From the IMG/VR virus record IMGVR_UViG_3300025687_000053, positions 1-56,828 of that record: 56,828 bases of DNA. One strand, 5' to 3'. Below the pieces are notes generated by a model that searched no databases, was not told where the DNA came from, and saw only the letters and a program-made list of their open reading frames with translations. Each line of letters starts with the position of its first letter. The stretch's first letter is position 1. Origin of the DNA: a virus. Position numbers and translations under genes: made by a program. Positions 1 to 56,828 of the stretch are shown here, one piece after another.

Positions 1-2
1 AT

Positions 3-326
3 GCACGTAACTTTGTATTCATTGTTGATAGTTCAACGGGCTATTGTGAAGTAAAACATGGCACGGATACGCTTGACCAATGGTTGGAACCCACACCAAT
101 CTCTCTAATACAATTTGACAAGATGATGGGTGTTGTGTACCAAAGAGTCGTACAATGTACGGGAGAAGCCGCCCTATTGGTTAAGCGCAATGGAAAATGG
201 CGTGTACGTGCTGAGGGAACGTTTCCTTTCTGCAAAGCGGAAGAAGAAATGTGTCATACTAGATTTGATTCTACTTTAGTTACTTATCAATTTAATATAG
301 AAAAATATGTCAACAAATCCAAATAA
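3..326 (+). CDS. Hypothetical protein, C-terminal part of the junction-spanning gene
   Basis: This open frame runs in from the left edge (codons begin at base 3) and is the continuation of the gene that starts at 56642. Joined across the 126-base terminal overlap it encodes 127 residues ending in NIEKYVNKSK. A TTG at 84 could be taken for a start, but the reading frame is open from the edge and matches the gene at the right end exactly. The C-terminal part contains one CxxxxxxxxC-like spacing with no recognisable metal site. I recognise no family. It lies at the end of the early small-gene region and overlaps the 34-residue membrane peptide that follows by 20 bases. Confidence 0.75.
   Translation, partial: ARNFVFIVDSSTGYCEVKHGTDTLDQWLEPTPISLIQFDKMMGVVYQRVVQCTGEAALLVKRNGKWRVRAEGTFPFCKAEEEMCHTRFDSTLVTYQFNIEKYVNKSK
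4..129. repeat. Left copy of the 126-bp terminal overlap
   Basis: Bases 4-129 are identical to 56703-56828. The first three bases (atg) also match 56699-56701 if one C is missing from the left copy: ATGCACG here against ATGCCACG on the right. The simplest reading is an assembly overlap of a circular or terminally redundant genome, with a one-base error at the extreme left end. Confidence 0.9.
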
Positions 327-411
327 ACTATTTAAAAGAATTATCTTGATATACATGCTTACTATGTTTATCATATTTCTAATCAGAATCTATTTAAAAA
401 CAAATGGCTAA
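307..411 (+). CDS. Small single-pass membrane peptide (34 aa)
   Basis: A 34-residue frame starts at ATG 307 inside the end of the preceding gene and stops at TAA 409-411. It has a basic N-terminus (KLFKR) followed by about 16 hydrophobic residues (ILIYMLTMFIIFLI) and a short basic tail, which fits one transmembrane helix. It then overlaps the start of the next small gene at 404. Tight overlaps on both sides favour a real gene. Phage membrane peptides of this size often act in host takeover, superinfection exclusion or lysis timing, but nothing here says which. Confidence 0.5.
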   Translation: MSTNPNKLFKRIILIYMLTMFIIFLIRIYLKTNG

Positions 412-562
412 GAGGAACACAATTGAAAAGCGTCGCAAGAAGGCGATGGAGAATTATCGACAGACAGGGATGTCTAAGTACGAAAGAAAACGCAGAGAAT
501 TAAACAGGGTAGAACACCCTGCAGCAATGTTAGCAAGATGTCACGGCGGACCACAAAAGTAG
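404..562 (+). CDS. Small, very basic protein (52 aa)
   Basis: The frame from ATG 404 to TAG 560-562 encodes 52 residues, about 17 of them Lys or Arg, with a KRRKK cluster near residue 10 and ERKRRE near residue 27. It overlaps the upstream membrane peptide by 8 bases and the helicase start by 25 bases, so the three genes form a chained operon. The composition suggests a nucleic-acid-binding protein. It resembles small phage proteins often found beside replication genes, but I cannot name a family. Confidence 0.55.
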   Translation: MAKRNTIEKRRKKAMENYRQTGMSKYERKRRELNRVEHPAAMLARCHGGPQK

Positions 563-2259
563 CGAGCGTCTATATAGGACAATATAACGAGGAGTGCATT
601 CGTTGTGACTTTGATTACAATATGAATGACATTTGTGATATTAAGGCTATCAATGGTTCTTACTGGTATAAGCGGGAAAATTGTTGGATTGTACCGTTAA
701 ACCTGGACAACTGTTTTCACCTCAAAAAGAAACTCAAATACAAGTTTAAATTCAATCTGCGGCAATGGGCTAATAATGTATACAAACGCCAAGAGAGGAA
801 ACTGGGTAAACTACAGATTGAGGGGTTGGGTGGTACACTACTACCATTCCAAAATGAAGGCGTGCAGTTGATTAACCTGTTTCAAGGGCGTGCTATACTG
901 GGTGATGAAATGGGTTTGGGTAAGACAGTCCAAGCCCTCGCCTATGCCCAGTTGAACAAACGGTTTAGACCTATGTTAATCGTATGTCCAGGTTTGATGA
1001 AATATAAATGGGCTGACGAGGTTAGACATTGGATTGGTGAGACAGACATAACCATTTTGGAAGGACGTACACCTTACCCAGTACATCCATCGGGGATATT
1101 TATTATCAATTATGATATTCTCCATTACTGGGAACGCCAGTTAGTTCATATTCCCTTTGAATTAGTTGTTATCGATGAACTGCATTACTTAAAGAATAAG
1201 GGGACAAAGAAGTCCCCTGTTAAGCGTACAAACGCCGCTTTGAATATTACCCGTAACATCCGATATCGTTTGGGGTTAACAGGGACGCTGAGTACAGGGA
1301 AAGTTCTGGATATGTTCATACCACTGAAAATCATTAACCCCTACATCTTCACCAACGAATGGAAGTACAAACACAGGTATTGCGGACCCAAGCATAACGG
1401 GTTTGGGTGGGACTTCGATGGTGTATCTAACGCACAGGAGTTACACAACATACTGAAAGAGAAGATTCTTATACGTAGGTTAAAGAAAGATGTGCTTAAA
1501 GACCTACCTGATAAGCAATATAGTTTAACCCAGTTCGATATCGATGGTCGTGGGGATTATGATATGGCTGAACAAAGATACTTGACTTTCCTAGAGAACA
1601 TGGTGGAGGGGAAGGTCAAGCGGTATCTGCAACAATTCTATGATGATAAGATTGGTTGCGTTACCATTGACCACGTGAAGTTAGATGCCATGAAAAAACA
1701 GGCTACTGAAAAGGCTAATGCCCTTACCCAAATGGAACACCTCAGACAGTTGTGTGTCAATGGTAAGTTAGACCAGTGCATTGCTTGGATTGCGGAGTTT
1801 CTTGAAAGTGGTGAAAAGCTATGTGTGTTTGGTATTCACAAACCCTTTGTCCGTAAAATATACGAGCACTTTAAGAGTAAGGCATTACTGATAGCAGGTG
1901 GTACAAGTGCCAAACAAAAAGCACAAATTGAAAAACAATTTCAAACCAATAAAAAATATCGCCTATTAGTAGGAAATGTGAAGGCTGCCGGAATTGGTTT
2001 AACTTTAACAGCTGCCAGTCATATAGCCTTGTTTGAGTTCCCCTGGAACCCAGATGAATTGGCACAAGCCATAGACCGTGTTCACCGTATAACGCAGGAT
2101 AAGAAAGTGATGGTTCATTTACTGGTAAGCCGCGACACGGTTGAACGTAGGATGTTGAAAACCTTGTACGGTAAACAACAGACATCGGATTTGGTGTTGG
2201 ATGGTGGTGTAAGGGAAACGACATTAGAATTACAAACGATAATAAATAGAATAGCATGA
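538..2259 (+). CDS. SNF2/RapA-type superfamily 2 DNA helicase-translocase
   Basis: This is a 573-residue SF2 ATPase of the SNF2 group. It has a Walker A segment GDEMGLGKT at residues 122-130, a DELH Walker B box at 213-216 and an LTGT motif III near 245. Motif V is in the segment AAGIGLTLTAAS and a motif VI arginine finger is in AIDRVHRITQ near residues 505-515. The N-terminal ~85 residues hold a small beta-rich region reminiscent of the HARP domain of annealing helicases (inference). In phages such enzymes remodel replication forks or help recombination. The gene follows a small basic gene with 25 bases of overlap and is ATGA-coupled to the next gene. Function as a fork-remodelling translocase is likely, but its substrate is unknown. 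Confidence 0.88.
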   Translation: MSRRTTKVASVYIGQYNEECIRCDFDYNMNDICDIKAINGSYWYKRENCWIVPLNLDNCFHLKKKLKYKFKFNLRQWANNVYKRQERKLGKLQIEGLGGTLLPFQNEGVQLINLFQGRAILGDEMGLGKTVQALAYAQLNKRFRPMLIVCPGLMKYKWADEVRHWIGETDITILEGRTPYPVHPSGIFIINYDILHYWERQLVHIPFELVVIDELHYLKNKGTKKSPVKRTNAALNITRNIRYRLGLTGTLSTGKVLDMFIPLKIINPYIFTNEWKYKHRYCGPKHNGFGWDFDGVSNAQELHNILKEKILIRRLKKDVLKDLPDKQYSLTQFDIDGRGDYDMAEQRYLTFLENMVEGKVKRYLQQFYDDKIGCVTIDHVKLDAMKKQATEKANALTQMEHLRQLCVNGKLDQCIAWIAEFLESGEKLCVFGIHKPFVRKIYEHFKSKALLIAGGTSAKQKAQIEKQFQTNKKYRLLVGNVKAAGIGLTLTAASHIALFEFPWNPDELAQAIDRVHRITQDKKVMVHLLVSRDTVERRMLKTLYGKQQTSDLVLDGGVRETTLELQTIINRIA

Positions 2260-2522
2260 AAAAACTTTACCCCCCGCAATACGCGGAAAGCAACACAACA
2301 GATGATTTTGCAATAGTTGTAAGATACTGTGGAGAGACTGTTCCCATTTTTAACTTGAAAGAAAAAGTAGGGGAAGTCACGGTGCAATTGATTCACGGAG
2401 AAATTAATTTTACCTGTCATATAAAGGAAGAATTTATTGAATTGATCGATGCTCAAAAGCTACACAACGCATTTGTTAAAGAAGAGTTAGTTCGTCTGCA
2501 AATTAATAGCATAATAAAATGA
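2256..2522 (+). CDS. Hypothetical protein (88 aa) between helicase and primase
   Basis: The gene overlaps both neighbours by the ATGA arrangement (start 2256 in the helicase stop, stop 2522 over the primase start), so it is translationally coupled to the replication genes. The protein has a predicted beta-rich first half, with strands around residues 18-55, followed by a helical tail. I see no catalytic or metal-binding motif and recognise no family. Its position suggests an accessory role in priming or helicase control (inference only). Confidence 0.7.
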   Translation: MKKLYPPQYAESNTTDDFAIVVRYCGETVPIFNLKEKVGEVTVQLIHGEINFTCHIKEEFIELIDAQKLHNAFVKEELVRLQINSIIK

Positions 2523-3415
2523 ACATCGAACAACTGTACCGTGACCACAACATCCGTTTCGTAACGGAGGGACACAAACACGCCCGCGAAGGTTGGGTGA
2601 ATGTGGAATGTCCGTTTTGTACTGGTAATCCTGGATATCATTTGGGATACGATACGATCGGGAACAAATTCGTCTGCTGGCGTTGTGGTGGTAAACACGC
2701 CGACCAAGTTATTAGCAAACTTCTTAGAGTAGGTACAGGGGAAGCAAAGACCTTATTAAGACAATACGGTAGTCTAGTCCACAAAGTACCGGAGAAGAGA
2801 GCTAAGATAGGAACAAAGAGGTTTAAATTACCACCACACACCCAACCACTAGCACAAGCCCATAGAAACTATCTTGAAGACAGGGGATTCGCCCCTGACC
2901 TGTTGATTGATTTATATGGTTTACAAGGAACAGGGATATACAGCAGATTGGACAACATTGATTATAGTCGTAGGATAGTGATCCCGTATATGTGGGGTGA
3001 CGAAATAGTTAGTTTTGATTGCCGCGACATTACTAACAAAAGCCAATATAAATACATGGCGTGCAGTGAAGCGCGGGAAAAGATTAATCATAAGCATATT
3101 CTTTACGGTAGTCAACCTCTTTGGGGAGATACTGGTATATGTGTGGAGGGGTGTACAGATGTTTGGCGTATGGGTGTTAATAGTTTTGCTACATCTGGTA
3201 TTAAGTACACGCCAAAACAGCTAAGGCTTATAGCCAAGACATTCAAACGTGTACCAGTATTATTCGACCCTGATCCACAGGGTATCAAACAAGCAAACAA
3301 ATTAATAAGTGATTTGAAGTTTCGTGGGGTGGATAGTTTTAGAGTAGACATTGAGACGGATCCCGGCGACCTCACTCAAACAGAGGCGGATTATTTGGTA
3401 AAACAATTGATTTAA
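2519..3415 (+). CDS. DnaG-like DNA primase (zinc finger plus TOPRIM)
   Basis: This 298-residue protein matches a compact phage primase. A CHC2-type zinc ribbon is formed by C31, C34, C53 and C56. A TOPRIM domain follows, with E210 in VEGCTDVW and the metal-binding acidic pair D250/D252 in LFDPDPQG. Bacterial DnaG is about twice as long and carries a helicase-binding C-terminal domain, which is absent here. It should make RNA primers for the phage polymerase and work with the DnaB-like helicase at 6988. It is ATGA-coupled to the preceding gene and is the last gene before a promoter-like site at about 3427. Confidence 0.92.
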   Translation: MNIEQLYRDHNIRFVTEGHKHAREGWVNVECPFCTGNPGYHLGYDTIGNKFVCWRCGGKHADQVISKLLRVGTGEAKTLLRQYGSLVHKVPEKRAKIGTKRFKLPPHTQPLAQAHRNYLEDRGFAPDLLIDLYGLQGTGIYSRLDNIDYSRRIVIPYMWGDEIVSFDCRDITNKSQYKYMACSEAREKINHKHILYGSQPLWGDTGICVEGCTDVWRMGVNSFATSGIKYTPKQLRLIAKTFKRVPVLFDPDPQGIKQANKLISDLKFRGVDSFRVDIETDPGDLTQTEADYLVKQLI

Positions 3416-3434
3416 AAAATTAAACTTATATTTG
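3406..3434 (+). promoter_or_regulatory. Candidate Bacteroidota-type promoter for the replication-initiation operon
   Basis: TATATTTG at 3427-3434 matches the Bacteroidota -7 consensus TAnnTTTG exactly. An ATTG at 3406-3409, 17 bases upstream, is a weak -33 box. It lies just after the primase stop and 32 bases before the next start at 3467. Confidence 0.5.
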
Positions 3435-3466
3435 TGTTAAGGTTTAAAAAATTAAATCACAAGACG

Positions 3467-3628
3467 ATGGCAAAAACGATTGAACATAATGGTAAAAAGT
3501 ACCTTCCTGTAAAGGACTTTGCGGACAAGATGGAGATATCTGTGCAAGCAGTTTATCAAGGTCTTAAAGCAGGTACGTATCAAGGGTATAAATTAGGCAA
3601 CTACCAACTAGTACAGGTAGAAGAGTAA
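3467..3628 (+). CDS. Small helix-turn-helix protein (53 aa)
   Basis: The start is set at ATG 3467 rather than the upstream 3434 codon, because 3434 lies in the promoter-like box. The 53 residues read as an excisionase or MerR-like winged helix: a beta pair around GKKYLPV, a helix DFADKMEIS, a recognition helix VQAVYQGLKAGTY, then a strand pair YKLGNYQLVQV. It is the first gene after a promoter-like site and lies 1 base before the O-like replication gene, so it may regulate that operon or help initiator binding. Exact target unknown. Confidence 0.65.
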   Translation: MAKTIEHNGKKYLPVKDFADKMEISVQAVYQGLKAGTYQGYKLGNYQLVQVEE

Positions 3629-3629
3629 C

Positions 3630-4400
3630 ATGAAAAAAACCAAATTACAATATTTTAAATTTGACGCCAGTGAATGGATGATTGGTGACATCACTACCTG
3701 TACAATGGAAGCACAGGGTTTGTTCGCCAACCTATGTGCATTCTATTGGATGCGTGAATGCGTCGTATCATTGGGTATTGTACAGAATAAGTATCCCGAA
3801 CACGCACATCTATTAAATGAATTGATTGACAATGGGGTTATCAAAAGTAATGAAGACCATATTGTCATTGAGTTTTTAGATGAACAAATGGTGGATGTGA
3901 AGAAGTTATCAGAGATACGACGTGACGCTGGAAGTAAAGGGGGGCAGGCAAAAAGTAGCAAATGCTTAGCAAATGGTAAGCAATTGCCAATATACAAAGA
4001 CAAAGACGAAGACTTTGTTTTACCAAAAAAACAAACAAAAAAGGTTTTTAAACGAACGAAACCTTCCAAAAGAGAAAACAAACACCGTCCAATATTTTCT
4101 GAATATGAATGGTTTAGAGATGACGTCCAAAAGATGTGGGATGAAGAATGGTGGCCACTGAAAATGGAGAAAGGTTGTTCACCAAGTGACAATGCAATTA
4201 GACGAGCCCTGAACAAGATTGAAAAGTTTAGTGACGGGGATTACGATACTGCCCTAGAAATATTAACACAGAGCGTTGATCGGGGGTGGACGGACATCTG
4301 GGGTCTAAAAACAAACAAAAAAGACGTCAATCGTCGCGGCTCCCGTAACTTTACATCTCCAGAGGGTGTAGAGTACAGAGAGGGGGTTACCGTACGTTAG
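3630..4400 (+). CDS. Replication initiator / replisome organiser (O-like)
   Basis: The N-terminal ~100 residues (KLQYFKFDASEWM, then MEAQGLFANLCAFYW) match the pattern of phage replisome-organiser N-terminal domains, winged helix proteins of the Lin1244/Lin1753 kind, seen next to DnaC-like loaders. A low-complexity linker at about 100-150 carries an FKRTK motif at residues 140-144, one of the shared tag motifs of this genome. The C-terminal ~100 residues are helical and end with SRNFTSPEGVEYREG, a tail like those of phage primosome proteins that bind the loader. It should bind the origin and recruit the DnaC-like protein at 4781. Family assignment is by pattern only. Confidence 0.7.
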   Translation: MKKTKLQYFKFDASEWMIGDITTCTMEAQGLFANLCAFYWMRECVVSLGIVQNKYPEHAHLLNELIDNGVIKSNEDHIVIEFLDEQMVDVKKLSEIRRDAGSKGGQAKSSKCLANGKQLPIYKDKDEDFVLPKKQTKKVFKRTKPSKRENKHRPIFSEYEWFRDDVQKMWDEEWWPLKMEKGCSPSDNAIRRALNKIEKFSDGDYDTALEILTQSVDRGWTDIWGLKTNKKDVNRRGSRNFTSPEGVEYREGVTVR

Positions 4401-4427
4401 AGACGATAAAATTAAAACACGATAACA

Positions 4428-4784
4428 ATGGAACGAACTAAGAAGAAATTTACCCGTACAAAGAAGGCAGATAAACCAACCTTCACCCGTACCAAAAAGA
4501 AATCTGGTTTCGTACGAACCAAGAAAAAAGAAGTACCACCCATTCAGATCCGGATTAAAGGTGAAATGACTGAGGACAGCCCAATGCCTACTGGAATGTT
4601 CAAAGGAGAGCGCGTTGGGGATATGTGGCCTGAGTATTTATATCGTATCTATAACGACGGCATGTGTACGCCTAAATTGAAACGGTACATAGAAACAAGG
4701 ATGAAAGATATAGAAGAACAAATCCAAGAAAACAAAAACAACCATAATCGGGAAATGCGTAAGTTGCGGGGAGGTAAGAAATGA
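4428..4784 (+). CDS. Tandem RTKK-tag protein with a DUF3820-like domain
   Basis: The first 34 of 118 residues are four copies of a basic motif (RTK at residues 3-5, 10-12, 21-23 and 30-32, each two places after M or F). Residues ~55-100 match the DUF3820 pattern: MFKGERVGDMWPEYLYRIY, then a helix with CTPKLKRYIE. A paralogous domain without the tags is encoded at 18946. The C-terminus is a short charged coil. The gene is preceded by ACGATAACAATG and is ATGA-coupled to the DnaC-like loader. The function of DUF3820 is not known. The multiple tags make this a candidate hub for the other tagged proteins (inference). Confidence 0.75.
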   Translation: MERTKKKFTRTKKADKPTFTRTKKKSGFVRTKKKEVPPIQIRIKGEMTEDSPMPTGMFKGERVGDMWPEYLYRIYNDGMCTPKLKRYIETRMKDIEEQIQENKNNHNREMRKLRGGKK

Positions 4785-5392
4785 GAAAACTAAGCCCTGA
4801 ACAAATACAACACAACACCAAGCAATGGGAAGACGTTTGGAAGATTCATCTGTTTAAAGAATTACAGAAAACAAACCCCCGTATATATAAGGTAATAACA
4901 GCCCCCAATTTCAAAGGCACAAAGTATAACACCATACCGACCAGCGCATATCTGTTCGGTGGTGTAGGTACTGGTAAAACGGTTGAGGCAATCTGGATGT
5001 TAATAGAGTGGACTCGTATGCGCATTATGAATAGCCAACCGATAAAAGGATTGGGCTTGTTTGTTACTTGCGAAGAATTGTTCCAATCCATACGGAACAC
5101 ATACAACAAAAAGAGTGACGTTACAGAACAAACTCTATTAGACCTTTATCAAGAAGCGGAAATGTTGGTGATTGATGATTTAGGCGTAATGAATACCAGT
5201 GATTGGACGTATAAGATACTGTACCAGATTGTTGATTACCGTTACAGCAATTTCCTGCCCACCATTTACACCAGCAATATGAGTCTGGCTGACTTGGCTA
5301 AGGTACTGGGGGATGATAGAATACCAGACAGGATACAACATGACTGCAAAGATAATATATATAATTACAAACGTAAATCAAGGAGGATGTAA
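4781..5392 (+). CDS. DnaC/IstB-like helicase loader ATPase
   Basis: This 203-residue AAA+ protein has Walker A GGVGTGKT at 60-67, Walker B LVIDDLG with D132/D133, a sensor I region YTSNMSLADLA, and an arginine-rich end (DDRIPDRIQ) typical of DnaC and IstB proteins. It should load the DnaB-like helicase (6988) at the origin marked by the O-like protein (3630). It is ATGA-coupled to the tag protein. The coding sequence ends with AGGAGG, which doubles as the ribosome binding site of the next gene. Confidence 0.88.
   Translation: MRKLSPEQIQHNTKQWEDVWKIHLFKELQKTNPRIYKVITAPNFKGTKYNTIPTSAYLFGGVGTGKTVEAIWMLIEWTRMRIMNSQPIKGLGLFVTCEELFQSIRNTYNKKSDVTEQTLLDLYQEAEMLVIDDLGVMNTSDWTYKILYQIVDYRYSNFLPTIYTSNMSLADLAKVLGDDRIPDRIQHDCKDNIYNYKRKSRRM
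5381..5386 (+). promoter_or_regulatory. Strong Shine-Dalgarno site AGGAGG
   Basis: AGGAGG lies seven bases before ATG 5394, inside the last codons of the loader gene. Strong Shine-Dalgarno sites are uncommon in Bacteroidota, and most genes here have only A-rich leaders. This site fixes the start of the next gene at 5394 rather than 5313. Confidence 0.65.
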
Positions 5393-5393
5393 T

Positions 5394-6089
5394 ATGAAAA
5401 CAAATGATTTAATAAAAGAATACAACGCTAAGATTTACGAGGCTATACATGGTCAGGGCAAGTTGACAACGCAATCGGTTAAAGATGTTTTAAAAGATTT
5501 TGCAAGTGCGTTACTCAAACCATCAGACAAGCAAGAGAAAAACAACGAGGAGGAGAAGAATGTAAAATGTGATAACTGGAATAACTGTCCTGCGCTAAAG
5601 GATAGCTGTTGTTATTCTCTAAATAGTAATAGATATGGGTGCTTCAACCCACCCACAGACCATAATGTTGACGTTAACAAAGCCGAAAGGAATTGTAAAA
5701 CTTGTGGTGATTCAGGATTATATTGTGTTTACATACCAAATGGTCAAGGTGGATGTAAAGTTTGGTTTAAATCTAAAGCCGAAAGCAAACCCGAAGTGAA
5801 GGAGGTTATAGGAGGCTTTGCAGAGGGGAATTATTCTTGTAAATGTATTAACTGTGGAGATATATTTCAAGGAAATAAAAGGGCAGTTCAATGCAAGCCG
5901 TGTGCTTTAAAAGTTAGCGCAAAGGATAAGGAAGTCAAGTTGAGTAGTATACATTCCACTCTTGTTGATTTAAAGTGTGGCGATACTGACGTAGAAAAAG
6001 CCTTATCGGATATAACACAAATTATTGACTCTTTTCACCCCAAAGGAACACAGGTAATAACCATTAAAATTAAACTATGGAATACGTAA
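5394..6089 (+). CDS. Cysteine-rich, probably zinc-binding protein (231 aa)
   Basis: The start at 5394 is chosen because of the AGGAGG seven bases upstream. After a ~50-residue helical N-terminus and a KEE-rich linker come several cysteine groups: CDNWNNC...CC, CKTCGDSGLYC, a C with GGCKVW, and a clear ribbon CKCINCG...CKPC around residues 150-175. The C-terminal ~50 residues form a separate small helical-beta segment. The architecture suggests a stack of zinc ribbons that bind nucleic acid or protein. I recognise no named family. It overlaps the next gene by 13 bases. Confidence 0.65.
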   Translation: MKTNDLIKEYNAKIYEAIHGQGKLTTQSVKDVLKDFASALLKPSDKQEKNNEEEKNVKCDNWNNCPALKDSCCYSLNSNRYGCFNPPTDHNVDVNKAERNCKTCGDSGLYCVYIPNGQGGCKVWFKSKAESKPEVKEVIGGFAEGNYSCKCINCGDIFQGNKRAVQCKPCALKVSAKDKEVKLSSIHSTLVDLKCGDTDVEKALSDITQIIDSFHPKGTQVITIKIKLWNT

Positions 6090-6340
6090 CTGAAATATTA
6101 CAAGCAAGAATCTCAACACATCTAGCTCAAATGAACAATTGGACTAGTAAAGGTAATATAAGTATGGTGAATCAATGTCAAGAAAAGATAAATGAGCTAT
6201 CAAAAGCCATAGAAATGCTTGAAAATGTTACAAGCGAGGAACACAAGCAACCAAACATATTAGACTACATGGCTAATGGCGATACTGATTGGGAGTTGTA
6301 TGCAAAGGCTCTTGAAAAATATTGTAAAGTGGATGCGTGA
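6077..6340 (+). CDS. Hypothetical helical protein (87 aa)
   Basis: The protein is almost entirely helical, with a coiled-coil-like segment at residues ~5-55 (LQARISTHLAQM, then KINELSKAIEML), and ends in an acidic region with WELYAKALEKY. It overlaps the preceding cysteine-rich gene by 13 bases, so it belongs to the same transcript. No catalytic motif is visible and no family is recognised. Confidence 0.6.
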   Translation: MEYVTEILQARISTHLAQMNNWTSKGNISMVNQCQEKINELSKAIEMLENVTSEEHKQPNILDYMANGDTDWELYAKALEKYCKVDA

Positions 6341-6505
6341 TAAAATGACAAGGGAATGATAACGTTGAGTATAAGAAACGTAGCGTTTTGAAATACTGAA
6401 CATCAAAAACTTACAAAAGTAAAATTGAAATAGAAAACTTAATATTAACCACTGATGGAGCTATGTTTTTTTATACATTGTTACCGCCAGTTAATTATTA
6501 AAATT
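6341..6505. other. AT-rich gap with repeat elements upstream of a cassette-like gene
   Basis: No gene is visible. The stretch contains a 26-base element at 6360-6385 that resembles one at 6765-6791 downstream, and a half-palindrome at 6450-6490 that ends in TGTTACCGCCA (6479-6489). That sequence is repeated inverted at 6759-6769. These features bracket the small gene at 6506. Confidence 0.5.
6479..6489 (+). repeat. Left arm of an 11-bp inverted repeat
   Basis: TGTTACCGCCA here is the exact reverse complement of TGGCGGTAACA at 6759-6769. The pair encloses the gene at 6506-6757. The left arm also sits in an imperfect hairpin that begins ACTGATGG near 6451. Confidence 0.65.
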
Positions 6506-6757
6506 ATGTACGGAGATACAAGACAGAAATACGTGAGGCTTAAAGAGTATGACCAAATAATCATATTCCCTCAGATAATTGAACACAGCACATTTAGACA
6601 CCTAGAGCCAGTGAGCGCAGGATTTTGTAGCGTTGGTGATGATATGATAATTTGTAATGGTGGAAGCGTATCTTTAAACTTAGACAGTAAGGAAGATGAT
6701 AGTTTCGTAGCTACAAAACAAGTATTTGGATGGGATGCCGCAGAAGCTCTGCTCTAA
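6506..6757 (+). CDS. Hypothetical protein (83 aa) in a cassette-like setting
   Basis: The start is placed at ATG 6506. An upstream in-frame ATG at 6455 would run through the palindromic repeat and add unlikely residues. The protein is beta-rich with a mixed charge pattern (KYVRLKEYDQIIIFPQIIEHSTF) and contains no catalytic motif I recognise. Inverted repeats (6479-6489 and 6759-6769) flank it, and so do two related direct elements, so it may have been acquired as a unit. Function unknown. Confidence 0.55.
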   Translation: MYGDTRQKYVRLKEYDQIIIFPQIIEHSTFRHLEPVSAGFCSVGDDMIICNGGSVSLNLDSKEDDSFVATKQVFGWDAAEALL

Positions 6758-6758
6758 T

Positions 6759-6769
6759 TGGCGGTAACA
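6759..6769 (+). repeat. Right arm of the 11-bp inverted repeat
   Basis: TGGCGGTAACA starts just two bases after the stop of the 83-residue gene and mirrors 6479-6489. It leads directly into the second copy of the TAAC...GTATAA element at 6765-6791. Confidence 0.65.
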
Positions 6770-6838
6770 TCTGTATAAACAACAGTAAACGATTGCGCAA
6801 ACGCATAATGAGATAAATTAACCAAATAAAACAGTACT

Positions 6839-6967
6839 ATGAAAACAGCTGCAATACTCTTTATCTTCCTCACATCCTGCGCCACTCTAGACAGACATTA
6901 TAATCCTGAGACGGAGGTAAAGAAGATCGAGACAAAGGAGTTCGACCAGATAATTGAAAAATTTTAA
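6839..6967 (+). CDS. Mini-lipoprotein (42 aa) with a lipobox
   Basis: The frame ATG 6839 to TAA 6967 encodes 42 residues. It starts MKTAAILFIFLTSC, a short signal peptide that ends in a lipobox (LTSC, acylated cysteine at residue 14). The 28-residue mature part is charged. Such small phage lipoproteins are known to block receptors and prevent superinfection, for example the T5 Llp type, and others act at lysis. The gene lies between the cassette-like gene and the DnaB-like helicase, so early or middle expression is expected. The superinfection-exclusion role is inference. Confidence 0.6.
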   Translation: MKTAAILFIFLTSCATLDRHYNPETEVKKIETKEFDQIIEKF

Positions 6968-6987
6968 ACTATAGAGAAAAAGTAGTA

Positions 6988-8556
6988 ATGATAGAACGCA
7001 AAATACTCATAGGATTAATAACATCCACCCCATACACAAAGGCAATTCGTCGTATGTGGGACCCGATGTTGATTGAGTCAACTACTGCACGCACCCTGTG
7101 CAAATGGGCGATAGAATACTTCGACCAGTATAACAAGGCGCCGGGACAACACATAGAGGATATCTATTATCGTAAACTCCAAGAGGGGTTAGACAAGGAC
7201 ACGGCAGAGGAAATTGAAGAAGACATATTACCAGACCTGAGTGAGGAGTATGTCAAAAAGGGGTTAGATGTTGAGTACCTGAAGAACGAAACTGTAGACC
7301 ATTTCAATGCCGTTGGGTTGGCTAAACTTGGTGAGTCCATTAGTGATTTAATGGAATCAAAACAAGACACACTAGAAGAACGTCTACAACAAGCCCAAAA
7401 GCTACGTGACGAGTACACACCCATAACACAAAATAAAGATGATAGCGTTGACTTTAGCCACTCCACAGCCCTAAGAAAACTACGCAAAGCATTTAAGAAC
7501 CCCGCCGAACCACTTATTAGATTCGGAAAGGAGTTGGGTAAGTTTATCAATCGCCAACTTGTACGGGGTGCTTTCGTTAGTTTCCTAGCCCCTGAGAAAC
7601 GGGGGAAGACTTACCTGTTACTAGCACTAGCTAAGCAAGCCGTTCGTCAAGGTCGCAAGGTAGCGTTCTTTCAAGCAGGGGATATGAACGAATCGGAACA
7701 GATGTTAAGATTTGCTGTCAATCTAACCCGTACCAATTATGAGGAGAAGTATTGCAAGGAACATTATCAACCAGTGAGGGATTGTCGTTTAAATCAAACA
7801 GATGAATGCGACAGACCTGAAAGGGAGTGTGGCTTTGGTCCGATGGACGATGGTAAACATATGGATGATTATTCGTACGATCAGTTTATTGAATTGGTTC
7901 AGGCTAATATGGATTACAGACCATGCCATAATTGCAAGATGTATAATGAACGTCGGTTGGGGGCAGTATGGTTGGAGAAGGTTGATGAGAAAGAACCCTT
8001 AGAGTTCCCAGAAGCCAGAAAGGCGTGGGATAAATACTTTGTGAAACATAACAGGAGTATTCGTTTAAGCACGCACGCCAACGGAACATTGTCTGTCAGG
8101 GAAATTGAAAGCATCTTAAACAATTGGGAACAAGATGACGGGTTTATACCTGACGTTATATTGATTGATTATATGGACATCCTAGTACCCAGTATTAGGA
8201 CAGACTTTCGACATCAGGAAAACCAGAAGTGGAAAGACGTGCGTAAGTTAAGCCAAACCAAACGGGGGGGACAATTGCCGTTGGTCATTTCGCCAACACA
8301 AGCAGACGCTGACGCGTATAAACGATATCGACTAGAATTAAGTAACTTTAGCGAGGATAAGCGTAAATACGCACACGTGACAGCCTTCTACGGTATGAAT
8401 CAAGACCCCTATGGTGTCGAAAAGAAGTTGGGGTTGTTACGGTTAAATGAATTAGTAGTAAGGGAAGGATCTTTTGACGCAGCTAATGAAGTAACACTAC
8501 TCCAAAACCTACGCCAAGGACGCCCGATAACAGGGAGCTTTTTTAATTACAAATAA
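6988..8556 (+). CDS. DnaB-like replicative helicase with a cysteine-rich insert
   Basis: This 522-residue RecA-fold helicase has a helical N-terminal domain (~1-150), Walker A APEKRGKT at 201-208 and Walker B LIDYMD with D394. A later Q/S-rich sensor region (LPLVISPTQADADA) sits near 430. Between Walker A and B, residues ~250-330 carry an unusual cysteine-rich insert (EKYC, RDCRLN, DECDRPEREC, CHNCKMYNERR) that probably forms a zinc site. That insert is not part of canonical DnaB. The protein should unwind the fork as a hexamer loaded by the DnaC-like protein at 4781. Confidence 0.85.
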   Translation: MIERKILIGLITSTPYTKAIRRMWDPMLIESTTARTLCKWAIEYFDQYNKAPGQHIEDIYYRKLQEGLDKDTAEEIEEDILPDLSEEYVKKGLDVEYLKNETVDHFNAVGLAKLGESISDLMESKQDTLEERLQQAQKLRDEYTPITQNKDDSVDFSHSTALRKLRKAFKNPAEPLIRFGKELGKFINRQLVRGAFVSFLAPEKRGKTYLLLALAKQAVRQGRKVAFFQAGDMNESEQMLRFAVNLTRTNYEEKYCKEHYQPVRDCRLNQTDECDRPERECGFGPMDDGKHMDDYSYDQFIELVQANMDYRPCHNCKMYNERRLGAVWLEKVDEKEPLEFPEARKAWDKYFVKHNRSIRLSTHANGTLSVREIESILNNWEQDDGFIPDVILIDYMDILVPSIRTDFRHQENQKWKDVRKLSQTKRGGQLPLVISPTQADADAYKRYRLELSNFSEDKRKYAHVTAFYGMNQDPYGVEKKLGLLRLNELVVREGSFDAANEVTLLQNLRQGRPITGSFFNYK

Positions 8557-8570
8557 TAAACTGAAAAACT

Positions 8571-8930
8571 ATGTACAAAATCACAAAGGAGTTTCATTTT
8601 TGTGCCAGTCACGAATTGTTACACCTACCAAAGACGCACCCGTGTTACAGGTTACACGGACACAACTACGTAATCAAAGTTGAACTGCAAGCCAAGAAAC
8701 TTGGAGCCGATGGGTTCATTGTTGATTACAGGAAATTAGACTGTATTAAACAGTACATCGACCAGAAACTAGACCACCGCCATTTGAATGACGTGTTGCC
8801 AGAAGGTGTTAGACCAACCGCAGAAACAATGGCTAAACACTTCTATGAAAGGTTTAAACTATTAGTGCCCGAATTGAGTGCTGTGGAAATAAGTGAAACG
8901 CCTAAAACAAACGCAAGATATGAACCCTAA
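8571..8930 (+). CDS. queD: QueD, 6-carboxytetrahydropterin synthase
   Basis: QueD turns 7,8-dihydroneopterin triphosphate into 6-carboxy-5,6,7,8-tetrahydropterin, the second step of 7-deazaguanine synthesis. The 119 residues keep the zinc ligands H14, H29 and H31, the catalytic C25 (PCYRLHGH), the LDHRHLND motif and the glutamate in EISETPK near the end. The length is normal for the family. It starts 14 bases after the helicase stop and overlaps queE by 11 bases. With FolE, QueE, QueC and DpdA in the same operon, its product is expected to end up in phage DNA rather than tRNA. Confidence 0.94.
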   Translation: MYKITKEFHFCASHELLHLPKTHPCYRLHGHNYVIKVELQAKKLGADGFIVDYRKLDCIKQYIDQKLDHRHLNDVLPEGVRPTAETMAKHFYERFKLLVPELSAVEISETPKTNARYEP

Positions 8931-9681
8931 AACATTAATCAGTTCCGCAAAGGACTATAAACACACCACAACCCCCGAGGAGGATGGGTTGTTTATTAGT
9001 GAATTTTTTTATGATACTGTACAGGGTGAGAACTTCGTTGGCGTTCCCAGTGCTTTTCTACGGTTAAAGAATTGTCATATTGGTTGTACATGGTGCGACA
9101 GTGCCGTTACTTGGAAGCGTGGTGTGAAATGGAACCACCGACAGCTCTTCCGTAAAATAGAGGAAGCTGGTTTGATAGGTAAGTTTAAGAACGGGCAGCA
9201 TTTGGTTATTACAGGAGGCGCCCCGTTGTTACAGCAGGAACAACTGGTGAAGTTCATAGACGCCTTTATAAATAGGTATCATTTTAAACCTTATATAGAG
9301 ATGGAGAATGAGTGCACCATTATGCCAACACCGACGTTGTTCTTATTGGTAGACCGTTGGAACAATTCACCCAAATTAGAATTAAGTGGTGTTAACAAAA
9401 CAAAGACTTATCACCCACGTATCTTAGAACGCATGTCCCAACAACCAAATAGCTATTTCAAGTTTGTTGTAAGCAGTCAAGGGGACTGGGATGAGATACA
9501 AACAAAGTACATTGACCTCGGTTTAATTAAGAAAGAACAGGTAGTGTTGATGCCTTTGGGAGATAATCGTAAAAAAATACGCCAAATACAAGAAAAAGTT
9601 ATAGGACTCTGCATCGTTAATGGAGTTCGATATAGCCCGCGTCTCCATATAGATATATGGGATATGAGCACAGGAGTTTAA
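8920..9681 (+). CDS. queE: QueE, 7-carboxy-7-deazaguanine synthase (radical SAM)
   Basis: QueE rearranges 6-carboxytetrahydropterin to 7-carboxy-7-deazaguanine. The start at ATG 8920 gives 253 residues and overlaps queD by 11 bases. The radical SAM cluster is CHIGCTWC (CxxxCxxC). The usual TGGEP motif reads TGGAP here, a change of the glutamate next to the SAM site. Other family features such as YDTVQGE...GVPSAFLRLKNC at the N-terminus and an IEMEN segment are kept. The C-terminus ends with HIDIWDMSTGV. I judge it active despite the GGAP variant. Confidence 0.93.
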   Translation: MNPKTLISSAKDYKHTTTPEEDGLFISEFFYDTVQGENFVGVPSAFLRLKNCHIGCTWCDSAVTWKRGVKWNHRQLFRKIEEAGLIGKFKNGQHLVITGGAPLLQQEQLVKFIDAFINRYHFKPYIEMENECTIMPTPTLFLLVDRWNNSPKLELSGVNKTKTYHPRILERMSQQPNSYFKFVVSSQGDWDEIQTKYIDLGLIKKEQVVLMPLGDNRKKIRQIQEKVIGLCIVNGVRYSPRLHIDIWDMSTGV

Positions 9682-9688
9682 AACTGAC

Positions 9689-9753
9689 TTTAAAAAAAAT
9701 TTTAAAAAAGTTTGTCAAAAACTTGTTTTTTGATTTTACGGGTATTAACTTTG
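9689..9753 (+). promoter_or_regulatory. Candidate strong promoter with an A/T-tract upstream element
   Basis: TAACTTTG at 9746-9753 matches the Bacteroidota -7 box, with CTTG at 9722-9725 as a -33 box 20 bases upstream. Directly upstream, 9689-9714 is an A/T-tract element that is identical in 25 of 26 bases to 55270-55295, in front of another promoter. It should drive the 252-residue gene at 9845 and, by read-through, the second half of the deazaguanine operon. Confidence 0.65.
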
Positions 9754-9844
9754 TGAATACAACGGTGGACGAAAATGGACAACCTGAAACCACCGCAAAA
9801 CGATAATTAAAACGAAAACATAACATTAATTAAAATTTAAAGCG

Positions 9845-10603
9845 ATGAAAAAAATCAAATTGACGCAACTGAAAAAGGCAGGTAAAGAATTGAACGCATT
9901 ACTGTTTGATGATGACAACCCACAAATCGAAATCAAAGCAAGTGAAGAAGAACTAAGTGCACAAATCCTACAAGCGGTGAATGAGTGCCTTGACCCAGAT
10001 GACGAGGTCAGCAAAGCGACGCAAGAAGTGATTGACGCCCTTCAAGAAAACGCAAGTGAAGAACCAGCTGAGGAAGCAAGTGAAGAACCAGCTGAGGAAG
10101 CAAGTGAAGAACCAGCTGAGGAAGTTGATATGGACGAACTTGCCCAAGAGATTATGGATTGTGAAGATGTTAAAGACTTGCGCAAAATGTGTAAGGAGTA
10201 CGTCGAACTTGAATCTTGTCGTAAGGGTATTGGCATCAAAAAGATTGAAAAACTACGTAACGAAATGCTTGAGGCACTTGGTTACGAGGTTGAAGACTCG
10301 ACAAAGGAAGCCCCAAAGGGTACGGACAAAAAAGAGAAGGGTACAGGTAACAAAAAGGAAAAAGGTGCCAAGAAAGAGAAGAAAGAGGGAGCTGGAACTA
10401 CTGAGTACGGACACCGCAAAGGAAGCCAAAGTGGACAAATTGATGAGGTATTACTTGGTGCCAAGAAAGCCCTTAGCCTGGATGAAATTGCTGAGGAAGT
10501 TGGTTGTACTGCCGGAAGGGTTAAGAACCACATAGCCCACCTTGAAAAAAACAAAGACGTTGAATTCAAATTGGTTAACGATAAATACAGAATCGTTAAG
10601 TAA
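9845..10603 (+). CDS. Acidic/basic modular protein with a C-terminal winged helix
   Basis: This 252-residue protein has four parts: a helical N-terminus (~1-65), an acidic spacer made of three ASEEPAEE units (~70-93), a helical region (~95-150) and a Lys-rich linker (~155-185). A winged helix follows (~200-252: IDEVLLGAKKALSLDEIAEEVGC, then GRVKNHIAHLEKN and a beta wing). The acidic-basic layout suggests a DNA-associated or transcription-related protein made in quantity, in line with its own strong promoter-like site. It splits queE from the rest of the modification operon. Family unknown. Confidence 0.7.
   Translation: MKKIKLTQLKKAGKELNALLFDDDNPQIEIKASEEELSAQILQAVNECLDPDDEVSKATQEVIDALQENASEEPAEEASEEPAEEASEEPAEEVDMDELAQEIMDCEDVKDLRKMCKEYVELESCRKGIGIKKIEKLRNEMLEALGYEVEDSTKEAPKGTDKKEKGTGNKKEKGAKKEKKEGAGTTEYGHRKGSQSGQIDEVLLGAKKALSLDEIAEEVGCTAGRVKNHIAHLEKNKDVEFKLVNDKYRIVK
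10052..10123 (+). repeat. Three perfect 24-bp tandem repeats within a gene
   Basis: Three exact copies (10052-10075, 10076-10099, 10100-10123) of gcaagtgaagaaccagctga plus ggaa encode ASEEPAEE three times. Perfect DNA identity points to recent slippage expansion, so copy number may vary between isolates without shifting the frame. Confidence 0.9.
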
Positions 10604-10604
10604 T

Positions 10605-11594
10605 ATGAGAAACATCGTTAAAGCGGAAGTGTTGTGGACGCGCAAGTGTCCACTTCACTGCCATTATTGTAGCATGGCTACGCAGGAAGCAAACTCCTAT
10701 CCAATTGAGTTATGGAAAGAGGGGTTGCTTCAATTGCGCAAATTGGACTGTAAATTTATAGCCATTTACGGTGCCGAACCGACAGCCGACTTCGATAACC
10801 TGTGTGAGTTTGTAAAGACCGCTAGCCTTATGGGGTTTGACATGACACTGATTACAAGTGGACAAGGTGGAAACATACCTGAGAAACTTAAACTATTATA
10901 TGAAGCAGGTTTACGCTCTTTAACTATGTCTTATGACATTGTACCATTAGACCCCAGTAGTGCTATCAAGAGTAGCAAGGCGCTAAAGACTTTGAATTAT
11001 TTTGGTAGTTTAGGACCTGTAGATAATTTGGCGATCTGTACCACGTTAACCCGCAAGAACTATACCAAGTTATATGATAGCTTTAAAGTGTTGGCAGAGC
11101 TTGGCTATTGGACGTTTTTTGACATTATTCACCACGACCGAGGACAAGAGGGCAGCAAAGTAAAAGGACGTGATGAAGAATTAATGTTTACAGAGGATGA
11201 TATTCTACCCTTAATCACCCAACTGCAACTCCTTAAAACAAACAGGGACAGACTAAAGATACACGCAAGTGATGGTTTTCTTGATTACCTGTGCAACAAC
11301 CCTGAACTCTTTTTAACATACGATTGGAACTGCGCTAACAGTAGAAGTTTCCCAAGTTGGGTGACCATAGATTGTGATGGACAGGTGTACCCATGTGATG
11401 ATTTCCAACCGAAATCAATTGGTGTACCATTCCACCAAATAGCAGACCGTTGGGAAACGTTCCAAGACGCATGGCGTACGAAAGTATCAATAGACTGCCC
11501 TGGCTGTATATGGAACACCCATATCGATGCCAACCTTATTAAAGAGGGGGCAGTTAGTATTAACCAATATATCCATAAAGACAATGGCAGATAG
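10605..11594 (+). CDS. Radical SAM enzyme with a SPASM-like cysteine-rich end
   Basis: The start at ATG 10605 (329 residues) is preferred to the in-frame 10542 codon, which lies in the previous gene. The radical SAM motif CPLHCHYC is at residues 15-22. The C-terminal ~90 residues hold further cysteines (WNCANS, IDCDGQVYPCDD, DCPGC) like a SPASM or twitch domain that binds extra iron-sulfur clusters. It is not QueE, which is encoded at 8920. It sits between the winged-helix gene and queC, overlapping queC by 11 bases. A role in hypermodifying the 7-deazaguanine base is plausible but is inference. Confidence 0.8.
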   Translation: MRNIVKAEVLWTRKCPLHCHYCSMATQEANSYPIELWKEGLLQLRKLDCKFIAIYGAEPTADFDNLCEFVKTASLMGFDMTLITSGQGGNIPEKLKLLYEAGLRSLTMSYDIVPLDPSSAIKSSKALKTLNYFGSLGPVDNLAICTTLTRKNYTKLYDSFKVLAELGYWTFFDIIHHDRGQEGSKVKGRDEELMFTEDDILPLITQLQLLKTNRDRLKIHASDGFLDYLCNNPELFLTYDWNCANSRSFPSWVTIDCDGQVYPCDDFQPKSIGVPFHQIADRWETFQDAWRTKVSIDCPGCIWNTHIDANLIKEGAVSINQYIHKDNGR

Positions 11595-12267
11595 AGATAA
11601 CAGCGTATTGTTGTTTAGTGGTGGGATTGACAGTTTTGTAGCCTACCATTATTTGAACAAACCGAAAACCGTTTATTTTGACGTGCAGAGTAGGTACACC
11701 CAACGGGAACTAGAGGTGGTGAAAAGATTAATACCCAGTACAATCATTGACCACAGCCTAGATTTTAGTAGCCGTGAGATAGGAGTAAACGCCTATATCC
11801 CATTTAGAAACCTTTTACTGGCAGCCCAGGCAGCCAAGTATGCCGATACTATCTACATAGTAGGTATCAAGGGGGACAACGTCAGTGACAAGAACGAAGA
11901 AATCTTTGAAGAGTTCAGTACCCTGTTAACCAAACTGGAGAATAGACCAATCAAAGTCTTAAGCCCATTTTGGGAAAAAACTAAATCTGAAATCATTAGT
12001 TGGTATCTAAACGATCACAAAGGGAATCTTGGAATCTTGTTGCAAACCATTAGTTGCTACGCGCCAAAGGCTACTGGCTCTTACTGTGGACGATGTCCTA
12101 GTTGTTTCCGTAAATGGACTGCTTTAAGGGCTAACGGGATTAACGTACCATTTTACAACGATGCTCTATTAGATGAGTATTACAAGGCTGCTAAAAAAGG
12201 TATTTACATTAAAGAAAGAAACGATGAAATTATCAGGGAAATCGATGCGTATCGCAGTGGACATTGA
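11584..12267 (+). CDS. queC: QueC, 7-cyano-7-deazaguanine (preQ0) synthase
   Basis: QueC uses ATP and ammonia to turn 7-carboxy-7-deazaguanine into preQ0. The start at 11584 gives 227 residues with the PP-loop SGGIDS at residues 12-17 and a zinc site from C158, C168, C171 and C174 (CGRCPSC). The length fits the family. The gene overlaps the upstream radical SAM gene by 11 bases and the HAD gene by 23 bases. There is no fused amidotransferase domain of the Gat-QueC type. Confidence 0.93.
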   Translation: MADRDNSVLLFSGGIDSFVAYHYLNKPKTVYFDVQSRYTQRELEVVKRLIPSTIIDHSLDFSSREIGVNAYIPFRNLLLAAQAAKYADTIYIVGIKGDNVSDKNEEIFEEFSTLLTKLENRPIKVLSPFWEKTKSEIISWYLNDHKGNLGILLQTISCYAPKATGSYCGRCPSCFRKWTALRANGINVPFYNDALLDEYYKAAKKGIYIKERNDEIIREIDAYRSGH

Positions 12268-12532
12268 TGGTATTTTAACCAATGAAACTGAAGGATACGA
12301 TTATCAAAACCGCACACCCAACCAAGAGAACATTGATACAGTGAACAGGATATATGACCACGGACATATCGTGGTCTTGTTCACCAGTAGATTTGGAGTT
12401 GACCTACACATCACAAAAAGGTGGCTGAAGGAACATGGTGTACAGTATCATAAGTTGATATTGGATAAACCCCAGTACGATATTTTCGTAGACGATAAAG
12501 CGTATAACTCATTTAAAGAATTAGGATTATGA
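12245..12532 (+). CDS. Small HAD-family phosphatase
   Basis: The start is placed at ATG 12245 because the HAD nucleophile motif VDIDG begins four residues later (D6, D8). An upstream ATG would add a tail read from queC. The 95 residues include motif II (LFTSR), a motif III lysine in LDKPQ and the motif IV acidic pair in IFVDDK, so the active site is complete without a cap domain. Substrate unknown. It lies in the deazaguanine operon, ATGA-coupled to the fused PRTase-FolE gene, so a phosphorylated pterin or a nucleotide is a reasonable guess. Confidence 0.8.
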   Translation: MRIAVDIDGILTNETEGYDYQNRTPNQENIDTVNRIYDHGHIVVLFTSRFGVDLHITKRWLKEHGVQYHKLILDKPQYDIFVDDKAYNSFKELGL

Positions 12533-13431
12533 AAAAAGTATATAATGTGACGCCAGGAGAAATCAATGATTTCTTGGCCGAATTTGATCACGAAGATACT
12601 ACTGTGTACGGAGTGCCCAACGGGGGACTTATGTTAGCAGCGTACCTAACTGAAGCCGAAGTGGTATTTACTGTAGAAGATGCCGACATCATATTAGACG
12701 ACCTGATTGATAGTGGTGTAACTATGGAACGATATAAGGCTGAATGGCCTGATAAACAGTTTAAAGCTATGTTTGATAAACGTGACGGTCAAGCGGATGC
12801 TAATTTTCAAGGACAATGGATTGTGTTTCCTTGGGAACGTAGCCACCCAAATGGTGAGAAAACTATTGAGGACAATATCGTACGAATACTCCAGTACATT
12901 GGTGAAAAACCTGAACGCGATGGTTTGGTTGGTACACCTGACAGGGTGGTTCGTATGTACAGTGAAATCTTCCGTGGATACGATCCTGCACATCGTCCAA
13001 AGGTGACCATCTTTAAAAACGGTGCAGACGGTTTGGATTACAATCAAATGATAACAGACGAGGGAAGTTTCCACAGCCATTGTGAACATCATATGGTTCC
13101 GTTCTTTGGCAAATATTACTTTGCATACATACCCAGTAGAAAAGGAAACATCTTAGGACTGTCTAAGGTGGCGCGTATTGTTGATTATCATGCGGCTAAG
13201 TTACAGATACAGGAACGACTCGGTCACGATATTGTGGAGGACTTATGGAAAGCCCTGTGTACGGGAGCAGATGAACCGTTGGGGATGGCGTTAATGATGC
13301 GTGCGGAACATCTGTGTAAAACGATGCGGGGTGTTAAAAAGAAAGGACAAGCCACTACCACCACATTGAAAGGCGTGTTCTTAACTGAGCCAAAAGTCAA
13401 ACAAGAATTTCTAAACAGTTGTAAGATATGA
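12529..13431 (+). CDS. folE: Fusion of a compact phosphoribosyltransferase domain and GTP cyclohydrolase I
   Basis: The C-terminal ~190 residues (from ~113) are FolE, which opens GTP to dihydroneopterin triphosphate. Zinc ligands are C185, H188 and C263, in SHCEHH and HLCKTMRGV, plus the usual FSK-like region (GLSKVARIVD). The N-terminal ~110 residues look like a short purine phosphoribosyltransferase: VYGVPNGG, the PRPP loop ILDDLIDSGVT near residues 55-66, and an IVFPWE end typical of guanine/xanthine enzymes. The middle of that domain is shorter than usual. Stand-alone FolE has about 200 residues, so this 300-residue form is a true fusion. It is ATGA-coupled to dpdA. Confidence 0.88.
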   Translation: MKKVYNVTPGEINDFLAEFDHEDTTVYGVPNGGLMLAAYLTEAEVVFTVEDADIILDDLIDSGVTMERYKAEWPDKQFKAMFDKRDGQADANFQGQWIVFPWERSHPNGEKTIEDNIVRILQYIGEKPERDGLVGTPDRVVRMYSEIFRGYDPAHRPKVTIFKNGADGLDYNQMITDEGSFHSHCEHHMVPFFGKYYFAYIPSRKGNILGLSKVARIVDYHAAKLQIQERLGHDIVEDLWKALCTGADEPLGMALMMRAEHLCKTMRGVKKKGQATTTTLKGVFLTEPKVKQEFLNSCKI

Positions 13432-14315
13432 AAATCTATATTGCAGGTATTCACGGGGTTTATGAGACCAGTCAAATAAACCAGTTACTGACGAACAGTT
13501 TGGTGACTTTCTGGGAGAAACCAAAGTTTCACAAATGTCACAGGGAACAGGACATCTTCCTAGACTCGGGAGCCTTTAGTGCTTGGAGTCGTAAAAAATC
13601 AATTGACTTGAAGGATTACATCCGTTACGTAAAAGAGAATGAGGAGTGGATTACTGTGTACGCCAACCTTGATGTCATTGGTAGTGCCAGGAGGTCTTGG
13701 CGTAACCAAATGAAAATGGAAAAGGCTGGGTTAAAACCTATGCCCGTATTTCACACAGAGGACGAGCCTTACTGGTTAGAAAAGTGCGTCAATGAGTACG
13801 AGATGTTTTGTATTGGAGGTATGGCTAAAGGGTTTAGCAGAAAGGAGCGACAGAGCTTCCTAGATCGTTCATTTGAACTGGTTGAGAAGTTAGGTGGATT
13901 GGACCGTTGTAAGATACACGGATTTGGAATGACCAGCTTTGATTTGATGTGGAGATATCCTTGGTATAGTGTGGACAGTACCACGGCAGTGCTTGTCAGT
14001 GGTATGGGTGGGATAATTGTTCCACCACGTAGAAACGGTGAATGGCGTTATGACTTACCACCACACGGAATATCAATAAGTGAAAAGTCACCCAGCGCCA
14101 AAAAGTTGAATGAACATTACACAACTGTTCCCCCAACTGTTAAACAAATGATTGACGATTACCTAACTGAAAACGAGTACAGCTTTAAAGACTGTGCCGA
14201 GAGTTACCTACCAAGGAGGGAATTGAATATTATTTATTACAATACCCTGCAAGATGCAATAACTGAAAAAGGTTCCAACTGGGACGATACTAACAAACTA
14301 ATTCCATTGCTATGA
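13428..14315 (+). CDS. dpdA: DpdA-type DNA guanine transglycosylase
   Basis: This 295-residue protein matches the phage DpdA branch of tRNA-guanine transglycosylases, which swap guanine in DNA for preQ0 or a related base. The catalytic segment FLDSGAFSAW has D46, YANLDVIG holds a second aspartate (D82), and CIGGMAKG and KIHGFGMTS are barrel-end motifs. Tandem cysteines of the tRNA enzyme zinc site are not seen, as is usual for the DNA branch. The gene is ATGA-coupled to folE and to the sliding clamp, so modification and replication are co-expressed. Confidence 0.9.
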   Translation: MKIYIAGIHGVYETSQINQLLTNSLVTFWEKPKFHKCHREQDIFLDSGAFSAWSRKKSIDLKDYIRYVKENEEWITVYANLDVIGSARRSWRNQMKMEKAGLKPMPVFHTEDEPYWLEKCVNEYEMFCIGGMAKGFSRKERQSFLDRSFELVEKLGGLDRCKIHGFGMTSFDLMWRYPWYSVDSTTAVLVSGMGGIIVPPRRNGEWRYDLPPHGISISEKSPSAKKLNEHYTTVPPTVKQMIDDYLTENEYSFKDCAESYLPRRELNIIYYNTLQDAITEKGSNWDDTNKLIPLL

Positions 14316-15322
14316 AAATAAACAAAAACGAACTGAGTAAAGCACTAGACATGGTTAAGCCTGGATTAAGTGCCCAAGAAATGATTGAACAAAGTACTAG
14401 CTTCTGCTTCTTAAATGGACGGGTCATTACGTACAATGACCAAATCAGTATCAGTTACCCATTAGATATTGATTTGGAAGGTGCTATTAACAGTACCGAG
14501 TTGTATGCCTTTGTGAAAAAAGTAAGTAACGAGGAGATAGATGTTAGTATTGACGACAGGGAAATACGTATGAAAGCAGGAAGGGCTAAAGCTGGGTTTG
14601 TACTACAAAGTGAAATAAAACTACCTATCAACGAAGTAGGTGATGTAGAAGAGTGGAAAGACCTCCCAAAAGGATTTCTAAAAGCCCTACGTTTCACGAT
14701 GGGTAGTTGCAGCAATGATATGACTGCCCCTGTTTTGACCTGTGTACATATTAACGGAAAAGTGATGGAGGCTTCAGACCGTTTTAGAATAACCAAGTAC
14801 CAATTAAAGAAGGCTGCCCCGTTAAAACAGTTCCTCCTGCCGGCAGCTGTGTGTGGTACTGTCATTGCTTTTAAACCTGTACAAGTAAGTGAGGGTGAAG
14901 GTTGGGTTCACTTTAAGAACAAAGAGGACGCGGTATTGAGTTGTCGTGTGTTTCAAGATAAGTTTCCAGATGTGTCTAGGTTCTTAGTAGAGGCGGGTGA
15001 GGAGATAAAGTTCCCCTCAGAAATAAAAGGTATCTTGGAAAGGGCTACCATATTCAGCAAAAAAGATAATGCAGCCAATGAGAGTATAGAGCTTGAATTT
15101 AGCAAGAAGAAGGTGGTAATACGCGCCCGCAGTGATTCAGGTTGGTTTGAGGAGAAAGCAAGGGTTGATTATATAGGTAAAGAAGTGACATTCGTTGTTA
15201 CGCCGTATCTATTACAAGATATCCTAGACGAAACGAATGTAGCCACCCTGAATGAAAGTTCTCTTTTGTTTACTGGTGAGGAGTGGCAATACCTATCAAT
15301 GTTAAGAGGGACAGCCAAATAA
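14312..15322 (+). CDS. dnaN: DNA polymerase sliding clamp (DnaN-like)
   Basis: The 336-residue protein follows the three-domain beta-clamp pattern: an N-terminal part with FCFLNGRVITYNDQISIS, a central AVLTCVHI-like region reading APVLTCVHINGKVMEASDRFRI (residues ~137-160), and a C-terminal domain. It is slightly shorter than the bacterial clamp (~366). It tethers the family A polymerase encoded next (2 bases apart) and is loaded by the clamp loader at 18027. It is ATGA-coupled to dpdA. Confidence 0.85.
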   Translation: MKINKNELSKALDMVKPGLSAQEMIEQSTSFCFLNGRVITYNDQISISYPLDIDLEGAINSTELYAFVKKVSNEEIDVSIDDREIRMKAGRAKAGFVLQSEIKLPINEVGDVEEWKDLPKGFLKALRFTMGSCSNDMTAPVLTCVHINGKVMEASDRFRITKYQLKKAAPLKQFLLPAAVCGTVIAFKPVQVSEGEGWVHFKNKEDAVLSCRVFQDKFPDVSRFLVEAGEEIKFPSEIKGILERATIFSKKDNAANESIELEFSKKKVVIRARSDSGWFEEKARVDYIGKEVTFVVTPYLLQDILDETNVATLNESSLLFTGEEWQYLSMLRGTAK

Positions 15323-15323
15323 T

Positions 15324-17945
15324 ATGGAGGGATTTTTTACAAAGAAAGAAGTCAGCAGTGAGAACATGCATAGGGGCAAAGCCCTGACCTGTGTCTCCTG
15401 TGGTCGTTACCAACAATGTGAGTCTCCAAAGATGGAGGCAACTGGTAACTTTGGCAAAGGTATTTTGAATATCCTAATAGCCCCAGATAGTTCAGAAGAT
15501 AGTAGGGGGAAACCATACTCGGGAAAGTATGCTAGAACATTGCGTAAACAGTACACTGAGTTCGGTATTGATATGGACGAGGATTGTTTAAATACCTACG
15601 CCGTCAGGTGTAAAGGTGACGAAGTACCTACGTTTGAGGAAGTGACGCAGTGTCGCAGATTTATTATGCAACTGATAAAAGACCGCCAGCCCCGTGTAAT
15701 ATGTGTCTTCAGTGAACATGGTTTGTACAGCCTTATTGGACATCGTTGGTTGAAGGACTTTGGAAATTACCTGAAATGGATTGGCTACCAAATACCAGAC
15801 CAAGACTTCATGGCTTGGATATGTCCAATCGTTATGCCCAAACTGAGTGAAGACAACCCGATATTTGACCTGTACTTTAAACTCCATTTAGAAAGGGCTG
15901 TACAGAAGGTTGATATGCCTGTACCAGTTTACAAAGAACCCGAGTTCATATACCTTGAAGATGACCTTAGTGTGTTGGAAACTTTGAAGACTTTTCGTAT
16001 TAGTTTTGATTATGAAACTACTGGATTAAAACCACACGGGAAAGGACATAGGATTGTATGTGCAAGCGTAGCACCGAACCCCGACCAAGTGTATGTCTTT
16101 ATGATGCCAAAAACAAGACGCAAACAACGCCCGTTCATTAAGTTGTTAAAACGTAAAGACGTATTGAAGATGGCGTATAACATGAAGTTCGAAGATACGT
16201 GGTCTTTCGTACGGTTAAAGACAAGGATTAAAGGTTGGTATTTAGATACGATGTTGGGTGTACACATTTATGACAACCGTCCAGGGACTAAATCCTTAAA
16301 GTTTCAAACCTACGTACGACTCGGGATTGTAAACTATGATGAGGAGGTGTCCCCATATTTAAAGGCAGACCCCAAAGATGGCAACGCAATAAACAAAGTG
16401 CCAGAATTGATTAAAACACCTGAGGGTCGTAAAATGCTGATGAAATACTGTGGGTATGATAGTATCAACGAACATCGCATTGGTAAACTAATTGAAGCCC
16501 CAATGAAGGACGCAAGAAAACAAGGTGATTTGCCTGTACCACAGTATAGCAATTTCGAGGAGGCTTACAAACTATTACACCACGGAACACTCGCGTTAGC
16601 CGAAGCAGAAAGACAGGGGATGCGGATTGATTTAGAGTACTGTGATAAACAAAAGAGGAAGTTGACTCGTAAGATTGAAAAGTACGAATCCAAAATATAT
16701 GGCAGTTCGTTCTACAGACATTGGCAACATACTCTAGGGGGGGCAAGTCCTAATCTAAACAGTGACGACCAATTGGCTAAATACCTGTACGACGTTAAGA
16801 AGATTGAACCTAAAAAGCTGACAGAGCACGGGCGAGGTAGTACAGACGAAGAAGCTTTAAAGATGTTAGAGATACCTGAATTGAATTGGTTGATTAACCG
16901 TGGCAAGTTGATAAAGGTTCGGGATACATACTTGGATGCATTTGTACGGGAACAGGTTGACGGGGTGTTACATCCGTTCTTTAATTTACATATCGCTAGA
17001 ACGTACCGCAGCAGTAGCAACAAACCTAACTTCCAAAACATACCGAAACGGGACTTAGAGACGATGAAATTAGTGCGTAGAGCTATATATCCCAGACATG
17101 GTCACCAGTTAATGGAACTGGACTATTCAGGTATTGAGGTAGCCATTGCAGCCACCTATCACAAAGACCCGACGATGATTAAGTACATCACCGACCCGAC
17201 CACGGATATGCACGGGGATATGGCGCAACAGATATTTATGATTGGCGATTGGGATAGGAAGAATAAGAAACATGGTTATCTAAGAAGCGCTACAAAGAAC
17301 AGTTTCGTATTCCCCCAGTTTTATGGAGACTATTGGCGTAATTGCGCTATGAATTTTTGCGGGAATTGGATAGGCGTACCAAGTGAGGGCAGTAGGTTTA
17401 AGAAGGGGGTTGGTGTTGAAGTGTTTGAGGGTGTACATATGACAGACCATTTAATTGAAAACGGTATTAAATCATACGCCCAATTTGAGAAACATATGAA
17501 AGACATTGAAGATTCATTTTGGGGAGAACGGTTTCCTGTATATGCCAAATGGAAAGAGAAGCATTACAACCGCTATTTGAAACGTGGTTACGTGTCATTT
17601 CATACGGGGTTTGTATGTGGTGGGATAATGGGTAAGAATGATGTCATTAATTACCCAGTACAAGGAGCAGCGTTTCATTGTTTGTTGTGGTTGTTTTGGA
17701 AGTTAACGGAACGGATGAAAGACCTTAAGATGAAAACCAAGTTAATTGGACAAATACACGATGCTATCGTTTTAGATGTACACCCAGATGAATTAGAGGA
17801 TGTGTATAGATTAGCCAAACAGGTGGGAATTGATGAATTAAGACGCACCTTCCCTTGGATAAATGTACCTCTTGAAATGGAAGCTGAGTTGTGTCCTGTC
17901 GATGGTAGCTGGGCTGAAAAAGAGGACTATTTTATTGAGTGTTAA
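15324..17945 (+). CDS. polA: Family A DNA polymerase fused to a UDG-like N-terminal domain
   Basis: Of the 873 residues, ~1-200 match the uracil-DNA glycosylase family 4/5 fold, with an iron-sulfur-like set beginning C23, C26, C32 and the segment LIAPDSSEDS...GKPYSGKYA. Next is a 3'-5' exonuclease (FDYETTG with D229/E231; later MAYNMKFED and YDSINEH). Then comes the polymerase with motif A LDYSGIEVAI (D600), a motif B region around RSATKNSFVFPQFYG, and motif C GQIHDAIVLDV (H812, D813). UDG-polymerase fusions are known in other phages such as the SPO1 type. The glycosylase catalytic site looks degenerate, so it may bind rather than cut uracil DNA (inference). Confidence 0.92.
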   Translation: MEGFFTKKEVSSENMHRGKALTCVSCGRYQQCESPKMEATGNFGKGILNILIAPDSSEDSRGKPYSGKYARTLRKQYTEFGIDMDEDCLNTYAVRCKGDEVPTFEEVTQCRRFIMQLIKDRQPRVICVFSEHGLYSLIGHRWLKDFGNYLKWIGYQIPDQDFMAWICPIVMPKLSEDNPIFDLYFKLHLERAVQKVDMPVPVYKEPEFIYLEDDLSVLETLKTFRISFDYETTGLKPHGKGHRIVCASVAPNPDQVYVFMMPKTRRKQRPFIKLLKRKDVLKMAYNMKFEDTWSFVRLKTRIKGWYLDTMLGVHIYDNRPGTKSLKFQTYVRLGIVNYDEEVSPYLKADPKDGNAINKVPELIKTPEGRKMLMKYCGYDSINEHRIGKLIEAPMKDARKQGDLPVPQYSNFEEAYKLLHHGTLALAEAERQGMRIDLEYCDKQKRKLTRKIEKYESKIYGSSFYRHWQHTLGGASPNLNSDDQLAKYLYDVKKIEPKKLTEHGRGSTDEEALKMLEIPELNWLINRGKLIKVRDTYLDAFVREQVDGVLHPFFNLHIARTYRSSSNKPNFQNIPKRDLETMKLVRRAIYPRHGHQLMELDYSGIEVAIAATYHKDPTMIKYITDPTTDMHGDMAQQIFMIGDWDRKNKKHGYLRSATKNSFVFPQFYGDYWRNCAMNFCGNWIGVPSEGSRFKKGVGVEVFEGVHMTDHLIENGIKSYAQFEKHMKDIEDSFWGERFPVYAKWKEKHYNRYLKRGYVSFHTGFVCGGIMGKNDVINYPVQGAAFHCLLWLFWKLTERMKDLKMKTKLIGQIHDAIVLDVHPDELEDVYRLAKQVGIDELRRTFPWINVPLEMEAELCPVDGSWAEKEDYFIEC

Positions 17946-17975
17946 TAACTATGTTAAAAACTCTTTTAAAAAGTC

Positions 17976-18006
17976 TTTAAAATACATTTTTATATACTTA
18001 ATTTTA
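17976..18006 (+). promoter_or_regulatory. Weak promoter-like site before the clamp loader
   Basis: TTTA at 17976-17979 and TAATTTTA at 17999-18006, 19 bases apart, resemble TTTG-N19-21-TAnnTTTG with one change in each box. The 80-base AT-rich gap ahead of 18027 holds no gene and has the same A/T-tract style as two stronger promoters. Confidence 0.35.
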
Positions 18007-18026
18007 CAACACAAACAAAGGTAATC

Positions 18027-18944
18027 ATGAGCTTATATCACAAGTACAGACCGACTTCCCTAGGTCAAGTCAAAGGGAACAAAGAAATCGTTTCTAGTTT
18101 AGGTAATCTGCTGAAGTCGCCAAGCACAATGCCACACACCTACCTCTTCAAAGGGCCGACGGGTTGTGGTAAAACTACCCTCGCACGTATTATCGCTAAG
18201 GAGTTAGAAATTACTGATGCTGATTTTGTTGAAATGAACTCAAGTGATTTTAAAGGAATTGACACCATTAGAGAGATAATTAGAAATGTGGCGTATAAAC
18301 CATTGGAAAGTCCTTATAGGATATACCTATTAGATGAGTGCCATAAGTTAACCAACGACGCCCAAAACGCCTTGCTAAAGACATTAGAAGATACACCTAA
18401 GCACGTTATCTTCATACTATGTACAACTGACCCACAAAAACTGCTAGCCGCCATATTGGGCAGGTGTCAAGAGTTTACTGTCAGAACCTTAACTGCCGAG
18501 GAGATGGTGAACCTCTTGACACGGGTCAGTCGTAAAGAAAAAGAAAAGGTTGATAAAAAGATACTGGAACAAATAGCCGAAGACAGCCAAGGTCATCCAC
18601 GTAACGCATTGCAAATACTTGAAAAGGTATTAGCAGTCGAACCAGAATTACGTGAGGATGTCGCTAAACAAACGGCGGAGGATTTGAATAAGTCTATTGA
18701 CCTGTGTAAAGCATTGATAGCTGGAAAGCCTTGGAAGGTTGTTAAGAACATTGTCAAGGACTTGAAAGATCAAGATCCTGAGGGTGTACGAAGGCACGTA
18801 CTGGCATACGCCCAAGCAGTACACCTTAACAAAGGGGATGCGCAAAGTGGGTTGGTTCTAGAGGAGTTTATAGAGCCATTTTACCATACAGGATTCCCGC
18901 AACTGGTTTTGGCTTGTTCACGTGTATGTAACGGAGGAGAATAA
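18027..18944 (+). CDS. Clamp loader ATPase (DnaX/RFC-like)
   Basis: The 305-residue AAA+ protein has Walker A GPTGCGKT at 43-50, Walker B YLLDECHKL with D and E, the NALLKTLE helix, sensor I CTTDPQKL and an arginine-finger GRC motif (GRCQEF, the SRC variant). The C-terminal ~120 residues are helical. It should open the phage clamp (14312) around primed DNA. No separate small loader subunit was identified, so it may act as a homo-oligomer or with host subunits. Confidence 0.9.
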   Translation: MSLYHKYRPTSLGQVKGNKEIVSSLGNLLKSPSTMPHTYLFKGPTGCGKTTLARIIAKELEITDADFVEMNSSDFKGIDTIREIIRNVAYKPLESPYRIYLLDECHKLTNDAQNALLKTLEDTPKHVIFILCTTDPQKLLAAILGRCQEFTVRTLTAEEMVNLLTRVSRKEKEKVDKKILEQIAEDSQGHPRNALQILEKVLAVEPELREDVAKQTAEDLNKSIDLCKALIAGKPWKVVKNIVKDLKDQDPEGVRRHVLAYAQAVHLNKGDAQSGLVLEEFIEPFYHTGFPQLVLACSRVCNGGE

Positions 18945-18945
18945 C

Positions 18946-19134
18946 ATGCCTATTCCAACGGACGAAACTGAAATCACGTTTGGTAAATATAAAGGAACCA
19001 AACTGGCAAACGTACCCGCTTCATATTTGTTATGGCTGTATGATAATAATAAATGTGGATATGAATTGAAAACCTATATAAGAAACAACCATGAACAACT
19101 CGAAAAAGAAGCCAAAGAAACAAAGAGAAATTAA
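18946..19134 (+). CDS. DUF3820-like small protein
   Basis: A GGAGGAG sequence six bases upstream sets the start at ATG 18946 instead of 18922. The 62 residues are one DUF3820-like domain: ITFGKYKGTKLANVPASYLLWLYD, followed by a helix GYELKTYIRNN. The same domain ends the tag protein at 4428, so the two are paralogues. The molecular function of the domain is unknown. Both copies sit beside AAA+ loaders (clamp loader here, helicase loader there), which may be meaningful. Overlaps the next gene by 44 bases. Confidence 0.7.
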   Translation: MPIPTDETEITFGKYKGTKLANVPASYLLWLYDNNKCGYELKTYIRNNHEQLEKEAKETKRN

Positions 19135-19306
19135 GATATGGAAGGACAAAGATTGTCCTATCTGTAGGAGTGGTTTGCTTGGCGTGTGTGCGATTATACA
19201 AGAACCAACGGGGGTGACGATGTTCGTATTGAAATGTGATCACTGCGGACACGTACCAAAATCAAAAAGAGAACTAAATCAATTGTTGAACTTTAATGCA
19301 AAATAG
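19091..19306 (+). CDS. Zinc-ribbon protein (71 aa)
   Basis: The protein has a lysine-rich N-terminus, then a ribbon with CPIC (residues ~22-25) and CDHC (~49-52), spaced as in transcription-type zinc ribbons. The end is a short helix KSKRELNQLLN. It overlaps the DUF3820 gene by 44 bases in another frame. A role in binding nucleic acid or RNA polymerase is possible, but no family was recognised. Confidence 0.65.
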   Translation: MNNSKKKPKKQREIKIWKDKDCPICRSGLLGVCAIIQEPTGVTMFVLKCDHCGHVPKSKRELNQLLNFNAK

Positions 19307-19309
19307 ATT

Positions 19310-19786
19310 ATGAACTATGAACGAGATGTCGAGATAGACGAAACCGCATTGGATGTGGAATGGTTAAACCAACCTGCACTTGCATTACGGTATGGGCGCA
19401 ACTGGGCGAACCTCAAAAAACAGGTAGCTCTCAAAGAAGAGGAAATTAAAATCACTCGCAGTGAGTTAATCAAAGAAGCCAACGAGACATTGGATAAACC
19501 AACTGGTCCGAACGTGGAAGCTTACTACAGAGAGCACAGTAAGCACAAAAAGTTGAAACAACAACTGATTGAACTGGAATATGACTGTGACATAGCGTTG
19601 ATTGCCAAACAGGAAATCAGCCACAGTAGAAAAGTAGCGCTGGAAAACCTTGTACGGTTACACGGACAGAACTACTTTGCTGGTCCAAGTATTCCAAGGG
19701 ACTTGACACGCGAGGCAGAACAACGCCAGTCACAACAAGATAGCGACGCAAAGGTTGCGCGCACATTTAAACGAACGAAAAAGTAG
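19310..19786 (+). CDS. Helical protein with a C-terminal FKRTKK tag
   Basis: The 158 residues are mainly long helices (residues ~30-130, with heptad-like LKKQVALKEEEIKITRSELIK). The extreme C-terminus is FKRTKK, one of the shared tag motifs. It lies directly before the gp32-like SSB gene, where T4-like phages often place recombination mediators such as UvsY, so a mediator role is possible but unproven. I recognise no family. The gene lies 22 bases before the SSB start. Confidence 0.6.
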   Translation: MNYERDVEIDETALDVEWLNQPALALRYGRNWANLKKQVALKEEEIKITRSELIKEANETLDKPTGPNVEAYYREHSKHKKLKQQLIELEYDCDIALIAKQEISHSRKVALENLVRLHGQNYFAGPSIPRDLTREAEQRQSQQDSDAKVARTFKRTKK

Positions 19787-19808
19787 TACTAATTTAAAAC
19801 GTAAAACA

Positions 19809-21089
19809 ATGGCTAAGAAAACAAAAAAATCAGCCTTTAAGAACAAGGTAGGCAACAACGCAAAAACAAGTGGGAGTGGCGGTAACCAGTTTGGCTATCT
19901 AAACTTACCAAAGGGCATTGAACAGTACAGTCCGAAAGGTGGTAAACGGGAAAAGATTGACATTATCCCGTACATCGTAGGTACGAAAAACCACCCAGAC
20001 AAAGACAGTGAACACGAAATCGCAATCAAGGGGGAGCCATGGTACAAGCGTCCATTCTGGGTTCACCGTAATGTTGGTTCTGATAAAGACACGGTGGTTT
20101 GTTTAAAATCATTTGGTGAGAAGTGTCCTATTTGTGAATATCGTAGCAAACGTGTCAAAGAAGGCGCAGACAAGGAGGAACTAAAGGCGTACAATAATAG
20201 CCTGCGGAACCTGTACTACGTTATTCCTAGAGGAATTAAAAAGATGGAGGAAGTGGCCCATGTTTTTGACATGTCTCAGTTCCTATTTCAAAACCTATTG
20301 AATGAGGAAATGTTAGAGGATGAGAATTACGAGGTATTCCCCGACCTTGAAGAAGGACTCACATTGAAAGTTCGTTGGACTGAGGAGAACTTTATGGGTA
20401 ACAAATATGCCCAAGCTGGAAGGATTGATTTTGAAGAACGTGAGGAACCAATTGATGAGGAGATTATGAATGAATTGCCTGATTTAGATACGTGTTTAAA
20501 GCGTATGTCGTACGACCAGTTGCAAGCCATGTTCTTTGAAATGGGTGAACCAAGTGAAGCCGATGAGTCTACTGGTAAGGAGGACGAGGATGAAGACGAG
20601 GATGACGCTCCTACACGAAAACCACGTAGCAACAAACCTGAAAAGGAAGAGGAAACCACAAATGATGGTGCGTTACCATTCAGTGATGACCTTGACTGGG
20701 ATGAGTTGAAGGATATGGATCTGATGGAACTGGTTGATGTTGTTAAGGCGAAAGATGAGTTGGAAGACATTGACGTAGATGATTATGACAGTGCCGAAGA
20801 GTTAGCCAAAGCCATCGCCGAGGAACTTGACATTGACATACCAAAGGAGAAACCCAAAAAGGAAAAGCCTAAAAAGGAAGAACCTGCCAAAAAAGAGAAG
20901 GAAGACAAAGGGGGTGCGGTTGATGTTGACAGCCTTGACTGGGAAGAGTTACAGGGTATGAGTAGAAAGAAGTTGAAGAAACTCATTAAACAAGAAGACC
21001 TCACAGAGGATGTTGACCCAGACGATTACGAGGACGACGAAGAGTTGGCTAAAGCAATCGCTGAGGAATTAGTAATTGATATTGATTAA
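19809..21089 (+). CDS. Single-stranded DNA-binding protein, gp32-like, with an acidic repeated tail
   Basis: The start at ATG 19809 gives 426 residues. Residues ~30-215 follow the T4 gp32 core pattern: DIIPYIVG, EPWYKRPFWVHRNVG, a zinc site beginning KCPIC, and LYYVIPRG. The tail (~250-426) is highly acidic and holds two copies of a ~50-residue module (about 294-343 and 374-426). Each copy starts LDW(D/E)EL, has a DDY turn and ends EELAKAIAEEL. The module also occurs in the head-operon protein at 50986. The acidic tail should recruit partner replication proteins, as in gp32. Confidence 0.85.
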   Translation: MAKKTKKSAFKNKVGNNAKTSGSGGNQFGYLNLPKGIEQYSPKGGKREKIDIIPYIVGTKNHPDKDSEHEIAIKGEPWYKRPFWVHRNVGSDKDTVVCLKSFGEKCPICEYRSKRVKEGADKEELKAYNNSLRNLYYVIPRGIKKMEEVAHVFDMSQFLFQNLLNEEMLEDENYEVFPDLEEGLTLKVRWTEENFMGNKYAQAGRIDFEEREEPIDEEIMNELPDLDTCLKRMSYDQLQAMFFEMGEPSEADESTGKEDEDEDEDDAPTRKPRSNKPEKEEETTNDGALPFSDDLDWDELKDMDLMELVDVVKAKDELEDIDVDDYDSAEELAKAIAEELDIDIPKEKPKKEKPKKEEPAKKEKEDKGGAVDVDSLDWEELQGMSRKKLKKLIKQEDLTEDVDPDDYEDDEELAKAIAEELVIDID

Positions 21090-21092
21090 GTT

Positions 21093-21428
21093 ATGAATGT
21101 ACTTAGAAATAAGAACAGTACAAACAACGGTAAGAGATTAGTTGGGGGATACGTCCCCCAACATCTCTATCAAGCTCTGTATTTAAAGAGCTTAGCCGAA
21201 GGGGTGTCTATTAACCAGTTAGTAGAAAAATCCCTTACAGAGACCGTCGGTGACATTGTCACTATTCCCGAAATGGTTAATAAGATTATTGACCGCGCCA
21301 ATCACAGTTACCGCAACTTGAATACCAATAGCAAACGGAAATTCAGAAGCGGACTGCGTGCGCAACTAACTAACAAAAAAGTTGACGAGAGTATTATCGA
21401 TGAAATCATTAACGGTATTAAGTTATGA
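21093..21428 (+). CDS. Ribbon-helix-helix-like protein (111 aa)
   Basis: Residues ~15-50 follow a ribbon-helix-helix pattern: a strand GGYVPQHLYQAL, a helix YLKSLAEGVS, then INQLVEKSLTE. The C-terminal part (~60-111) is a charged helical region. This fits a small DNA-binding regulator or a dimeric accessory factor. It lies three bases after the SSB stop and overlaps recA by four bases (ATGA). No closer identification is possible. Confidence 0.6.
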   Translation: MNVLRNKNSTNNGKRLVGGYVPQHLYQALYLKSLAEGVSINQLVEKSLTETVGDIVTIPEMVNKIIDRANHSYRNLNTNSKRKFRSGLRAQLTNKKVDESIIDEIINGIKL

Positions 21429-22507
21429 GGAGAACCAAGAAAAAATTCAGCAGGACTAAAACAAATAAACCGTTATCGGCCCAAATGAAAAAACGGGTGG
21501 AACAACCTTTCGAACCTGTTGAAGATCATACCAATTACAAAGGCAACACAGAAGTGATGGTCAGTACTGGAAGCACCTTATTAGATTTGGCTATTAGTGG
21601 TAAACGTAAAAGAGGCGGTGGTGTTCCTGGCGGTATTATGTTGGAAGCCTTTGGACCTGAGGGTAGTGGGAAGACTGTACTACTTTGTGAGATGGCTGGT
21701 GCTATACAACGGTTACACGGAGATGTGAAGTTTAACGACCCCGAAGCCCGTTTAAATGAGCAGTTCGCAGCCATGTTTGGCGTAGACACCAAGGAAATGG
21801 AGATTGAGGAACCTGATACGGTTACAGATATCTTCAAGGCTCTTAACAAATGGGAACCTGAAGGGAATGGTAAGGTACACGGGTTGATGACAGATAGTTT
21901 GGCCGCCTTGAGTACCAATATGGAAATGGAGAATGAGGAAGGCGATAAAATGGGTATGCGCCGTGCCAAAGAGTTCAGCGAGGGTTTCCGGAAAGCCTGT
22001 AGACACCTAAAAAAGATGAACATCATTATGGCTTGCAGTAACCAGATAAGAGTTAAGAATGGCGCAAGTAAATACGAGGAACAGTTCACCGTTCCAGGTG
22101 GTACGGCGATTGCCTTTTATTCTAGTGTACGGTTACGCTTTCACAAGCCAAAGAAGATTAAGAAAAAGGTCAAATATGCAGGCAAGGAGGTTGAACGTAC
22201 CATAGGCGTTGAAACCAAAGTGGAGGTCTACAAAAATAGTTGCGACGCCCCTTATAGAACAGCCCCGTTGTGTATTATGTTTGATTATGGTATTGATGAT
22301 ATCAGGATGAACCTTCAGTTCCTAAAGGATTACAGCAAGTCAATCATGTATCACATCGACGAAGTACAGTTATCTAAGTCAATGGAAGAAGCTATTATGA
22401 TGGTGGAAAAAGGTCATTTGGAAGAGGACTTGAAGGAAGCAGTGATCGACCTGTGGCACGATATCGAAAACCGTTTTAAAGTAACGCGTAAAAAGAAAAG
22501 GAGATAG
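21425..22507 (+). CDS. RecA-like recombinase with N-terminal RTK tags
   Basis: The 360-residue protein has Walker A GPEGSGKT at 77-84, a Walker B-like GLMTDSLAAL, and a stretch with IIMACSNQIRVKNG that matches RecA L1/L2-neighbour motifs (NQIR). The N-terminus carries two shared tag motifs (RTK at residues 3-5 and 10-12). The C-terminus is very basic (TRKKKRR). It should promote strand exchange together with the SSB, the Rad50/Mre11 proteins and the RuvC-like resolvase encoded nearby. It is ATGA-coupled to the preceding gene. Confidence 0.9.
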   Translation: MRRTKKKFSRTKTNKPLSAQMKKRVEQPFEPVEDHTNYKGNTEVMVSTGSTLLDLAISGKRKRGGGVPGGIMLEAFGPEGSGKTVLLCEMAGAIQRLHGDVKFNDPEARLNEQFAAMFGVDTKEMEIEEPDTVTDIFKALNKWEPEGNGKVHGLMTDSLAALSTNMEMENEEGDKMGMRRAKEFSEGFRKACRHLKKMNIIMACSNQIRVKNGASKYEEQFTVPGGTAIAFYSSVRLRFHKPKKIKKKVKYAGKEVERTIGVETKVEVYKNSCDAPYRTAPLCIMFDYGIDDIRMNLQFLKDYSKSIMYHIDEVQLSKSMEEAIMMVEKGHLEEDLKEAVIDLWHDIENRFKVTRKKKRR

Positions 22508-22508
22508 T

Positions 22509-22955
22509 ATGGCATTCCAAAACCAAATGAATCACAGCGGCGGGCGCAAAGTAGCAATGAACCCGATATCCCCAAAACAACGTCACGACAGAAACGTGCG
22601 TAGAGAATTAGCAATAGCGAAACAGGTACTGATCGGCTATGTGAACAAAGCATTGCAAGCGTATAATGAGCACGGTTGTGACAGGTTGGCAGCCTCGCAA
22701 ATGATTGATATGTATGAAAGGAAATACATTGAGTACGTCCGTAATCATAACGCCAGCAAACAAAGGTTCGCTGAATTGCGTGAGACAGATTTTAATGATT
22801 TATTAACCACAACAATTGAAAAGCATGAAGCGTACCAAACCTACAAAAGCAGTTGGACATACAAGTTCATCGAATGGTGGAACAGATCAGCCGTCGGTCA
22901 ACTTATTAGCATTAGACATCGCAACAAAGACGGGATGGAAAACAAGAACAAGTAG
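22509..22955 (+). CDS. Hypothetical helical protein overlapping the resolvase gene
   Basis: The 148 residues are mostly helical and basic, with no recognised motif. The last 131 bases are read in another frame by the RuvC-like gene starting at 22825. The C-terminus contains WTYKFIEWWNRS, an aromatic patch. It lies one base after the recA stop. Function unknown, possibly a recombination accessory factor. Confidence 0.6.
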   Translation: MAFQNQMNHSGGRKVAMNPISPKQRHDRNVRRELAIAKQVLIGYVNKALQAYNEHGCDRLAASQMIDMYERKYIEYVRNHNASKQRFAELRETDFNDLLTTTIEKHEAYQTYKSSWTYKFIEWWNRSAVGQLISIRHRNKDGMENKNK

Positions 22956-23331
22956 CGGGGTCTGGGACTTTAAACCCAACAGAGGAGAGAGCGAAGGCAT
23001 GCGTGTGGTACGTTTTAAAGCTCGTGTACGGGAGTTAATAAGGTTGGAGCGTATAGATGTAATAGCTTACGAAAGACCAGCTGGTAAACATAAAGCCAGC
23101 ATAATGGTAGCCAGTGAAATGATTGGTGTGTTGAAGGATTTGTGTAGTAAAAAGAAAATCAATTATGCATCCTATTCCGCAAGTGAAATTAAGAAGTTTG
23201 CTACTGGCAAGGGTAATTGTAGCAAGGAGTTAATGATACAAGCTGCAATCGATTCGGGTTACCAACCGCAGGATGATAATGAGGCTGACGCTATACACTT
23301 GTATAATCTAGTAATGAAGGAGTTATCTTGA
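22825..23331 (+). CDS. RuvC-like Holliday junction resolvase with an RTK tag
   Basis: The start at ATG 22825 gives 168 residues that begin MKRTKPTK, another copy of the genome's tag motif. The catalytic domain begins near residue 25 with ALDIATKTGW (first acidic residue D). It continues with IAYERP (E) and ends with NEADAIHL (D pair), which complete the RuvC acidic site. The first ~43 codons overlap the preceding gene in another frame. It should cut recombination or packaging junctions. Confidence 0.85.
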   Translation: MKRTKPTKAVGHTSSSNGGTDQPSVNLLALDIATKTGWKTRTSSGVWDFKPNRGESEGMRVVRFKARVRELIRLERIDVIAYERPAGKHKASIMVASEMIGVLKDLCSKKKINYASYSASEIKKFATGKGNCSKELMIQAAIDSGYQPQDDNEADAIHLYNLVMKELS

Positions 23332-23332
23332 T

Positions 23333-23632
23333 ATGATGTTAATTAATGCACTGGAGATAGTGTTTGAATTTAGGCACTTTCCAGAAGAAGAATTAAGAAA
23401 CCAGTACCCAGACGCAGTGACAAAATTTAGTTATGATGATTCACGTGGAAATATTAGTGTCCGAACACTTAACAACAAAGAGGACGTATTTGATAATCCC
23501 CACAGGGTTTTGATTCTAAAGTATTTGCCTGAATGGTTTGATTTTAAATTGTTTCGAATATATCTAATCCAATACCTAACAAACGATGATAAAGACACTA
23601 ACGATACGAAACTTCCAGAGTCACAAGCGTAG
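23333..23632 (+). CDS. Hypothetical protein (99 aa)
   Basis: The 99-residue protein contains an aromatic-rich middle (PEWFDFKLFRIYLIQYL) and an acidic end. It overlaps the Rad50-like gene by 47 bases in another frame. No motif or family is recognised. Its place between resolvase and Rad50 genes suggests a recombination-linked role (inference). Confidence 0.55.
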   Translation: MMLINALEIVFEFRHFPEEELRNQYPDAVTKFSYDDSRGNISVRTLNNKEDVFDNPHRVLILKYLPEWFDFKLFRIYLIQYLTNDDKDTNDTKLPESQA

Positions 23633-24641
23633 CAAACTGGTATTGCATAAAGGGTTGAACGTTATCATTGGTGAAAGTGATAGCGGGAAGTCAGCTATAC
23701 TACGGGCTTTGCGTTGGGTAATTGCCAACAAACCATCGGGGGACGCTTATCGTCGTCGTGTGGGTGGTACTGTGTTTGATACGGATGTGAAAATTGTTAC
23801 GGATAACGGCACGGTGAAAAAGGTTAAGGGAAAGGGAGTGAACCTGTACCAGTTAGATGACCAAGTGTTTAAGGCGTTCGGAAAGGATATACCAAAGGAG
23901 GTGCAAGATTGTTTGAATATGTACGAAACAAACATCCAAAGACAGTTAGACACCCCGTTTCTGTTGAGTGATAGTCCCGGCGTTGTTGCCCAGCATTTTA
24001 ACAAGGTGGCGAACCTTGATAAGATAGACAAAGGACAAACCAACATCCAACGAGAAATCAGTACACTAAATAAAGATATTAAGTACATTGACGGGGAGAT
24101 TGAAAGTAAGAAAACCCAGTTAACCGAGTTCCCCAACCTTAAAATGCTTGACAGGAAAATCAAACAGGTTGAACGTAAGCAAGAGAAACTTGACAAGATA
24201 GATGACGAGGGTGTTGCGTTGCAAAGTTTAACTAATGACCTTAGCAACATAGAAGGGGAGTTGGTGAAGTATGGTGATGTTGAGACCGCCCTTAATGACA
24301 TTTATGATTTGATGGCGCTGCAGGATAGTCTTGGTGGTAAGATGGAGGATTACCACAATCTGAGTGATTTAGGCAAAGCAATAGTAAAGACCACCAACAA
24401 GATCAATGCCTTACAAAACACCATTAAAGCGGAAGGGGAGATAGACGAGGTGCTTAAATTACACAACAGCCTTAAAGAAAAGGACACCCAGTTATCGCAA
24501 TTAGAAAAACTATACAAGGATACCATATCTACAACAAAATCCCTCACAGAGGAGGAATTAAAGTTAGGTAAATTAGAGGAAGAATATCATAAGAACTTCC
24601 CAGACATTTGCCCATTGTGTAATCATACAACCAAACGATGA
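23586..24641 (+). CDS. N-terminal half of a Rad50/SbcC ATPase ending at the zinc hook
   Basis: The first ~160 residues are the N-terminal Rad50-type ATPase lobe with Walker A GESDSGKS at 29-36 and a Q-loop region. Residues ~160-335 are a long coiled coil. The protein then stops nine residues after the first cysteine of a CPLC zinc hook (C342, C345). In a normal Rad50 the chain would turn back here into the second coil. The matching C-terminal half is encoded separately at 25771 and 26006, with SbcD between them, so this is a split Rad50. Confidence 0.85.
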   Translation: MIKTLTIRNFQSHKRSKLVLHKGLNVIIGESDSGKSAILRALRWVIANKPSGDAYRRRVGGTVFDTDVKIVTDNGTVKKVKGKGVNLYQLDDQVFKAFGKDIPKEVQDCLNMYETNIQRQLDTPFLLSDSPGVVAQHFNKVANLDKIDKGQTNIQREISTLNKDIKYIDGEIESKKTQLTEFPNLKMLDRKIKQVERKQEKLDKIDDEGVALQSLTNDLSNIEGELVKYGDVETALNDIYDLMALQDSLGGKMEDYHNLSDLGKAIVKTTNKINALQNTIKAEGEIDEVLKLHNSLKEKDTQLSQLEKLYKDTISTTKSLTEEELKLGKLEEEYHKNFPDICPLCNHTTKR

Positions 24642-24907
24642 AGAAATTAGTATATATCCTGACCGTACACGGTGACATCTACCGACCTCAAGAACCAAAT
24701 GTACAAGACCCCACAAAGGTTGCCGGGTATTATCACCCAGTTTGTCTGATTAAGAAATTATTATTTGGTAGATGGCAGATTGATTACTTCTGTCCAAAGG
24801 TAGCGTGTGTGAATGGTGGTATTTCGCGAGGTGATGAAAATACACCAAATATCAGACTCATACTTTACCCAAACGGAATTCAACAAATACGTTATGAAAA
24901 GGACTAA
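24638..24907 (+). CDS. Hypothetical protein (89 aa) inside the Rad50-Mre11 operon
   Basis: The gene is ATGA-coupled to the Rad50 N-half and overlaps the SbcD start by 14 bases. It encodes a compact protein with two predicted strands at each end and three cysteines (YFCPKVACVNGG). No family is recognised. Confidence 0.6.
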   Translation: MKKLVYILTVHGDIYRPQEPNVQDPTKVAGYYHPVCLIKKLLFGRWQIDYFCPKVACVNGGISRGDENTPNIRLILYPNGIQQIRYEKD

Positions 24908-25784
24908 AAAGAAAACCTTTAAACGAGCAGACCTCATATTGTGCGCTGACATACACCTTATGGAGAACAAACCCGTATGCAGAACGGATGACTTTGTTAC
25001 AGAGACACAATGGAAAAAGATGAATTGGTTATGTGAATTGCAAAACACACATGATTGCCAAGTGATGCACGCTGGTGATTTGTTTCATTATTGGAAGCCG
25101 AGTCCTTGGTTGTTGTCAAAGGCGTTGAATTATTTACCTATGAATATGATGTCTTGTTATGGCAATCACGATTTACCCCAACACAATTATGAGTTAAAAG
25201 AAAAAAGTGGTCTGTATGTTTTAGAACAAGCAGGAGCAATTCAGATAGATGGTGGTCACTGGGGTGCGGATGGTCCAGGCATTGTTGATATTATTGATGA
25301 GCGTCGGATTGGTATGGTTCACATCATGACATACCAAGGCAAAGAACCATATCCAGGCTGCACAGCACCAAAGGGGGCTACGCTATTACGCCAGTACCCT
25401 GAATATGATTTGATAGTTACGGGAGACAATCACAAACCATTCGTAGAAGAACATGAGGGGAGGTTACTGGTAAATCCTGGCTCATTATTTAGGACAACGG
25501 CTGCACAATTTGATTACAAACCCCGTGTCTATTTATGGTATGCTGAAACAAACACCGTAGAAGCTGTCTATGTACCAATAGAGGAGGGCGTAATTAGCAG
25601 GGAACATATAGAGAAGGTTGGAGAACGTAATGATAGAATCGACGCGTTCATTAACACCCTCAACGACGACTGGGAAGCTAAGATGAGTTTTGAAGAAAAT
25701 ATTGAACGATTTAAGGAAGAGAATAATGTAAGTGATAAAGTAATGAAAATAATCTATAAAGCAATTGACAATGGCACTAACTGA
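24894..25784 (+). CDS. SbcD/Mre11-like nuclease with an N-terminal RTKKK tag
   Basis: The start at ATG 24894 gives 296 residues. The enzyme is a calcineurin-type metallophosphoesterase: CADIHL (D-x-H), HAGDLFH, CYGNHD, and later VTGDNHKP, which together supply the two-metal site. Preceding these is the tag MKRTKKK plus a degenerate second copy (FKRA). It should form the nuclease subunit of the Rad50-Mre11 complex with the split Rad50 proteins on either side. It overlaps the next gene by 14 bases. Confidence 0.88.
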   Translation: MKRTKKKTFKRADLILCADIHLMENKPVCRTDDFVTETQWKKMNWLCELQNTHDCQVMHAGDLFHYWKPSPWLLSKALNYLPMNMMSCYGNHDLPQHNYELKEKSGLYVLEQAGAIQIDGGHWGADGPGIVDIIDERRIGMVHIMTYQGKEPYPGCTAPKGATLLRQYPEYDLIVTGDNHKPFVEEHEGRLLVNPGSLFRTTAAQFDYKPRVYLWYAETNTVEAVYVPIEEGVISREHIEKVGERNDRIDAFINTLNDDWEAKMSFEENIERFKEENNVSDKVMKIIYKAIDNGTN

Positions 25785-26019
25785 AAAAGACCTACTGAAA
25801 AAGAAACAGGAACTGGAGACTGCTAAGAGCACAGTTGCTGAACTTACTGGTGAAAAGAACACCCTGTTAAAACGGTTGGAAAAGGAGTACGGGTGCAAAG
25901 ATATCCGTGAGGCCCGTAAGAAAATCAAAACCATGCAGACGGGGGCGGAGACCCTTGAAAAGGAAATCGAAACCAAAACCCAAGAGATTGAGGACAAATA
26001 CTTTAATGATGAAGATTAG
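25771..26019 (+). CDS. Small coiled-coil protein, probable middle piece of split Rad50
   Basis: The start at ATG 25771 gives 82 residues that form an almost unbroken coiled coil (LLKKKQELETAKSTVAEL, then KIKTMQTGAETLEKEIE). It carries one cysteine (YGCKD) and no hook motif CxxC. It overlaps SbcD by 14 bases and the C-terminal Rad50 half by 14 bases. Its place and shape suggest part of the returning Rad50 coil made as a separate chain (inference). Confidence 0.6.
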   Translation: MALTEKDLLKKKQELETAKSTVAELTGEKNTLLKRLEKEYGCKDIREARKKIKTMQTGAETLEKEIETKTQEIEDKYFNDED

Positions 26020-26620
26020 CGACATACGTAGTAAAGCAGACCGACTGCAAGGAAGGTACGACCAAATCTCACAGGACATCACCAACCTAAAAGAAGAACG
26101 TGTTGTTAAGGAAGAATCCTTACGATTACATGAGGAGGCTAAAACAGTTGTGCAGCAGGTTGCTATAAAGACCCAAGAGCAACTCCAATACCATATAAGT
26201 GACATCACCAGTTTGGCACTGGAGGCCGTGTTTCCTGAACCCTACAAATTGGAACTAAAGTTTGAAACCCGTCGTAATAAGACTGAGTGTGATATATTGT
26301 TTACCCGTGACGGACTAGAGATAGATCCATTAGAAGCTAGCGGTGGTGGTGTGGTAGATGTGGCTGCCTTTGCCTTACGAATAGCTAGTTGGTCACTATC
26401 CCAAAATAAAACACGCCCGACCATTATACTAGACGAGCCGTTGAAGTGGGTCAGTGAAGGTTTAAAGGAAAGTGCGGCAAGTATGTTAAAACAAGTGAGT
26501 GCGAAACTGGGTATACAGTTCATCGTCGTCACGCATGAACCAAAGTTAACCCAGTATGCAGACAAGATATTTGAGGTGAAGAAAAAAAGGAAAGTCAGCT
26601 CAACACGTGAACTGACTTAA
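26006..26620 (+). CDS. C-terminal half of a Rad50/SbcC ATPase
   Basis: The start is at ATG 26006 (or 26009). The ~204 residues begin with a coiled coil (1-70) and end with the C-terminal ABC lobe. The signature region is EASGGGVVDVAAFALR, Walker B is TIILDEPLKWV, and the switch histidine lies in FIVVTHEP. It completes the ATPase formed with the N-half at 23586. The C-terminus is basic (KKKRKVSS). The last codons overlap a hairpin that could end leftward transcription. Confidence 0.85.
   Translation: MMKISDIRSKADRLQGRYDQISQDITNLKEERVVKEESLRLHEEAKTVVQQVAIKTQEQLQYHISDITSLALEAVFPEPYKLELKFETRRNKTECDILFTRDGLEIDPLEASGGGVVDVAAFALRIASWSLSQNKTRPTIILDEPLKWVSEGLKESAASMLKQVSAKLGIQFIVVTHEPKLTQYADKIFEVKKKRKVSSTRELT
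26582..26618 (-). terminator. Candidate terminator for the late operon
   Basis: AAGTCAG (26592-26598) and CTGACTT (26612-26618) form a perfect 7-bp stem. Read on the minus strand it is followed by TTCC and seven Ts (RNA TTTTTTT from 26588-26582). It lies about 70 bases past the last late gene (stop 26685), inside the end of the plus-strand Rad50 C-half gene. Confidence 0.45.
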
Positions 26621-26684
26621 TCCAAAACGATAACATGAGTATAAGGTAGGCGATAACAAATATACATTAATCACTTTTCTGAGT

Positions 26685-27158
26685 TTACAAAGTGCTCACA
26701 TCAAAACATGGACACTCTTTACGCCAATCAATTTTATCAATAATCCCATCCCCATTTATATCAGGTGAAAGGTCGCGGTGACCATACAAAGGAACATCGC
26801 CTCCAGGAATCATAGCCTGCAACTTTTTAATCTCTTCTGCCATCGCCTTTTTCTGTTCAGGGGTTCTGGTATCCTTAGCCTTCCCGTGTTTGTCTAAGCC
26901 ACCCACGTAGCAGATGGCTATCGTACCTATATTGAAGTTCTCTCCACCAAACTTTTTGAAGTTAGCATGGGCTCCTTGTCTTTCCAAAGAACGACCATCC
27001 TCAACCGTGCCATCGAGCTTGATTACTTTATGGTAACCAATATCGCTGAAACCCCGTTCTAAATGCCAACGCCTGATTGTAGATGCGTCTATGTCTTTCC
27101 CTTCATGGGTTGCAGAACAATGCACTACAATGCCCACATCAATTTTTCTTTTAATCAT
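26685..27158 (-). CDS. Endolysin: N-acetylmuramoyl-L-alanine amidase (T7 lysozyme type)
   Basis: The start at 27158 (157 residues) is chosen because the frame upstream is read from the holin gene. The sequence keeps the zinc amidase site: H13 (VVHCSA), Y42 (GYHKV), H127 (YGHRDLSPDI), and K147-x-C149 near the end (KECPCF), the same K-x-C spacing as T7 lysozyme. It cuts the bond between muramic acid and L-alanine in peptidoglycan at lysis. It has no signal peptide and is ATGA-coupled to the holin, so it relies on holin pores. Confidence 0.9.
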   Translation of the reverse strand: MIKRKIDVGIVVHCSATHEGKDIDASTIRRWHLERGFSDIGYHKVIKLDGTVEDGRSLERQGAHANFKKFGGENFNIGTIAICYVGGLDKHGKAKDTRTPEQKKAMAEEIKKLQAMIPGGDVPLYGHRDLSPDINGDGIIDKIDWRKECPCFDVSTL

Positions 27159-27361
27159 TTGGATTGGTTGTTCTGTTTCTGTTTCCGTTTTACTTCCCTG
27201 TGACCTACTGCTATCATCCCCCACACGCCCAGCAGCGCCAATAGGTAATTTCCTGTCACCTCGTTGATGGCTCCTGTATTTAAAAGGTAACCAACGGTCA
27301 AGGAAGCTGTCAAGCCAATCTGTGTTTTTCGTCCATTTAACCATGCTAATGCTTTTTTCAT
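27155..27361 (-). CDS. Holin (68 aa, two membrane helices)
   Basis: The protein has a basic N-terminus with NGRKTQ, a hydrophobic helix (~13-30, IGLTASLTVGYLL), a loop, a second helix (~38-54, YLLALLGVWGMIAVG) and a lysine-rich tail (KRKQKQ). The size and topology fit a class II holin. It overlaps the endolysin by four bases and the amidohydrolase by four, forming a tight lysis cassette. Confidence 0.8.
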   Translation of the reverse strand: MKKALAWLNGRKTQIGLTASLTVGYLLNTGAINEVTGNYLLALLGVWGMIAVGHREVKRKQKQNNQSK

Positions 27362-28434
27362 ATGTTTAAGAATTTGTGAGTGTTTTCCCTTGCTATCTTA
27401 TCAAATATCTGTACACCAATTTTCCTACGCAAACCAATTGACCATTCTGCTTCCGTTGTTTCTGATAGGTTCATATACCAATCCGAGCCAAATAAAATGC
27501 GGTCATGCAAGAACTCAAATTTAGGCTCAGTCATTAAGGTAAACAAAACATCAGCCGCAAAATCTTTGTTAGCTGTAAAGCTGATGTCCATGTACACATT
27601 CTTATGGACAGCCATTATATTGATGATTTTATTTAACAGGTTGTTTTCATTACTCGGTTGCTTCAACCATTGTTCCCATTCCTTACTGCCACCAGCATGC
27701 GCCAAGCATATTTTAAGCCCCGGAAACTTAGCAGCTACCTTCGCCCAGTTGTCTGGATTCGTAAATTTATCACAATTGCCTTTCCTACCCAATTTCTTCT
27801 CATACTCATCAAACGGCAATAACAACCAATCCAATTCTGATTTACTGCCTTTGTAGTGTACGGGGTTTCCATAGGTGCAATGTGAGATGATTGGTATGTT
27901 TCTTTCTTGACACTTCTCGTAAATGTATTCGTAACGTGCGTCCTGCGGCCATGTTCCTAGCGGTGGGTACATTTTAACACCCGTCCAACCACGTTTCAAA
28001 ACAAAGTCATCAAAGAAGTTATCGCAATTCTCATCCCTGCAATCCGCCATATAAAACGGTAGTACCTTTTCGGGAAAAATTTTCCGTAAGCTATCTAATG
28101 CCAAAAGACTTTGTAAGTAGGTACGACGACATCTACCCGCACCCATATGATGCATATTCATCATTAAGGCTACGAACTTGGTCGTGCTAGGGTAGTAAGC
28201 ACGAACATCGTTAAACAATTCCATCTCGCTACCAATACGACTTGCTTTAACGAACGTCAACAGTTTATCCAACGCATCTTTGTTAGAAAATGGGTTGAGG
28301 TTATGCAGCACCCCACTAAGTAGCTTGAAACCAATCTTTGTATTTGCTATCTTTGCTAGTACTTTGTTAGGAAACCCAACTGGAATATCTAAGTGTGATA
28401 GCAGGTGCGTGTGTGCGTTTATGATTGGCTTCAT
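27358..28434 (-). CDS. Amidohydrolase-family metal hydrolase in the lysis cassette
   Basis: This 358-residue TIM-barrel protein has the complete metal-binding set of the amidohydrolase_2 group: H8 and H10 (NAHTH), possibly carbamylated K154 (GVKMY), H185 (ISHCTYG), H246 (LAHAGG) and D318 (FGSDWY). It overlaps both the spanin-like gene (adjacent) and the holin (4 bases). An amidohydrolase is unusual in a lysis cassette. Possible roles are cleaving a cell-wall amide, detoxifying a host metabolite, or an unrelated metabolic task. Substrate unknown. Confidence 0.85.
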   Translation of the reverse strand: MKPIINAHTHLLSHLDIPVGFPNKVLAKIANTKIGFKLLSGVLHNLNPFSNKDALDKLLTFVKASRIGSEMELFNDVRAYYPSTTKFVALMMNMHHMGAGRCRRTYLQSLLALDSLRKIFPEKVLPFYMADCRDENCDNFFDDFVLKRGWTGVKMYPPLGTWPQDARYEYIYEKCQERNIPIISHCTYGNPVHYKGSKSELDWLLLPFDEYEKKLGRKGNCDKFTNPDNWAKVAAKFPGLKICLAHAGGSKEWEQWLKQPSNENNLLNKIINIMAVHKNVYMDISFTANKDFAADVLFTLMTEPKFEFLHDRILFGSDWYMNLSETTEAEWSIGLRRKIGVQIFDKIARENTHKFLNI

Positions 28435-28824
28435 CTATTGATCTTTAATTATTATCTTATCAATCTTTTTCTCTATACGTTCTGCAAACGCCCTAAACTC
28501 TTTATGTATAGCCTGAGCATATAAGTCAGATGCTTTCTTTTCTAGTTTGGTTTCCAGTGCTTTGATATTGTCCGTATGTTCTTTGTCTTTCTCATCAGAA
28601 CGTTGCTGCACCAAATGAATGTCTTTTTCACATTGAGTTTTACAATCAAGGAGTTCTTTTTCATGGGTTTCTTTGACTTCTTTTAGCTCTTTGTCTAAAC
28701 GCTTACCCAAGGCTTCAATTTCTTCTTTCCTTTTGGTGTTGTTGTTGCGGGTGTTCCAGTAAAAGCCCGCTACCGTAATAAGTGCAACAACACTTGGTAA
28801 ACTCAATTGCATTAATTCATCCAT
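28435..28824 (-). CDS. Spanin-like membrane coiled-coil protein (129 aa)
   Basis: An N-terminal membrane helix (residues ~8-24, LPSVVALITVAGFYW) is followed by a coiled coil over most of the remaining length, rich in Lys and Glu. This is the layout of an inner-membrane spanin, which fuses inner and outer membranes at lysis. No outer-membrane partner with a lipobox was found beside it. The alternative is a second holin. It sits directly upstream of the amidohydrolase. Confidence 0.7.
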   Translation of the reverse strand: MDELMQLSLPSVVALITVAGFYWNTRNNNTKRKEEIEALGKRLDKELKEVKETHEKELLDCKTQCEKDIHLVQQRSDEKDKEHTDNIKALETKLEKKASDLYAQAIHKEFRAFAERIEKKIDKIIIKDQ

Positions 28825-30068
28825 TATACTAATCCTTTAAATTTATCAACAATATATTCACGCATTGTTTTGGTTGCCCAACTTGCGTCTAGTCCTAAAT
28901 ACCCTTGAGCTGTTGCACCTACTACTGTATCAAACCAAGTAAATGTTGAATCATTTGTAATATCATCGTAAATGCTTCCTTTACCCGATTTCAAATAAGT
29001 ATTAACAGCAGCATTATGTGATTCAAATACATCAGTCAATTTAACTTCTGCATCATCCACATCAGGGGAAGTCCCGTTCATTAACATAATAGCTGCACAA
29101 TTTGATTGCAATTGGTGGAGGATGTTATCTCTGCGCCTCTGTCCCTCATCATTCTGCTTTTTGCGTGTATCGTATTTCTTTGTGGTGACTTTCTTATTCT
29201 TATGGTCATTCCCTTTTGTGTCTTTCCATGTGCGGGTTTTTTCTCGCTCTGTGATTGTTCTTGCCGCTGGTATAGGTTCACTTTCATCAGCTGTCCAATT
29301 GTGCTCAACCTTTAACACTAAAGTCCCCTTGTCGTTTTCATCCACATAGTTATGATAATATTCTACCAAACCAATTAAACCATCAACGCCAATCTGTTCT
29401 ACTTTATGCAACCTACACCCACTTTTCAAATCAGTAATATAATTAATCACCGTGTGATCCATTGAGCTGTATTGCGCCAGTTCTACAATAACCGCTTCAG
29501 CGGTACAACAAACATCTCCATCTGCTACCTCTGCTGCATAAGTACCTAGTCTTTCTATTTGTGTAGCTCTGCTAATTCTATCAATATGCGTTTTAGCATG
29601 TTCCAATTGTTTAGCTTCATCAGGGTAAATGGTATCACGTTCTGCCTTGGTTATTACGAATAACTCTGATGCCGTTTTTTGAGAAGCTTCACTCAAGTTC
29701 TCTAAGCCCTCAGCAGCAACATAAGTTTCTGCCCAGTCTCTTAATGCTAAATAGGTTAATTCACCAGCGTTACATAAATGGTACATCAAGTGTACATCCG
29801 TAACATCAGTATCACCCTCGGCTTGGAAATCGTGTTCATCATCAACCACCTTCACAATATCTTGTGTATTAAACCGTAACACCCATCTGCCACCTTCCAA
29901 ATCTCCTTTATCATCAGGTTTAATGCCCCCATGCTGTTCAAATGGCATATAGTAATAAATATCACCTAAACAAAACCTTCTCGATTGTGCTGTAAGGTTT
30001 GTAGAGTCTAAAGATTTCAAGGCTGTTATATCAGCCGAATATACGTTTGTTTTAACTGCTATTTTCAT
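28824..30068 (-). CDS. Hypothetical protein (414 aa), tail or lysis region
   Basis: The protein has no signal peptide or membrane helix. It contains a mixed beta-rich first third, a central helical region (~110-190) and a KNKKVTTKKYDTRKKQN basic linker (~280-300), and ends with TMREYIVDKFKGLV. It overlaps the 315-residue signal-peptide gene by four bases. No motif identifies it. Its position next to tail fibres and the spanin suggests a virion or host-interaction role (inference). Confidence 0.6.
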   Translation of the reverse strand: MKIAVKTNVYSADITALKSLDSTNLTAQSRRFCLGDIYYYMPFEQHGGIKPDDKGDLEGGRWVLRFNTQDIVKVVDDEHDFQAEGDTDVTDVHLMYHLCNAGELTYLALRDWAETYVAAEGLENLSEASQKTASELFVITKAERDTIYPDEAKQLEHAKTHIDRISRATQIERLGTYAAEVADGDVCCTAEAVIVELAQYSSMDHTVINYITDLKSGCRLHKVEQIGVDGLIGLVEYYHNYVDENDKGTLVLKVEHNWTADESEPIPAARTITEREKTRTWKDTKGNDHKNKKVTTKKYDTRKKQNDEGQRRRDNILHQLQSNCAAIMLMNGTSPDVDDAEVKLTDVFESHNAAVNTYLKSGKGSIYDDITNDSTFTWFDTVVGATAQGYLGLDASWATKTMREYIVDKFKGLV

Positions 30069-31012
30069 CTTGTATAGTGTTGGAGTGAAATCCTACTCAT
30101 GGAGGTCACTGTTGTTGTTATTCCTTTATTTGCATTGAATGTGATGTTGTACCCGTACCCAGTGCCCAATGGAGGAGGTAAACTAGCTCCATCGGCAAAC
30201 GTTATCAGCAAGGCTTGTTGATTTGTTCCGCTTGTAGTTCCTTCCGGCAGTACGACTGTATTGGTGGTTACGAAACCACTTAACGGGTTCTTAAGAGAAA
30301 CGTCTACCCCTACTACATCATTATTATTCTTGCCTGTATAATCAAATATCACACGCCATATATGGGCCTGTCCAGCTATTAAGTTTTCCCATACTGTTTT
30401 ATGTACACTATCCCAAATTAGTGTGTCATTAGGAAATAATATATTTTGAGGCCATTCATTTGTGGGACTTGAGGATAAGTCAAGGGCTGCCGTCCCATAA
30501 TCAACTATAGAATCCACTCCGGGCGTTAATGTAAAAGAAGGATCAACGCCACCGGAACCGTTTACTTTAACCTTGCCGTCTACCCTATTGGATAGGAATA
30601 TAGTGGTATCAAGTTTGCGTTTAAGGCTATCGCTGATTACTATTTTTATACTATCCTTTGTGTAGTAATTTTCAGCTAAATTGGTTGAGTCGTTTACAAA
30701 CCTACTGTCTAATAAAGCTAAGAATGAACTGTCACTAATAATACGATTATCAAAATATGTAATGACTTCATTCAGCCTATTGGAGTCTGCTATGATCCTG
30801 CTACTATTCAAATCAATCAATGCTTGCCAATAAGAAGCAGGTTGTCCACCAAGACTGTCAGCATTACCCACTGACCCGCCTCCACTACCGCTTACACGGG
30901 AACTATCTGCATACTCTGCCTCTGGTACGGGTGGGTCGAGGTTTATCAATGTTTGTCCAACCGCAAAATGTACGGCCAACAAAACGCCTAATATTAATAG
31001 AAACTTTTTCAT
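30065..31012 (-). CDS. Fibre-like protein with a Sec signal peptide (315 aa)
   Basis: The first 19 residues are a typical signal peptide (MKKFLLILGVLLAVHFAVG), followed by Q20, as in the Bacteroidota Q+1 rule. The mature part opens with a GSGGGSVGNADSLGGQPASYW segment, a motif common in tail-fibre stalks (A-D-S/T-L-x-G-x-PASYW). It continues with a repetitive D/S/N-rich region with many DSN spacings and ends in a beta-rich head. It is the last of four adjacent signal-peptide genes. Confidence 0.7.
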   Translation of the reverse strand: MKKFLLILGVLLAVHFAVGQTLINLDPPVPEAEYADSSRVSGSGGGSVGNADSLGGQPASYWQALIDLNSSRIIADSNRLNEVITYFDNRIISDSSFLALLDSRFVNDSTNLAENYYTKDSIKIVISDSLKRKLDTTIFLSNRVDGKVKVNGSGGVDPSFTLTPGVDSIVDYGTAALDLSSSPTNEWPQNILFPNDTLIWDSVHKTVWENLIAGQAHIWRVIFDYTGKNNNDVVGVDVSLKNPLSGFVTTNTVVLPEGTTSGTNQQALLITFADGASLPPPLGTGYGYNITFNANKGITTTVTSMSRISLQHYTR

Positions 31013-31013
31013 G

Positions 31014-31421
31014 TTAGTATTGTTTAATATTCAATATTACTTTGATTGTTCCTCCCGTCATACTATTCTTGGAAAATATGATTGGAATGTACTTAAAAGG
31101 AAGCCCATCTTTTGGCAACCCGATTGAAACATTTGCTGTATCAATAGTATACGGCAATTGTGTGCTTGGTATCTCCACATACAACTCCTGCAAATCATTT
31201 GTCTCGTAAACATTGAAAGAACCATCGGGGGTTCCCACTACATCTTTATAAATAACCTGCAAACCCATCAACGCGTCGACCTTGTATTTGCTTTCAATGT
31301 AGAACGTGTCTACAGCAGACATGGTTGATATGTCTATTTCTGTTGAACCCCTTTTTATCTCTGTTTGGCTATACGCTGTCAGGGTAAGCAGCAGTAATAC
31401 GCCCATAAATAGTCTTTTCAT
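31014..31421 (-). CDS. Small secreted protein with a Q+1 signal peptide (135 aa)
   Basis: The start at 31421 is supported by AGGAG just upstream on the minus strand and by the signal peptide that begins there (MKRLFMGVLLLLTLTAYS, then Q19). The mature ~117 residues look like a beta-sandwich (strands around TFYIESKYKV and VEIPSTQLPYTI). It lies one base from the fibre-like gene. It could be a cell-surface or fibre-tip protein. Function unknown. Confidence 0.65.
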   Translation of the reverse strand: MKRLFMGVLLLLTLTAYSQTEIKRGSTEIDISTMSAVDTFYIESKYKVDALMGLQVIYKDVVGTPDGSFNVYETNDLQELYVEIPSTQLPYTIDTANVSIGLPKDGLPFKYIPIIFSKNSMTGGTIKVILNIKQY

Positions 31422-31434
31422 GGCTTCTCCTGTG

Positions 31435-31836
31435 TTATTTGTTATACGGTATAATAGTATCCCAGCCGGAGTAAGTTTGCAGGCTGTCGATGAAAGTTTC
31501 ATATACTGGGTAAATCAATGAATCTAAGTACCCTTGCTCAAAACATAACCGCAAATTATTGACAATAGTATTTGTTCCATCTTTATAGGGTAGTACATCC
31601 CCATTTCCATTCCTTGCGGCTGTTGGGTTTATCTTACTCATCATTTCTACTGTTACACAACTATCGTTTCCAAAACCAGTAATTGCTCTAAATTGGAAAA
31701 ATAGGCTATCTGTTGATACGCCTACGTTGGTTGATACTTCGTCAAGTACTACATTCCCTTTCTGAGCAAATGTAGGTTTGTTAATCACGATTATGTTTAA
31801 CGTGATTGCTAAAATTAAAACCATTGTCTTTTTCAT
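31435..31836 (-). CDS. Small secreted protein with a Q+1 signal peptide (133 aa)
   Basis: The predicted signal peptide runs to A24 (…NKPTFA) and is followed by Q25. The mature ~109 residues contain two cysteines (SCVTVEM, LRLCFEQ) that could pair outside the cell, and an N/G-rich loop. No known family. The gene lies between two other signal-peptide genes and overlaps neither. Confidence 0.65.
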   Translation of the reverse strand: MKKTMVLILAITLNIIVINKPTFAQKGNVVLDEVSTNVGVSTDSLFFQFRAITGFGNDSCVTVEMMSKINPTAARNGNGDVLPYKDGTNTIVNNLRLCFEQGYLDSLIYPVYETFIDSLQTYSGWDTIIPYNK

Positions 31837-31882
31837 ATTGTCAAATTTTTAGTAAATATACGAATTTTAAATTTTTCTATTA

Positions 31883-33847
31883 TTACAGGGCTTTTGTTCC
31901 AGTTAATATAAACCAATTTGTTCCGTCTGAAATTATTTGATAAAAGTTTGTTCCGCCTCCGTTATCGTCGATGTATGAAGTATACCCTGCGCCTACCGTT
32001 GCGGGTGTTCCATAAATAGCGTCTAGCTCTGCATCTGTTGGCGGGTTGCTTACATCGTCTGTGTATACCTTTTGTTTAATATCCCCGCTATGTTCCATCG
32101 TACCACCGTTTTTTATAGATGTACTGTGCGAACCGTCAGAATTTTCAACATAGAACCCCGTTGTTGCGTCTGTGTTGCCGGAGCCTTTGGCGTTGAGGGT
32201 TGCTGTAAGCGTTCTTGTATTAACACCCAATTGTTTTGTTAGAAAATCACCATGAACAAGGTTGTGTTCATTATTACCGCTGCCTGTATATGCGGAAACG
32301 TACAGTTTATAGTTTTCCCCAGGAACCCCATACTGAGAACCTGCGGCCATACCCAAATAGAGGTTATAATTACCCGTTGTTTGCGTAAATGCTGTAAATC
32401 TACCAAGTGCTGTATTACCAATTCCTGATGTAATATAGCGACCTGCAATTGTTCCCACTAATACGTTACTACTACCTGTCTGAAGTCTTTCCCCTGTAAA
32501 TTGCCCTATACCTATGTTATCCGTACCCGTAGACCCTGTTGCCGTTCCGTACAATGCGCGATAGCCTATGCCTATTCCGTAATCACCCCTATTATTAACT
32601 GCTGCCTCATAGCCTAATGCAACAATATTATTACCAGTTAGCACATTACTTCCTGCATTTGCACCAATAAGTGTATTTGATCCGCCTGTGGTGACGCCAG
32701 ACCCACCAAAAGACCCAACAAAAGTATTTCCACCTCCCGTCGAATTAATGCCACCATTATACCCTATATAAGTATTATCCAATTGAGTTGTTTGATTATT
32801 TCCGGCATACCTTCCAATCAAAACAGATCGAACATCAGATGTAAGATTTTGCCCTGCCGCTATTCCAAATGTCAACGTCCCTTGCCCCTTATTAGTACTT
32901 ATGTAGTTGCTCAACATTCCGCCATCCGAAAACAATTGAAATTTATTTGCTGTTCCGGCACCATTTTTCAATGCAAAGCCTGTTGTTGAATCGGTGTTTA
33001 CGGTTAAGGTAGATTTCATGTTTACATTTACGCCATCATAAGTGAAGTTATCACTACCCTCTATCTGTCCCGTGCCGTCTAATACAGCCACCTGATTAAC
33101 GCTACCTGTTTGGCTTATGAAGTTGTCGTTCATGTACTCTCTATTCGCCTGTAAACTATCCTCCGTTTCTGTCCTTACACTATCAACCGACTGGCTTACG
33201 TATGTTTCTGAAACGCCGCCACTAAAATTAGCCAACAAGCTGTCAACATACCAACGCGAAGCATCCCAAGTGCCTGTATCTTGTATATCTTGCTTCAAAC
33301 CCAAAAGTGCTTGCATAAATAATTTTGTGTAATACTCATTGCTGTCACTCAACCATACAGGGTCTGTTTCCGTATAGCTGGTCAAGAACCCCTGCAAGTT
33401 TACCCATGCTTGGGTGGCCATTATACTATTCGTGTCTTGCCAACTCATGAACCTCGCCGTGTCTAATTTAACAATCATCCAATACGTTCCCAACCAATCC
33501 GTTGTATCACTACTGTAAACATCTCCACCGCTTGTCGCAGTTGTGTCAATGTAAATAGTATCATTCAATAATTTCCACCCGCTTTCCATCGTACACCCAT
33601 CGCAGTAATTGACAAACGTGCTATCGCGATTAACAATCTTCCAATCACTATTGGATAATTTCTGTGAGGAGGCTGCTTTATTGAGCATTTGGTATATTGT
33701 ACCTGTCTGCTCATCTTGTACCAATTTACCTGCCTTCAGCGTTCTGCCAAAAGCAGTTGTACTATCCTCTACTTGAAATACTGTCCCGTTCTGAGCCATT
33801 GCGCCCAGTGCAACGACCATCAATAAAAATGTAAGTAATTTTTTCAT
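31883..33847 (-). CDS. Large repetitive fibre/adhesin with a Q+1 signal peptide (654 aa)
   Basis: The start at 33847 (not 33880) gives a protein whose first 18 residues are a signal peptide (MKKLLTFLLMVVALGAMA) followed by Q19. Residues ~330-530 are a run of IG-x-x-A-G / NT-x-x-G repeats such as VLIGRYAGNN, NTYIGYNGG and NTLIGANAG. This matches the beta-roll of YadA-type trimeric adhesin heads. The C-terminus holds a small beta domain. It may be a trimeric fibre or an exported surface adhesin. It is the longest of four adjacent exported proteins. Confidence 0.75.
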   Translation of the reverse strand: MKKLLTFLLMVVALGAMAQNGTVFQVEDSTTAFGRTLKAGKLVQDEQTGTIYQMLNKAASSQKLSNSDWKIVNRDSTFVNYCDGCTMESGWKLLNDTIYIDTTATSGGDVYSSDTTDWLGTYWMIVKLDTARFMSWQDTNSIMATQAWVNLQGFLTSYTETDPVWLSDSNEYYTKLFMQALLGLKQDIQDTGTWDASRWYVDSLLANFSGGVSETYVSQSVDSVRTETEDSLQANREYMNDNFISQTGSVNQVAVLDGTGQIEGSDNFTYDGVNVNMKSTLTVNTDSTTGFALKNGAGTANKFQLFSDGGMLSNYISTNKGQGTLTFGIAAGQNLTSDVRSVLIGRYAGNNQTTQLDNTYIGYNGGINSTGGGNTFVGSFGGSGVTTGGSNTLIGANAGSNVLTGNNIVALGYEAAVNNRGDYGIGIGYRALYGTATGSTGTDNIGIGQFTGERLQTGSSNVLVGTIAGRYITSGIGNTALGRFTAFTQTTGNYNLYLGMAAGSQYGVPGENYKLYVSAYTGSGNNEHNLVHGDFLTKQLGVNTRTLTATLNAKGSGNTDATTGFYVENSDGSHSTSIKNGGTMEHSGDIKQKVYTDDVSNPPTDAELDAIYGTPATVGAGYTSYIDDNGGGTNFYQIISDGTNWFILTGTKAL

Positions 33848-33851
33848 AATC

Positions 33852-34442
33852 TTATTGTATAAATTGTAATTGTTCACCATCTTCTCTTGGCGTCACCTCT
33901 ACCGTATCATCGGTGACGCCTGTTATAATTGATTTAGGCTGTAACACCCCTTCCACTAAACACCGCACTCTTCCCAGTATTGGGAGGAAATCTGTGATAA
34001 CAAAATCCGTTTGTCCTGCCGTAGCTTCTAAATCTTCTTGCCCATGCAACCCGTTTCCCGCTATGGGTATGAGCGTTGCTAAAAATTGGTAGATGAGCAG
34101 TTTAGCCAAACTCGTATCACTTATAAACTCACCCGTTTCAATCAATCTCGTATCCCAACCAACTGGATCAGGAGCCACGCTGTTAGCCGTGTATACTGTG
34201 TACGTATCGTTGGTCACATAAATGTCCCCAACGCTTAACGGGTTTGCTGGTAGGCTGGTCGTGTTTCCAATTCCCAAATTCGCCACAATTGCTTTAGCTG
34301 GCAATACGCCTGCGGCAAGAGGGAAGAAGTTGGCATCTTCATCTAAATATCCGGGCACCCCCTGCGCATTGAACGTGTATGCCCTGCACCCCGTTGCGGG
34401 GTTTCTGTGTGTTCCTTGTTTTCCTAATTCTAATTGTGCCAT
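33852..34442 (-). CDS. Hypothetical tail-region protein (196 aa)
   Basis: The protein has no signal peptide. It starts MAQLELGKQGTHR and has a beta-rich middle (IYVTNDTYTVYTA) and a C-terminal region with FVITDFLPILGRVRC. The context, between a tail-tip protein and the fibre cluster, suggests a tail-tip or fibre-attachment role. No family is recognised. Confidence 0.55.
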   Translation of the reverse strand: MAQLELGKQGTHRNPATGCRAYTFNAQGVPGYLDEDANFFPLAAGVLPAKAIVANLGIGNTTSLPANPLSVGDIYVTNDTYTVYTANSVAPDPVGWDTRLIETGEFISDTSLAKLLIYQFLATLIPIAGNGLHGQEDLEATAGQTDFVITDFLPILGRVRCLVEGVLQPKSIITGVTDDTVEVTPREDGEQLQFIQ

Positions 34443-34446
34443 AGTT

Positions 34447-34779
34447 CTAAGGTATTGTGATTGTTCCGTAGCATTCTATACTACCATTTACTTGCAATCT
34501 GTATGTATTGTACGCCCAATTAACTGGGATAGTAAGTACGTCATCTTCTTCTATCAATTCCTTCACCCCTCCTATTACTTTACCATTAAGTTTAACACCA
34601 ACTCCATTCTCAGCGGGGTCTCCGTGAAACTTTCGCATAACGCCATTGCGGGCTTGATAAAACCATGTGGCATCATCTGGGTAATAAAAAGCCTGATCGA
34701 TCCAACCTGCATCGGTTGGTTCAAGGTCTTCTATCGCCTCGTAAGTGTTGGCATATATGAATCTTAAAGCTGCTCCCAT
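34447..34779 (-). CDS. Hypothetical tail-tip protein (110 aa)
   Basis: A compact beta-rich protein (RFIYANTYEAIED, then NGSIECYGTITIP) follows the large tail-tip gene with 16 bases of overlap. No motif is recognised. Its place fits a small tail-tip component. Confidence 0.55.
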   Translation of the reverse strand: MGAALRFIYANTYEAIEDLEPTDAGWIDQAFYYPDDATWFYQARNGVMRKFHGDPAENGVGVKLNGKVIGGVKELIEEDDVLTIPVNWAYNTYRLQVNGSIECYGTITIP

Positions 34780-36266
34780 TCTACTGTGTCTCCCTCAATG
34801 TTTTGGATTTGATTATTAGTTACTGAATTATTCGTAATATTCTGAATCTCTTGTTGCACTGAGAAAATACTCAGTCTAAACAGGTTTGCTAGATTAATTG
34901 GTAGTACATCACCGAACTTAATTGTGTACTGGTACGGGTCTGTAATTTTCTGTACAATTTCATTAATCTCAAAAAACTGATCAAGATTAAACTTAGTTGA
35001 TACCACTCGTATCACATCACCCACGTATAGATGAAGTCCACGTGAACGCAAGTAATCTTTATCTACTTTGGCTTCATACTGTTCTTGTGGGGTACTTACA
35101 TCATCAAGGTGCTCTTCTGTCCTTGTTTGAAGTCTTGTCATGGCTGTCGCAATATACGATTCGGGAAACGCAATATCAAATATCTTGTACGTGTCTCCCG
35201 TCTCCATAATAATCGACGTATTTGGATATTGACCCGATGGGTCTGTAACAGGTGTGAGTGTGATTTGGAAACTGTCATGGTCGTACGCTATTGAAAAGGT
35301 TTGTCCCACCAATCTACCATCCAAGAAAGTCACCTTAGCAGTTATCCCCTCTAACAAGTAATTATTAATATCAAAGTCTATGGTCTGGTCGGTGAAGGTA
35401 TGCGTATCAATCACATCAGTGACCGTACCAGTGAACTCAGGGAAGATATCATCAAACTCTACCACCGTTTCACGAACCCCATATAAATCGATATTTTTAG
35501 TTAATTTACTTTCCCCGCCGACCCCGACAAATGCCAAACGGTTTTCGGTTAACGTAGGACCGTCATAGGTGGCGCCTCCTGTATTTGTTCTGGGTGGGAG
35601 GTTCTTTGTACTACCATAACCATAAACAACCGTAAAAAGAGACGTATTATTGAGTCTCATCCTTGTTAAACTTTCGAACCCGTTCTTCATACCAACTTGG
35701 AAGACGTGGGTTGTTTGGTTTTCTCTCGCCTTAAAGTTTAAAACCCCGCCCTCTAGATACCAATTGAAACCAATCTTTTGCGCAAGTACTTGAATGGTCT
35801 CGTAGACGTTCCAATTATTGAAGTCAATAGTATACGAAGCAGTCTCCTCATAATCACCTACCGTATAATTGCCCCCAGCATTATTCAACACATTGACAAT
35901 GAACTGAAGAAATGTTTGTGCTGTGCCAGTAAGTGGGAAACGGTAATCCAAATATGAACCGCCCCCCACTTTAGGAGTCTCTAGGAATACCTTTACTTTT
36001 TGAAACTCATGTATCCCAGTTTCGAAATAACATTCATAACTATATTCTCTAGGCTTGGATAAGACTCTTGGTTGTTCGTTTAAATAGTATTGAAGCCCAT
36101 TCTTTTCGTAAATGATAAAGTCACCAATCTTTAACTCTATGAAAGTATCACTACGAAAACTCAAACGTATTCTATCCTGCAACTCTTTTTTACAAGTGTA
36201 TTCGGAGTTGTTGTCGGGTCTTACCTGAGTAACGAGTATATTATTTCTAAAGATTGAAATCAACAT
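34764..36266 (-). CDS. Tail tip / baseplate hub protein (Tal-like)
   Basis: The start at 36266 gives 500 residues. The N-terminal ~90 residues (FRNNILVTQVRPDNNSEYTCKKEL, then LKIGDFIIYEKNGLQYYLN) match the hub-like fold of phage tail-tip proteins. The middle has long beta regions and a YGYGSTKNLPPRTN segment. The end is helical. In siphophages this protein follows the distal tail protein and the tape measure, as here. No peptidase motif is seen. Confidence 0.75.
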   Translation of the reverse strand: MLISIFRNNILVTQVRPDNNSEYTCKKELQDRIRLSFRSDTFIELKIGDFIIYEKNGLQYYLNEQPRVLSKPREYSYECYFETGIHEFQKVKVFLETPKVGGGSYLDYRFPLTGTAQTFLQFIVNVLNNAGGNYTVGDYEETASYTIDFNNWNVYETIQVLAQKIGFNWYLEGGVLNFKARENQTTHVFQVGMKNGFESLTRMRLNNTSLFTVVYGYGSTKNLPPRTNTGGATYDGPTLTENRLAFVGVGGESKLTKNIDLYGVRETVVEFDDIFPEFTGTVTDVIDTHTFTDQTIDFDINNYLLEGITAKVTFLDGRLVGQTFSIAYDHDSFQITLTPVTDPSGQYPNTSIIMETGDTYKIFDIAFPESYIATAMTRLQTRTEEHLDDVSTPQEQYEAKVDKDYLRSRGLHLYVGDVIRVVSTKFNLDQFFEINEIVQKITDPYQYTIKFGDVLPINLANLFRLSIFSVQQEIQNITNNSVTNNQIQNIEGDTVEWEQL

Positions 36267-36961
36267 TATGCTGTCTCCCCTACAAACCAACATGAACTCA
36301 CTACAATGTTCCCAGTTCCGCTCAATGTTGTGTATGAAAATAAATCAATTCGTAAATCGTTTGCCGTTGCCATCCTACAATTACCATTCAACGGCACAGT
36401 CGGGGCCTGTACATCAAACGCCCCTGCTACTGCTGCCTTGGTTGCTGGCTTAGCCCATGCAGGAACGTTTGCAAATGTAATGGCGGCTACCTGTGCCTGT
36501 CCCCATATACTGAAGTCAAACTTAAAACGCCCCGTCATGAAACATACTTGGCCTTGGCGTATGAAACGTATATCACACTCGAGTACGCCCTGTGAGGGTG
36601 TTCCTGTTACATGGTAAACCTCTTGTCCTTTTTCAAGTGCTTTGCGCAAGTTATTAGCCACCACAGCATTGTCATTATCTAACGACCCTAAATTAGCCTC
36701 AGTGGCCACTCGTATGACCCCAGTTACATCCTCACTGGCTACCGTAGCTTTCAATGCCTTTGGTGTAACAACGTTTGTTCGATTGGCTAGTGTATCACCG
36801 CTGTCGTCCATAGCCCCGTCTAATAATAGTTCGGATAGTTTGACGTGTTTAGCTTCCCCAGCAGACAAGCTGCTGTCATCTACCGGAATAACAGCACTAG
36901 CAATCAAAGCTGCTAATTCTGTTATCGTCATTTTGGTTAAATCGTATGTTCTCTTTCCCAT
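36266..36961 (-). CDS. Tail fibre-like or receptor-binding protein (231 aa)
   Basis: The stop overlaps the hub start by one base. The N-terminal ~70 residues are helical with AALIASAVIPVDD, like fibre attachment domains. The middle contains ASEDVTGVIRVATEANLGSLDNDNAVV, a pattern common in tail-fibre shafts. The C-terminus is a beta-sandwich-like region ending FVGETA. A fibre or adhesin role is likely. Confidence 0.7.
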   Translation of the reverse strand: MGKRTYDLTKMTITELAALIASAVIPVDDSSLSAGEAKHVKLSELLLDGAMDDSGDTLANRTNVVTPKALKATVASEDVTGVIRVATEANLGSLDNDNAVVANNLRKALEKGQEVYHVTGTPSQGVLECDIRFIRQGQVCFMTGRFKFDFSIWGQAQVAAITFANVPAWAKPATKAAVAGAFDVQAPTVPLNGNCRMATANDLRIDLFSYTTLSGTGNIVVSSCWFVGETA

Positions 36962-36966
36962 GTTGA

Positions 36967-37905
36967 TTAATTATTAGTATTTAATGATTCCGTATTATCA
37001 ATCAATAACGACTCCGAATCGCTAATGCTTAACGTTCCAGGGGTTACCGTGATATAATTTGTCTTTGTTTCAATTGCTTGTCCTTGTTCTGTATTAAACA
37101 CAACAAGAGTGACCGTGTATGTTCCTGCTTCATTGTACGTGTGTAAGGGGTTCTGTTGATCACTGGTACTACCATCTCCAAAGTCCCAACTCCAGACCGC
37201 AACGCCCCCTGTACTATTATCTGTGAACTGAACATCTAAAAATGCTTCACCAGCTAGTACATCCGCTTCAAAGTCTGCTACCAGTACATTGACTGAGGAA
37301 TCTGTTTTATCAACGTCGATAATAATCTCTACCAAGCCGTCGGCTGTGTAATCATCTTTCGTATAGTTGCCTGAGTTACTGACATCCCCCCGATCACCGT
37401 CTCCCCAGAAGATGTTAGAACTTCTTCCCTTATCATACGTCACTGTGACTGTGTTTCCTGTGATTTGCGTGTAGTATTTAATGGCGTTAGGGTTAACGTC
37501 CCTGAATCCCAGTTTAAACACGTATAGAGAGTTCTGTAGGCGTATGTGCACCGTTGGGACGATAGTGGTAGAACGTTCAGCCAATACTGCAAATCTTTTG
37601 GTCGGGTCTGGGTCTACATCATCCTCTCTTATTGACAAGACAAACAAACCCTTATCAAACATATAACTAATCAGGTCATCTACTTTTTGACGAGCCGATA
37701 ATTGGTCACCTGCCTTTACCAAACAAAAGAAAACGAACTCATTGCTATCAAAGCGTTGGTTGGTTAACAACTTCTCAACACCAGACTTGTCTTGCCATAC
37801 CCTCGTGTCGGGACGCTCATTGGCAAATGATAGTAGACCTGTGTGGTCTAGTACCTTCACGCCGTAGGTGGCTTCTAAGTCTTTATTATCAATGTAAAAT
37901 TTCAT
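36967..37905 (-). CDS. Distal tail protein with a PKD domain
   Basis: The first ~150 residues fit a distal tail (Dit-like) protein directly after the tape measure gene. A second Ig-like segment (VTVTYDKG...FWGDGD, ~150-200) precedes a clear PKD domain (~210-290). It shows the signature WSWDFGDGSTSDQQNPLHTY, then a GTYTVTLVVFN strand. PKD domains are common in Bacteroidota surface proteins and rarer in tails. The C-terminal ~20 residues are a DSESLLIDNTES repeat. Confidence 0.8.
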   Translation of the reverse strand: MKFYIDNKDLEATYGVKVLDHTGLLSFANERPDTRVWQDKSGVEKLLTNQRFDSNEFVFFCLVKAGDQLSARQKVDDLISYMFDKGLFVLSIREDDVDPDPTKRFAVLAERSTTIVPTVHIRLQNSLYVFKLGFRDVNPNAIKYYTQITGNTVTVTYDKGRSSNIFWGDGDRGDVSNSGNYTKDDYTADGLVEIIIDVDKTDSSVNVLVADFEADVLAGEAFLDVQFTDNSTGGVAVWSWDFGDGSTSDQQNPLHTYNEAGTYTVTLVVFNTEQGQAIETKTNYITVTPGTLSISDSESLLIDNTESLNTNN

Positions 37906-37909
37906 ATTC

Positions 37910-40900
37910 TTATGCTTCTAAGTTTTCAACTGTCCTACGTGTATTCTCTGCTATCTGTGGTAGATAACTCGTATACTCTTTAATCGCATTTAATACTACC
38001 AAATTTACTAAACTATTTTGATAGATTTCTGAACTGTTATCTGCGATGATTTGATTTGATAACATAATTGCTCCTAAACGTCCCACCAAACTTGAGGCTG
38101 ACTCTTCTGTTATTGCCGCAGATACGATCGCCCCTGCGGGTGCTTTATCAGGTCCGCCGGCGTCTCCACTAAACGCAGATTCGAAACCAGCTTGTTCCGC
38201 TAACTCATCTGCCTTTTTAAAAGCATCTAATATATCCTCCTGTGCGCCGGATAGGTTATTGTAAAACTCACCGAGTGAACTAATAACGTCTTCTTGTAGT
38301 TCCGCTGCTGGGATATCTCCTTTTGCATAGGCCGTCGCGCTTTCTTTTGTCGCCTTGTCCAACTTATCTATAAAAGGTTGTAATAAAGCAAACTCAATGG
38401 TGTCCCGCGTAAAGTTCTCAATCATTGTGGACATACTAGCACTGAGCCCCTTTAAAGACTGATCGCCCCCCTCATACATATCTTGAAATGCTTTGGTGAC
38501 TTCACCAGCCACATTGCCAAAAATACTGGATATGTACTGGGCGAATTGGTCGTATGCTGTTTCCAGTAGATCAGTATTCTCTATCAAACCTTCTAAAAAT
38601 TGTTGGTTCTCCTCTGATAGGTTTTCAGTATTCACCACAGTTTTCAACAATTCGGTATTAAGTTGTCCATTTGCATCAACCAACTCTGGATATAGACTCA
38701 ACAGACTTTCGAATTGGTCTTCAAAGCCAAATGTCTCAGCGAACTTTCCACGGTCTTTTGTTGTGGCTAGGATACTGTTTAAGGCTGCTTCTACGTCACT
38801 TTTTACCTTATCCGGGTCTACGACCTTAATGTTCTCCGCTTCTTTATTAAACAACTTCCTAACACCTTTCACGGCCAAGCTAAACCCACCAAGAGGCGTT
38901 ATCAGACTTTCAAGGTACGATTTTCCAAAAGACTCAACCCCTTGTATGTTTTCTTCGTTGTATGTTTGGATTTGTAGTAGAATGTCTTTTTGATTTCCTA
39001 AAACATTATTATAAGCGCCCAATCCTCGCAATGCTTCTTGCCATCGGTTTTGGCTAAAATAAGAAGTACTCTCTTCCGCCAATTGGTTTTGCTCAATCAA
39101 TAAACGGTTATACACTTGTTGATATTTGATTTGTTTTACAGCAGCGTCAGTTCTTCTTGTTTCTATATCCTCAACTGCCTGCTGCAGTGAAGCGTACACC
39201 TTAACCGCCGCACTCAATGCGATGAGTACTGCGGAGGCTTTATCCAAGTCAGAGGCTGCTGCATCAATTCCCTTAATTGCTTTCAACATTCCAACAAACC
39301 CCTGAGTCGCGCCGGCAATCCCTTTCACCATTATCCCAATCTCAGAACCTGCGTTTCCAAAACTATCTACCAAATCATTTGTCAACTCCCGCACATTATT
39401 CATCACCTCGACAGTATCCTGAAATGATTTGGTGCTTGTGGCTGTTGCTTTATTCAACTTCTCAATCATATTGGTGATTACCAATATATCCTCAGGAGAT
39501 AAAGTAGTATCAAGTTTTATCCTTTCATTTAATGCTTGTAACCGTTTTTGAATTTCCACCACCCCTGCTTCTGCTGCTTTTGGTAAATCCTTTTCCAACC
39601 AGTCTTGATATTTCTTATTCTGTTTAAGAATGTTATCATCCAATTCTTCTAACTCCCGAGCTAAAGCCCTTTCTGCTACTTTAGCTTTTTCACCGTACCC
39701 TTTTTCGTACAGATCATTTATCTTTTCTTGGTAGTCCTTCTCAATTTCTGTTCTTTGTTCTGTGTACGTTTTGAATTGATCTACTAACGCGGATAACTGG
39801 TCTTTCTGATTTTGTAAAGACTCATCATCAATCAATTGTATTTGTCCGCGTATTTGTTCTTGTTCCAACTTATCTTTCGTAAGTGTTAAAACCTTTTCTA
39901 AATACTCGCGTTCTGCTTGTAGTAAGGCTTCATTCTTTTCGTACGCCAACTTTTCTTCTGTACCATACTTCTGTTCTATTAAATTGATTTCCTTTTGGTA
40001 GGTTAATTCTGCCGCTTCTAATGTACGTTCTGTCAAGGATTTGTTTAACTGGTCTACACGGGCTTGTTTAGTGTCAATCTCCACCTGTAACCTATCCAAT
40101 TCCGCTTGGTTAACGATACCCGTTTGTTCTTGTCGTTTGGTTTCTAAGTCACTAATCTCATCTTCCAGTTTTTTGATGGTCTGTAACTGTGCTACTGTAC
40201 CTGCTCCAGTCTTTCCCCCAGTTCCTAAAGTCCCCTCCTCAATGGCTAACAACTTAGCATTGATTGCTGCCAACTTTGATTGCAAATCATCAGCATCTTT
40301 AAGGCTTTCGTCCGCTGCTGCTAAATATGCTTTATAGCGATCCCGTAAAACATTGTCACTATCTGGCTGCGCCCCCTCATCTAAAGTAAATAAATAAGCC
40401 TTCTTAAATTGCTCAAATGTAAATAGCACTTCATCACCAAGTTCACGTACCAACTCGGGCGTCTTTTCTATTTCCGCTAATATTTTTTCACGTTCCTTGA
40501 ATAAATCAGCATATTGTTTACCGAGATCCACAACATTTTTTTGATATTGTATTTCAGCAAATAAAGCGTCCTTGCGTTGTTGTATACGTTTGGACTCTAT
40601 AGCTGCTTCATACTCGCTCAATTCTGCATTACTGGATACTGATTCTTGCTCCGCAATTAATTCCTCTAGTTTCGACTGAAGTATTTTTAGACGGGTTACT
40701 TTTTCAAGGTTTTTAATGTATGTATCAAATACCTTATTTAAATCCCCCATTGAGGCTTGTTCCCCATCAATATTTTTAAGTAAATCCGGGTACTCATCGT
40801 TCAATTCATTTATTAAGGCAACACGCCTAGCACTTCCGGGTTCCGTACGGCTTAACATAGAACGGTATGTACCCAATGCCCTTGTTTCTTTTTCAACGGC

Positions 40901-42772
40901 GGATGTTGTTTTGTCGGTGACATCATTTAAATCCTGCGCTAACTCCTCACTCTTACTTAACTCATCATTAAAATCAATTAAGAATGGTATAGCGAGGGAT
41001 AATGCCGTTACGATTAATCCAATCGGGTTTGTGGCGAACGCTACTCTCATTGCCCGCATCGCTGTGGTTAATCTTAAAGTAGCAATGGTGAATGCATTTT
41101 TGGTTGCGGTGGCTCCTTTAGTGGTTGCCGTGTCCAAACGTGTTTGAATAATCCCTGCTTGAGTAGCCGCTATATTTCCCTGTTTAGTAGCGGTAGCAAT
41201 TTTTTCAGTGGTTGCTTTCTGGGTAATAACCGCTGACGCTTTTTGGTTCTCCAAGTTTTCAATGCGTTGTTGAATGATTTTGTACTTGGTTAAATCGCCA
41301 GATGTTTTTGCCTGTGTTAATGCTATTTTTTCTGCTGCTATTTTAGCATTAAGTGAATTAATGGCTAATTTGTTTTTCTGCGCCTCAATAATAGCACTCG
41401 ATTTGATTACTTTTTGCTTATCAACAATAATCTGTAATTCACGTAATTCCTCAACCTGTTTTTGCTTAATCGTTAATAACTGCGCTTTTGTGAGTTTGTT
41501 TATGTTGGTAATGCCTAATTGCTGCTTTTCTTGCGCGGTTAAATTCTTAGCAATGTATAAACCTTCCAATTGCGCCGCTCTCAACGAGTTTGCCGTGCGT
41601 ATCTTAGCAGCTTTTGATAACGCCAAGGTAGACACCTTATAAGTAATAAACGCAGCCGATAGAGCTTTTATGGCTGTCAAGTACTTATCAATATCACCAG
41701 AGTCAAATGCTTCGTTCAAGTTGCCCGCTAATTTAGAAATGGTTTTAACGGCATCATTGCCTAAATCACTAAACGTTGCGAGTAAATTGTTTTTAAGTTG
41801 GTTGATTTGGAAATCGGCACTTTCCGTTACTTGGTCGAATGCTGCATCGACCACACCAGCACTCTCACTCATTGCCAATAAATCTTGAGCAGCTCCCTTA
41901 GCATTGATTCCTGTTAGCCCGAGAACACCGTTGACCGCCTCAACCCTCCCAAGCATGTCTTTCAGTTGGGTTTGGCTTCCACCTGCTTTGTCGGCTACCT
42001 GTTGTATGGCTTCTTGGTAGGTCATTAGTTCCGACCATCCGTCTCCTAAAATCGGGTTCATGGCAATAATAGAAGAACGTATCTGTGTGATTGCTTGGGC
42101 GGTTGGTGTTCCCTGTTTGGTTAATGTCGCAATCGCTGCTGTAATTTCTTCCAAAGGTATTCCCGCACTCGCTGCCAATGGGGCGACAACGGCTATGCTA
42201 CCAGCCAATTGATCGAACGTCGTCTTACCATATTTAACCGTATTGAAAAGAACATCGTTGACCCGCCCAGATTCCGTTGCTTCCAGTTTCCAAGCATTCA
42301 GTACAGTTGTTAAACCATCGGCGGCTACTTTAATATCTACGAACCCCGCCACACTTGCTTTATTAGCAGCATTCAGTAATTCTAAACCAGCAGCACCATC
42401 ATACCCAGCCGAAACAACATCGTAAAAAGCATTCCCAAGCTCTATTGCTGTTTTGTTTGACTGGGTAGCCATTTCAATAAGGATATCTCGGTAACCCTCG
42501 AAGTCTTCTGTCACCGCGCCGGAAATAGTTTGGACTTCTTTTAAAGACGTTTCCAAGTCTTTATTGAAGTTTATTATCTCACGCCCAGCAGCACCGATGG
42601 CGAGGATGGATACCGTGTTTCTAATAGTGCTGCCCAGTTCTGAAAATGAATCATCCAGTTGTTGTGTCTGTGACTCTACATTGGTACTGAACTTATTCAT
42701 AGACTTATTCATGCGAGACAGGTCCTTTTCAAAACCCCTGTCTATTCCACTTGTAAATTCTAATCCAGGCAT
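37910..42772 (-). CDS. Tape measure protein
   Basis: This 1620-residue protein has the tape-measure layout. The N-terminal half contains the TP901-type core (LGNAFYDVVSAGYDGAAGL, then TTVLNAWKLEA and ITQIRSSIIAMNP). A hydrophobic membrane segment (~590-605, PIGLIVTALSLAIPFLI) and long coiled coils follow. At roughly 1.5 angstroms per residue it predicts a tail of about 240 nm. It follows the frameshifted chaperone pair, as in other siphophages. Confidence 0.92.
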   Translation of the reverse strand: MPGLEFTSGIDRGFEKDLSRMNKSMNKFSTNVESQTQQLDDSFSELGSTIRNTVSILAIGAAGREIINFNKDLETSLKEVQTISGAVTEDFEGYRDILIEMATQSNKTAIELGNAFYDVVSAGYDGAAGLELLNAANKASVAGFVDIKVAADGLTTVLNAWKLEATESGRVNDVLFNTVKYGKTTFDQLAGSIAVVAPLAASAGIPLEEITAAIATLTKQGTPTAQAITQIRSSIIAMNPILGDGWSELMTYQEAIQQVADKAGGSQTQLKDMLGRVEAVNGVLGLTGINAKGAAQDLLAMSESAGVVDAAFDQVTESADFQINQLKNNLLATFSDLGNDAVKTISKLAGNLNEAFDSGDIDKYLTAIKALSAAFITYKVSTLALSKAAKIRTANSLRAAQLEGLYIAKNLTAQEKQQLGITNINKLTKAQLLTIKQKQVEELRELQIIVDKQKVIKSSAIIEAQKNKLAINSLNAKIAAEKIALTQAKTSGDLTKYKIIQQRIENLENQKASAVITQKATTEKIATATKQGNIAATQAGIIQTRLDTATTKGATATKNAFTIATLRLTTAMRAMRVAFATNPIGLIVTALSLAIPFLIDFNDELSKSEELAQDLNDVTDKTTSAVEKETRALGTYRSMLSRTEPGSARRVALINELNDEYPDLLKNIDGEQASMGDLNKVFDTYIKNLEKVTRLKILQSKLEELIAEQESVSSNAELSEYEAAIESKRIQQRKDALFAEIQYQKNVVDLGKQYADLFKEREKILAEIEKTPELVRELGDEVLFTFEQFKKAYLFTLDEGAQPDSDNVLRDRYKAYLAAADESLKDADDLQSKLAAINAKLLAIEEGTLGTGGKTGAGTVAQLQTIKKLEDEISDLETKRQEQTGIVNQAELDRLQVEIDTKQARVDQLNKSLTERTLEAAELTYQKEINLIEQKYGTEEKLAYEKNEALLQAEREYLEKVLTLTKDKLEQEQIRGQIQLIDDESLQNQKDQLSALVDQFKTYTEQRTEIEKDYQEKINDLYEKGYGEKAKVAERALARELEELDDNILKQNKKYQDWLEKDLPKAAEAGVVEIQKRLQALNERIKLDTTLSPEDILVITNMIEKLNKATATSTKSFQDTVEVMNNVRELTNDLVDSFGNAGSEIGIMVKGIAGATQGFVGMLKAIKGIDAAASDLDKASAVLIALSAAVKVYASLQQAVEDIETRRTDAAVKQIKYQQVYNRLLIEQNQLAEESTSYFSQNRWQEALRGLGAYNNVLGNQKDILLQIQTYNEENIQGVESFGKSYLESLITPLGGFSLAVKGVRKLFNKEAENIKVVDPDKVKSDVEAALNSILATTKDRGKFAETFGFEDQFESLLSLYPELVDANGQLNTELLKTVVNTENLSEENQQFLEGLIENTDLLETAYDQFAQYISSIFGNVAGEVTKAFQDMYEGGDQSLKGLSASMSTMIENFTRDTIEFALLQPFIDKLDKATKESATAYAKGDIPAAELQEDVISSLGEFYNNLSGAQEDILDAFKKADELAEQAGFESAFSGDAGGPDKAPAGAIVSAAITEESASSLVGRLGAIMLSNQIIADNSSEIYQNSLVNLVVLNAIKEYTSYLPQIAENTRRTVENLEA

Positions 42773-42784
42773 CGCGTGTGTTGT

Positions 42785-43015
42785 TTAACCAAAGAGTCCA
42801 CTGATAGCCGCCATTTCATCTTTAGCCGTTTGTGGGATCTTTTCGTTGTTATTTGTTTTCGTTGTTCCATTGGATGATTCGCGTTCTTCTTTCACTTTGT
42901 CGTAATCGATGGAGGGTGCTGTTAACATACCAAGAACAATCATCAACCAAGGCGTCCTCATAATTTCTTCAATTCCCATACCTGTTTTCTCTTGGTATGC
43001 GAATATATATCCCAT
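42785..43015 (-). CDS. Downstream frame of the tail assembly chaperone (T part)
   Basis: An independent ATG at 43015 gives 76 residues, but the frame is open up to the T9 run at 43076-43084. A -1 frameshift there would join it to the gene at 43455 as a 223-residue protein. The segment has an alpha-helical TPWLMIVLGML and a low-complexity charged end. The T domain of such chaperones binds the tape measure, which is encoded next. Confidence 0.75.
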   Translation of the reverse strand: MGYIFAYQEKTGMGIEEIMRTPWLMIVLGMLTAPSIDYDKVKEERESSNGTTKTNNNEKIPQTAKDEMAAISGLFG

Positions 43016-43455
43016 TATTGTGTTGCCTCCTTTAATAGGGTATTGTCCTTCATGTGAACCATCTTCCAATAGCTGAAAAAAAAAGCGGGTTCAGCCATTT
43101 TATAGAGAGTCATATACATCTGCCAAATCTGTCGTTGGCTTGAGCGTCTTAGTTTAAGGTATATAAAGGGAACCAACACCCAACCAAATGGACGTTGATT
43201 TAATATTCCGATCATACAGTACTTAAATAATAAGGGGAGTAAAGGCTCCTGAACGGTTGGATTATAGAAATCATTAACCGTAGGTTCCTCCTGTCCTTCT
43301 GGTAACAACGCCTGCATCTGTGCCCTTACCTTACACATTCTGATATGTGTTCTTGCAGTAAGGTATCTAAGGTGAAAGGGAAAAATCCCTAACACCTTGA
43401 AACCTTTTAATCTGACAGGATCATTAGCTGCTATGTCCGCTAATTGTTCTCTCAT
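43015..43455 (-). CDS. Tail assembly chaperone (G part)
   Basis: The 146 residues are close in length to lambda gpG (140). The protein is basic and helical with a hydrophobic middle. Codons 125-127 lie on nine Ts (43084-43076), giving T TTT TTC, a classic slippery heptamer, and the -1 frame is open through 42785. It sits directly between the tail tube gene and the tape measure gene, the usual place of gpG/gpGT. Confidence 0.82.
   Translation of the reverse strand: MREQLADIAANDPVRLKGFKVLGIFPFHLRYLTARTHIRMCKVRAQMQALLPEGQEEPTVNDFYNPTVQEPLLPLLFKYCMIGILNQRPFGWVLVPFIYLKLRRSSQRQIWQMYMTLYKMAEPAFFFSYWKMVHMKDNTLLKEATQ
43075..43084 (-). promoter_or_regulatory. Programmed -1 ribosomal frameshift site (T9C)
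   Basis: On the minus strand the sequence is GC followed by nine Ts and CAGC. Read in the chaperone frame it is TTT TTT TTC. Backing up one base places TTT TTT and then CAG in the -1 frame, which stays open for 96 more residues. The shift occurs after residue 127. It is not followed by an obvious long hairpin. Confidence 0.7.
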
Positions 43456-43470
43456 CGCTTCTTACACTAA

Positions 43471-44241
43471 TTAAGCAGCTACGGTAACAGTAACAGTCCA
43501 AGTCTTAGTCGTACCATCTGCGGCAGTAACAACGTACTCAACAGGGTTCGTGAAGTCTTGTGCAACTTTGTTAACTGGTGCGATAGACGCTCCAAGTGAA
43601 ATTGCGATAGTTGGGACAAGGTCTGTGACATCTGTTCCGTTAGCAACTTCGATATCAATTTCACCCGTACCTGAAGTAATTGTAGCAGGTCCAGTTTGTT
43701 CTTCCATACTAAAGGCAGTGATTTCAGCATTACTAATAGCTGCTGCTTTAATAAGGTCCATTGCATAAGTTGGTTCACCAACCTTAGAAGGAGTGAGAAC
43801 AGTTGTGTTGACTTGGAAGTAATGCAAGTCGTCGTCGTTCATGATTGGGAACGCATCGAATGAACATCTTGGTAGACTTACCAACACGTTCTTGTCTGTT
43901 AAGAACAGAATCGAACGTTCGATTGATTGGTTTGGATTTGCTGGGGATTCAAAACGAATTGAATCTGCGTCCTCAACAACCACACCACCAATCATGTCTG
44001 CAATCACTTCTGCATCAAAGTCCGCAAATTGGAAATTCATCGTTGTGTCACCTTTTACAATGGCACTTTCGACTACGTCACCAAGCACGTTCTTATATGT
44101 AGTCGTGTCGGCGTCTGAGCCGTTAAACTGACATGTCGCTTCACGGGTTCCAATTTGAAGCTCCGTTAGCTGGGTACTGATTCCACCATCGGCTTCGATA
44201 GGACCGTACCATAATTTCTTAACTTTTATGGATGTTTTCAT
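43471..44241 (-). CDS. Major tail tube protein with a C-terminal DUF5018-like domain
   Basis: The ~175-residue core (SIKVKKLWYGPIEADGG, then EATCQFNGSDADT) fits a siphophage tube subunit. The last ~80 residues match the DUF5018/Ig-like pattern: ITAFSMEEQ, IDIEVANGTDVTDLVPTI, ISLGASIAPV, and VEYVVTAADGTTKTWTVTV. Decorating Ig-like domains on tail tubes are known, for example in lambda gpV. The DUF5018 variety is typical of Bacteroidota surface proteins and fits the proposed host. Confidence 0.8.
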   Translation of the reverse strand: MKTSIKVKKLWYGPIEADGGISTQLTELQIGTREATCQFNGSDADTTTYKNVLGDVVESAIVKGDTTMNFQFADFDAEVIADMIGGVVVEDADSIRFESPANPNQSIERSILFLTDKNVLVSLPRCSFDAFPIMNDDDLHYFQVNTTVLTPSKVGEPTYAMDLIKAAAISNAEITAFSMEEQTGPATITSGTGEIDIEVANGTDVTDLVPTIAISLGASIAPVNKVAQDFTNPVEYVVTAADGTTKTWTVTVTVAA

Positions 44242-44645
44242 GAATTCAAATATTTAAAATTAATTTTTAGTATTGCATAATACTGTTGAACTTCCAGAAC
44301 TGGTTCCGTGTATATCTCTCGACTTTGGATGTAGTAAGTATACTCAGGCATATCCAGTAAATTTTGTGACAACTGGTACAGTAGAGCTTCGAGTTGTACA
44401 GCACGTGTACTATTTTCAGCCCATGTAGTACCCAATTGAATATTCTTATAGAAGATTTTAACAAACACAGTGCCATCAAATACGAACTTCCCCTGTACAC
44501 CTGGAATGATATGGACAACCGTATCCTCTAACTCGCTTTCTGTTGGACGTGTCTTACGGTATATCTCCCCATTCGTATTCGCAGGAATACTGCTAGCTTT
44601 GATAACCTCAATCACATCTGTTATGACATCCGTCGTAGTTTTCAT
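44238..44645 (-). CDS. Tail terminator or completion protein (gpU-like)
   Basis: The 135-residue protein lies directly upstream of the tail tube gene and is ATGA-coupled to it. It has mixed helix and strand (ILKINFKYLN at the end; VVHIIPGVQGKF). Its size and place match the gpU-like tail terminator of siphophages. Sequence alone does not prove it. Confidence 0.6.
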   Translation of the reverse strand: MKTTTDVITDVIEVIKASSIPANTNGEIYRKTRPTESELEDTVVHIIPGVQGKFVFDGTVFVKIFYKNIQLGTTWAENSTRAVQLEALLYQLSQNLLDMPEYTYYIQSREIYTEPVLEVQQYYAILKINFKYLNS

Positions 44646-45073
44646 ATCGTTTGTTTTAATCGTTCCAATAGTAAAGGCAACTCGCGTTCCATACGCAGTT
44701 TGCTTTTCTGTAACACGTTTAATCCGTGCAGGTTCTCAACATATGTGGCGTATTCCATTCCCGCTACAATTATGAGCACATAACCTGACGTATATTTTTG
44801 GCTTATTTGGTCTAAATAGGTTTTTCCAGTACTAGACCCTTTCCCCGTGTTAGTAAACCCCACATAAGAGACGGGGCGGCCATTTTTTAACACAACCCCA
44901 CCGATGCTTGATTTTAGGTTTCCTGTTCTATCTTGATACCCTGCTGATTCCTTTGCATGATTCTCTAATTGAATGACTAAATATTGGAGATTGTAGAGCA
45001 AAGCCTTCTCAACCTTCGCACCATAATCCTGCAAAGCCTTATTGACTGCTTTTTTATTCTTGAGCTGAAACAT
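44642..45073 (-). CDS. HK97 gp10-like neck protein
   Basis: The 143 residues contain an N-terminal helix (NKALQDYGAKVEKALLYNLQYLVIQLE), then AGYQDRTGNLKSSIGG, the typical gp10-type motif (RTGNLRxSI), and a YATYVE segment near the end. This family joins the head-tail interface. Overlaps both neighbours. Confidence 0.75.
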   Translation of the reverse strand: MFQLKNKKAVNKALQDYGAKVEKALLYNLQYLVIQLENHAKESAGYQDRTGNLKSSIGGVVLKNGRPVSYVGFTNTGKGSSTGKTYLDQISQKYTSGYVLIIVAGMEYATYVENLHGLNVLQKSKLRMERELPLLLERLKQTI

Positions 45074-45410
45074 CTCTCAATATTAATTTATTCTTCTTAA
45101 ACAAACTCAAAGGCTCGTTGGAATGTACTATGAAGTCACCCAACACGACACCATCTAAATTCTTCAATCTACACATTGTAAGAGCATTGGCGTCGTAACC
45201 ATCAGGCATTTCGGAAGGTTTGATATAGATACTATACTTTGCTTGTACATACTGACCATCTACCAGCATGCGATAATCCCTCTTAATCTGCTGTAGATTA
45301 CAAGGGACATAAGCTGAAACCTCATCAGCAGGAGGTATGGGGTTACGATTTTCGTCGTATCCCCCTCCTGTCTGTTTATGAAAAGCTATATAAGCATTGT
45401 CTAACTCCAT
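45054..45410 (-). CDS. Head-tail connector / head closure protein
   Basis: The 118 residues start with an N-terminal strand-rich region (DNAYIAFHKQTGG) and end with an IVHSNEPLSLF segment. The gene is located between the 107-residue connector and the neck protein. Position and size fit an SPP1 gp16-like or related head closure protein. Sequence support is moderate. Confidence 0.6.
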   Translation of the reverse strand: MELDNAYIAFHKQTGGGYDENRNPIPPADEVSAYVPCNLQQIKRDYRMLVDGQYVQAKYSIYIKPSEMPDGYDANALTMCRLKNLDGVVLGDFIVHSNEPLSLFKKNKLILRDVSAQE

Positions 45411-45415
45411 AGTAT

Positions 45416-45739
45416 CTATCCATTGTAGTTTTCACCAATCAACCCATAGCGTCTACCACTAAAGGCGGGGTCGTTCAGTTCACCGTACACTCTATTCGCT
45501 CTGTTCTTGTAGTTCTTACGGTCTGCAGGCGTAATACTGATTTCCTGTTCCTTCAAATCTGGGGCTGTGAACATATACATGAACAAGTCCGCCTCAGCCA
45601 ATCTGTAGGCATCGGATTCAGCAATTGTGGTGGTGTACTCCTCTGTTAAGGTTAAACCCCTGTCTACGCCGATCTTTTCGACGTTGGCGTCTGGGATGGG
45701 GTACTGTACTAATGATGTCAAAGCTTCCTTGATAGTCAT
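45416..45739 (-). CDS. Head-tail connector (adaptor) protein
   Basis: The 107-residue protein is helical with IAESDAYRLAEADLFMYM and a conserved-looking R-x-x-A-N-R-x-Y-G-E end. Located immediately after the major capsid gene, as adaptor proteins usually are. No motif specifies it further. Confidence 0.6.
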   Translation of the reverse strand: MTIKEALTSLVQYPIPDANVEKIGVDRGLTLTEEYTTTIAESDAYRLAEADLFMYMFTAPDLKEQEISITPADRKNYKNRANRVYGELNDPAFSGRRYGLIGENYNG

Positions 45740-45758
45740 GGCTTTCAGTTTTTAGTTA

Positions 45759-46853
45759 TTACCACGCAACAGCGTCTACTTTCAAATAGAAGTTTTCGTG
45801 ATATGTATCTATTACTGGGAAGCCACGTCCTTTAGCATAAATCTTGCTATAAGATGGATCAACCTTCGTAATGTTACCAACTGTAAACCAAGACTCCGTC
45901 GTTTCGCGAGGGTCGATGATTGGTAAAGCATTCCATTGGAAATGACCAAGTACTTTTGACTGTGCGAAAACAGCTACACCGTTAGCAAACGGATTAGATG
46001 TCACTTCGTTACCATCAAGGTCTACTCTAGTTACGCGCTCATCAATAACCTCAAAGGCAATAGGCCCTGAGAAGTATTGTGCAAGCATTGCGTTAACTGC
46101 ATCCAATGTTGGGGGTGCTTGGGTGTCAAACAAGTTAGCAGCAAGTGACGCAGTGTATTTCTGAATCTGCGTATTGTTTCTAACATATGTCCACCACTTC
46201 TTATTGATGAAGATGGTTGTATACACCTTACTATATTCGTCCCCAAGGTCAATCGCAGATTCGATGTCGCCAAGTATCTCTGCAGCTGGGTTGTCCCAAC
46301 TTGTACCAACGGCGTCTTTCTGCCAAGCTTCCAAACCGTAATCCATACCAGTGATTCCTTGCATGTAAGGACTGTTTGCAGCGACGAAACCAATCTCACA
46401 AGCTGAACTAATCAAAGTCCAATCTAAGTAAGTCATTTCGGCGTACATCGCGTCTCTCACAAAACCTAAATCATCTCCGTAATAGTCTAACAGTTCACGA
46501 GCAGCAGTAGCGTTCTGTAACTGTGCGAAATTTCTTTTAAGTCTTTCGAACTTTTCAATTTCGTCAGCAGTCATTTCACGACCTTTACCAAATGTTGCCA
46601 TCTCACCCATAACATCCTTGAACCCTTTACGCCCTGACACAGGAACGGTTGAGTTTGGTGAAATAGGATCAGCAGCAATATTCTTTTTCAATGATCTATT
46701 CTGCATTGTTTTCCAATACGTATTCTCCGATCCGATAATCGGGAAGGTTCCTTCCGCCTTTGATGGTGGTAAGGGATTTGCTTCGTACCAAGCCTGAATA
46801 TCTTCAGTGGTTAGCATAGAAGCAACTTCAACGGGTTTATTTTTTCCAGTCAT
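45759..46853 (-). CDS. Major capsid protein (HK97-fold)
   Basis: The 364 residues have a helical N-terminal arm (~1-110) and an E-loop/P-domain-like middle (FIGFVAAN-like GFVAANSPYMQGITGMDYG). A beta-rich end includes RVTRVDLDG and FQWNALPIIDPRETTESW. Located after the decoration and scaffold genes, the usual capsid position. AGGAGA nine bases before the start supports strong translation. No protease gene was found, so maturation may use a scaffold without cleavage. Confidence 0.82.
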   Translation of the reverse strand: MTGKNKPVEVASMLTTEDIQAWYEANPLPPSKAEGTFPIIGSENTYWKTMQNRSLKKNIAADPISPNSTVPVSGRKGFKDVMGEMATFGKGREMTADEIEKFERLKRNFAQLQNATAARELLDYYGDDLGFVRDAMYAEMTYLDWTLISSACEIGFVAANSPYMQGITGMDYGLEAWQKDAVGTSWDNPAAEILGDIESAIDLGDEYSKVYTTIFINKKWWTYVRNNTQIQKYTASLAANLFDTQAPPTLDAVNAMLAQYFSGPIAFEVIDERVTRVDLDGNEVTSNPFANGVAVFAQSKVLGHFQWNALPIIDPRETTESWFTVGNITKVDPSYSKIYAKGRGFPVIDTYHENFYLKVDAVAW

Positions 46854-46876
46854 TGTTTTTATCTCCTATCTTTTAA

Positions 46877-47473
46877 TTAATAACTAACCTCACCGATACC
46901 ATTCATGGTTGCTAGGTACAAAGCACCAATAGCATCTTTCAATACGTCTGCACGAATGAAAGCGTCTGCCATGAAAATAACGTGGTCTCCTGAAGGAACT
47001 TCGAACGCCTCCTTCAATATAGCGTCTGCGGTGTTTTCTAAAGCACCAGTATCAGCTCCCTCACCAGCCGCAACACTTGACTGATAAATAACTGTACCTT
47101 CAGCTGCGCTTTCTAACGCCGTACCTACTGTGATAGTATCGTAAACGACACCGCCCACAGTACCTGCCTCACGGGCAACTGTACCAGCATAAGCAGCTCC
47201 CCCAGCAACCTGGAATGCGATGTCTCCAGTCTTGAATTGGTTGGTTGCACTTTCAACACGCATGACAGTAGTCGTAGACCCTGCCAATAATTTTGCGGAT
47301 TTGCAAACTGTTCTTTTGCCATCTACTGGTGCAGTAACAGGTGTGCCCTCAGGAACAACTGTACCGGCAACCAATGTAGACAAAACCAACGAGATGCCCG
47401 CAGGAATATCAGCAATACGATTGATGATAACCTTTTTTGTTTGCTTGTCAGCACTTTTTGATATTTGCTTCAT
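46877..47473 (-). CDS. Capsid decoration or head fibre protein
   Basis: The 198-residue protein is rich in small residues (G, A, T, V) with beta-turn patterns such as VAGTVVPEGTPVTAPVDG and AGTVGGVVYDTITVG. This resembles head-decoration and head-fibre proteins of Firmicutes and Bacteroidota phages. It lies between scaffold and capsid genes. Its C-terminal ~70 residues are helical and may anchor it to the capsid. Confidence 0.65.
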   Translation of the reverse strand: MKQISKSADKQTKKVIINRIADIPAGISLVLSTLVAGTVVPEGTPVTAPVDGKRTVCKSAKLLAGSTTTVMRVESATNQFKTGDIAFQVAGGAAYAGTVAREAGTVGGVVYDTITVGTALESAAEGTVIYQSSVAAGEGADTGALENTADAILKEAFEVPSGDHVIFMADAFIRADVLKDAIGALYLATMNGIGEVSY

Positions 47474-47497
47474 TGCTTAAAAAGATTTTTGTTTAAC

Positions 47498-48202
47498 TTA
47501 AGATTTTTGTTCTAACTTTTCTTTCTCCTCTTTAACCATTTTCATGGCGTCCTTCAACTCACCAGTTTGACCAGTTTTGTCTGGTTGTTGTGCTGGTTTT
47601 GGTGTACTACTTGGCAAGCCATGTTCTTTAGCTTGTTGCGCAAACTCCTCCCCACTTTTACCAACTCTTTCAAGGTAGGAATTGAATGCATCTTCGTTTT
47701 CGAACTGCATACTATCAAAACCGCTGACGATTGGAGTAGTGTAGTACTCCGGCAGGTCTTTCAATTTACCTTTAATTAAGTTTAAGCGGTCAGCCTTGAT
47801 TTCTTCAGCGCTTCTACGGTCAAATTGGGTTTGCAACTTTTTGTTTTGTTCCTGAAGGGCTTCATTCTGTTTCATCAACGTCTTTGCCCAAGCAGGAATT
47901 TCACCGTTGTCGTCTACTTCTTTCTCCTTACGCCTTTTTTCAGCCTCCTCATCTGCGAGCCTTTTTTTCTCTGCAGCTTCTTCGTCAGCTTTTTGCTGAG
48001 CTGTTTTTACTGCATCGGACGCTTTTTTGTTAATGTTACCGTCAATGCTTTTGATGGCTGGTGTGAAATCTGCACTTTCTAATGCTTCTTCGGTGGTTAT
48101 CACCTTTTCTAATGTTCTTGCCAAGTCTTCTAATGACTTGTCAGTCACAGACGAGTTTTCTCCTCGTTGTGTCTTCAGTTTCTGTAAGATTTTTTCGTAC
48201 AT
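47498..48202 (-). CDS. Capsid scaffolding protein
   Basis: The start at 48202 (MYEKILQK) gives ~234 residues; the longer frame to 48235 needs a TTG start. The protein is highly charged and helical, with a run of KADEEAAEKKRLADEEAEKRRKE and later EALQEQNKKLQTQFDRRS. The end is QPDKTGQTGELKDAMKM. This is the composition and position (between head morphogenesis and capsid genes) of a phage scaffold. Confidence 0.8.
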   Translation of the reverse strand: MYEKILQKLKTQRGENSSVTDKSLEDLARTLEKVITTEEALESADFTPAIKSIDGNINKKASDAVKTAQQKADEEAAEKKRLADEEAEKRRKEKEVDDNGEIPAWAKTLMKQNEALQEQNKKLQTQFDRRSAEEIKADRLNLIKGKLKDLPEYYTTPIVSGFDSMQFENEDAFNSYLERVGKSGEEFAQQAKEHGLPSSTPKPAQQPDKTGQTGELKDAMKMVKEEKEKLEQKS

Positions 48203-48262
48203 GAGTTTTTTGTTTAAAAAGTTAATTTGATACAAATATAATGAATTTGAAAACTAGATGAT

Positions 48263-49348
48263 TTATTTACCATCTATTAGTTTCTTGTTCTGTTGGATGA
48301 AACGTGGTTGATTTTTCATTTTTGTTAAATCCTTGTTGTACTGTGTTTGCCAATTCTTGTAACTCACTGGCATACCATCTACTTGTCGTGTACTGGGTGT
48401 ATCTGGTTGTTCCCCCTCTAATATCTTCTCTGTGTCCTTATCTAATTCCCCGCGTGTCTTTAGTATGGGTGTGCTAATACACAGACAGTTGACATGCCAT
48501 TTGTAAGTGAAGTCAAAGTTTTTTGGGTAATCACCTTGAAGGTCTATACATTTCACAGCTCCTTTGTCACTGGAAGGATCGTGTCCAGGTGTTGTTTGTA
48601 TTCGTACACCAACTATGAAGTCTAACTGTTTACGCTTCTCAGTATTACTGCCCTCGTAACTGAAGTTGATTTCATTACGAGCCAGGCGCATTGCGTTTTT
48701 GTATGAACTTCTATACCTACCCTGTCCAGGATTGTATGCTTTGCCTGCCTTAGATAGTCTTAGTATCCCGTTTTCCTTGTCTCTAACGCGACGATACAGT
48801 CTGTCAGGGTCGTTTAGGTATCCCGTAATGTTTCTAGCTATTGTTTGAGCCGAATTCCCTTTACCAATACCTACCTCTAAGGCTAGTTCTAATTCTGTTT
48901 TGAATTGTCTCGTATTACGCCATACTTTTTGGCTTAACCGTAAACCATCTTTTCCATCTTTACGGTATAGGAAGTTTCTACGAGCCCCCCCATTATTGGA
49001 TAGATAGTTGTTGCGTACTGTGGTTGAAAGTTCATTTAACGTAGTACCGAACACGTATTTGACCAGTTCATTGTTCTTATCTACTGCCAGCTGCCACCCT
49101 GTATTAATACCCATAACTGAATCACCATACACGTTCGTATATAATTCCTTAATAAGGGCGTTCATCTTCTCGTTGAGTGCTGGGTAGTTACGCCAGTAGA
49201 ATTCATCGTTCTTGTTGAGGGATACGCCAACGGTCATTTGACTGACCTCTTTTATTACTGCATTATAATAACGACGAATGCGCCTGAGGTAATACTCACG
49301 GCGCTTGTTAAATTCATCATCCCATTTCCTTTGACTTGGTATAGGCAT
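48263..49348 (-). CDS. Minor head protein, MuF-like head morphogenesis
   Basis: The 361 residues show the MuF-type pattern: a helical N-terminal half with KTELELALEVGIGKGNSAQTIARNI, then ARNEINFSYEGSN, an IVGVRIQTTPGHDP segment, and KWHVNCLC at ~290, the conserved C-terminal cysteine/histidine region. The MuF family works in capsid assembly or DNA ejection. It follows the portal and a 59-residue gene. Confidence 0.8.
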   Translation of the reverse strand: MPIPSQRKWDDEFNKRREYYLRRIRRYYNAVIKEVSQMTVGVSLNKNDEFYWRNYPALNEKMNALIKELYTNVYGDSVMGINTGWQLAVDKNNELVKYVFGTTLNELSTTVRNNYLSNNGGARRNFLYRKDGKDGLRLSQKVWRNTRQFKTELELALEVGIGKGNSAQTIARNITGYLNDPDRLYRRVRDKENGILRLSKAGKAYNPGQGRYRSSYKNAMRLARNEINFSYEGSNTEKRKQLDFIVGVRIQTTPGHDPSSDKGAVKCIDLQGDYPKNFDFTYKWHVNCLCISTPILKTRGELDKDTEKILEGEQPDTPSTRQVDGMPVSYKNWQTQYNKDLTKMKNQPRFIQQNKKLIDGK

Positions 49349-49349
49349 A

Positions 49350-49529
49350 TTAGATTGTGTAAGGTTCTTGTAGTAATTTCCAATCTATTTTTGTCATATC
49401 TCTATAGGGCTGTGCTTCCTTGTACGCCTGTTCACAAATTTCATTAATCTGCTTTTTGCCTTGTTCACTTTTAGCCCAACGACGAAGTTCTTCAACTTTC
49501 TCTTTTGGTATGTAACTTGCACCCGCCAT
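49350..49529 (-). CDS. Small head-operon protein (59 aa)
   Basis: The frame from ATG 49529 to TAA 49350 gives 59 residues between the portal stop (49534) and the MuF start (49348), filling the gap exactly. The protein is helical and basic-acidic mixed (EELRRWAKSEQGKKQINEIC) and ends DWKLLQEPYTI. The close fit supports a real gene. No known family. Confidence 0.6.
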   Translation of the reverse strand: MAGASYIPKEKVEELRRWAKSEQGKKQINEICEQAYKEAQPYRDMTKIDWKLLQEPYTI

Positions 49530-49533
49530 ATTC

Positions 49534-50952
49534 TTATTCTTCTCCTAGCATGTTGTTGGTTGCGCCCATTTCGACTTCTATGCGCTTGACTTCAGCTTCT
49601 ACGTTATCCACCTCATCTAATACCCCTACTTTCGTTTCTAAACTCATTGCGTTACCTGCTGTGGCTATGTACTCGGCTACCTCTAATCTATTGCGTACAT
49701 TGTATGGCTTAATCTTACTACGGACACTGAACTTGGCTAGTTGTTGTGCATATTTGCTGAACATAATACCCAACATTGTTTTCACTATCTCTAGTTCACT
49801 GTAAAACATCGTTTCCCATTCACCACCAATGTCCTCTGCCTTTGCCCTAGCATCTGCGAATATCAATTCCTTATTTTCTGCACTGGTATTACTTGCTATC
49901 ATATTAGCGAATGAGGTGTCTGGTACTTGTATCTGTTCAAAGAACGCATTCTTAATACGTTTATATCTAGCTTCGATAGCCTCTGTGGCTCCCTTCCAAG
50001 TCACGTCCTTCATTTCACCGCCTCTGCCCAGTTCAATAATACGACGACTGTCATTACTGGTTTCCTTATCCTCGTCCCCCTCTTTTAGGTCACCTTCTTC
50101 AATCTCACCGTAATCGATGGTGAATGTGGGTACGGTGTTTCTCTTAATGTATAAGCCTTGATAGCTTTCCATTTCTTCCAGTTGTTCTACCAATGCTGTA
50201 CCAGCTTCCCCTCCCCATACTGGTTCTCTTGTGTACATATACAGCACTGGGAACACCTCTAGTTCTTGTTGAGCCTCTTGGTCGATTGCCCATTTATCTA
50301 ATTTAGCGAATCTGAAGTACTGGGGCTTGGTTGTATCATACCCGTTAATGTACGTGTCCATATAGTCTGTTCCTGTTTCGTCCTTGTAAAAGATACTCAT
50401 TACAAGTAAGTCGCCCGCCTCGTCAATGATTGGATATAACTTATATCCGTTCATTTCACTGTATATGTTATGCCTTAGCGTGTATTTGCTTTGCTCCTCA
50501 CCAACCGTCATCGGTTTCTCTACCACGTTCCACACGGTGCAGACTTGACAGGTGGCGAGTAATTGTTTGGCTCTTTCGATGTTAGAACCATCTATGCTAT
50601 TCCTTACCCTGTACACTTCCTCTACAAGGTTAATTGCGTCCTTTTCTTGTTCGTTGTCTTCTGCTTCCCCATACATCCTCTGCACGGGTGTACTAAACAT
50701 AGATTGAGCCACACGGTTTACAGCCAGCTTTTGTAACGCCAGAGGAGTTCTTTTAAAGTCGTCCTGACCATTGTCCCCAAGTTTGGGTGGATACAATGTT
50801 GTATTGAAGATAGCATGTTGTAGAGGGTCATATTGTTCTTCTAAGTCTGACCACTCTGGTATGATGTTTCCATAGCTACTTACTTGAAGGGCTTTCACTA
50901 CAGCCGCTATATCCGTGTTGGCTAATATTATATCTAGCTGTTCTCTTGTCAT
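49534..50952 (-). CDS. Portal protein
   Basis: The 472 residues match SPP1 gp6-type portals: an N-terminal helical arm with QYDPLQHAIF, the wing region around PQYFRFAKLDKWAIDQEAQQELE, then VYxxxPV-like LYMYTREPVWGG, and a crown helix region with AEDIGGEWETMFYSELEIVKTML. Located after the terminase. It forms the dodecameric DNA gate through which DNA enters and leaves the head. Confidence 0.88.
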   Translation of the reverse strand: MTREQLDIILANTDIAAVVKALQVSSYGNIIPEWSDLEEQYDPLQHAIFNTTLYPPKLGDNGQDDFKRTPLALQKLAVNRVAQSMFSTPVQRMYGEAEDNEQEKDAINLVEEVYRVRNSIDGSNIERAKQLLATCQVCTVWNVVEKPMTVGEEQSKYTLRHNIYSEMNGYKLYPIIDEAGDLLVMSIFYKDETGTDYMDTYINGYDTTKPQYFRFAKLDKWAIDQEAQQELEVFPVLYMYTREPVWGGEAGTALVEQLEEMESYQGLYIKRNTVPTFTIDYGEIEEGDLKEGDEDKETSNDSRRIIELGRGGEMKDVTWKGATEAIEARYKRIKNAFFEQIQVPDTSFANMIASNTSAENKELIFADARAKAEDIGGEWETMFYSELEIVKTMLGIMFSKYAQQLAKFSVRSKIKPYNVRNRLEVAEYIATAGNAMSLETKVGVLDEVDNVEAEVKRIEVEMGATNNMLGEE

Positions 50953-50985
50953 GGCTCAATCTATTAAATAATTATTCACTCAGGC

Positions 50986-51459
50986 TTAGGCTTCTACCAA
51001 ACCCAGTTCTTCCAATACTGCTTGGCAAAGGTCTTCTACTTCTTCGTAGTCAGATGGTTCAATGTCCAGTTCCTTTTCTTCAATCACGTCTGATAACTCA
51101 TCGATATCAAGCGCCTGGATTGCTTCTACCTTTGCTTCATTGATTTTGTCTTCCATCCACTCTTTGTCATTCTTCTTAGCGTTGGCTACCTTTTTACCAA
51201 TAACCTCTGCGTATTCTTCACGAACCTTTTCGATTTCAGTTTTTTCGTTTGCAGCGTTGTTACCAGATGAAGCGTCCTCGTTTTTGGATTTTACTTTGGC
51301 TTTCAAATCACCACCAAACAATTGCTTATGGGATTTTACTGAACCGTCGGATAAACGATACGATATCTCACCTGTCCCGAAGTTTTTCTTCACTGTCTTT
51401 ACAGTTAATTCTTCGTCACCCACTTTTACAGGGTCACCAATTTCTAATAATTTTTTCAT
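50986..51459 (-). CDS. Head-operon protein sharing a module with the SSB
   Basis: The 157 residues start with an SH3-like beta region (GDPVKVGDEELTVKTVKK, ~8-55), followed by a charged linker and a helical part. The last 40 residues (118-157: ELSDVIEEKELDIEPSDYEEVEDL…EELG) align with the two modules in the tail of the gp32-like SSB at 19809. It lies between portal and terminase. No known family; perhaps a packaging-linked factor (inference). Confidence 0.65.
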   Translation of the reverse strand: MKKLLEIGDPVKVGDEELTVKTVKKNFGTGEISYRLSDGSVKSHKQLFGGDLKAKVKSKNEDASSGNNAANEKTEIEKVREEYAEVIGKKVANAKKNDKEWMEDKINEAKVEAIQALDIDELSDVIEEKELDIEPSDYEEVEDLCQAVLEELGLVEA

Positions 51460-51510
51460 TTTCGTAAATTTTTGTTAACAATTAATTTAGATTACAAATT
51501 TAACACATTC

Positions 51511-53025
51511 TTAAGATAGATACTTTCTTACCTTATTTAATGTCTCGCTGCTTCGCTTCTTATTACTTCCCTTCAAATACTTCTTACCAGCATAACAGGT
51601 AAGATCGACCGCTTCATCGTGGGCAGCGTTTGGAAACCCACATATCTCATCCAAATACTTCCTATTCCACGATCCCTGTACCAGCACAACACGACCTGCC
51701 TCTATGCGTGGTGACATATTTCGTAATTCAGTTTCTTTACTATCCTTCCTTCCCTCAATCTCTTTTACGTTTAAGTCTGTAAACTGACGTAACATTTGGA
51801 CGGTTGATTTACCACTCGCTTTCGGTTCTATGTGTATCATTGACCTGCTAGCCCTGTACCCATACTCCAGTGCCCAGTCATTGATGAACTTCACTAAATC
51901 GTGTATCTCCATATACACACTACGATAATCCAAGATATATACCTTACCATTTCTAAAGTACGTAGCCATTAAGCCCGTCGGGTCATTCTTAGCTGTCCCT
52001 GTACGTTTATTGACATTCTTCTTCTCTTCATACCCAGTATCAATCCAGAAGTGAACATGGGGTACGTGTGTGAATGATGTCTCTGCATCGATTACAGTAA
52101 ACCATCGACGCTTAATCATTCCTCCTTCTGGTGGTGTGGGGTCTTGTTGGAATTGGCTGTGGTAATCATACGTCCCTAGTTCGTCTTTCTTCTCGTCTAG
52201 GATCTCAGGTGACATACGTTTAGGATCCATTAACCCATTTACATAGTGCTTGCGTAATTCGGGTGGAGAGACGCTATTATTTAGTTCTGCTGGAAGATTA
52301 ATGTGTTTGATTATCCTTTTACCTTTTTTAGCCAATGTCTGTAGGTAGGCAGTACAGTCTAATTCATGTAGCCTTTGCATTATCAGTATATTGACTGAAT
52401 TACCTTTTTCAACTTCACGTGTAAACAGGGTCTTCATATGACGAATGGCTGCTTCTCTGTCTGGTTCACTTTCAGCCTTCTGTATATCCTGTAAATCATC
52501 CATCAATTTCACGTGGGCGTGTCTACCAGTAATTCCACTTCCTGTACTGGTACAATCACGCGTCCCGCCTTTGGTTGTTTCGTAGGCTCTCTTAGCACTT
52601 TTATCTCCACGGAGTACTACGTGTGGGAACATCGTCCTATACTTAGGAGAGACGATAATATCCCGTGTCTTCATTGCAGCCTCTATACTAAGTTCATTGG
52701 AGTGGGAACTACTAATGATTCTAACCGTAGGGTCGATAGCCCATAACCAAGCAGGGAACGATTGTAAGACGATTGTGGTCTTGGTACTCCCTGGAGGCAC
52801 GTTAATGATTAGGTCATACGGTTTCCTTTTACGGTTAATTATGAAATGACTGAGGTACTGCAACTCATCGCATATTACTTTGATATGCCAGTTATCTACC
52901 AACTCCTCTTGGACTATGGTGTCCCAAAAGGATAAAAAGAATTGGTAGAAGGATTGTTCGCAGGCTCTCTTCTCTATCTCTACCAGTATTTTATCTGCGG
53001 GTAGGTTTCGCAAATCCCTATTCAT
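51511..53025 (-). CDS. terL: Terminase large subunit
   Basis: The start at 53025 (504 residues) overlaps the small subunit by 8 bases. The ATPase has a variant Walker A PPGSTKTT (~65-75), Walker B VKLMDDLQD, and coupling motifs. The nuclease half shows the acidic set DTGYEE, EPKASGKS, and DEAVDLTCYA near the end. It drives DNA packaging and cutting. The closest type is unclear without comparison, so the packaging mode (cos or headful) is not decided. Confidence 0.93.
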   Translation of the reverse strand: MNRDLRNLPADKILVEIEKRACEQSFYQFFLSFWDTIVQEELVDNWHIKVICDELQYLSHFIINRKRKPYDLIINVPPGSTKTTIVLQSFPAWLWAIDPTVRIISSSHSNELSIEAAMKTRDIIVSPKYRTMFPHVVLRGDKSAKRAYETTKGGTRDCTSTGSGITGRHAHVKLMDDLQDIQKAESEPDREAAIRHMKTLFTREVEKGNSVNILIMQRLHELDCTAYLQTLAKKGKRIIKHINLPAELNNSVSPPELRKHYVNGLMDPKRMSPEILDEKKDELGTYDYHSQFQQDPTPPEGGMIKRRWFTVIDAETSFTHVPHVHFWIDTGYEEKKNVNKRTGTAKNDPTGLMATYFRNGKVYILDYRSVYMEIHDLVKFINDWALEYGYRASRSMIHIEPKASGKSTVQMLRQFTDLNVKEIEGRKDSKETELRNMSPRIEAGRVVLVQGSWNRKYLDEICGFPNAAHDEAVDLTCYAGKKYLKGSNKKRSSETLNKVRKYLS

Positions 53026-53722
53026 ATCTGAGTTTCTTACGTGCGACTTCCAACAGTACATTGAGTTCTTCTTCAGTAAGTGAGTTAATATCAATAGATG
53101 TTTTCACTTCCCCACTCATTTCAACCTTCTCTGGTTTCTTGTAACCCTGGAGGACATCAATCTGTTTCAATGCTTCAATACGGTTGTGCATTTTGACTTT
53201 GATGTATTCGATTTGGTGTAACTGTTTGTATTCATCCATACGGTATATGATTTTCGTATCGATGGTTTCAATGGCGTCTAAGATATCTGGGTTTTCATCT
53301 ACCAGTTCATTCCAGTCTTTTTGCTTGTACCAACCGTCTCGCAAACCAGCTATTGAAGCGTAGCCTATTTTGGCGTATTCCCTTAATTGGCGCTGGAAAG
53401 AAACCCCTGTTAAGAGTTCGAATTCTCCTCGTACTGCCTCGAGATATTGTCGGTTAAGGGTCACTCTAAGTTTTTTCGAACCATTATTATTCGCAGTCAA
53501 CCTACTCGCATTCGGCCATATTCTTAGATATGCGTTAGTAATATGGAAACCATTACACAGGTACTCCTTAATAAATGCTTTATCCCTCTCGTGTAGTTTC
53601 TCTTCTAGTTCTTGTAGTGTGTACTGCTGTTCGTTGTTGTTATTGGTTTCTGTGACTTTCACTTCACTCATATTTCCCTTTTTGGTACGTATAAGTTTCT
53701 TTTTCATTTTGGTACGTGTCAT
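53018..53722 (-). CDS. terS: Terminase small subunit with N-terminal RTK tags
   Basis: The 234 residues open with two tag motifs (RTK at residues 3-5 and 12-14). The usual small-terminase helix-turn-helix follows at ~40-100: RDKAFIKEYLCNGFHITNAYLRIWPNAS, then SKKLRVTLNRQYLE. The C-terminal part has a long helical region. It recognises packaging sites. It is the first gene of the leftward late operon, 39 bases from a -7-like site. Confidence 0.88.
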   Translation of the reverse strand: MTRTKMKKKLIRTKKGNMSEVKVTETNNNNEQQYTLQELEEKLHERDKAFIKEYLCNGFHITNAYLRIWPNASRLTANNNGSKKLRVTLNRQYLEAVRGEFELLTGVSFQRQLREYAKIGYASIAGLRDGWYKQKDWNELVDENPDILDAIETIDTKIIYRMDEYKQLHQIEYIKVKMHNRIEALKQIDVLQGYKKPEKVEMSGEVKTSIDINSLTEEELNVLLEVARKKLRYE

Positions 53723-53760
53723 AATATTAGATTTTTTCTATTGTTTGACAATTATTTGTA

Positions 53761-53768
53761 CAAAGGTA
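53761..53768 (-). promoter_or_regulatory. Promoter -7 box of the late operon
   Basis: CAAAGGTA on the plus strand reads TACCTTTG on the minus strand, an exact match to the Bacteroidota TAnnTTTG box. It lies 39 bases before the terminase small subunit start. A clear -33 TTTG is not seen at the expected distance, so late expression may use a phage-encoded factor (inference). Confidence 0.55.
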
Positions 53769-53811
53769 ATGAATAGAAAATATCACTTTTTTGAAAATAT
53801 TTTTCATTTCA

Positions 53812-53843
53812 CTTGACTTTTGATTTTCATTGTTGTAATTTAG
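53812..53843 (+). promoter_or_regulatory. Candidate early promoter of the divergent region
   Basis: CTTG at 53812-53815 and TAATTTAG at 53836-53843, separated by 20 bases, resemble the Bacteroidota promoter with one change in each box. It faces right toward the gene at 53874 and lies opposite the late-operon start. The 53723-53873 gap holds no gene. Confidence 0.45.
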
Positions 53844-53873
53844 TGAAACGATAACACACTAAAACCTGACGAC

Positions 53874-54071
53874 ATGACAAACATTCAAACAATTATTAGC
53901 AAAGTAAGTAAAGGACAAGAAATCACTATTATTGGTACGGGTGAAACTGTTACTGGTAAAGTATGTAGCATTTGCACAATCAATGAGAGTATTGTGGTGT
54001 TGGATAATGTTACTAGACGCTTTCGTACCATATGCGCAGAAAACCTTCACACTATTAAAGCTATTGTATAA
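53874..54071 (+). CDS. Small early protein (65 aa), leader-preceded
   Basis: The first gene after the divergent promoter region. The 65 residues are predicted to form a small beta-barrel (ITIIGTGETVTGKVCSI, then IVVLDNVTRRFRTI). The start ATG lies four bases after the shared leader ACCTGAC. No family is recognised. Early host-takeover genes are usually small and unrelated to known proteins. Confidence 0.65.
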   Translation: MTNIQTIISKVSKGQEITIIGTGETVTGKVCSICTINESIVVLDNVTRRFRTICAENLHTIKAIV

Positions 54072-54096
54072 TAAAAACCCTATAAAACCTGACGAC

Positions 54097-54363
54097 ATGA
54101 AACTACAAGACATTAAACAAGCAAACGAACTTACTGAAAAAGAAACTACTGTACTTGACCACCTTTACGAAGCATTAGCCAGTTACTTTGGTGAATTGTA
54201 TTCAGATGTTGATTGTATCGACATCAGTAAAGCAATATCAATGCCAATACCAACCGTGAAGGGTGTTGTTGGTAGTTTGGTTAAAAAAGGTATTCTTGGA
54301 ACATACGATACAGGCACTGGATTTGAAGTGGTTTGTTTTATTGACCAAGAAGAAATGGAATAG
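54097..54363 (+). CDS. Winged-helix transcription regulator (88 aa)
   Basis: The start at 54097 follows the leader ACCTGACGAC. The protein has a helix-rich MarR/winged pattern: TEKETTVLDHLYEALASYF, then IDISKAISMPIPTVKGVVGSLVKKGILGTYDTGTGFEVVCF, the last part a recognition helix and a wing. It probably binds DNA and regulates early or host genes. It is followed at once by a good terminator. Confidence 0.7.
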   Translation: MKLQDIKQANELTEKETTVLDHLYEALASYFGELYSDVDCIDISKAISMPIPTVKGVVGSLVKKGILGTYDTGTGFEVVCFIDQEEME

Positions 54364-54373
54364 AATCACTTTT

Positions 54374-54407
54374 GGTGTGGTGGTGTAATAGTCGCCACAC
54401 CTTTTTT
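54374..54407 (+). terminator. Rho-independent terminator
   Basis: GGTGTGG (54374-54380) and CCACACC (54395-54401) form a perfect 7-bp, GC-rich stem, followed by six Ts (54402-54407). It directly follows the winged-helix gene and precedes the next leader motif. Confidence 0.75.
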
Positions 54408-54427
54408 AACCCTTAAAACCTGACGAT

Positions 54428-54790
54428 ATGAAATACCCTAAAATCAGTATTAAAGAAATTAAAGCCATCGATCGTAGCCTTACAGACCAAGAGGAAGACC
54501 AATATGGTATGATTGATATTCCCGACCCACGTAATGAGGATCGGTACGAGAGCGCCAAGAATAAAGCAGAGCAAGGTGGTTTTGAGTTTTGCCCCTGTTG
54601 TGGTAAGGCGATCTCTACAAGCAACTTGTACATCTTTAGTGCGTATGGTGGTTGTGCGTACAAATACGATAACAAAGCCCTTTATAGTGACTGCTGGCTT
54701 ATGCCAATAGGTAGTGAGTGTGCCAAACGATTTCCAAAGGGATATATATTTGAATTGACTACTAATTTTGTAAGAACTAAAAAACGATAA
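54428..54790 (+). CDS. Zinc-binding early protein with a C-terminal RTKKR tag
   Basis: Starts five bases after the leader (ACCTGACGAT ATG). The 120 residues contain a zinc ribbon-like CPCCGK (~55-60) with additional cysteines C76, C88 and C97. The C-terminus is NFVRTKKR, one of the genome's tag motifs. It is the only tagged protein in the early small-gene region. Function unknown. Confidence 0.65.
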   Translation: MKYPKISIKEIKAIDRSLTDQEEDQYGMIDIPDPRNEDRYESAKNKAEQGGFEFCPCCGKAISTSNLYIFSAYGGCAYKYDNKALYSDCWLMPIGSECAKRFPKGYIFELTTNFVRTKKR

Positions 54791-54794
54791 AGAC

Positions 54795-55244
54795 ATGGCT
54801 GAGAAAGAAAAAGCACAACGCATCAGACTCGTCTACACAGGGCGACGCATCAATGGTTCCAAACTATGTTACACATACAAGGATATCGATAAACTGGGTG
54901 AGGACGACCTATTCCTATTCGGTAGTAAATTGTCGGGCAGTGGTGGTGTGTGTAGTATTGTTTCTGCAGAACGCGAGGGTGACGCCTTTAGGAACTCGAA
55001 TTTCGATGGTTGGTACAATGGTGAGTACATGAACACCATACAGATAATATCTCGTACCAACGAGGAGGAAATTACCCTACGTAGGATGCAAAAGAAAAAG
55101 GCACCTGATTATATGGATGATATCGCCACCCGTATAGCCAAAGACTACAAGAAACTGAAGTGGCAAGAACGTGAAGCGTTTTGGCGTTGTCTACGTTCCA
55201 TTACTGAAACAAAGTGTAATTCCAAGCACACAAAATTTGATTAG
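54795..55244 (+). CDS. Hypothetical early protein (149 aa)
   Basis: A leader of type AACGATAAAGAC precedes ATG 54795. The protein has a beta-rich N-terminal half (LVYTGRRINGSKLCYTY, then LFLFGSKLSGSGG) and a helical C-terminal half (LKWQEREAFWRCLRS). No family. It follows the zinc-binding gene with four bases between them. Confidence 0.55.
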   Translation: MAEKEKAQRIRLVYTGRRINGSKLCYTYKDIDKLGEDDLFLFGSKLSGSGGVCSIVSAEREGDAFRNSNFDGWYNGEYMNTIQIISRTNEEEITLRRMQKKKAPDYMDDIATRIAKDYKKLKWQEREAFWRCLRSITETKCNSKHTKFD

Positions 55245-55269
55245 GATTTACAGGGGTTTGAACCAACTC

Positions 55270-55323
55270 TTTAAAAAAAAGTTTAAAAAAGTTTGGTTTC
55301 TTTCAAATCTTGTCCTATATTTG
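55270..55323 (+). promoter_or_regulatory. Perfect Bacteroidota promoter with an A/T-tract upstream element
   Basis: TTTG at 55292-55295 and TATATTTG at 55316-55323 are 20 bases apart, an exact match to the Bacteroidota promoter consensus. The A/T tract at 55270-55295 is nearly identical (25 of 26) to that before the gene at 9845. It should drive the gene at 55366 strongly and early. Confidence 0.78.
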
Positions 55324-55365
55324 TGTAAACAAACGGTAACAAGACAAACTTTAAAACCTGACAAA

Positions 55366-55641
55366 ATGAAAACAATTAATTGGGAAACCACACACAAAGA
55401 AAAGAATCTTATTACAAAAATCGTAAAAAGAGCACACCAACTACATCCAAATCAATTTGAGCATATAAGTTTAATGATGGATGTGGTGGCGTGTCATAAT
55501 AATGACACACCTCTTGATTTGAAAAAACTCCTAACAAGCGATGATTCGACTTTTAATCACGACATTTTTGGAATAGTCAATAACATCTGTAGAAATACAG
55601 GAACTATTCAGAATTGCTTCTTGCCTAAATGCTCGAAGTAG
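55366..55641 (+). CDS. Hypothetical early protein (91 aa)
   Basis: The start at 55366 is set by the leader ACCTGAC five bases upstream and by the promoter at 55292. The 91 residues are helical with a histidine-rich segment (HQLHPNQFEHISLMM) and end with CSK. It probably is abundantly made early. No family is recognised. Confidence 0.65.
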   Translation: MKTINWETTHKEKNLITKIVKRAHQLHPNQFEHISLMMDVVACHNNDTPLDLKKLLTSDDSTFNHDIFGIVNNICRNTGTIQNCFLPKCSK

Positions 55642-55655
55642 TTTTGATTAGGTTT

Positions 55656-55688
55656 GTGTGTAGGGTGTAACAGTCCTGCACACTTTTT
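55656..55688 (+). terminator. Rho-independent terminator
   Basis: GTGTGTAGG (55656-55664) pairs with CCTGCACAC (55675-55683), nine pairs with one G-T, followed by five Ts (55684-55688). It ends the gene at 55366 and is followed by the leader and the next start. Confidence 0.7.
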
Positions 55689-55713
55689 ATTTACTCACTT
55701 AATACCTGACACA

Positions 55714-55941
55714 ATGTTTTTAGAATACGTAGATGCCAACACCGTTAAAATAAACGGCGCCCAGTACACCCCAAATTCCCTAGAGCATAAATTAAGGTTC
55801 ACAGAGGTACATACACGGCGTAATTTAATCGCAACCGTGTGGGCATGGGTGTACCAGTACAAGACCCTCAATGAAGATGATAGGGAGTTTATCAGCCAAC
55901 AAACAGAATTGAAATGCAAACGTCACAAAATAGCAATATAA
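55714..55941 (+). CDS. Hypothetical early protein (75 aa)
   Basis: Starts four bases after the leader ACCTGAC. The 75 residues have a KHTC-like small fold with YTPNSLEHKLRF and a C-terminal segment with CKRHK. It may be a small nucleic-acid-binding protein. No family is recognised. It lies between the terminator at 55656 and the next small gene. Confidence 0.55.
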   Translation: MFLEYVDANTVKINGAQYTPNSLEHKLRFTEVHTRRNLIATVWAWVYQYKTLNEDDREFISQQTELKCKRHKIAI

Positions 55942-55975
55942 TGCAAATTCATATTAACTACTAAAATCGATAAAG

Positions 55976-56218
55976 ATGCAAGGACAATTATTAACCCCTA
56001 TGGGAATGCACACTGAAGGTCGTATCACAATGACCGACACAATGGTACGGGAACAAAACAGGAAGACACTGAAAAAGCGTATGATTGAACATTGTATGGT
56101 GATGAACAAGAAATTGCCAAGAAAGTTCTTAAATGGAAAGACTGAAGAACAGTTGTTAGCGTGGTGTCACCCACACGACAGAGCTGATTTTTACAAAGAA
56201 CTCTACCCCGCGTACTAG
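55976..56218 (+). CDS. Hypothetical early protein (80 aa), basic
   Basis: Starts three bases after the ATCGATAAAG leader. The protein is helical and basic in the middle (QNRKTLKKRMIEH), with a histidine-rich segment (CHPHDRADFYKEL) near the end. It could bind nucleic acid. No family is recognised. The 86-base gap after it holds the sequence GTCAGGT, the reverse of the ACCTGAC leader. Confidence 0.55.
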   Translation: MQGQLLTPMGMHTEGRITMTDTMVREQNRKTLKKRMIEHCMVMNKKLPRKFLNGKTEEQLLAWCHPHDRADFYKELYPAY

Positions 56219-56304
56219 CGTTAGTCAGGTTTCGCTATGTACAAGCTCGCATCCTTCTTGGGTGTGGGCTTTGGGTGGTGAAAACAATTCAAAAAACGAT
56301 AACA

Positions 56305-56661
56305 ATGAAAACTGAAAAATTCTATTATGAATTAAATGGTGGGTCGTGTACCGACAAATGTCCAATTAAGCCACACATACGAATTGGCTCCTACACCTGC
56401 ACACATGGCTGCATTTATCGTGATGAGACAGGTGAGGACAATTGCGGGACGTGGTTGCGATGTAGGTGGCTTACTGGGAAAATGGTCGTTGGAAACAATA
56501 TCGACCAGCAAACGGTAGAAAAACCAGTTGACAAACGGTTTACAGTTAAGTATTGGGAGGGGCGACACCATGCCGTTACGAACAGGTTCAAACTCGCAGA
56601 AGAAATTGTTAAATTTGCTAATGAAATTAAAAACGGTAATTATGAAGAAGATGACAATTAA
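56305..56661 (+). CDS. Cysteine-rich early protein (118 aa)
   Basis: Starts right after the ACGATAACA leader. The N-terminal ~60 residues hold a cysteine cluster (CTDKCPIK, CTHGC, NCGTWLRC) that may bind zinc, and the rest is helical with FKLAEEIVKFANEI. It overlaps the start of the junction-spanning gene by 20 bases. No family is recognised. Confidence 0.6.
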   Translation: MKTEKFYYELNGGSCTDKCPIKPHIRIGSYTCTHGCIYRDETGEDNCGTWLRCRWLTGKMVVGNNIDQQTVEKPVDKRFTVKYWEGRHHAVTNRFKLAEEIVKFANEIKNGNYEEDDN

Positions 56662-56828
56662 AATGCAAGTGCCTGTTGATGGTGTGTTTATGATAGATAT
56701 GCCACGTAACTTTGTATTCATTGTTGATAGTTCAACGGGCTATTGTGAAGTAAAACATGGCACGGATACGCTTGACCAATGGTTGGAACCCACACCAATC
56801 TCTCTAATACAATTTGACAAGATGATGG
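56642..56828 (+). CDS. Hypothetical protein, N-terminal part of the junction-spanning gene
   Basis: The start at ATG 56642 lies in the end of the cysteine-rich gene. The frame runs to the right edge and continues at base 3 of the left edge, giving 127 residues in all. The N-terminal segment KMTIKMQVPVDGVFMIDM is strand-rich. No family is recognised. Its interruption is only due to where the linear sequence was opened. Confidence 0.8.
   Translation, partial: MKKMTIKMQVPVDGVFMIDMPRNFVFIVDSSTGYCEVKHGTDTLDQWLEPTPISLIQFDKMM
56703..56828. repeat. Right copy of the 126-bp terminal overlap
   Basis: Identical to bases 4-129. Together with the left copy it shows that the genome is circular or terminally redundant. 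The unique genome length is about 56.7 kb. Confidence 0.9.

Follow-up and report, generated by a model that had tools for sequence, protein, structure and literature searches.

Assembly of tailed phages is regarded as a cytoplasmic process. Why, then, do four adjacent genes in the tail region of a phage encode proteins with Sec signal peptides? The question arose from a preliminary description of a viral DNA of 56,828 nucleotides (IMG/VR record IMGVR_UViG_3300025687_000053), and this whole stretch is called the window here. Its source looked like a lytic siphophage of a Bacteroidota host, and the four proteins, designated A, B, C, and D, looked like late tail-region proteins, encoded between the tail hub gene (34764–36293, minus strand; a Prophage_tail protein, PF06605, E 6.7e-11, used as the phage-group marker) and the lysis genes (amidase, 26685–27344). 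The explanation to which we incline, with modest confidence, is that A to D are exported tail fibers or adhesins, which are cut by signal peptidase I and join the virions at or after lysis.

Signal peptides of proteins A to D

First, signal peptides were scored in the 333 window open reading frames of at least 40 aa using a rule-based scorer, which ignored the residue at +1. The four highest scores were those of A to D (8.13, 7.31, 6.82, and 6.70, the top score being that of D), and the next open reading frame scored 6.53. The run of four adjacent Sec signal peptides with glutamine at +1 that had been described was thus confirmed, on the minus strand, but the protein lengths had been mispaired with the coordinates; the correct lengths are 315 aa for the gene at 30065, 135 aa at 31014, 133 aa at 31435, and 654 aa at 31883. 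Protein A (30065–31012) carries a signal peptide of 19 codons (30956–31012; MKKFLLILGVLLAVHFAVG, followed by QTL) before Gln20, then a stalk and a C-terminal tail-fiber tip domain. Protein B (31014–31421) has a signal peptide of 18 codons (31368–31421; MKRLFMGVLLLLTLTAYS, followed by QTE) before Gln19 and a small mature domain; its start was placed at the internal ATG at 31421, which is plausible, the mechanical open reading frame beginning 27 codons earlier. In protein C (31435–31836) the signal peptide of 24 codons (31765–31836; MKKTMVLILAITLNIIVINKPTFA, followed by QKG) precedes Gln25 and a mature part with two cysteines; it was the weakest of the four and has a lysine in its c-region. Protein D (31883–33847) begins with a signal peptide of 18 codons (33794–33847; MKKLLTFLLMVVALGAMA, followed by QNG) before Gln19, and continues with an N-terminal domain, a tail-fiber-like middle part, and NTxxGxxAG repeats.

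The scorer was calibrated at a threshold of 5.8. At this threshold 51 of 291 genes from Bacteroidota chromosomes scored as signal peptides, with Q at +1 in 51%, while 7 of 309 non-Bacteroidota genes did so, with Q at +1 in one of the seven. Six named Bacteroidota phages yielded signal peptides in 4 of 359 genes, none with Q at +1; in the window there were 4 in 68 genes, all four adjacent and every one with Q at +1. The scores of A to D lay within the range of host Q-rule signal peptides (host median 6.95), and all four proteins showed the n-, h-, and c-regions of a Sec signal peptide. The data showed that these are real signal peptides of the Bacteroidota Q-rule type. The predicted export of A to D by the host Sec system is well supported by these features, and the position of the glutamine suggests that signal peptidase I would actually cut them. 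In Bacteroidota, the glutamine exposed by this enzyme is normally cyclized to pyroglutamate (PMC5837995, PMC10653852); the substrates described there resemble A to D in having a Sec signal peptide, Gln at +1, and no lipoprotein character, but they are host proteins and not phage proteins. A lipobox was absent from A to D (Cys at +1 in 0/4), so they are not substrates of signal peptidase II, and neither NCBIfam nor Pfam gave a match to a C-terminal T9SS sorting domain. As A to D carry neither a lipobox nor a recognized sorting signal of the type IX system, their mature forms are expected to be soluble in the periplasm.

Signal peptide or anchor at the fiber locus

The gene just upstream of D encodes a putative virion-side anchor of 196 aa (33852–34442, minus strand), which has no signal peptide. 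Between it and the hub lies a conserved tail-region protein of 110 aa (34447–34779, minus strand), and this protein served to find the phage group of the window. By blastp, the window anchor matched a 140-aa protein of phage G001 (E 8e-22) and residues 1–121 of the 1153-aa fiber of phage G002 (E 1e-8); thus, the anchor homologue is the N-terminus of a fiber without signal peptide in related phages. A separate anchor followed by a signal-peptide protein with Q at +1 was present in the window, G001 (two signal-peptide genes), L125 (three), and L246 (one), the last three being related phages compared at the same locus. In contrast, anchor and fiber are fused into one protein without a signal peptide in G002, L119, L247, and L124. 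Signal peptides therefore occurred with 4/4 separate and 0/4 fused anchors (Fisher p about 0.014), and the state of L246 had been predicted before inspection. Within this phage group, the signal peptide replaces a virion-side N-terminal domain at one locus. Many related phages had no signal-peptide fibers, and the same N-terminal signal-peptide module was found behind the collar fiber in contigs with contractile-type baseplate genes. The tree of 11 hub proteins was poorly resolved, and gains and losses of the signal-peptide state were not countable from it. The hub alignment (A1) was dropped as a scanning query because it was too diverged. Two signal-peptide genes of L113, which encode WD40-like and CBM6 domains, lie at a contig end and may be host genes; they were left out of the counts. 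The signal-peptide N-module had no match in 395 Bacteroidota genomes in a search run without a positive control, which makes this result uninformative.

A programmed frameshift that would fuse the anchor to D was also considered and rejected: the anchor stop codon lies just before the ATG of D, and no obvious slippery site was seen. The C-terminus of the upstream protein ends in LPE, a possible docking motif, in G001, L125, L256, and L258, and not in the window.

Domains of the four proteins

Two of the four proteins had been described as fiber-like, and these proved to be A and D. Residues 130–310 of A, the tip domain, matched the tail fiber of Acinetobacter phage B9 (tblastn, 34% identity, 2e-7) and a protein of Chryseobacterium phage MA9V-3 (31%, 3e-7), both of which lack a signal peptide. 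The repeats of D (residues 319–506) were covered by PHROG matches to tail spike and virion structural proteins. The same repeat region recurs, at 31–43% identity, in exported proteins encoded on the chromosomes of Spirosoma and its relatives; most of these proteins have Q-rule signal peptides. Because D shares its repeats with exported host proteins that have the same kind of signal peptide, host ancestry is plausible for part of D. The suggestion that the genes descend from host surface proteins may hold for this part.

No fiber signature was seen in B or C; B had no family match, and C had none in Pfam, PHROG, or NCBIfam. Pfam gave no match in D to the YadA-type C-terminal membrane anchor of trimeric autotransporter adhesins. 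A search of solved structures returned nothing for A and nothing useful for D, and the AlphaFold models of B and A, computed without alignments, were of no use (pLDDT 42 and 39). No virion attachment domain was identified in A to D, the putative anchor being a separate upstream gene, while a docking-like N-module was conserved in G001, L125, and the Cellulophaga phages.

Fiber clusters of cultured phages and alternative explanations

Similar runs of Q-rule signal-peptide genes (three to five genes) were found at the tail-fiber position in Cellulophaga phages: the cultured phi10:1 (gp091–095) and phi19:1 (gp101–104), phi13:2, phi46:3, and Ingeline_1. All of phi10:1 gp091–095 have a signal peptide with Q at +1, gp091–094 carry the annotation 'experimental MS/MS proteomics', and phi19:1 gp101–103 have both features. 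According to GenBank notes, from which the MS/MS status was read, these seven proteins are virion proteins, bearing in mind that secreted proteins can co-purify with virions; signal peptides were present in 0/18 other MS/MS-annotated proteins checked. These clusters contradict the premise of the preliminary description that virion fibers should not need export. In such clusters the signal peptide and about 15–25 mature residues are conserved, while the bodies differ (tail fiber or pectate lyase). The signal-peptide codons had a pN/pS of 0.16 in one fiber module, and in a second module 0 nonsynonymous and 22 synonymous differences were counted, summed over pairs; the value for a third module was discarded since its rows were not alignable without gaps. 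Strong purifying selection on the signal-peptide codons of these two cultured-phage modules is well supported. Q at +1 was found in 36 of 38 signal peptides across all such fiber clusters seen.

The Cellulophaga and Ingeline_1 clusters differ from A to D in sequence, with no demonstrable homology. No match between A to D and the MS-detected Cellulophaga proteins survived composition correction; for D and Ingeline gp31, and for A and phi10:1 gp092, an apparent similarity vanished with composition-based statistics and phmmer. The two sets are linked by analogy, through architecture and position, and the window proteins may behave like the Cellulophaga ones. In the literature searched, we found no earlier mention of the signal peptides of the Cellulophaga and Ingeline_1 clusters and nothing on signal peptides of virion fibers; Q-rule phage proteins were described only in PMC10367356.

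On the reading that we favor, A to D would be exported by host Sec and cut before the glutamine, and D and A would take the place of the fiber that is fused to the anchor, and kept cytoplasmic, in sister phages. Exported fibers would most likely fold and trimerize in the periplasm. Lysis would mix periplasm and cytoplasm, and the mature N-termini of the fibers would then attach them to the tail, so that docking would follow export and take place outside the cytoplasm. The evidence is evenly balanced on a general form of this proposal, that in some Bacteroidota tailed phages fibers are Sec-exported, cut by signal peptidase I, capped with pyroglutamate, and added to virions, at or after lysis, outside the cytoplasm, the signal peptide being interchangeable with a cytoplasmic anchor domain. 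If true, part of virion assembly would be extracytoplasmic, with receptor-binding proteins of Bacteroidota phages passing through Sec; host-range proteins would depend on the host signal peptidase, and expressing such fibers for study would require the mature N-terminus. Runs of Q-rule signal peptides at the fiber locus would be a simple genomic marker, and the question is directly testable with the cultured Cellulophaga phages, possibly with existing MS data.

Alternatively, A to D could be exported proteins that never enter the virion: decoys, superinfection-exclusion factors, released adhesins, or diffusible depolymerases acting outside the cell, like lambdoid Lom-type genes. Lambda Lom and similar exported proteins are encoded in the tail-fiber region, but Lom resides in the outer membrane of lysogens, is not fiber-like, and is absent from virions. 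The signal peptides of A to D are real, the repeats of D also occur in host exported proteins, and several proteins of such clusters look enzymatic (pectate lyases and a BNR-repeat protein), all of which would suit this alternative. Other Q-rule proteins of unknown function are encoded by Bacteroidota phages; five such genes of Porphyromonas gingivalis phages, whose products are likewise predicted to expose glutamine through signal peptidase I, were suggested to change the outer membrane of the host, but were not described as tail-fiber clusters or virion parts (PMC10367356). However, analogous clusters are MS/MS-annotated in virions, signal peptide and anchor domain are mutually exclusive at one locus, and the signal peptide and N-terminal module are kept while bodies swap, as expected of an attachment end. 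A decoy role is possible, but the earlier inference of non-virion decoys or exclusion factors was left unsupported, since the signal peptide replaces a virion-side domain and the tip domain of A is common to fibers without signal peptide; we consider a non-virion function unlikely.

A less probable alternative is that A to D are ordinary virion fibers, folded and assembled in the cytoplasm, whose signal peptides go unused late in infection and are kept or lost in some other way. It would explain presence in virions without a new assembly route, and some phage structural proteins (major capsid proteins) score as signal peptides without export (PMC10367356). However, the glutamine in 36/38 is a mark of signal peptidase for which there is no reason unless cleavage occurs, the signal-peptide codons are under strong purifying selection, and related phages with a fused anchor do without a signal peptide. 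That host surface-protein genes were captured recently together with their signal peptides, and have no settled phage function, would fit the chromosomal relatives of the D repeats, but is very improbable given that several diverged phages show the same arrangement at this locus, that A has a phage tip domain, and that the GC content of A to D (0.36–0.42) is close to the 0.41 of the phage.

One further fiber-like protein with a Q-rule signal peptide, UXQ88755.1, is encoded among the structural genes of the cultured Tenacibaculum phage Larrie. Its C-terminal domain is common to phage proteins without signal peptide, and it is a single gene, whereas the window has a run of four.

Signal peptides of proteins A to D

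Four adjacent minus-strand proteins were found in the window sequence with the predicted cleavage sites claimed for them: A (30065-31012, 315 aa, G19/Q20), B (31014-31421, 135 aa, S18/Q19), C (31435-31836, 133 aa, A24/Q25), and D (31883-33847, 654 aa, A18/Q19). The values of coordinates and lengths in the preliminary description were right, but its lengths were ordered differently from its coordinates. Signal peptides (SPs) were scored with a rule-based scorer, which uses n-region charge, h-region hydrophobicity, and the -3/-1 residues and is blind to the identity of the +1 residue, except for a proline penalty. Among 333 window ORFs of at least 40 aa, A-D ranked 1 to 4, and all had Gln at +1 after the predicted signal peptidase I (SPI) site, which bears out the claim that they follow the Bacteroidota Q-rule. 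Their scores were within the range of host Q-rule SPs; the SP of C, with Lys in the c-region, was the weakest of the four. No lipobox was found in A, B, C, or D, and none of them matched type IX sorting-domain models. Run on reference genes, the same scorer called SPs in 51 of 291 from Bacteroidota chromosomes (51% of these SPs with Q at +1), in 7 of 309 from other bacteria (Q in 1), and in 4 of 359 from six named Bacteroidota phages (Q in 0). Given these rates, the 4 of 68 window genes that were called, all adjacent and all with Q, are not due to chance. As judged from sequence, A-D are shown to carry functional-looking SPs with Q at +1.

Signal peptides in cultured phages with virion proteomics

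In Cellulophaga phage phi10:1, five consecutive genes at the tail-fibre position (gp091-gp095) all had Q-rule SPs, and for gp091-gp094 the records add 'annotation based on experimental MS/MS proteomics analysis'. In phi19:1, the same note was found for gp101-gp103, whose SPs have Q at +1, and for gp104, whose SP-like start has Lys there. Other MS/MS-annotated proteins of phi10:1 and phi19:1 had no SP (0/18 checked, 8 and 10, respectively). The same SP gene runs were present in phi13:2, phi46:3, and Ingeline_1, which are assigned to other families (Pachyviridae, Duneviridae), and Tenacibaculum phage Larrie was one further cultured case, with a fibre-like SP protein. The MS/MS-supported tail fibre of phi46:1 had no SP, so SPs on tail fibres are not universal.

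One SP with about 15-25 mature residues was near-identical across proteins of unlike bodies (tail fiber, pectate lyase), as would be expected for a docking end travelling with its SP. Codon comparison of the SP gave a pN/pS of 0.16 in one module and, summed over pairs, 22 synonymous versus 0 nonsynonymous differences in a second; in both compared modules, the SP itself is thus under purifying selection. Selection on the SP is shown for the cultured analogues, and these are annotated as virion proteins. The preliminary description had proposed decoys or released adhesins; the MS/MS notes on the analogues argue against such non-virion roles for A-D, with the virion status of the phi10:1 and phi19:1 SP proteins taken from GenBank record notes and co-purification of secreted proteins possible. 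After composition correction, A-D showed no homology to the proteins detected by MS, so A-D are linked to virions by architecture and position only.

Separate and fused anchors at one locus

A small group of related phages was obtained from scans with the terminase, a conserved 110-aa tail-region protein, and the tail hub protein (window 34764-36293). The genes of the hub and the 110-aa protein are followed directly by a conserved domain without an SP, the anchor, which is putatively virion-side. The anchor was its own gene in the window (196 aa) and in contigs G001/L098 (140 aa), L125 (137 aa), and L246 (195 aa), and was followed there by one to four SP proteins, all with Q at +1. It formed the N-terminus of the fibre in G002/L099 (1153 aa), L119 (605 aa), L247 (814 aa), and L124 (381+ aa, running beyond the contig end), which had no SP. 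L246 and L124 were examined last, once the separate/fused rule stood, and both conform. SPs accompanied 4/4 separate versus 0/4 fused anchors (Fisher's test, p about 0.014). Elsewhere in the group, two contigs stop within the anchor and L248 has no anchor homologue. In these phage sequences, SP and anchor domain are shown to be alternatives at one locus. The hub nearest to that of the window (55% identity) came from a fused, SP-less phage; the support of the hub tree was too weak for counting SP gains and losses.

Residues 152-275 of the G001 SP fibre (961-aa ORF) showed homology to the fused fibre of G002 (E 2e-10). The SP fibres of G001 and L125 differed in the middle and shared both the SP with about 75 mature residues and the last ~110 residues. 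Their SP N-module was also found behind a collar tail fibre in L256 and L258, the latter of which has a baseplate-hub gene. At 5229-6167 (+), the SP fibre cluster of L256 encodes a Q-rule SP protein that bears a zincin-like motif (HELGH). Over all such fibre clusters, Gln was at +1 in 36 of 38 SPs, a descriptive count rather than a test, because it pools homologous genes and includes clusters partly noticed via Q. A-D might also be virion fibres with an unused SP, a reading against which the conservation of Q at +1 speaks.

Proposed assembly route, domains, and other putative exported proteins

We propose that A-D-type proteins would be exported by Sec and cleaved, that the +1 Gln would be cyclised after cleavage, and that the exported fibres would fold in the periplasm and dock to tails once lysis mixes the compartments. 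Docking after lysis is feasible, because separately made T4 fibres attach to fibre-less particles in extracts. Gln cyclisation is established for Bacteroidota SPI substrates (PMC5837995, PMC10653852). If the inferred steps hold, this assembly route would be new. In the searched literature, which covers few subscription papers, SPs on virion tail fibres were not found described; Q-rule SP genes of P. gingivalis phages have been reported as of unknown function (PMC10367356).

The window comes from a virus record. It encodes a DNA polymerase of its own besides siphophage tail genes, and its terminase was nearest to those of phages of Riemerella, Croceibacter, and Cellulophaga. Residues 130-310 of A matched the C-terminal part of Acinetobacter myophage tail fibres (vB_AbaM_B9 AB9_050, 34%, E 2e-7) and of a tail fibre of Chryseobacterium phage MA9V-3 (31%, E 3e-7), both without SP. 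The D repeats (residues 319-506) matched PHROG virion structural and tail spike families and were 31-43% identical to chromosomal proteins of Spirosoma and relatives, mostly with Q-rule SPs at the start. That A-D are captured host genes is disfavoured by the recurrence of the arrangement. B and C had no match in family searches. Spirosoma and related chromosomes (L206-L225) encode multi-copy Q-rule secreted proteins built of NTFLGxxAG repeats and a conserved C-terminal segment; these repeats are shared with phage fibres, and transfer may have run in either direction.

Elsewhere in the window, a tail protein at 36967-37905 (-; phrog_6305 match) had a C-terminal PKD domain (E 8e-18), possibly a surface-binding module on the tail tip. 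Among the lysis-region genes, an amidohydrolase at 27358-28434 (-; PF04909, E 4e-22) has a putative small holin and an amidase endolysin as neighbours, an unusual setting for its family. The 42-aa ORF at 6839-6967 (+), with the lipoprotein-like start MKTAAILFIFLTSCA, is a possible small phage lipoprotein.

Many Bacteroidota phage contigs encode, about 4-5 kb upstream of the terminase, a ~200-aa Q-rule SP family with the conserved mature start QVYDGITQPT (L029 6020-6619; L030 6028-6627; L039; L049 9025-9468; L051 5943-6602; L062 5899-6507; L064 5945-6556; L074 5996-6610); the L064 member had no match in a Pfam search. A 140-aa Q-rule SP protein (L257 1964-2386, +) directly follows a putative major capsid gene, so head regions may encode exported proteins as well. 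In Bacteroides phage p00 (L006 4617-5003, +), a Q-rule SP protein with MKRFLLFFVLILGFVSATFA before QTG adjoins a gene annotated as lysin.
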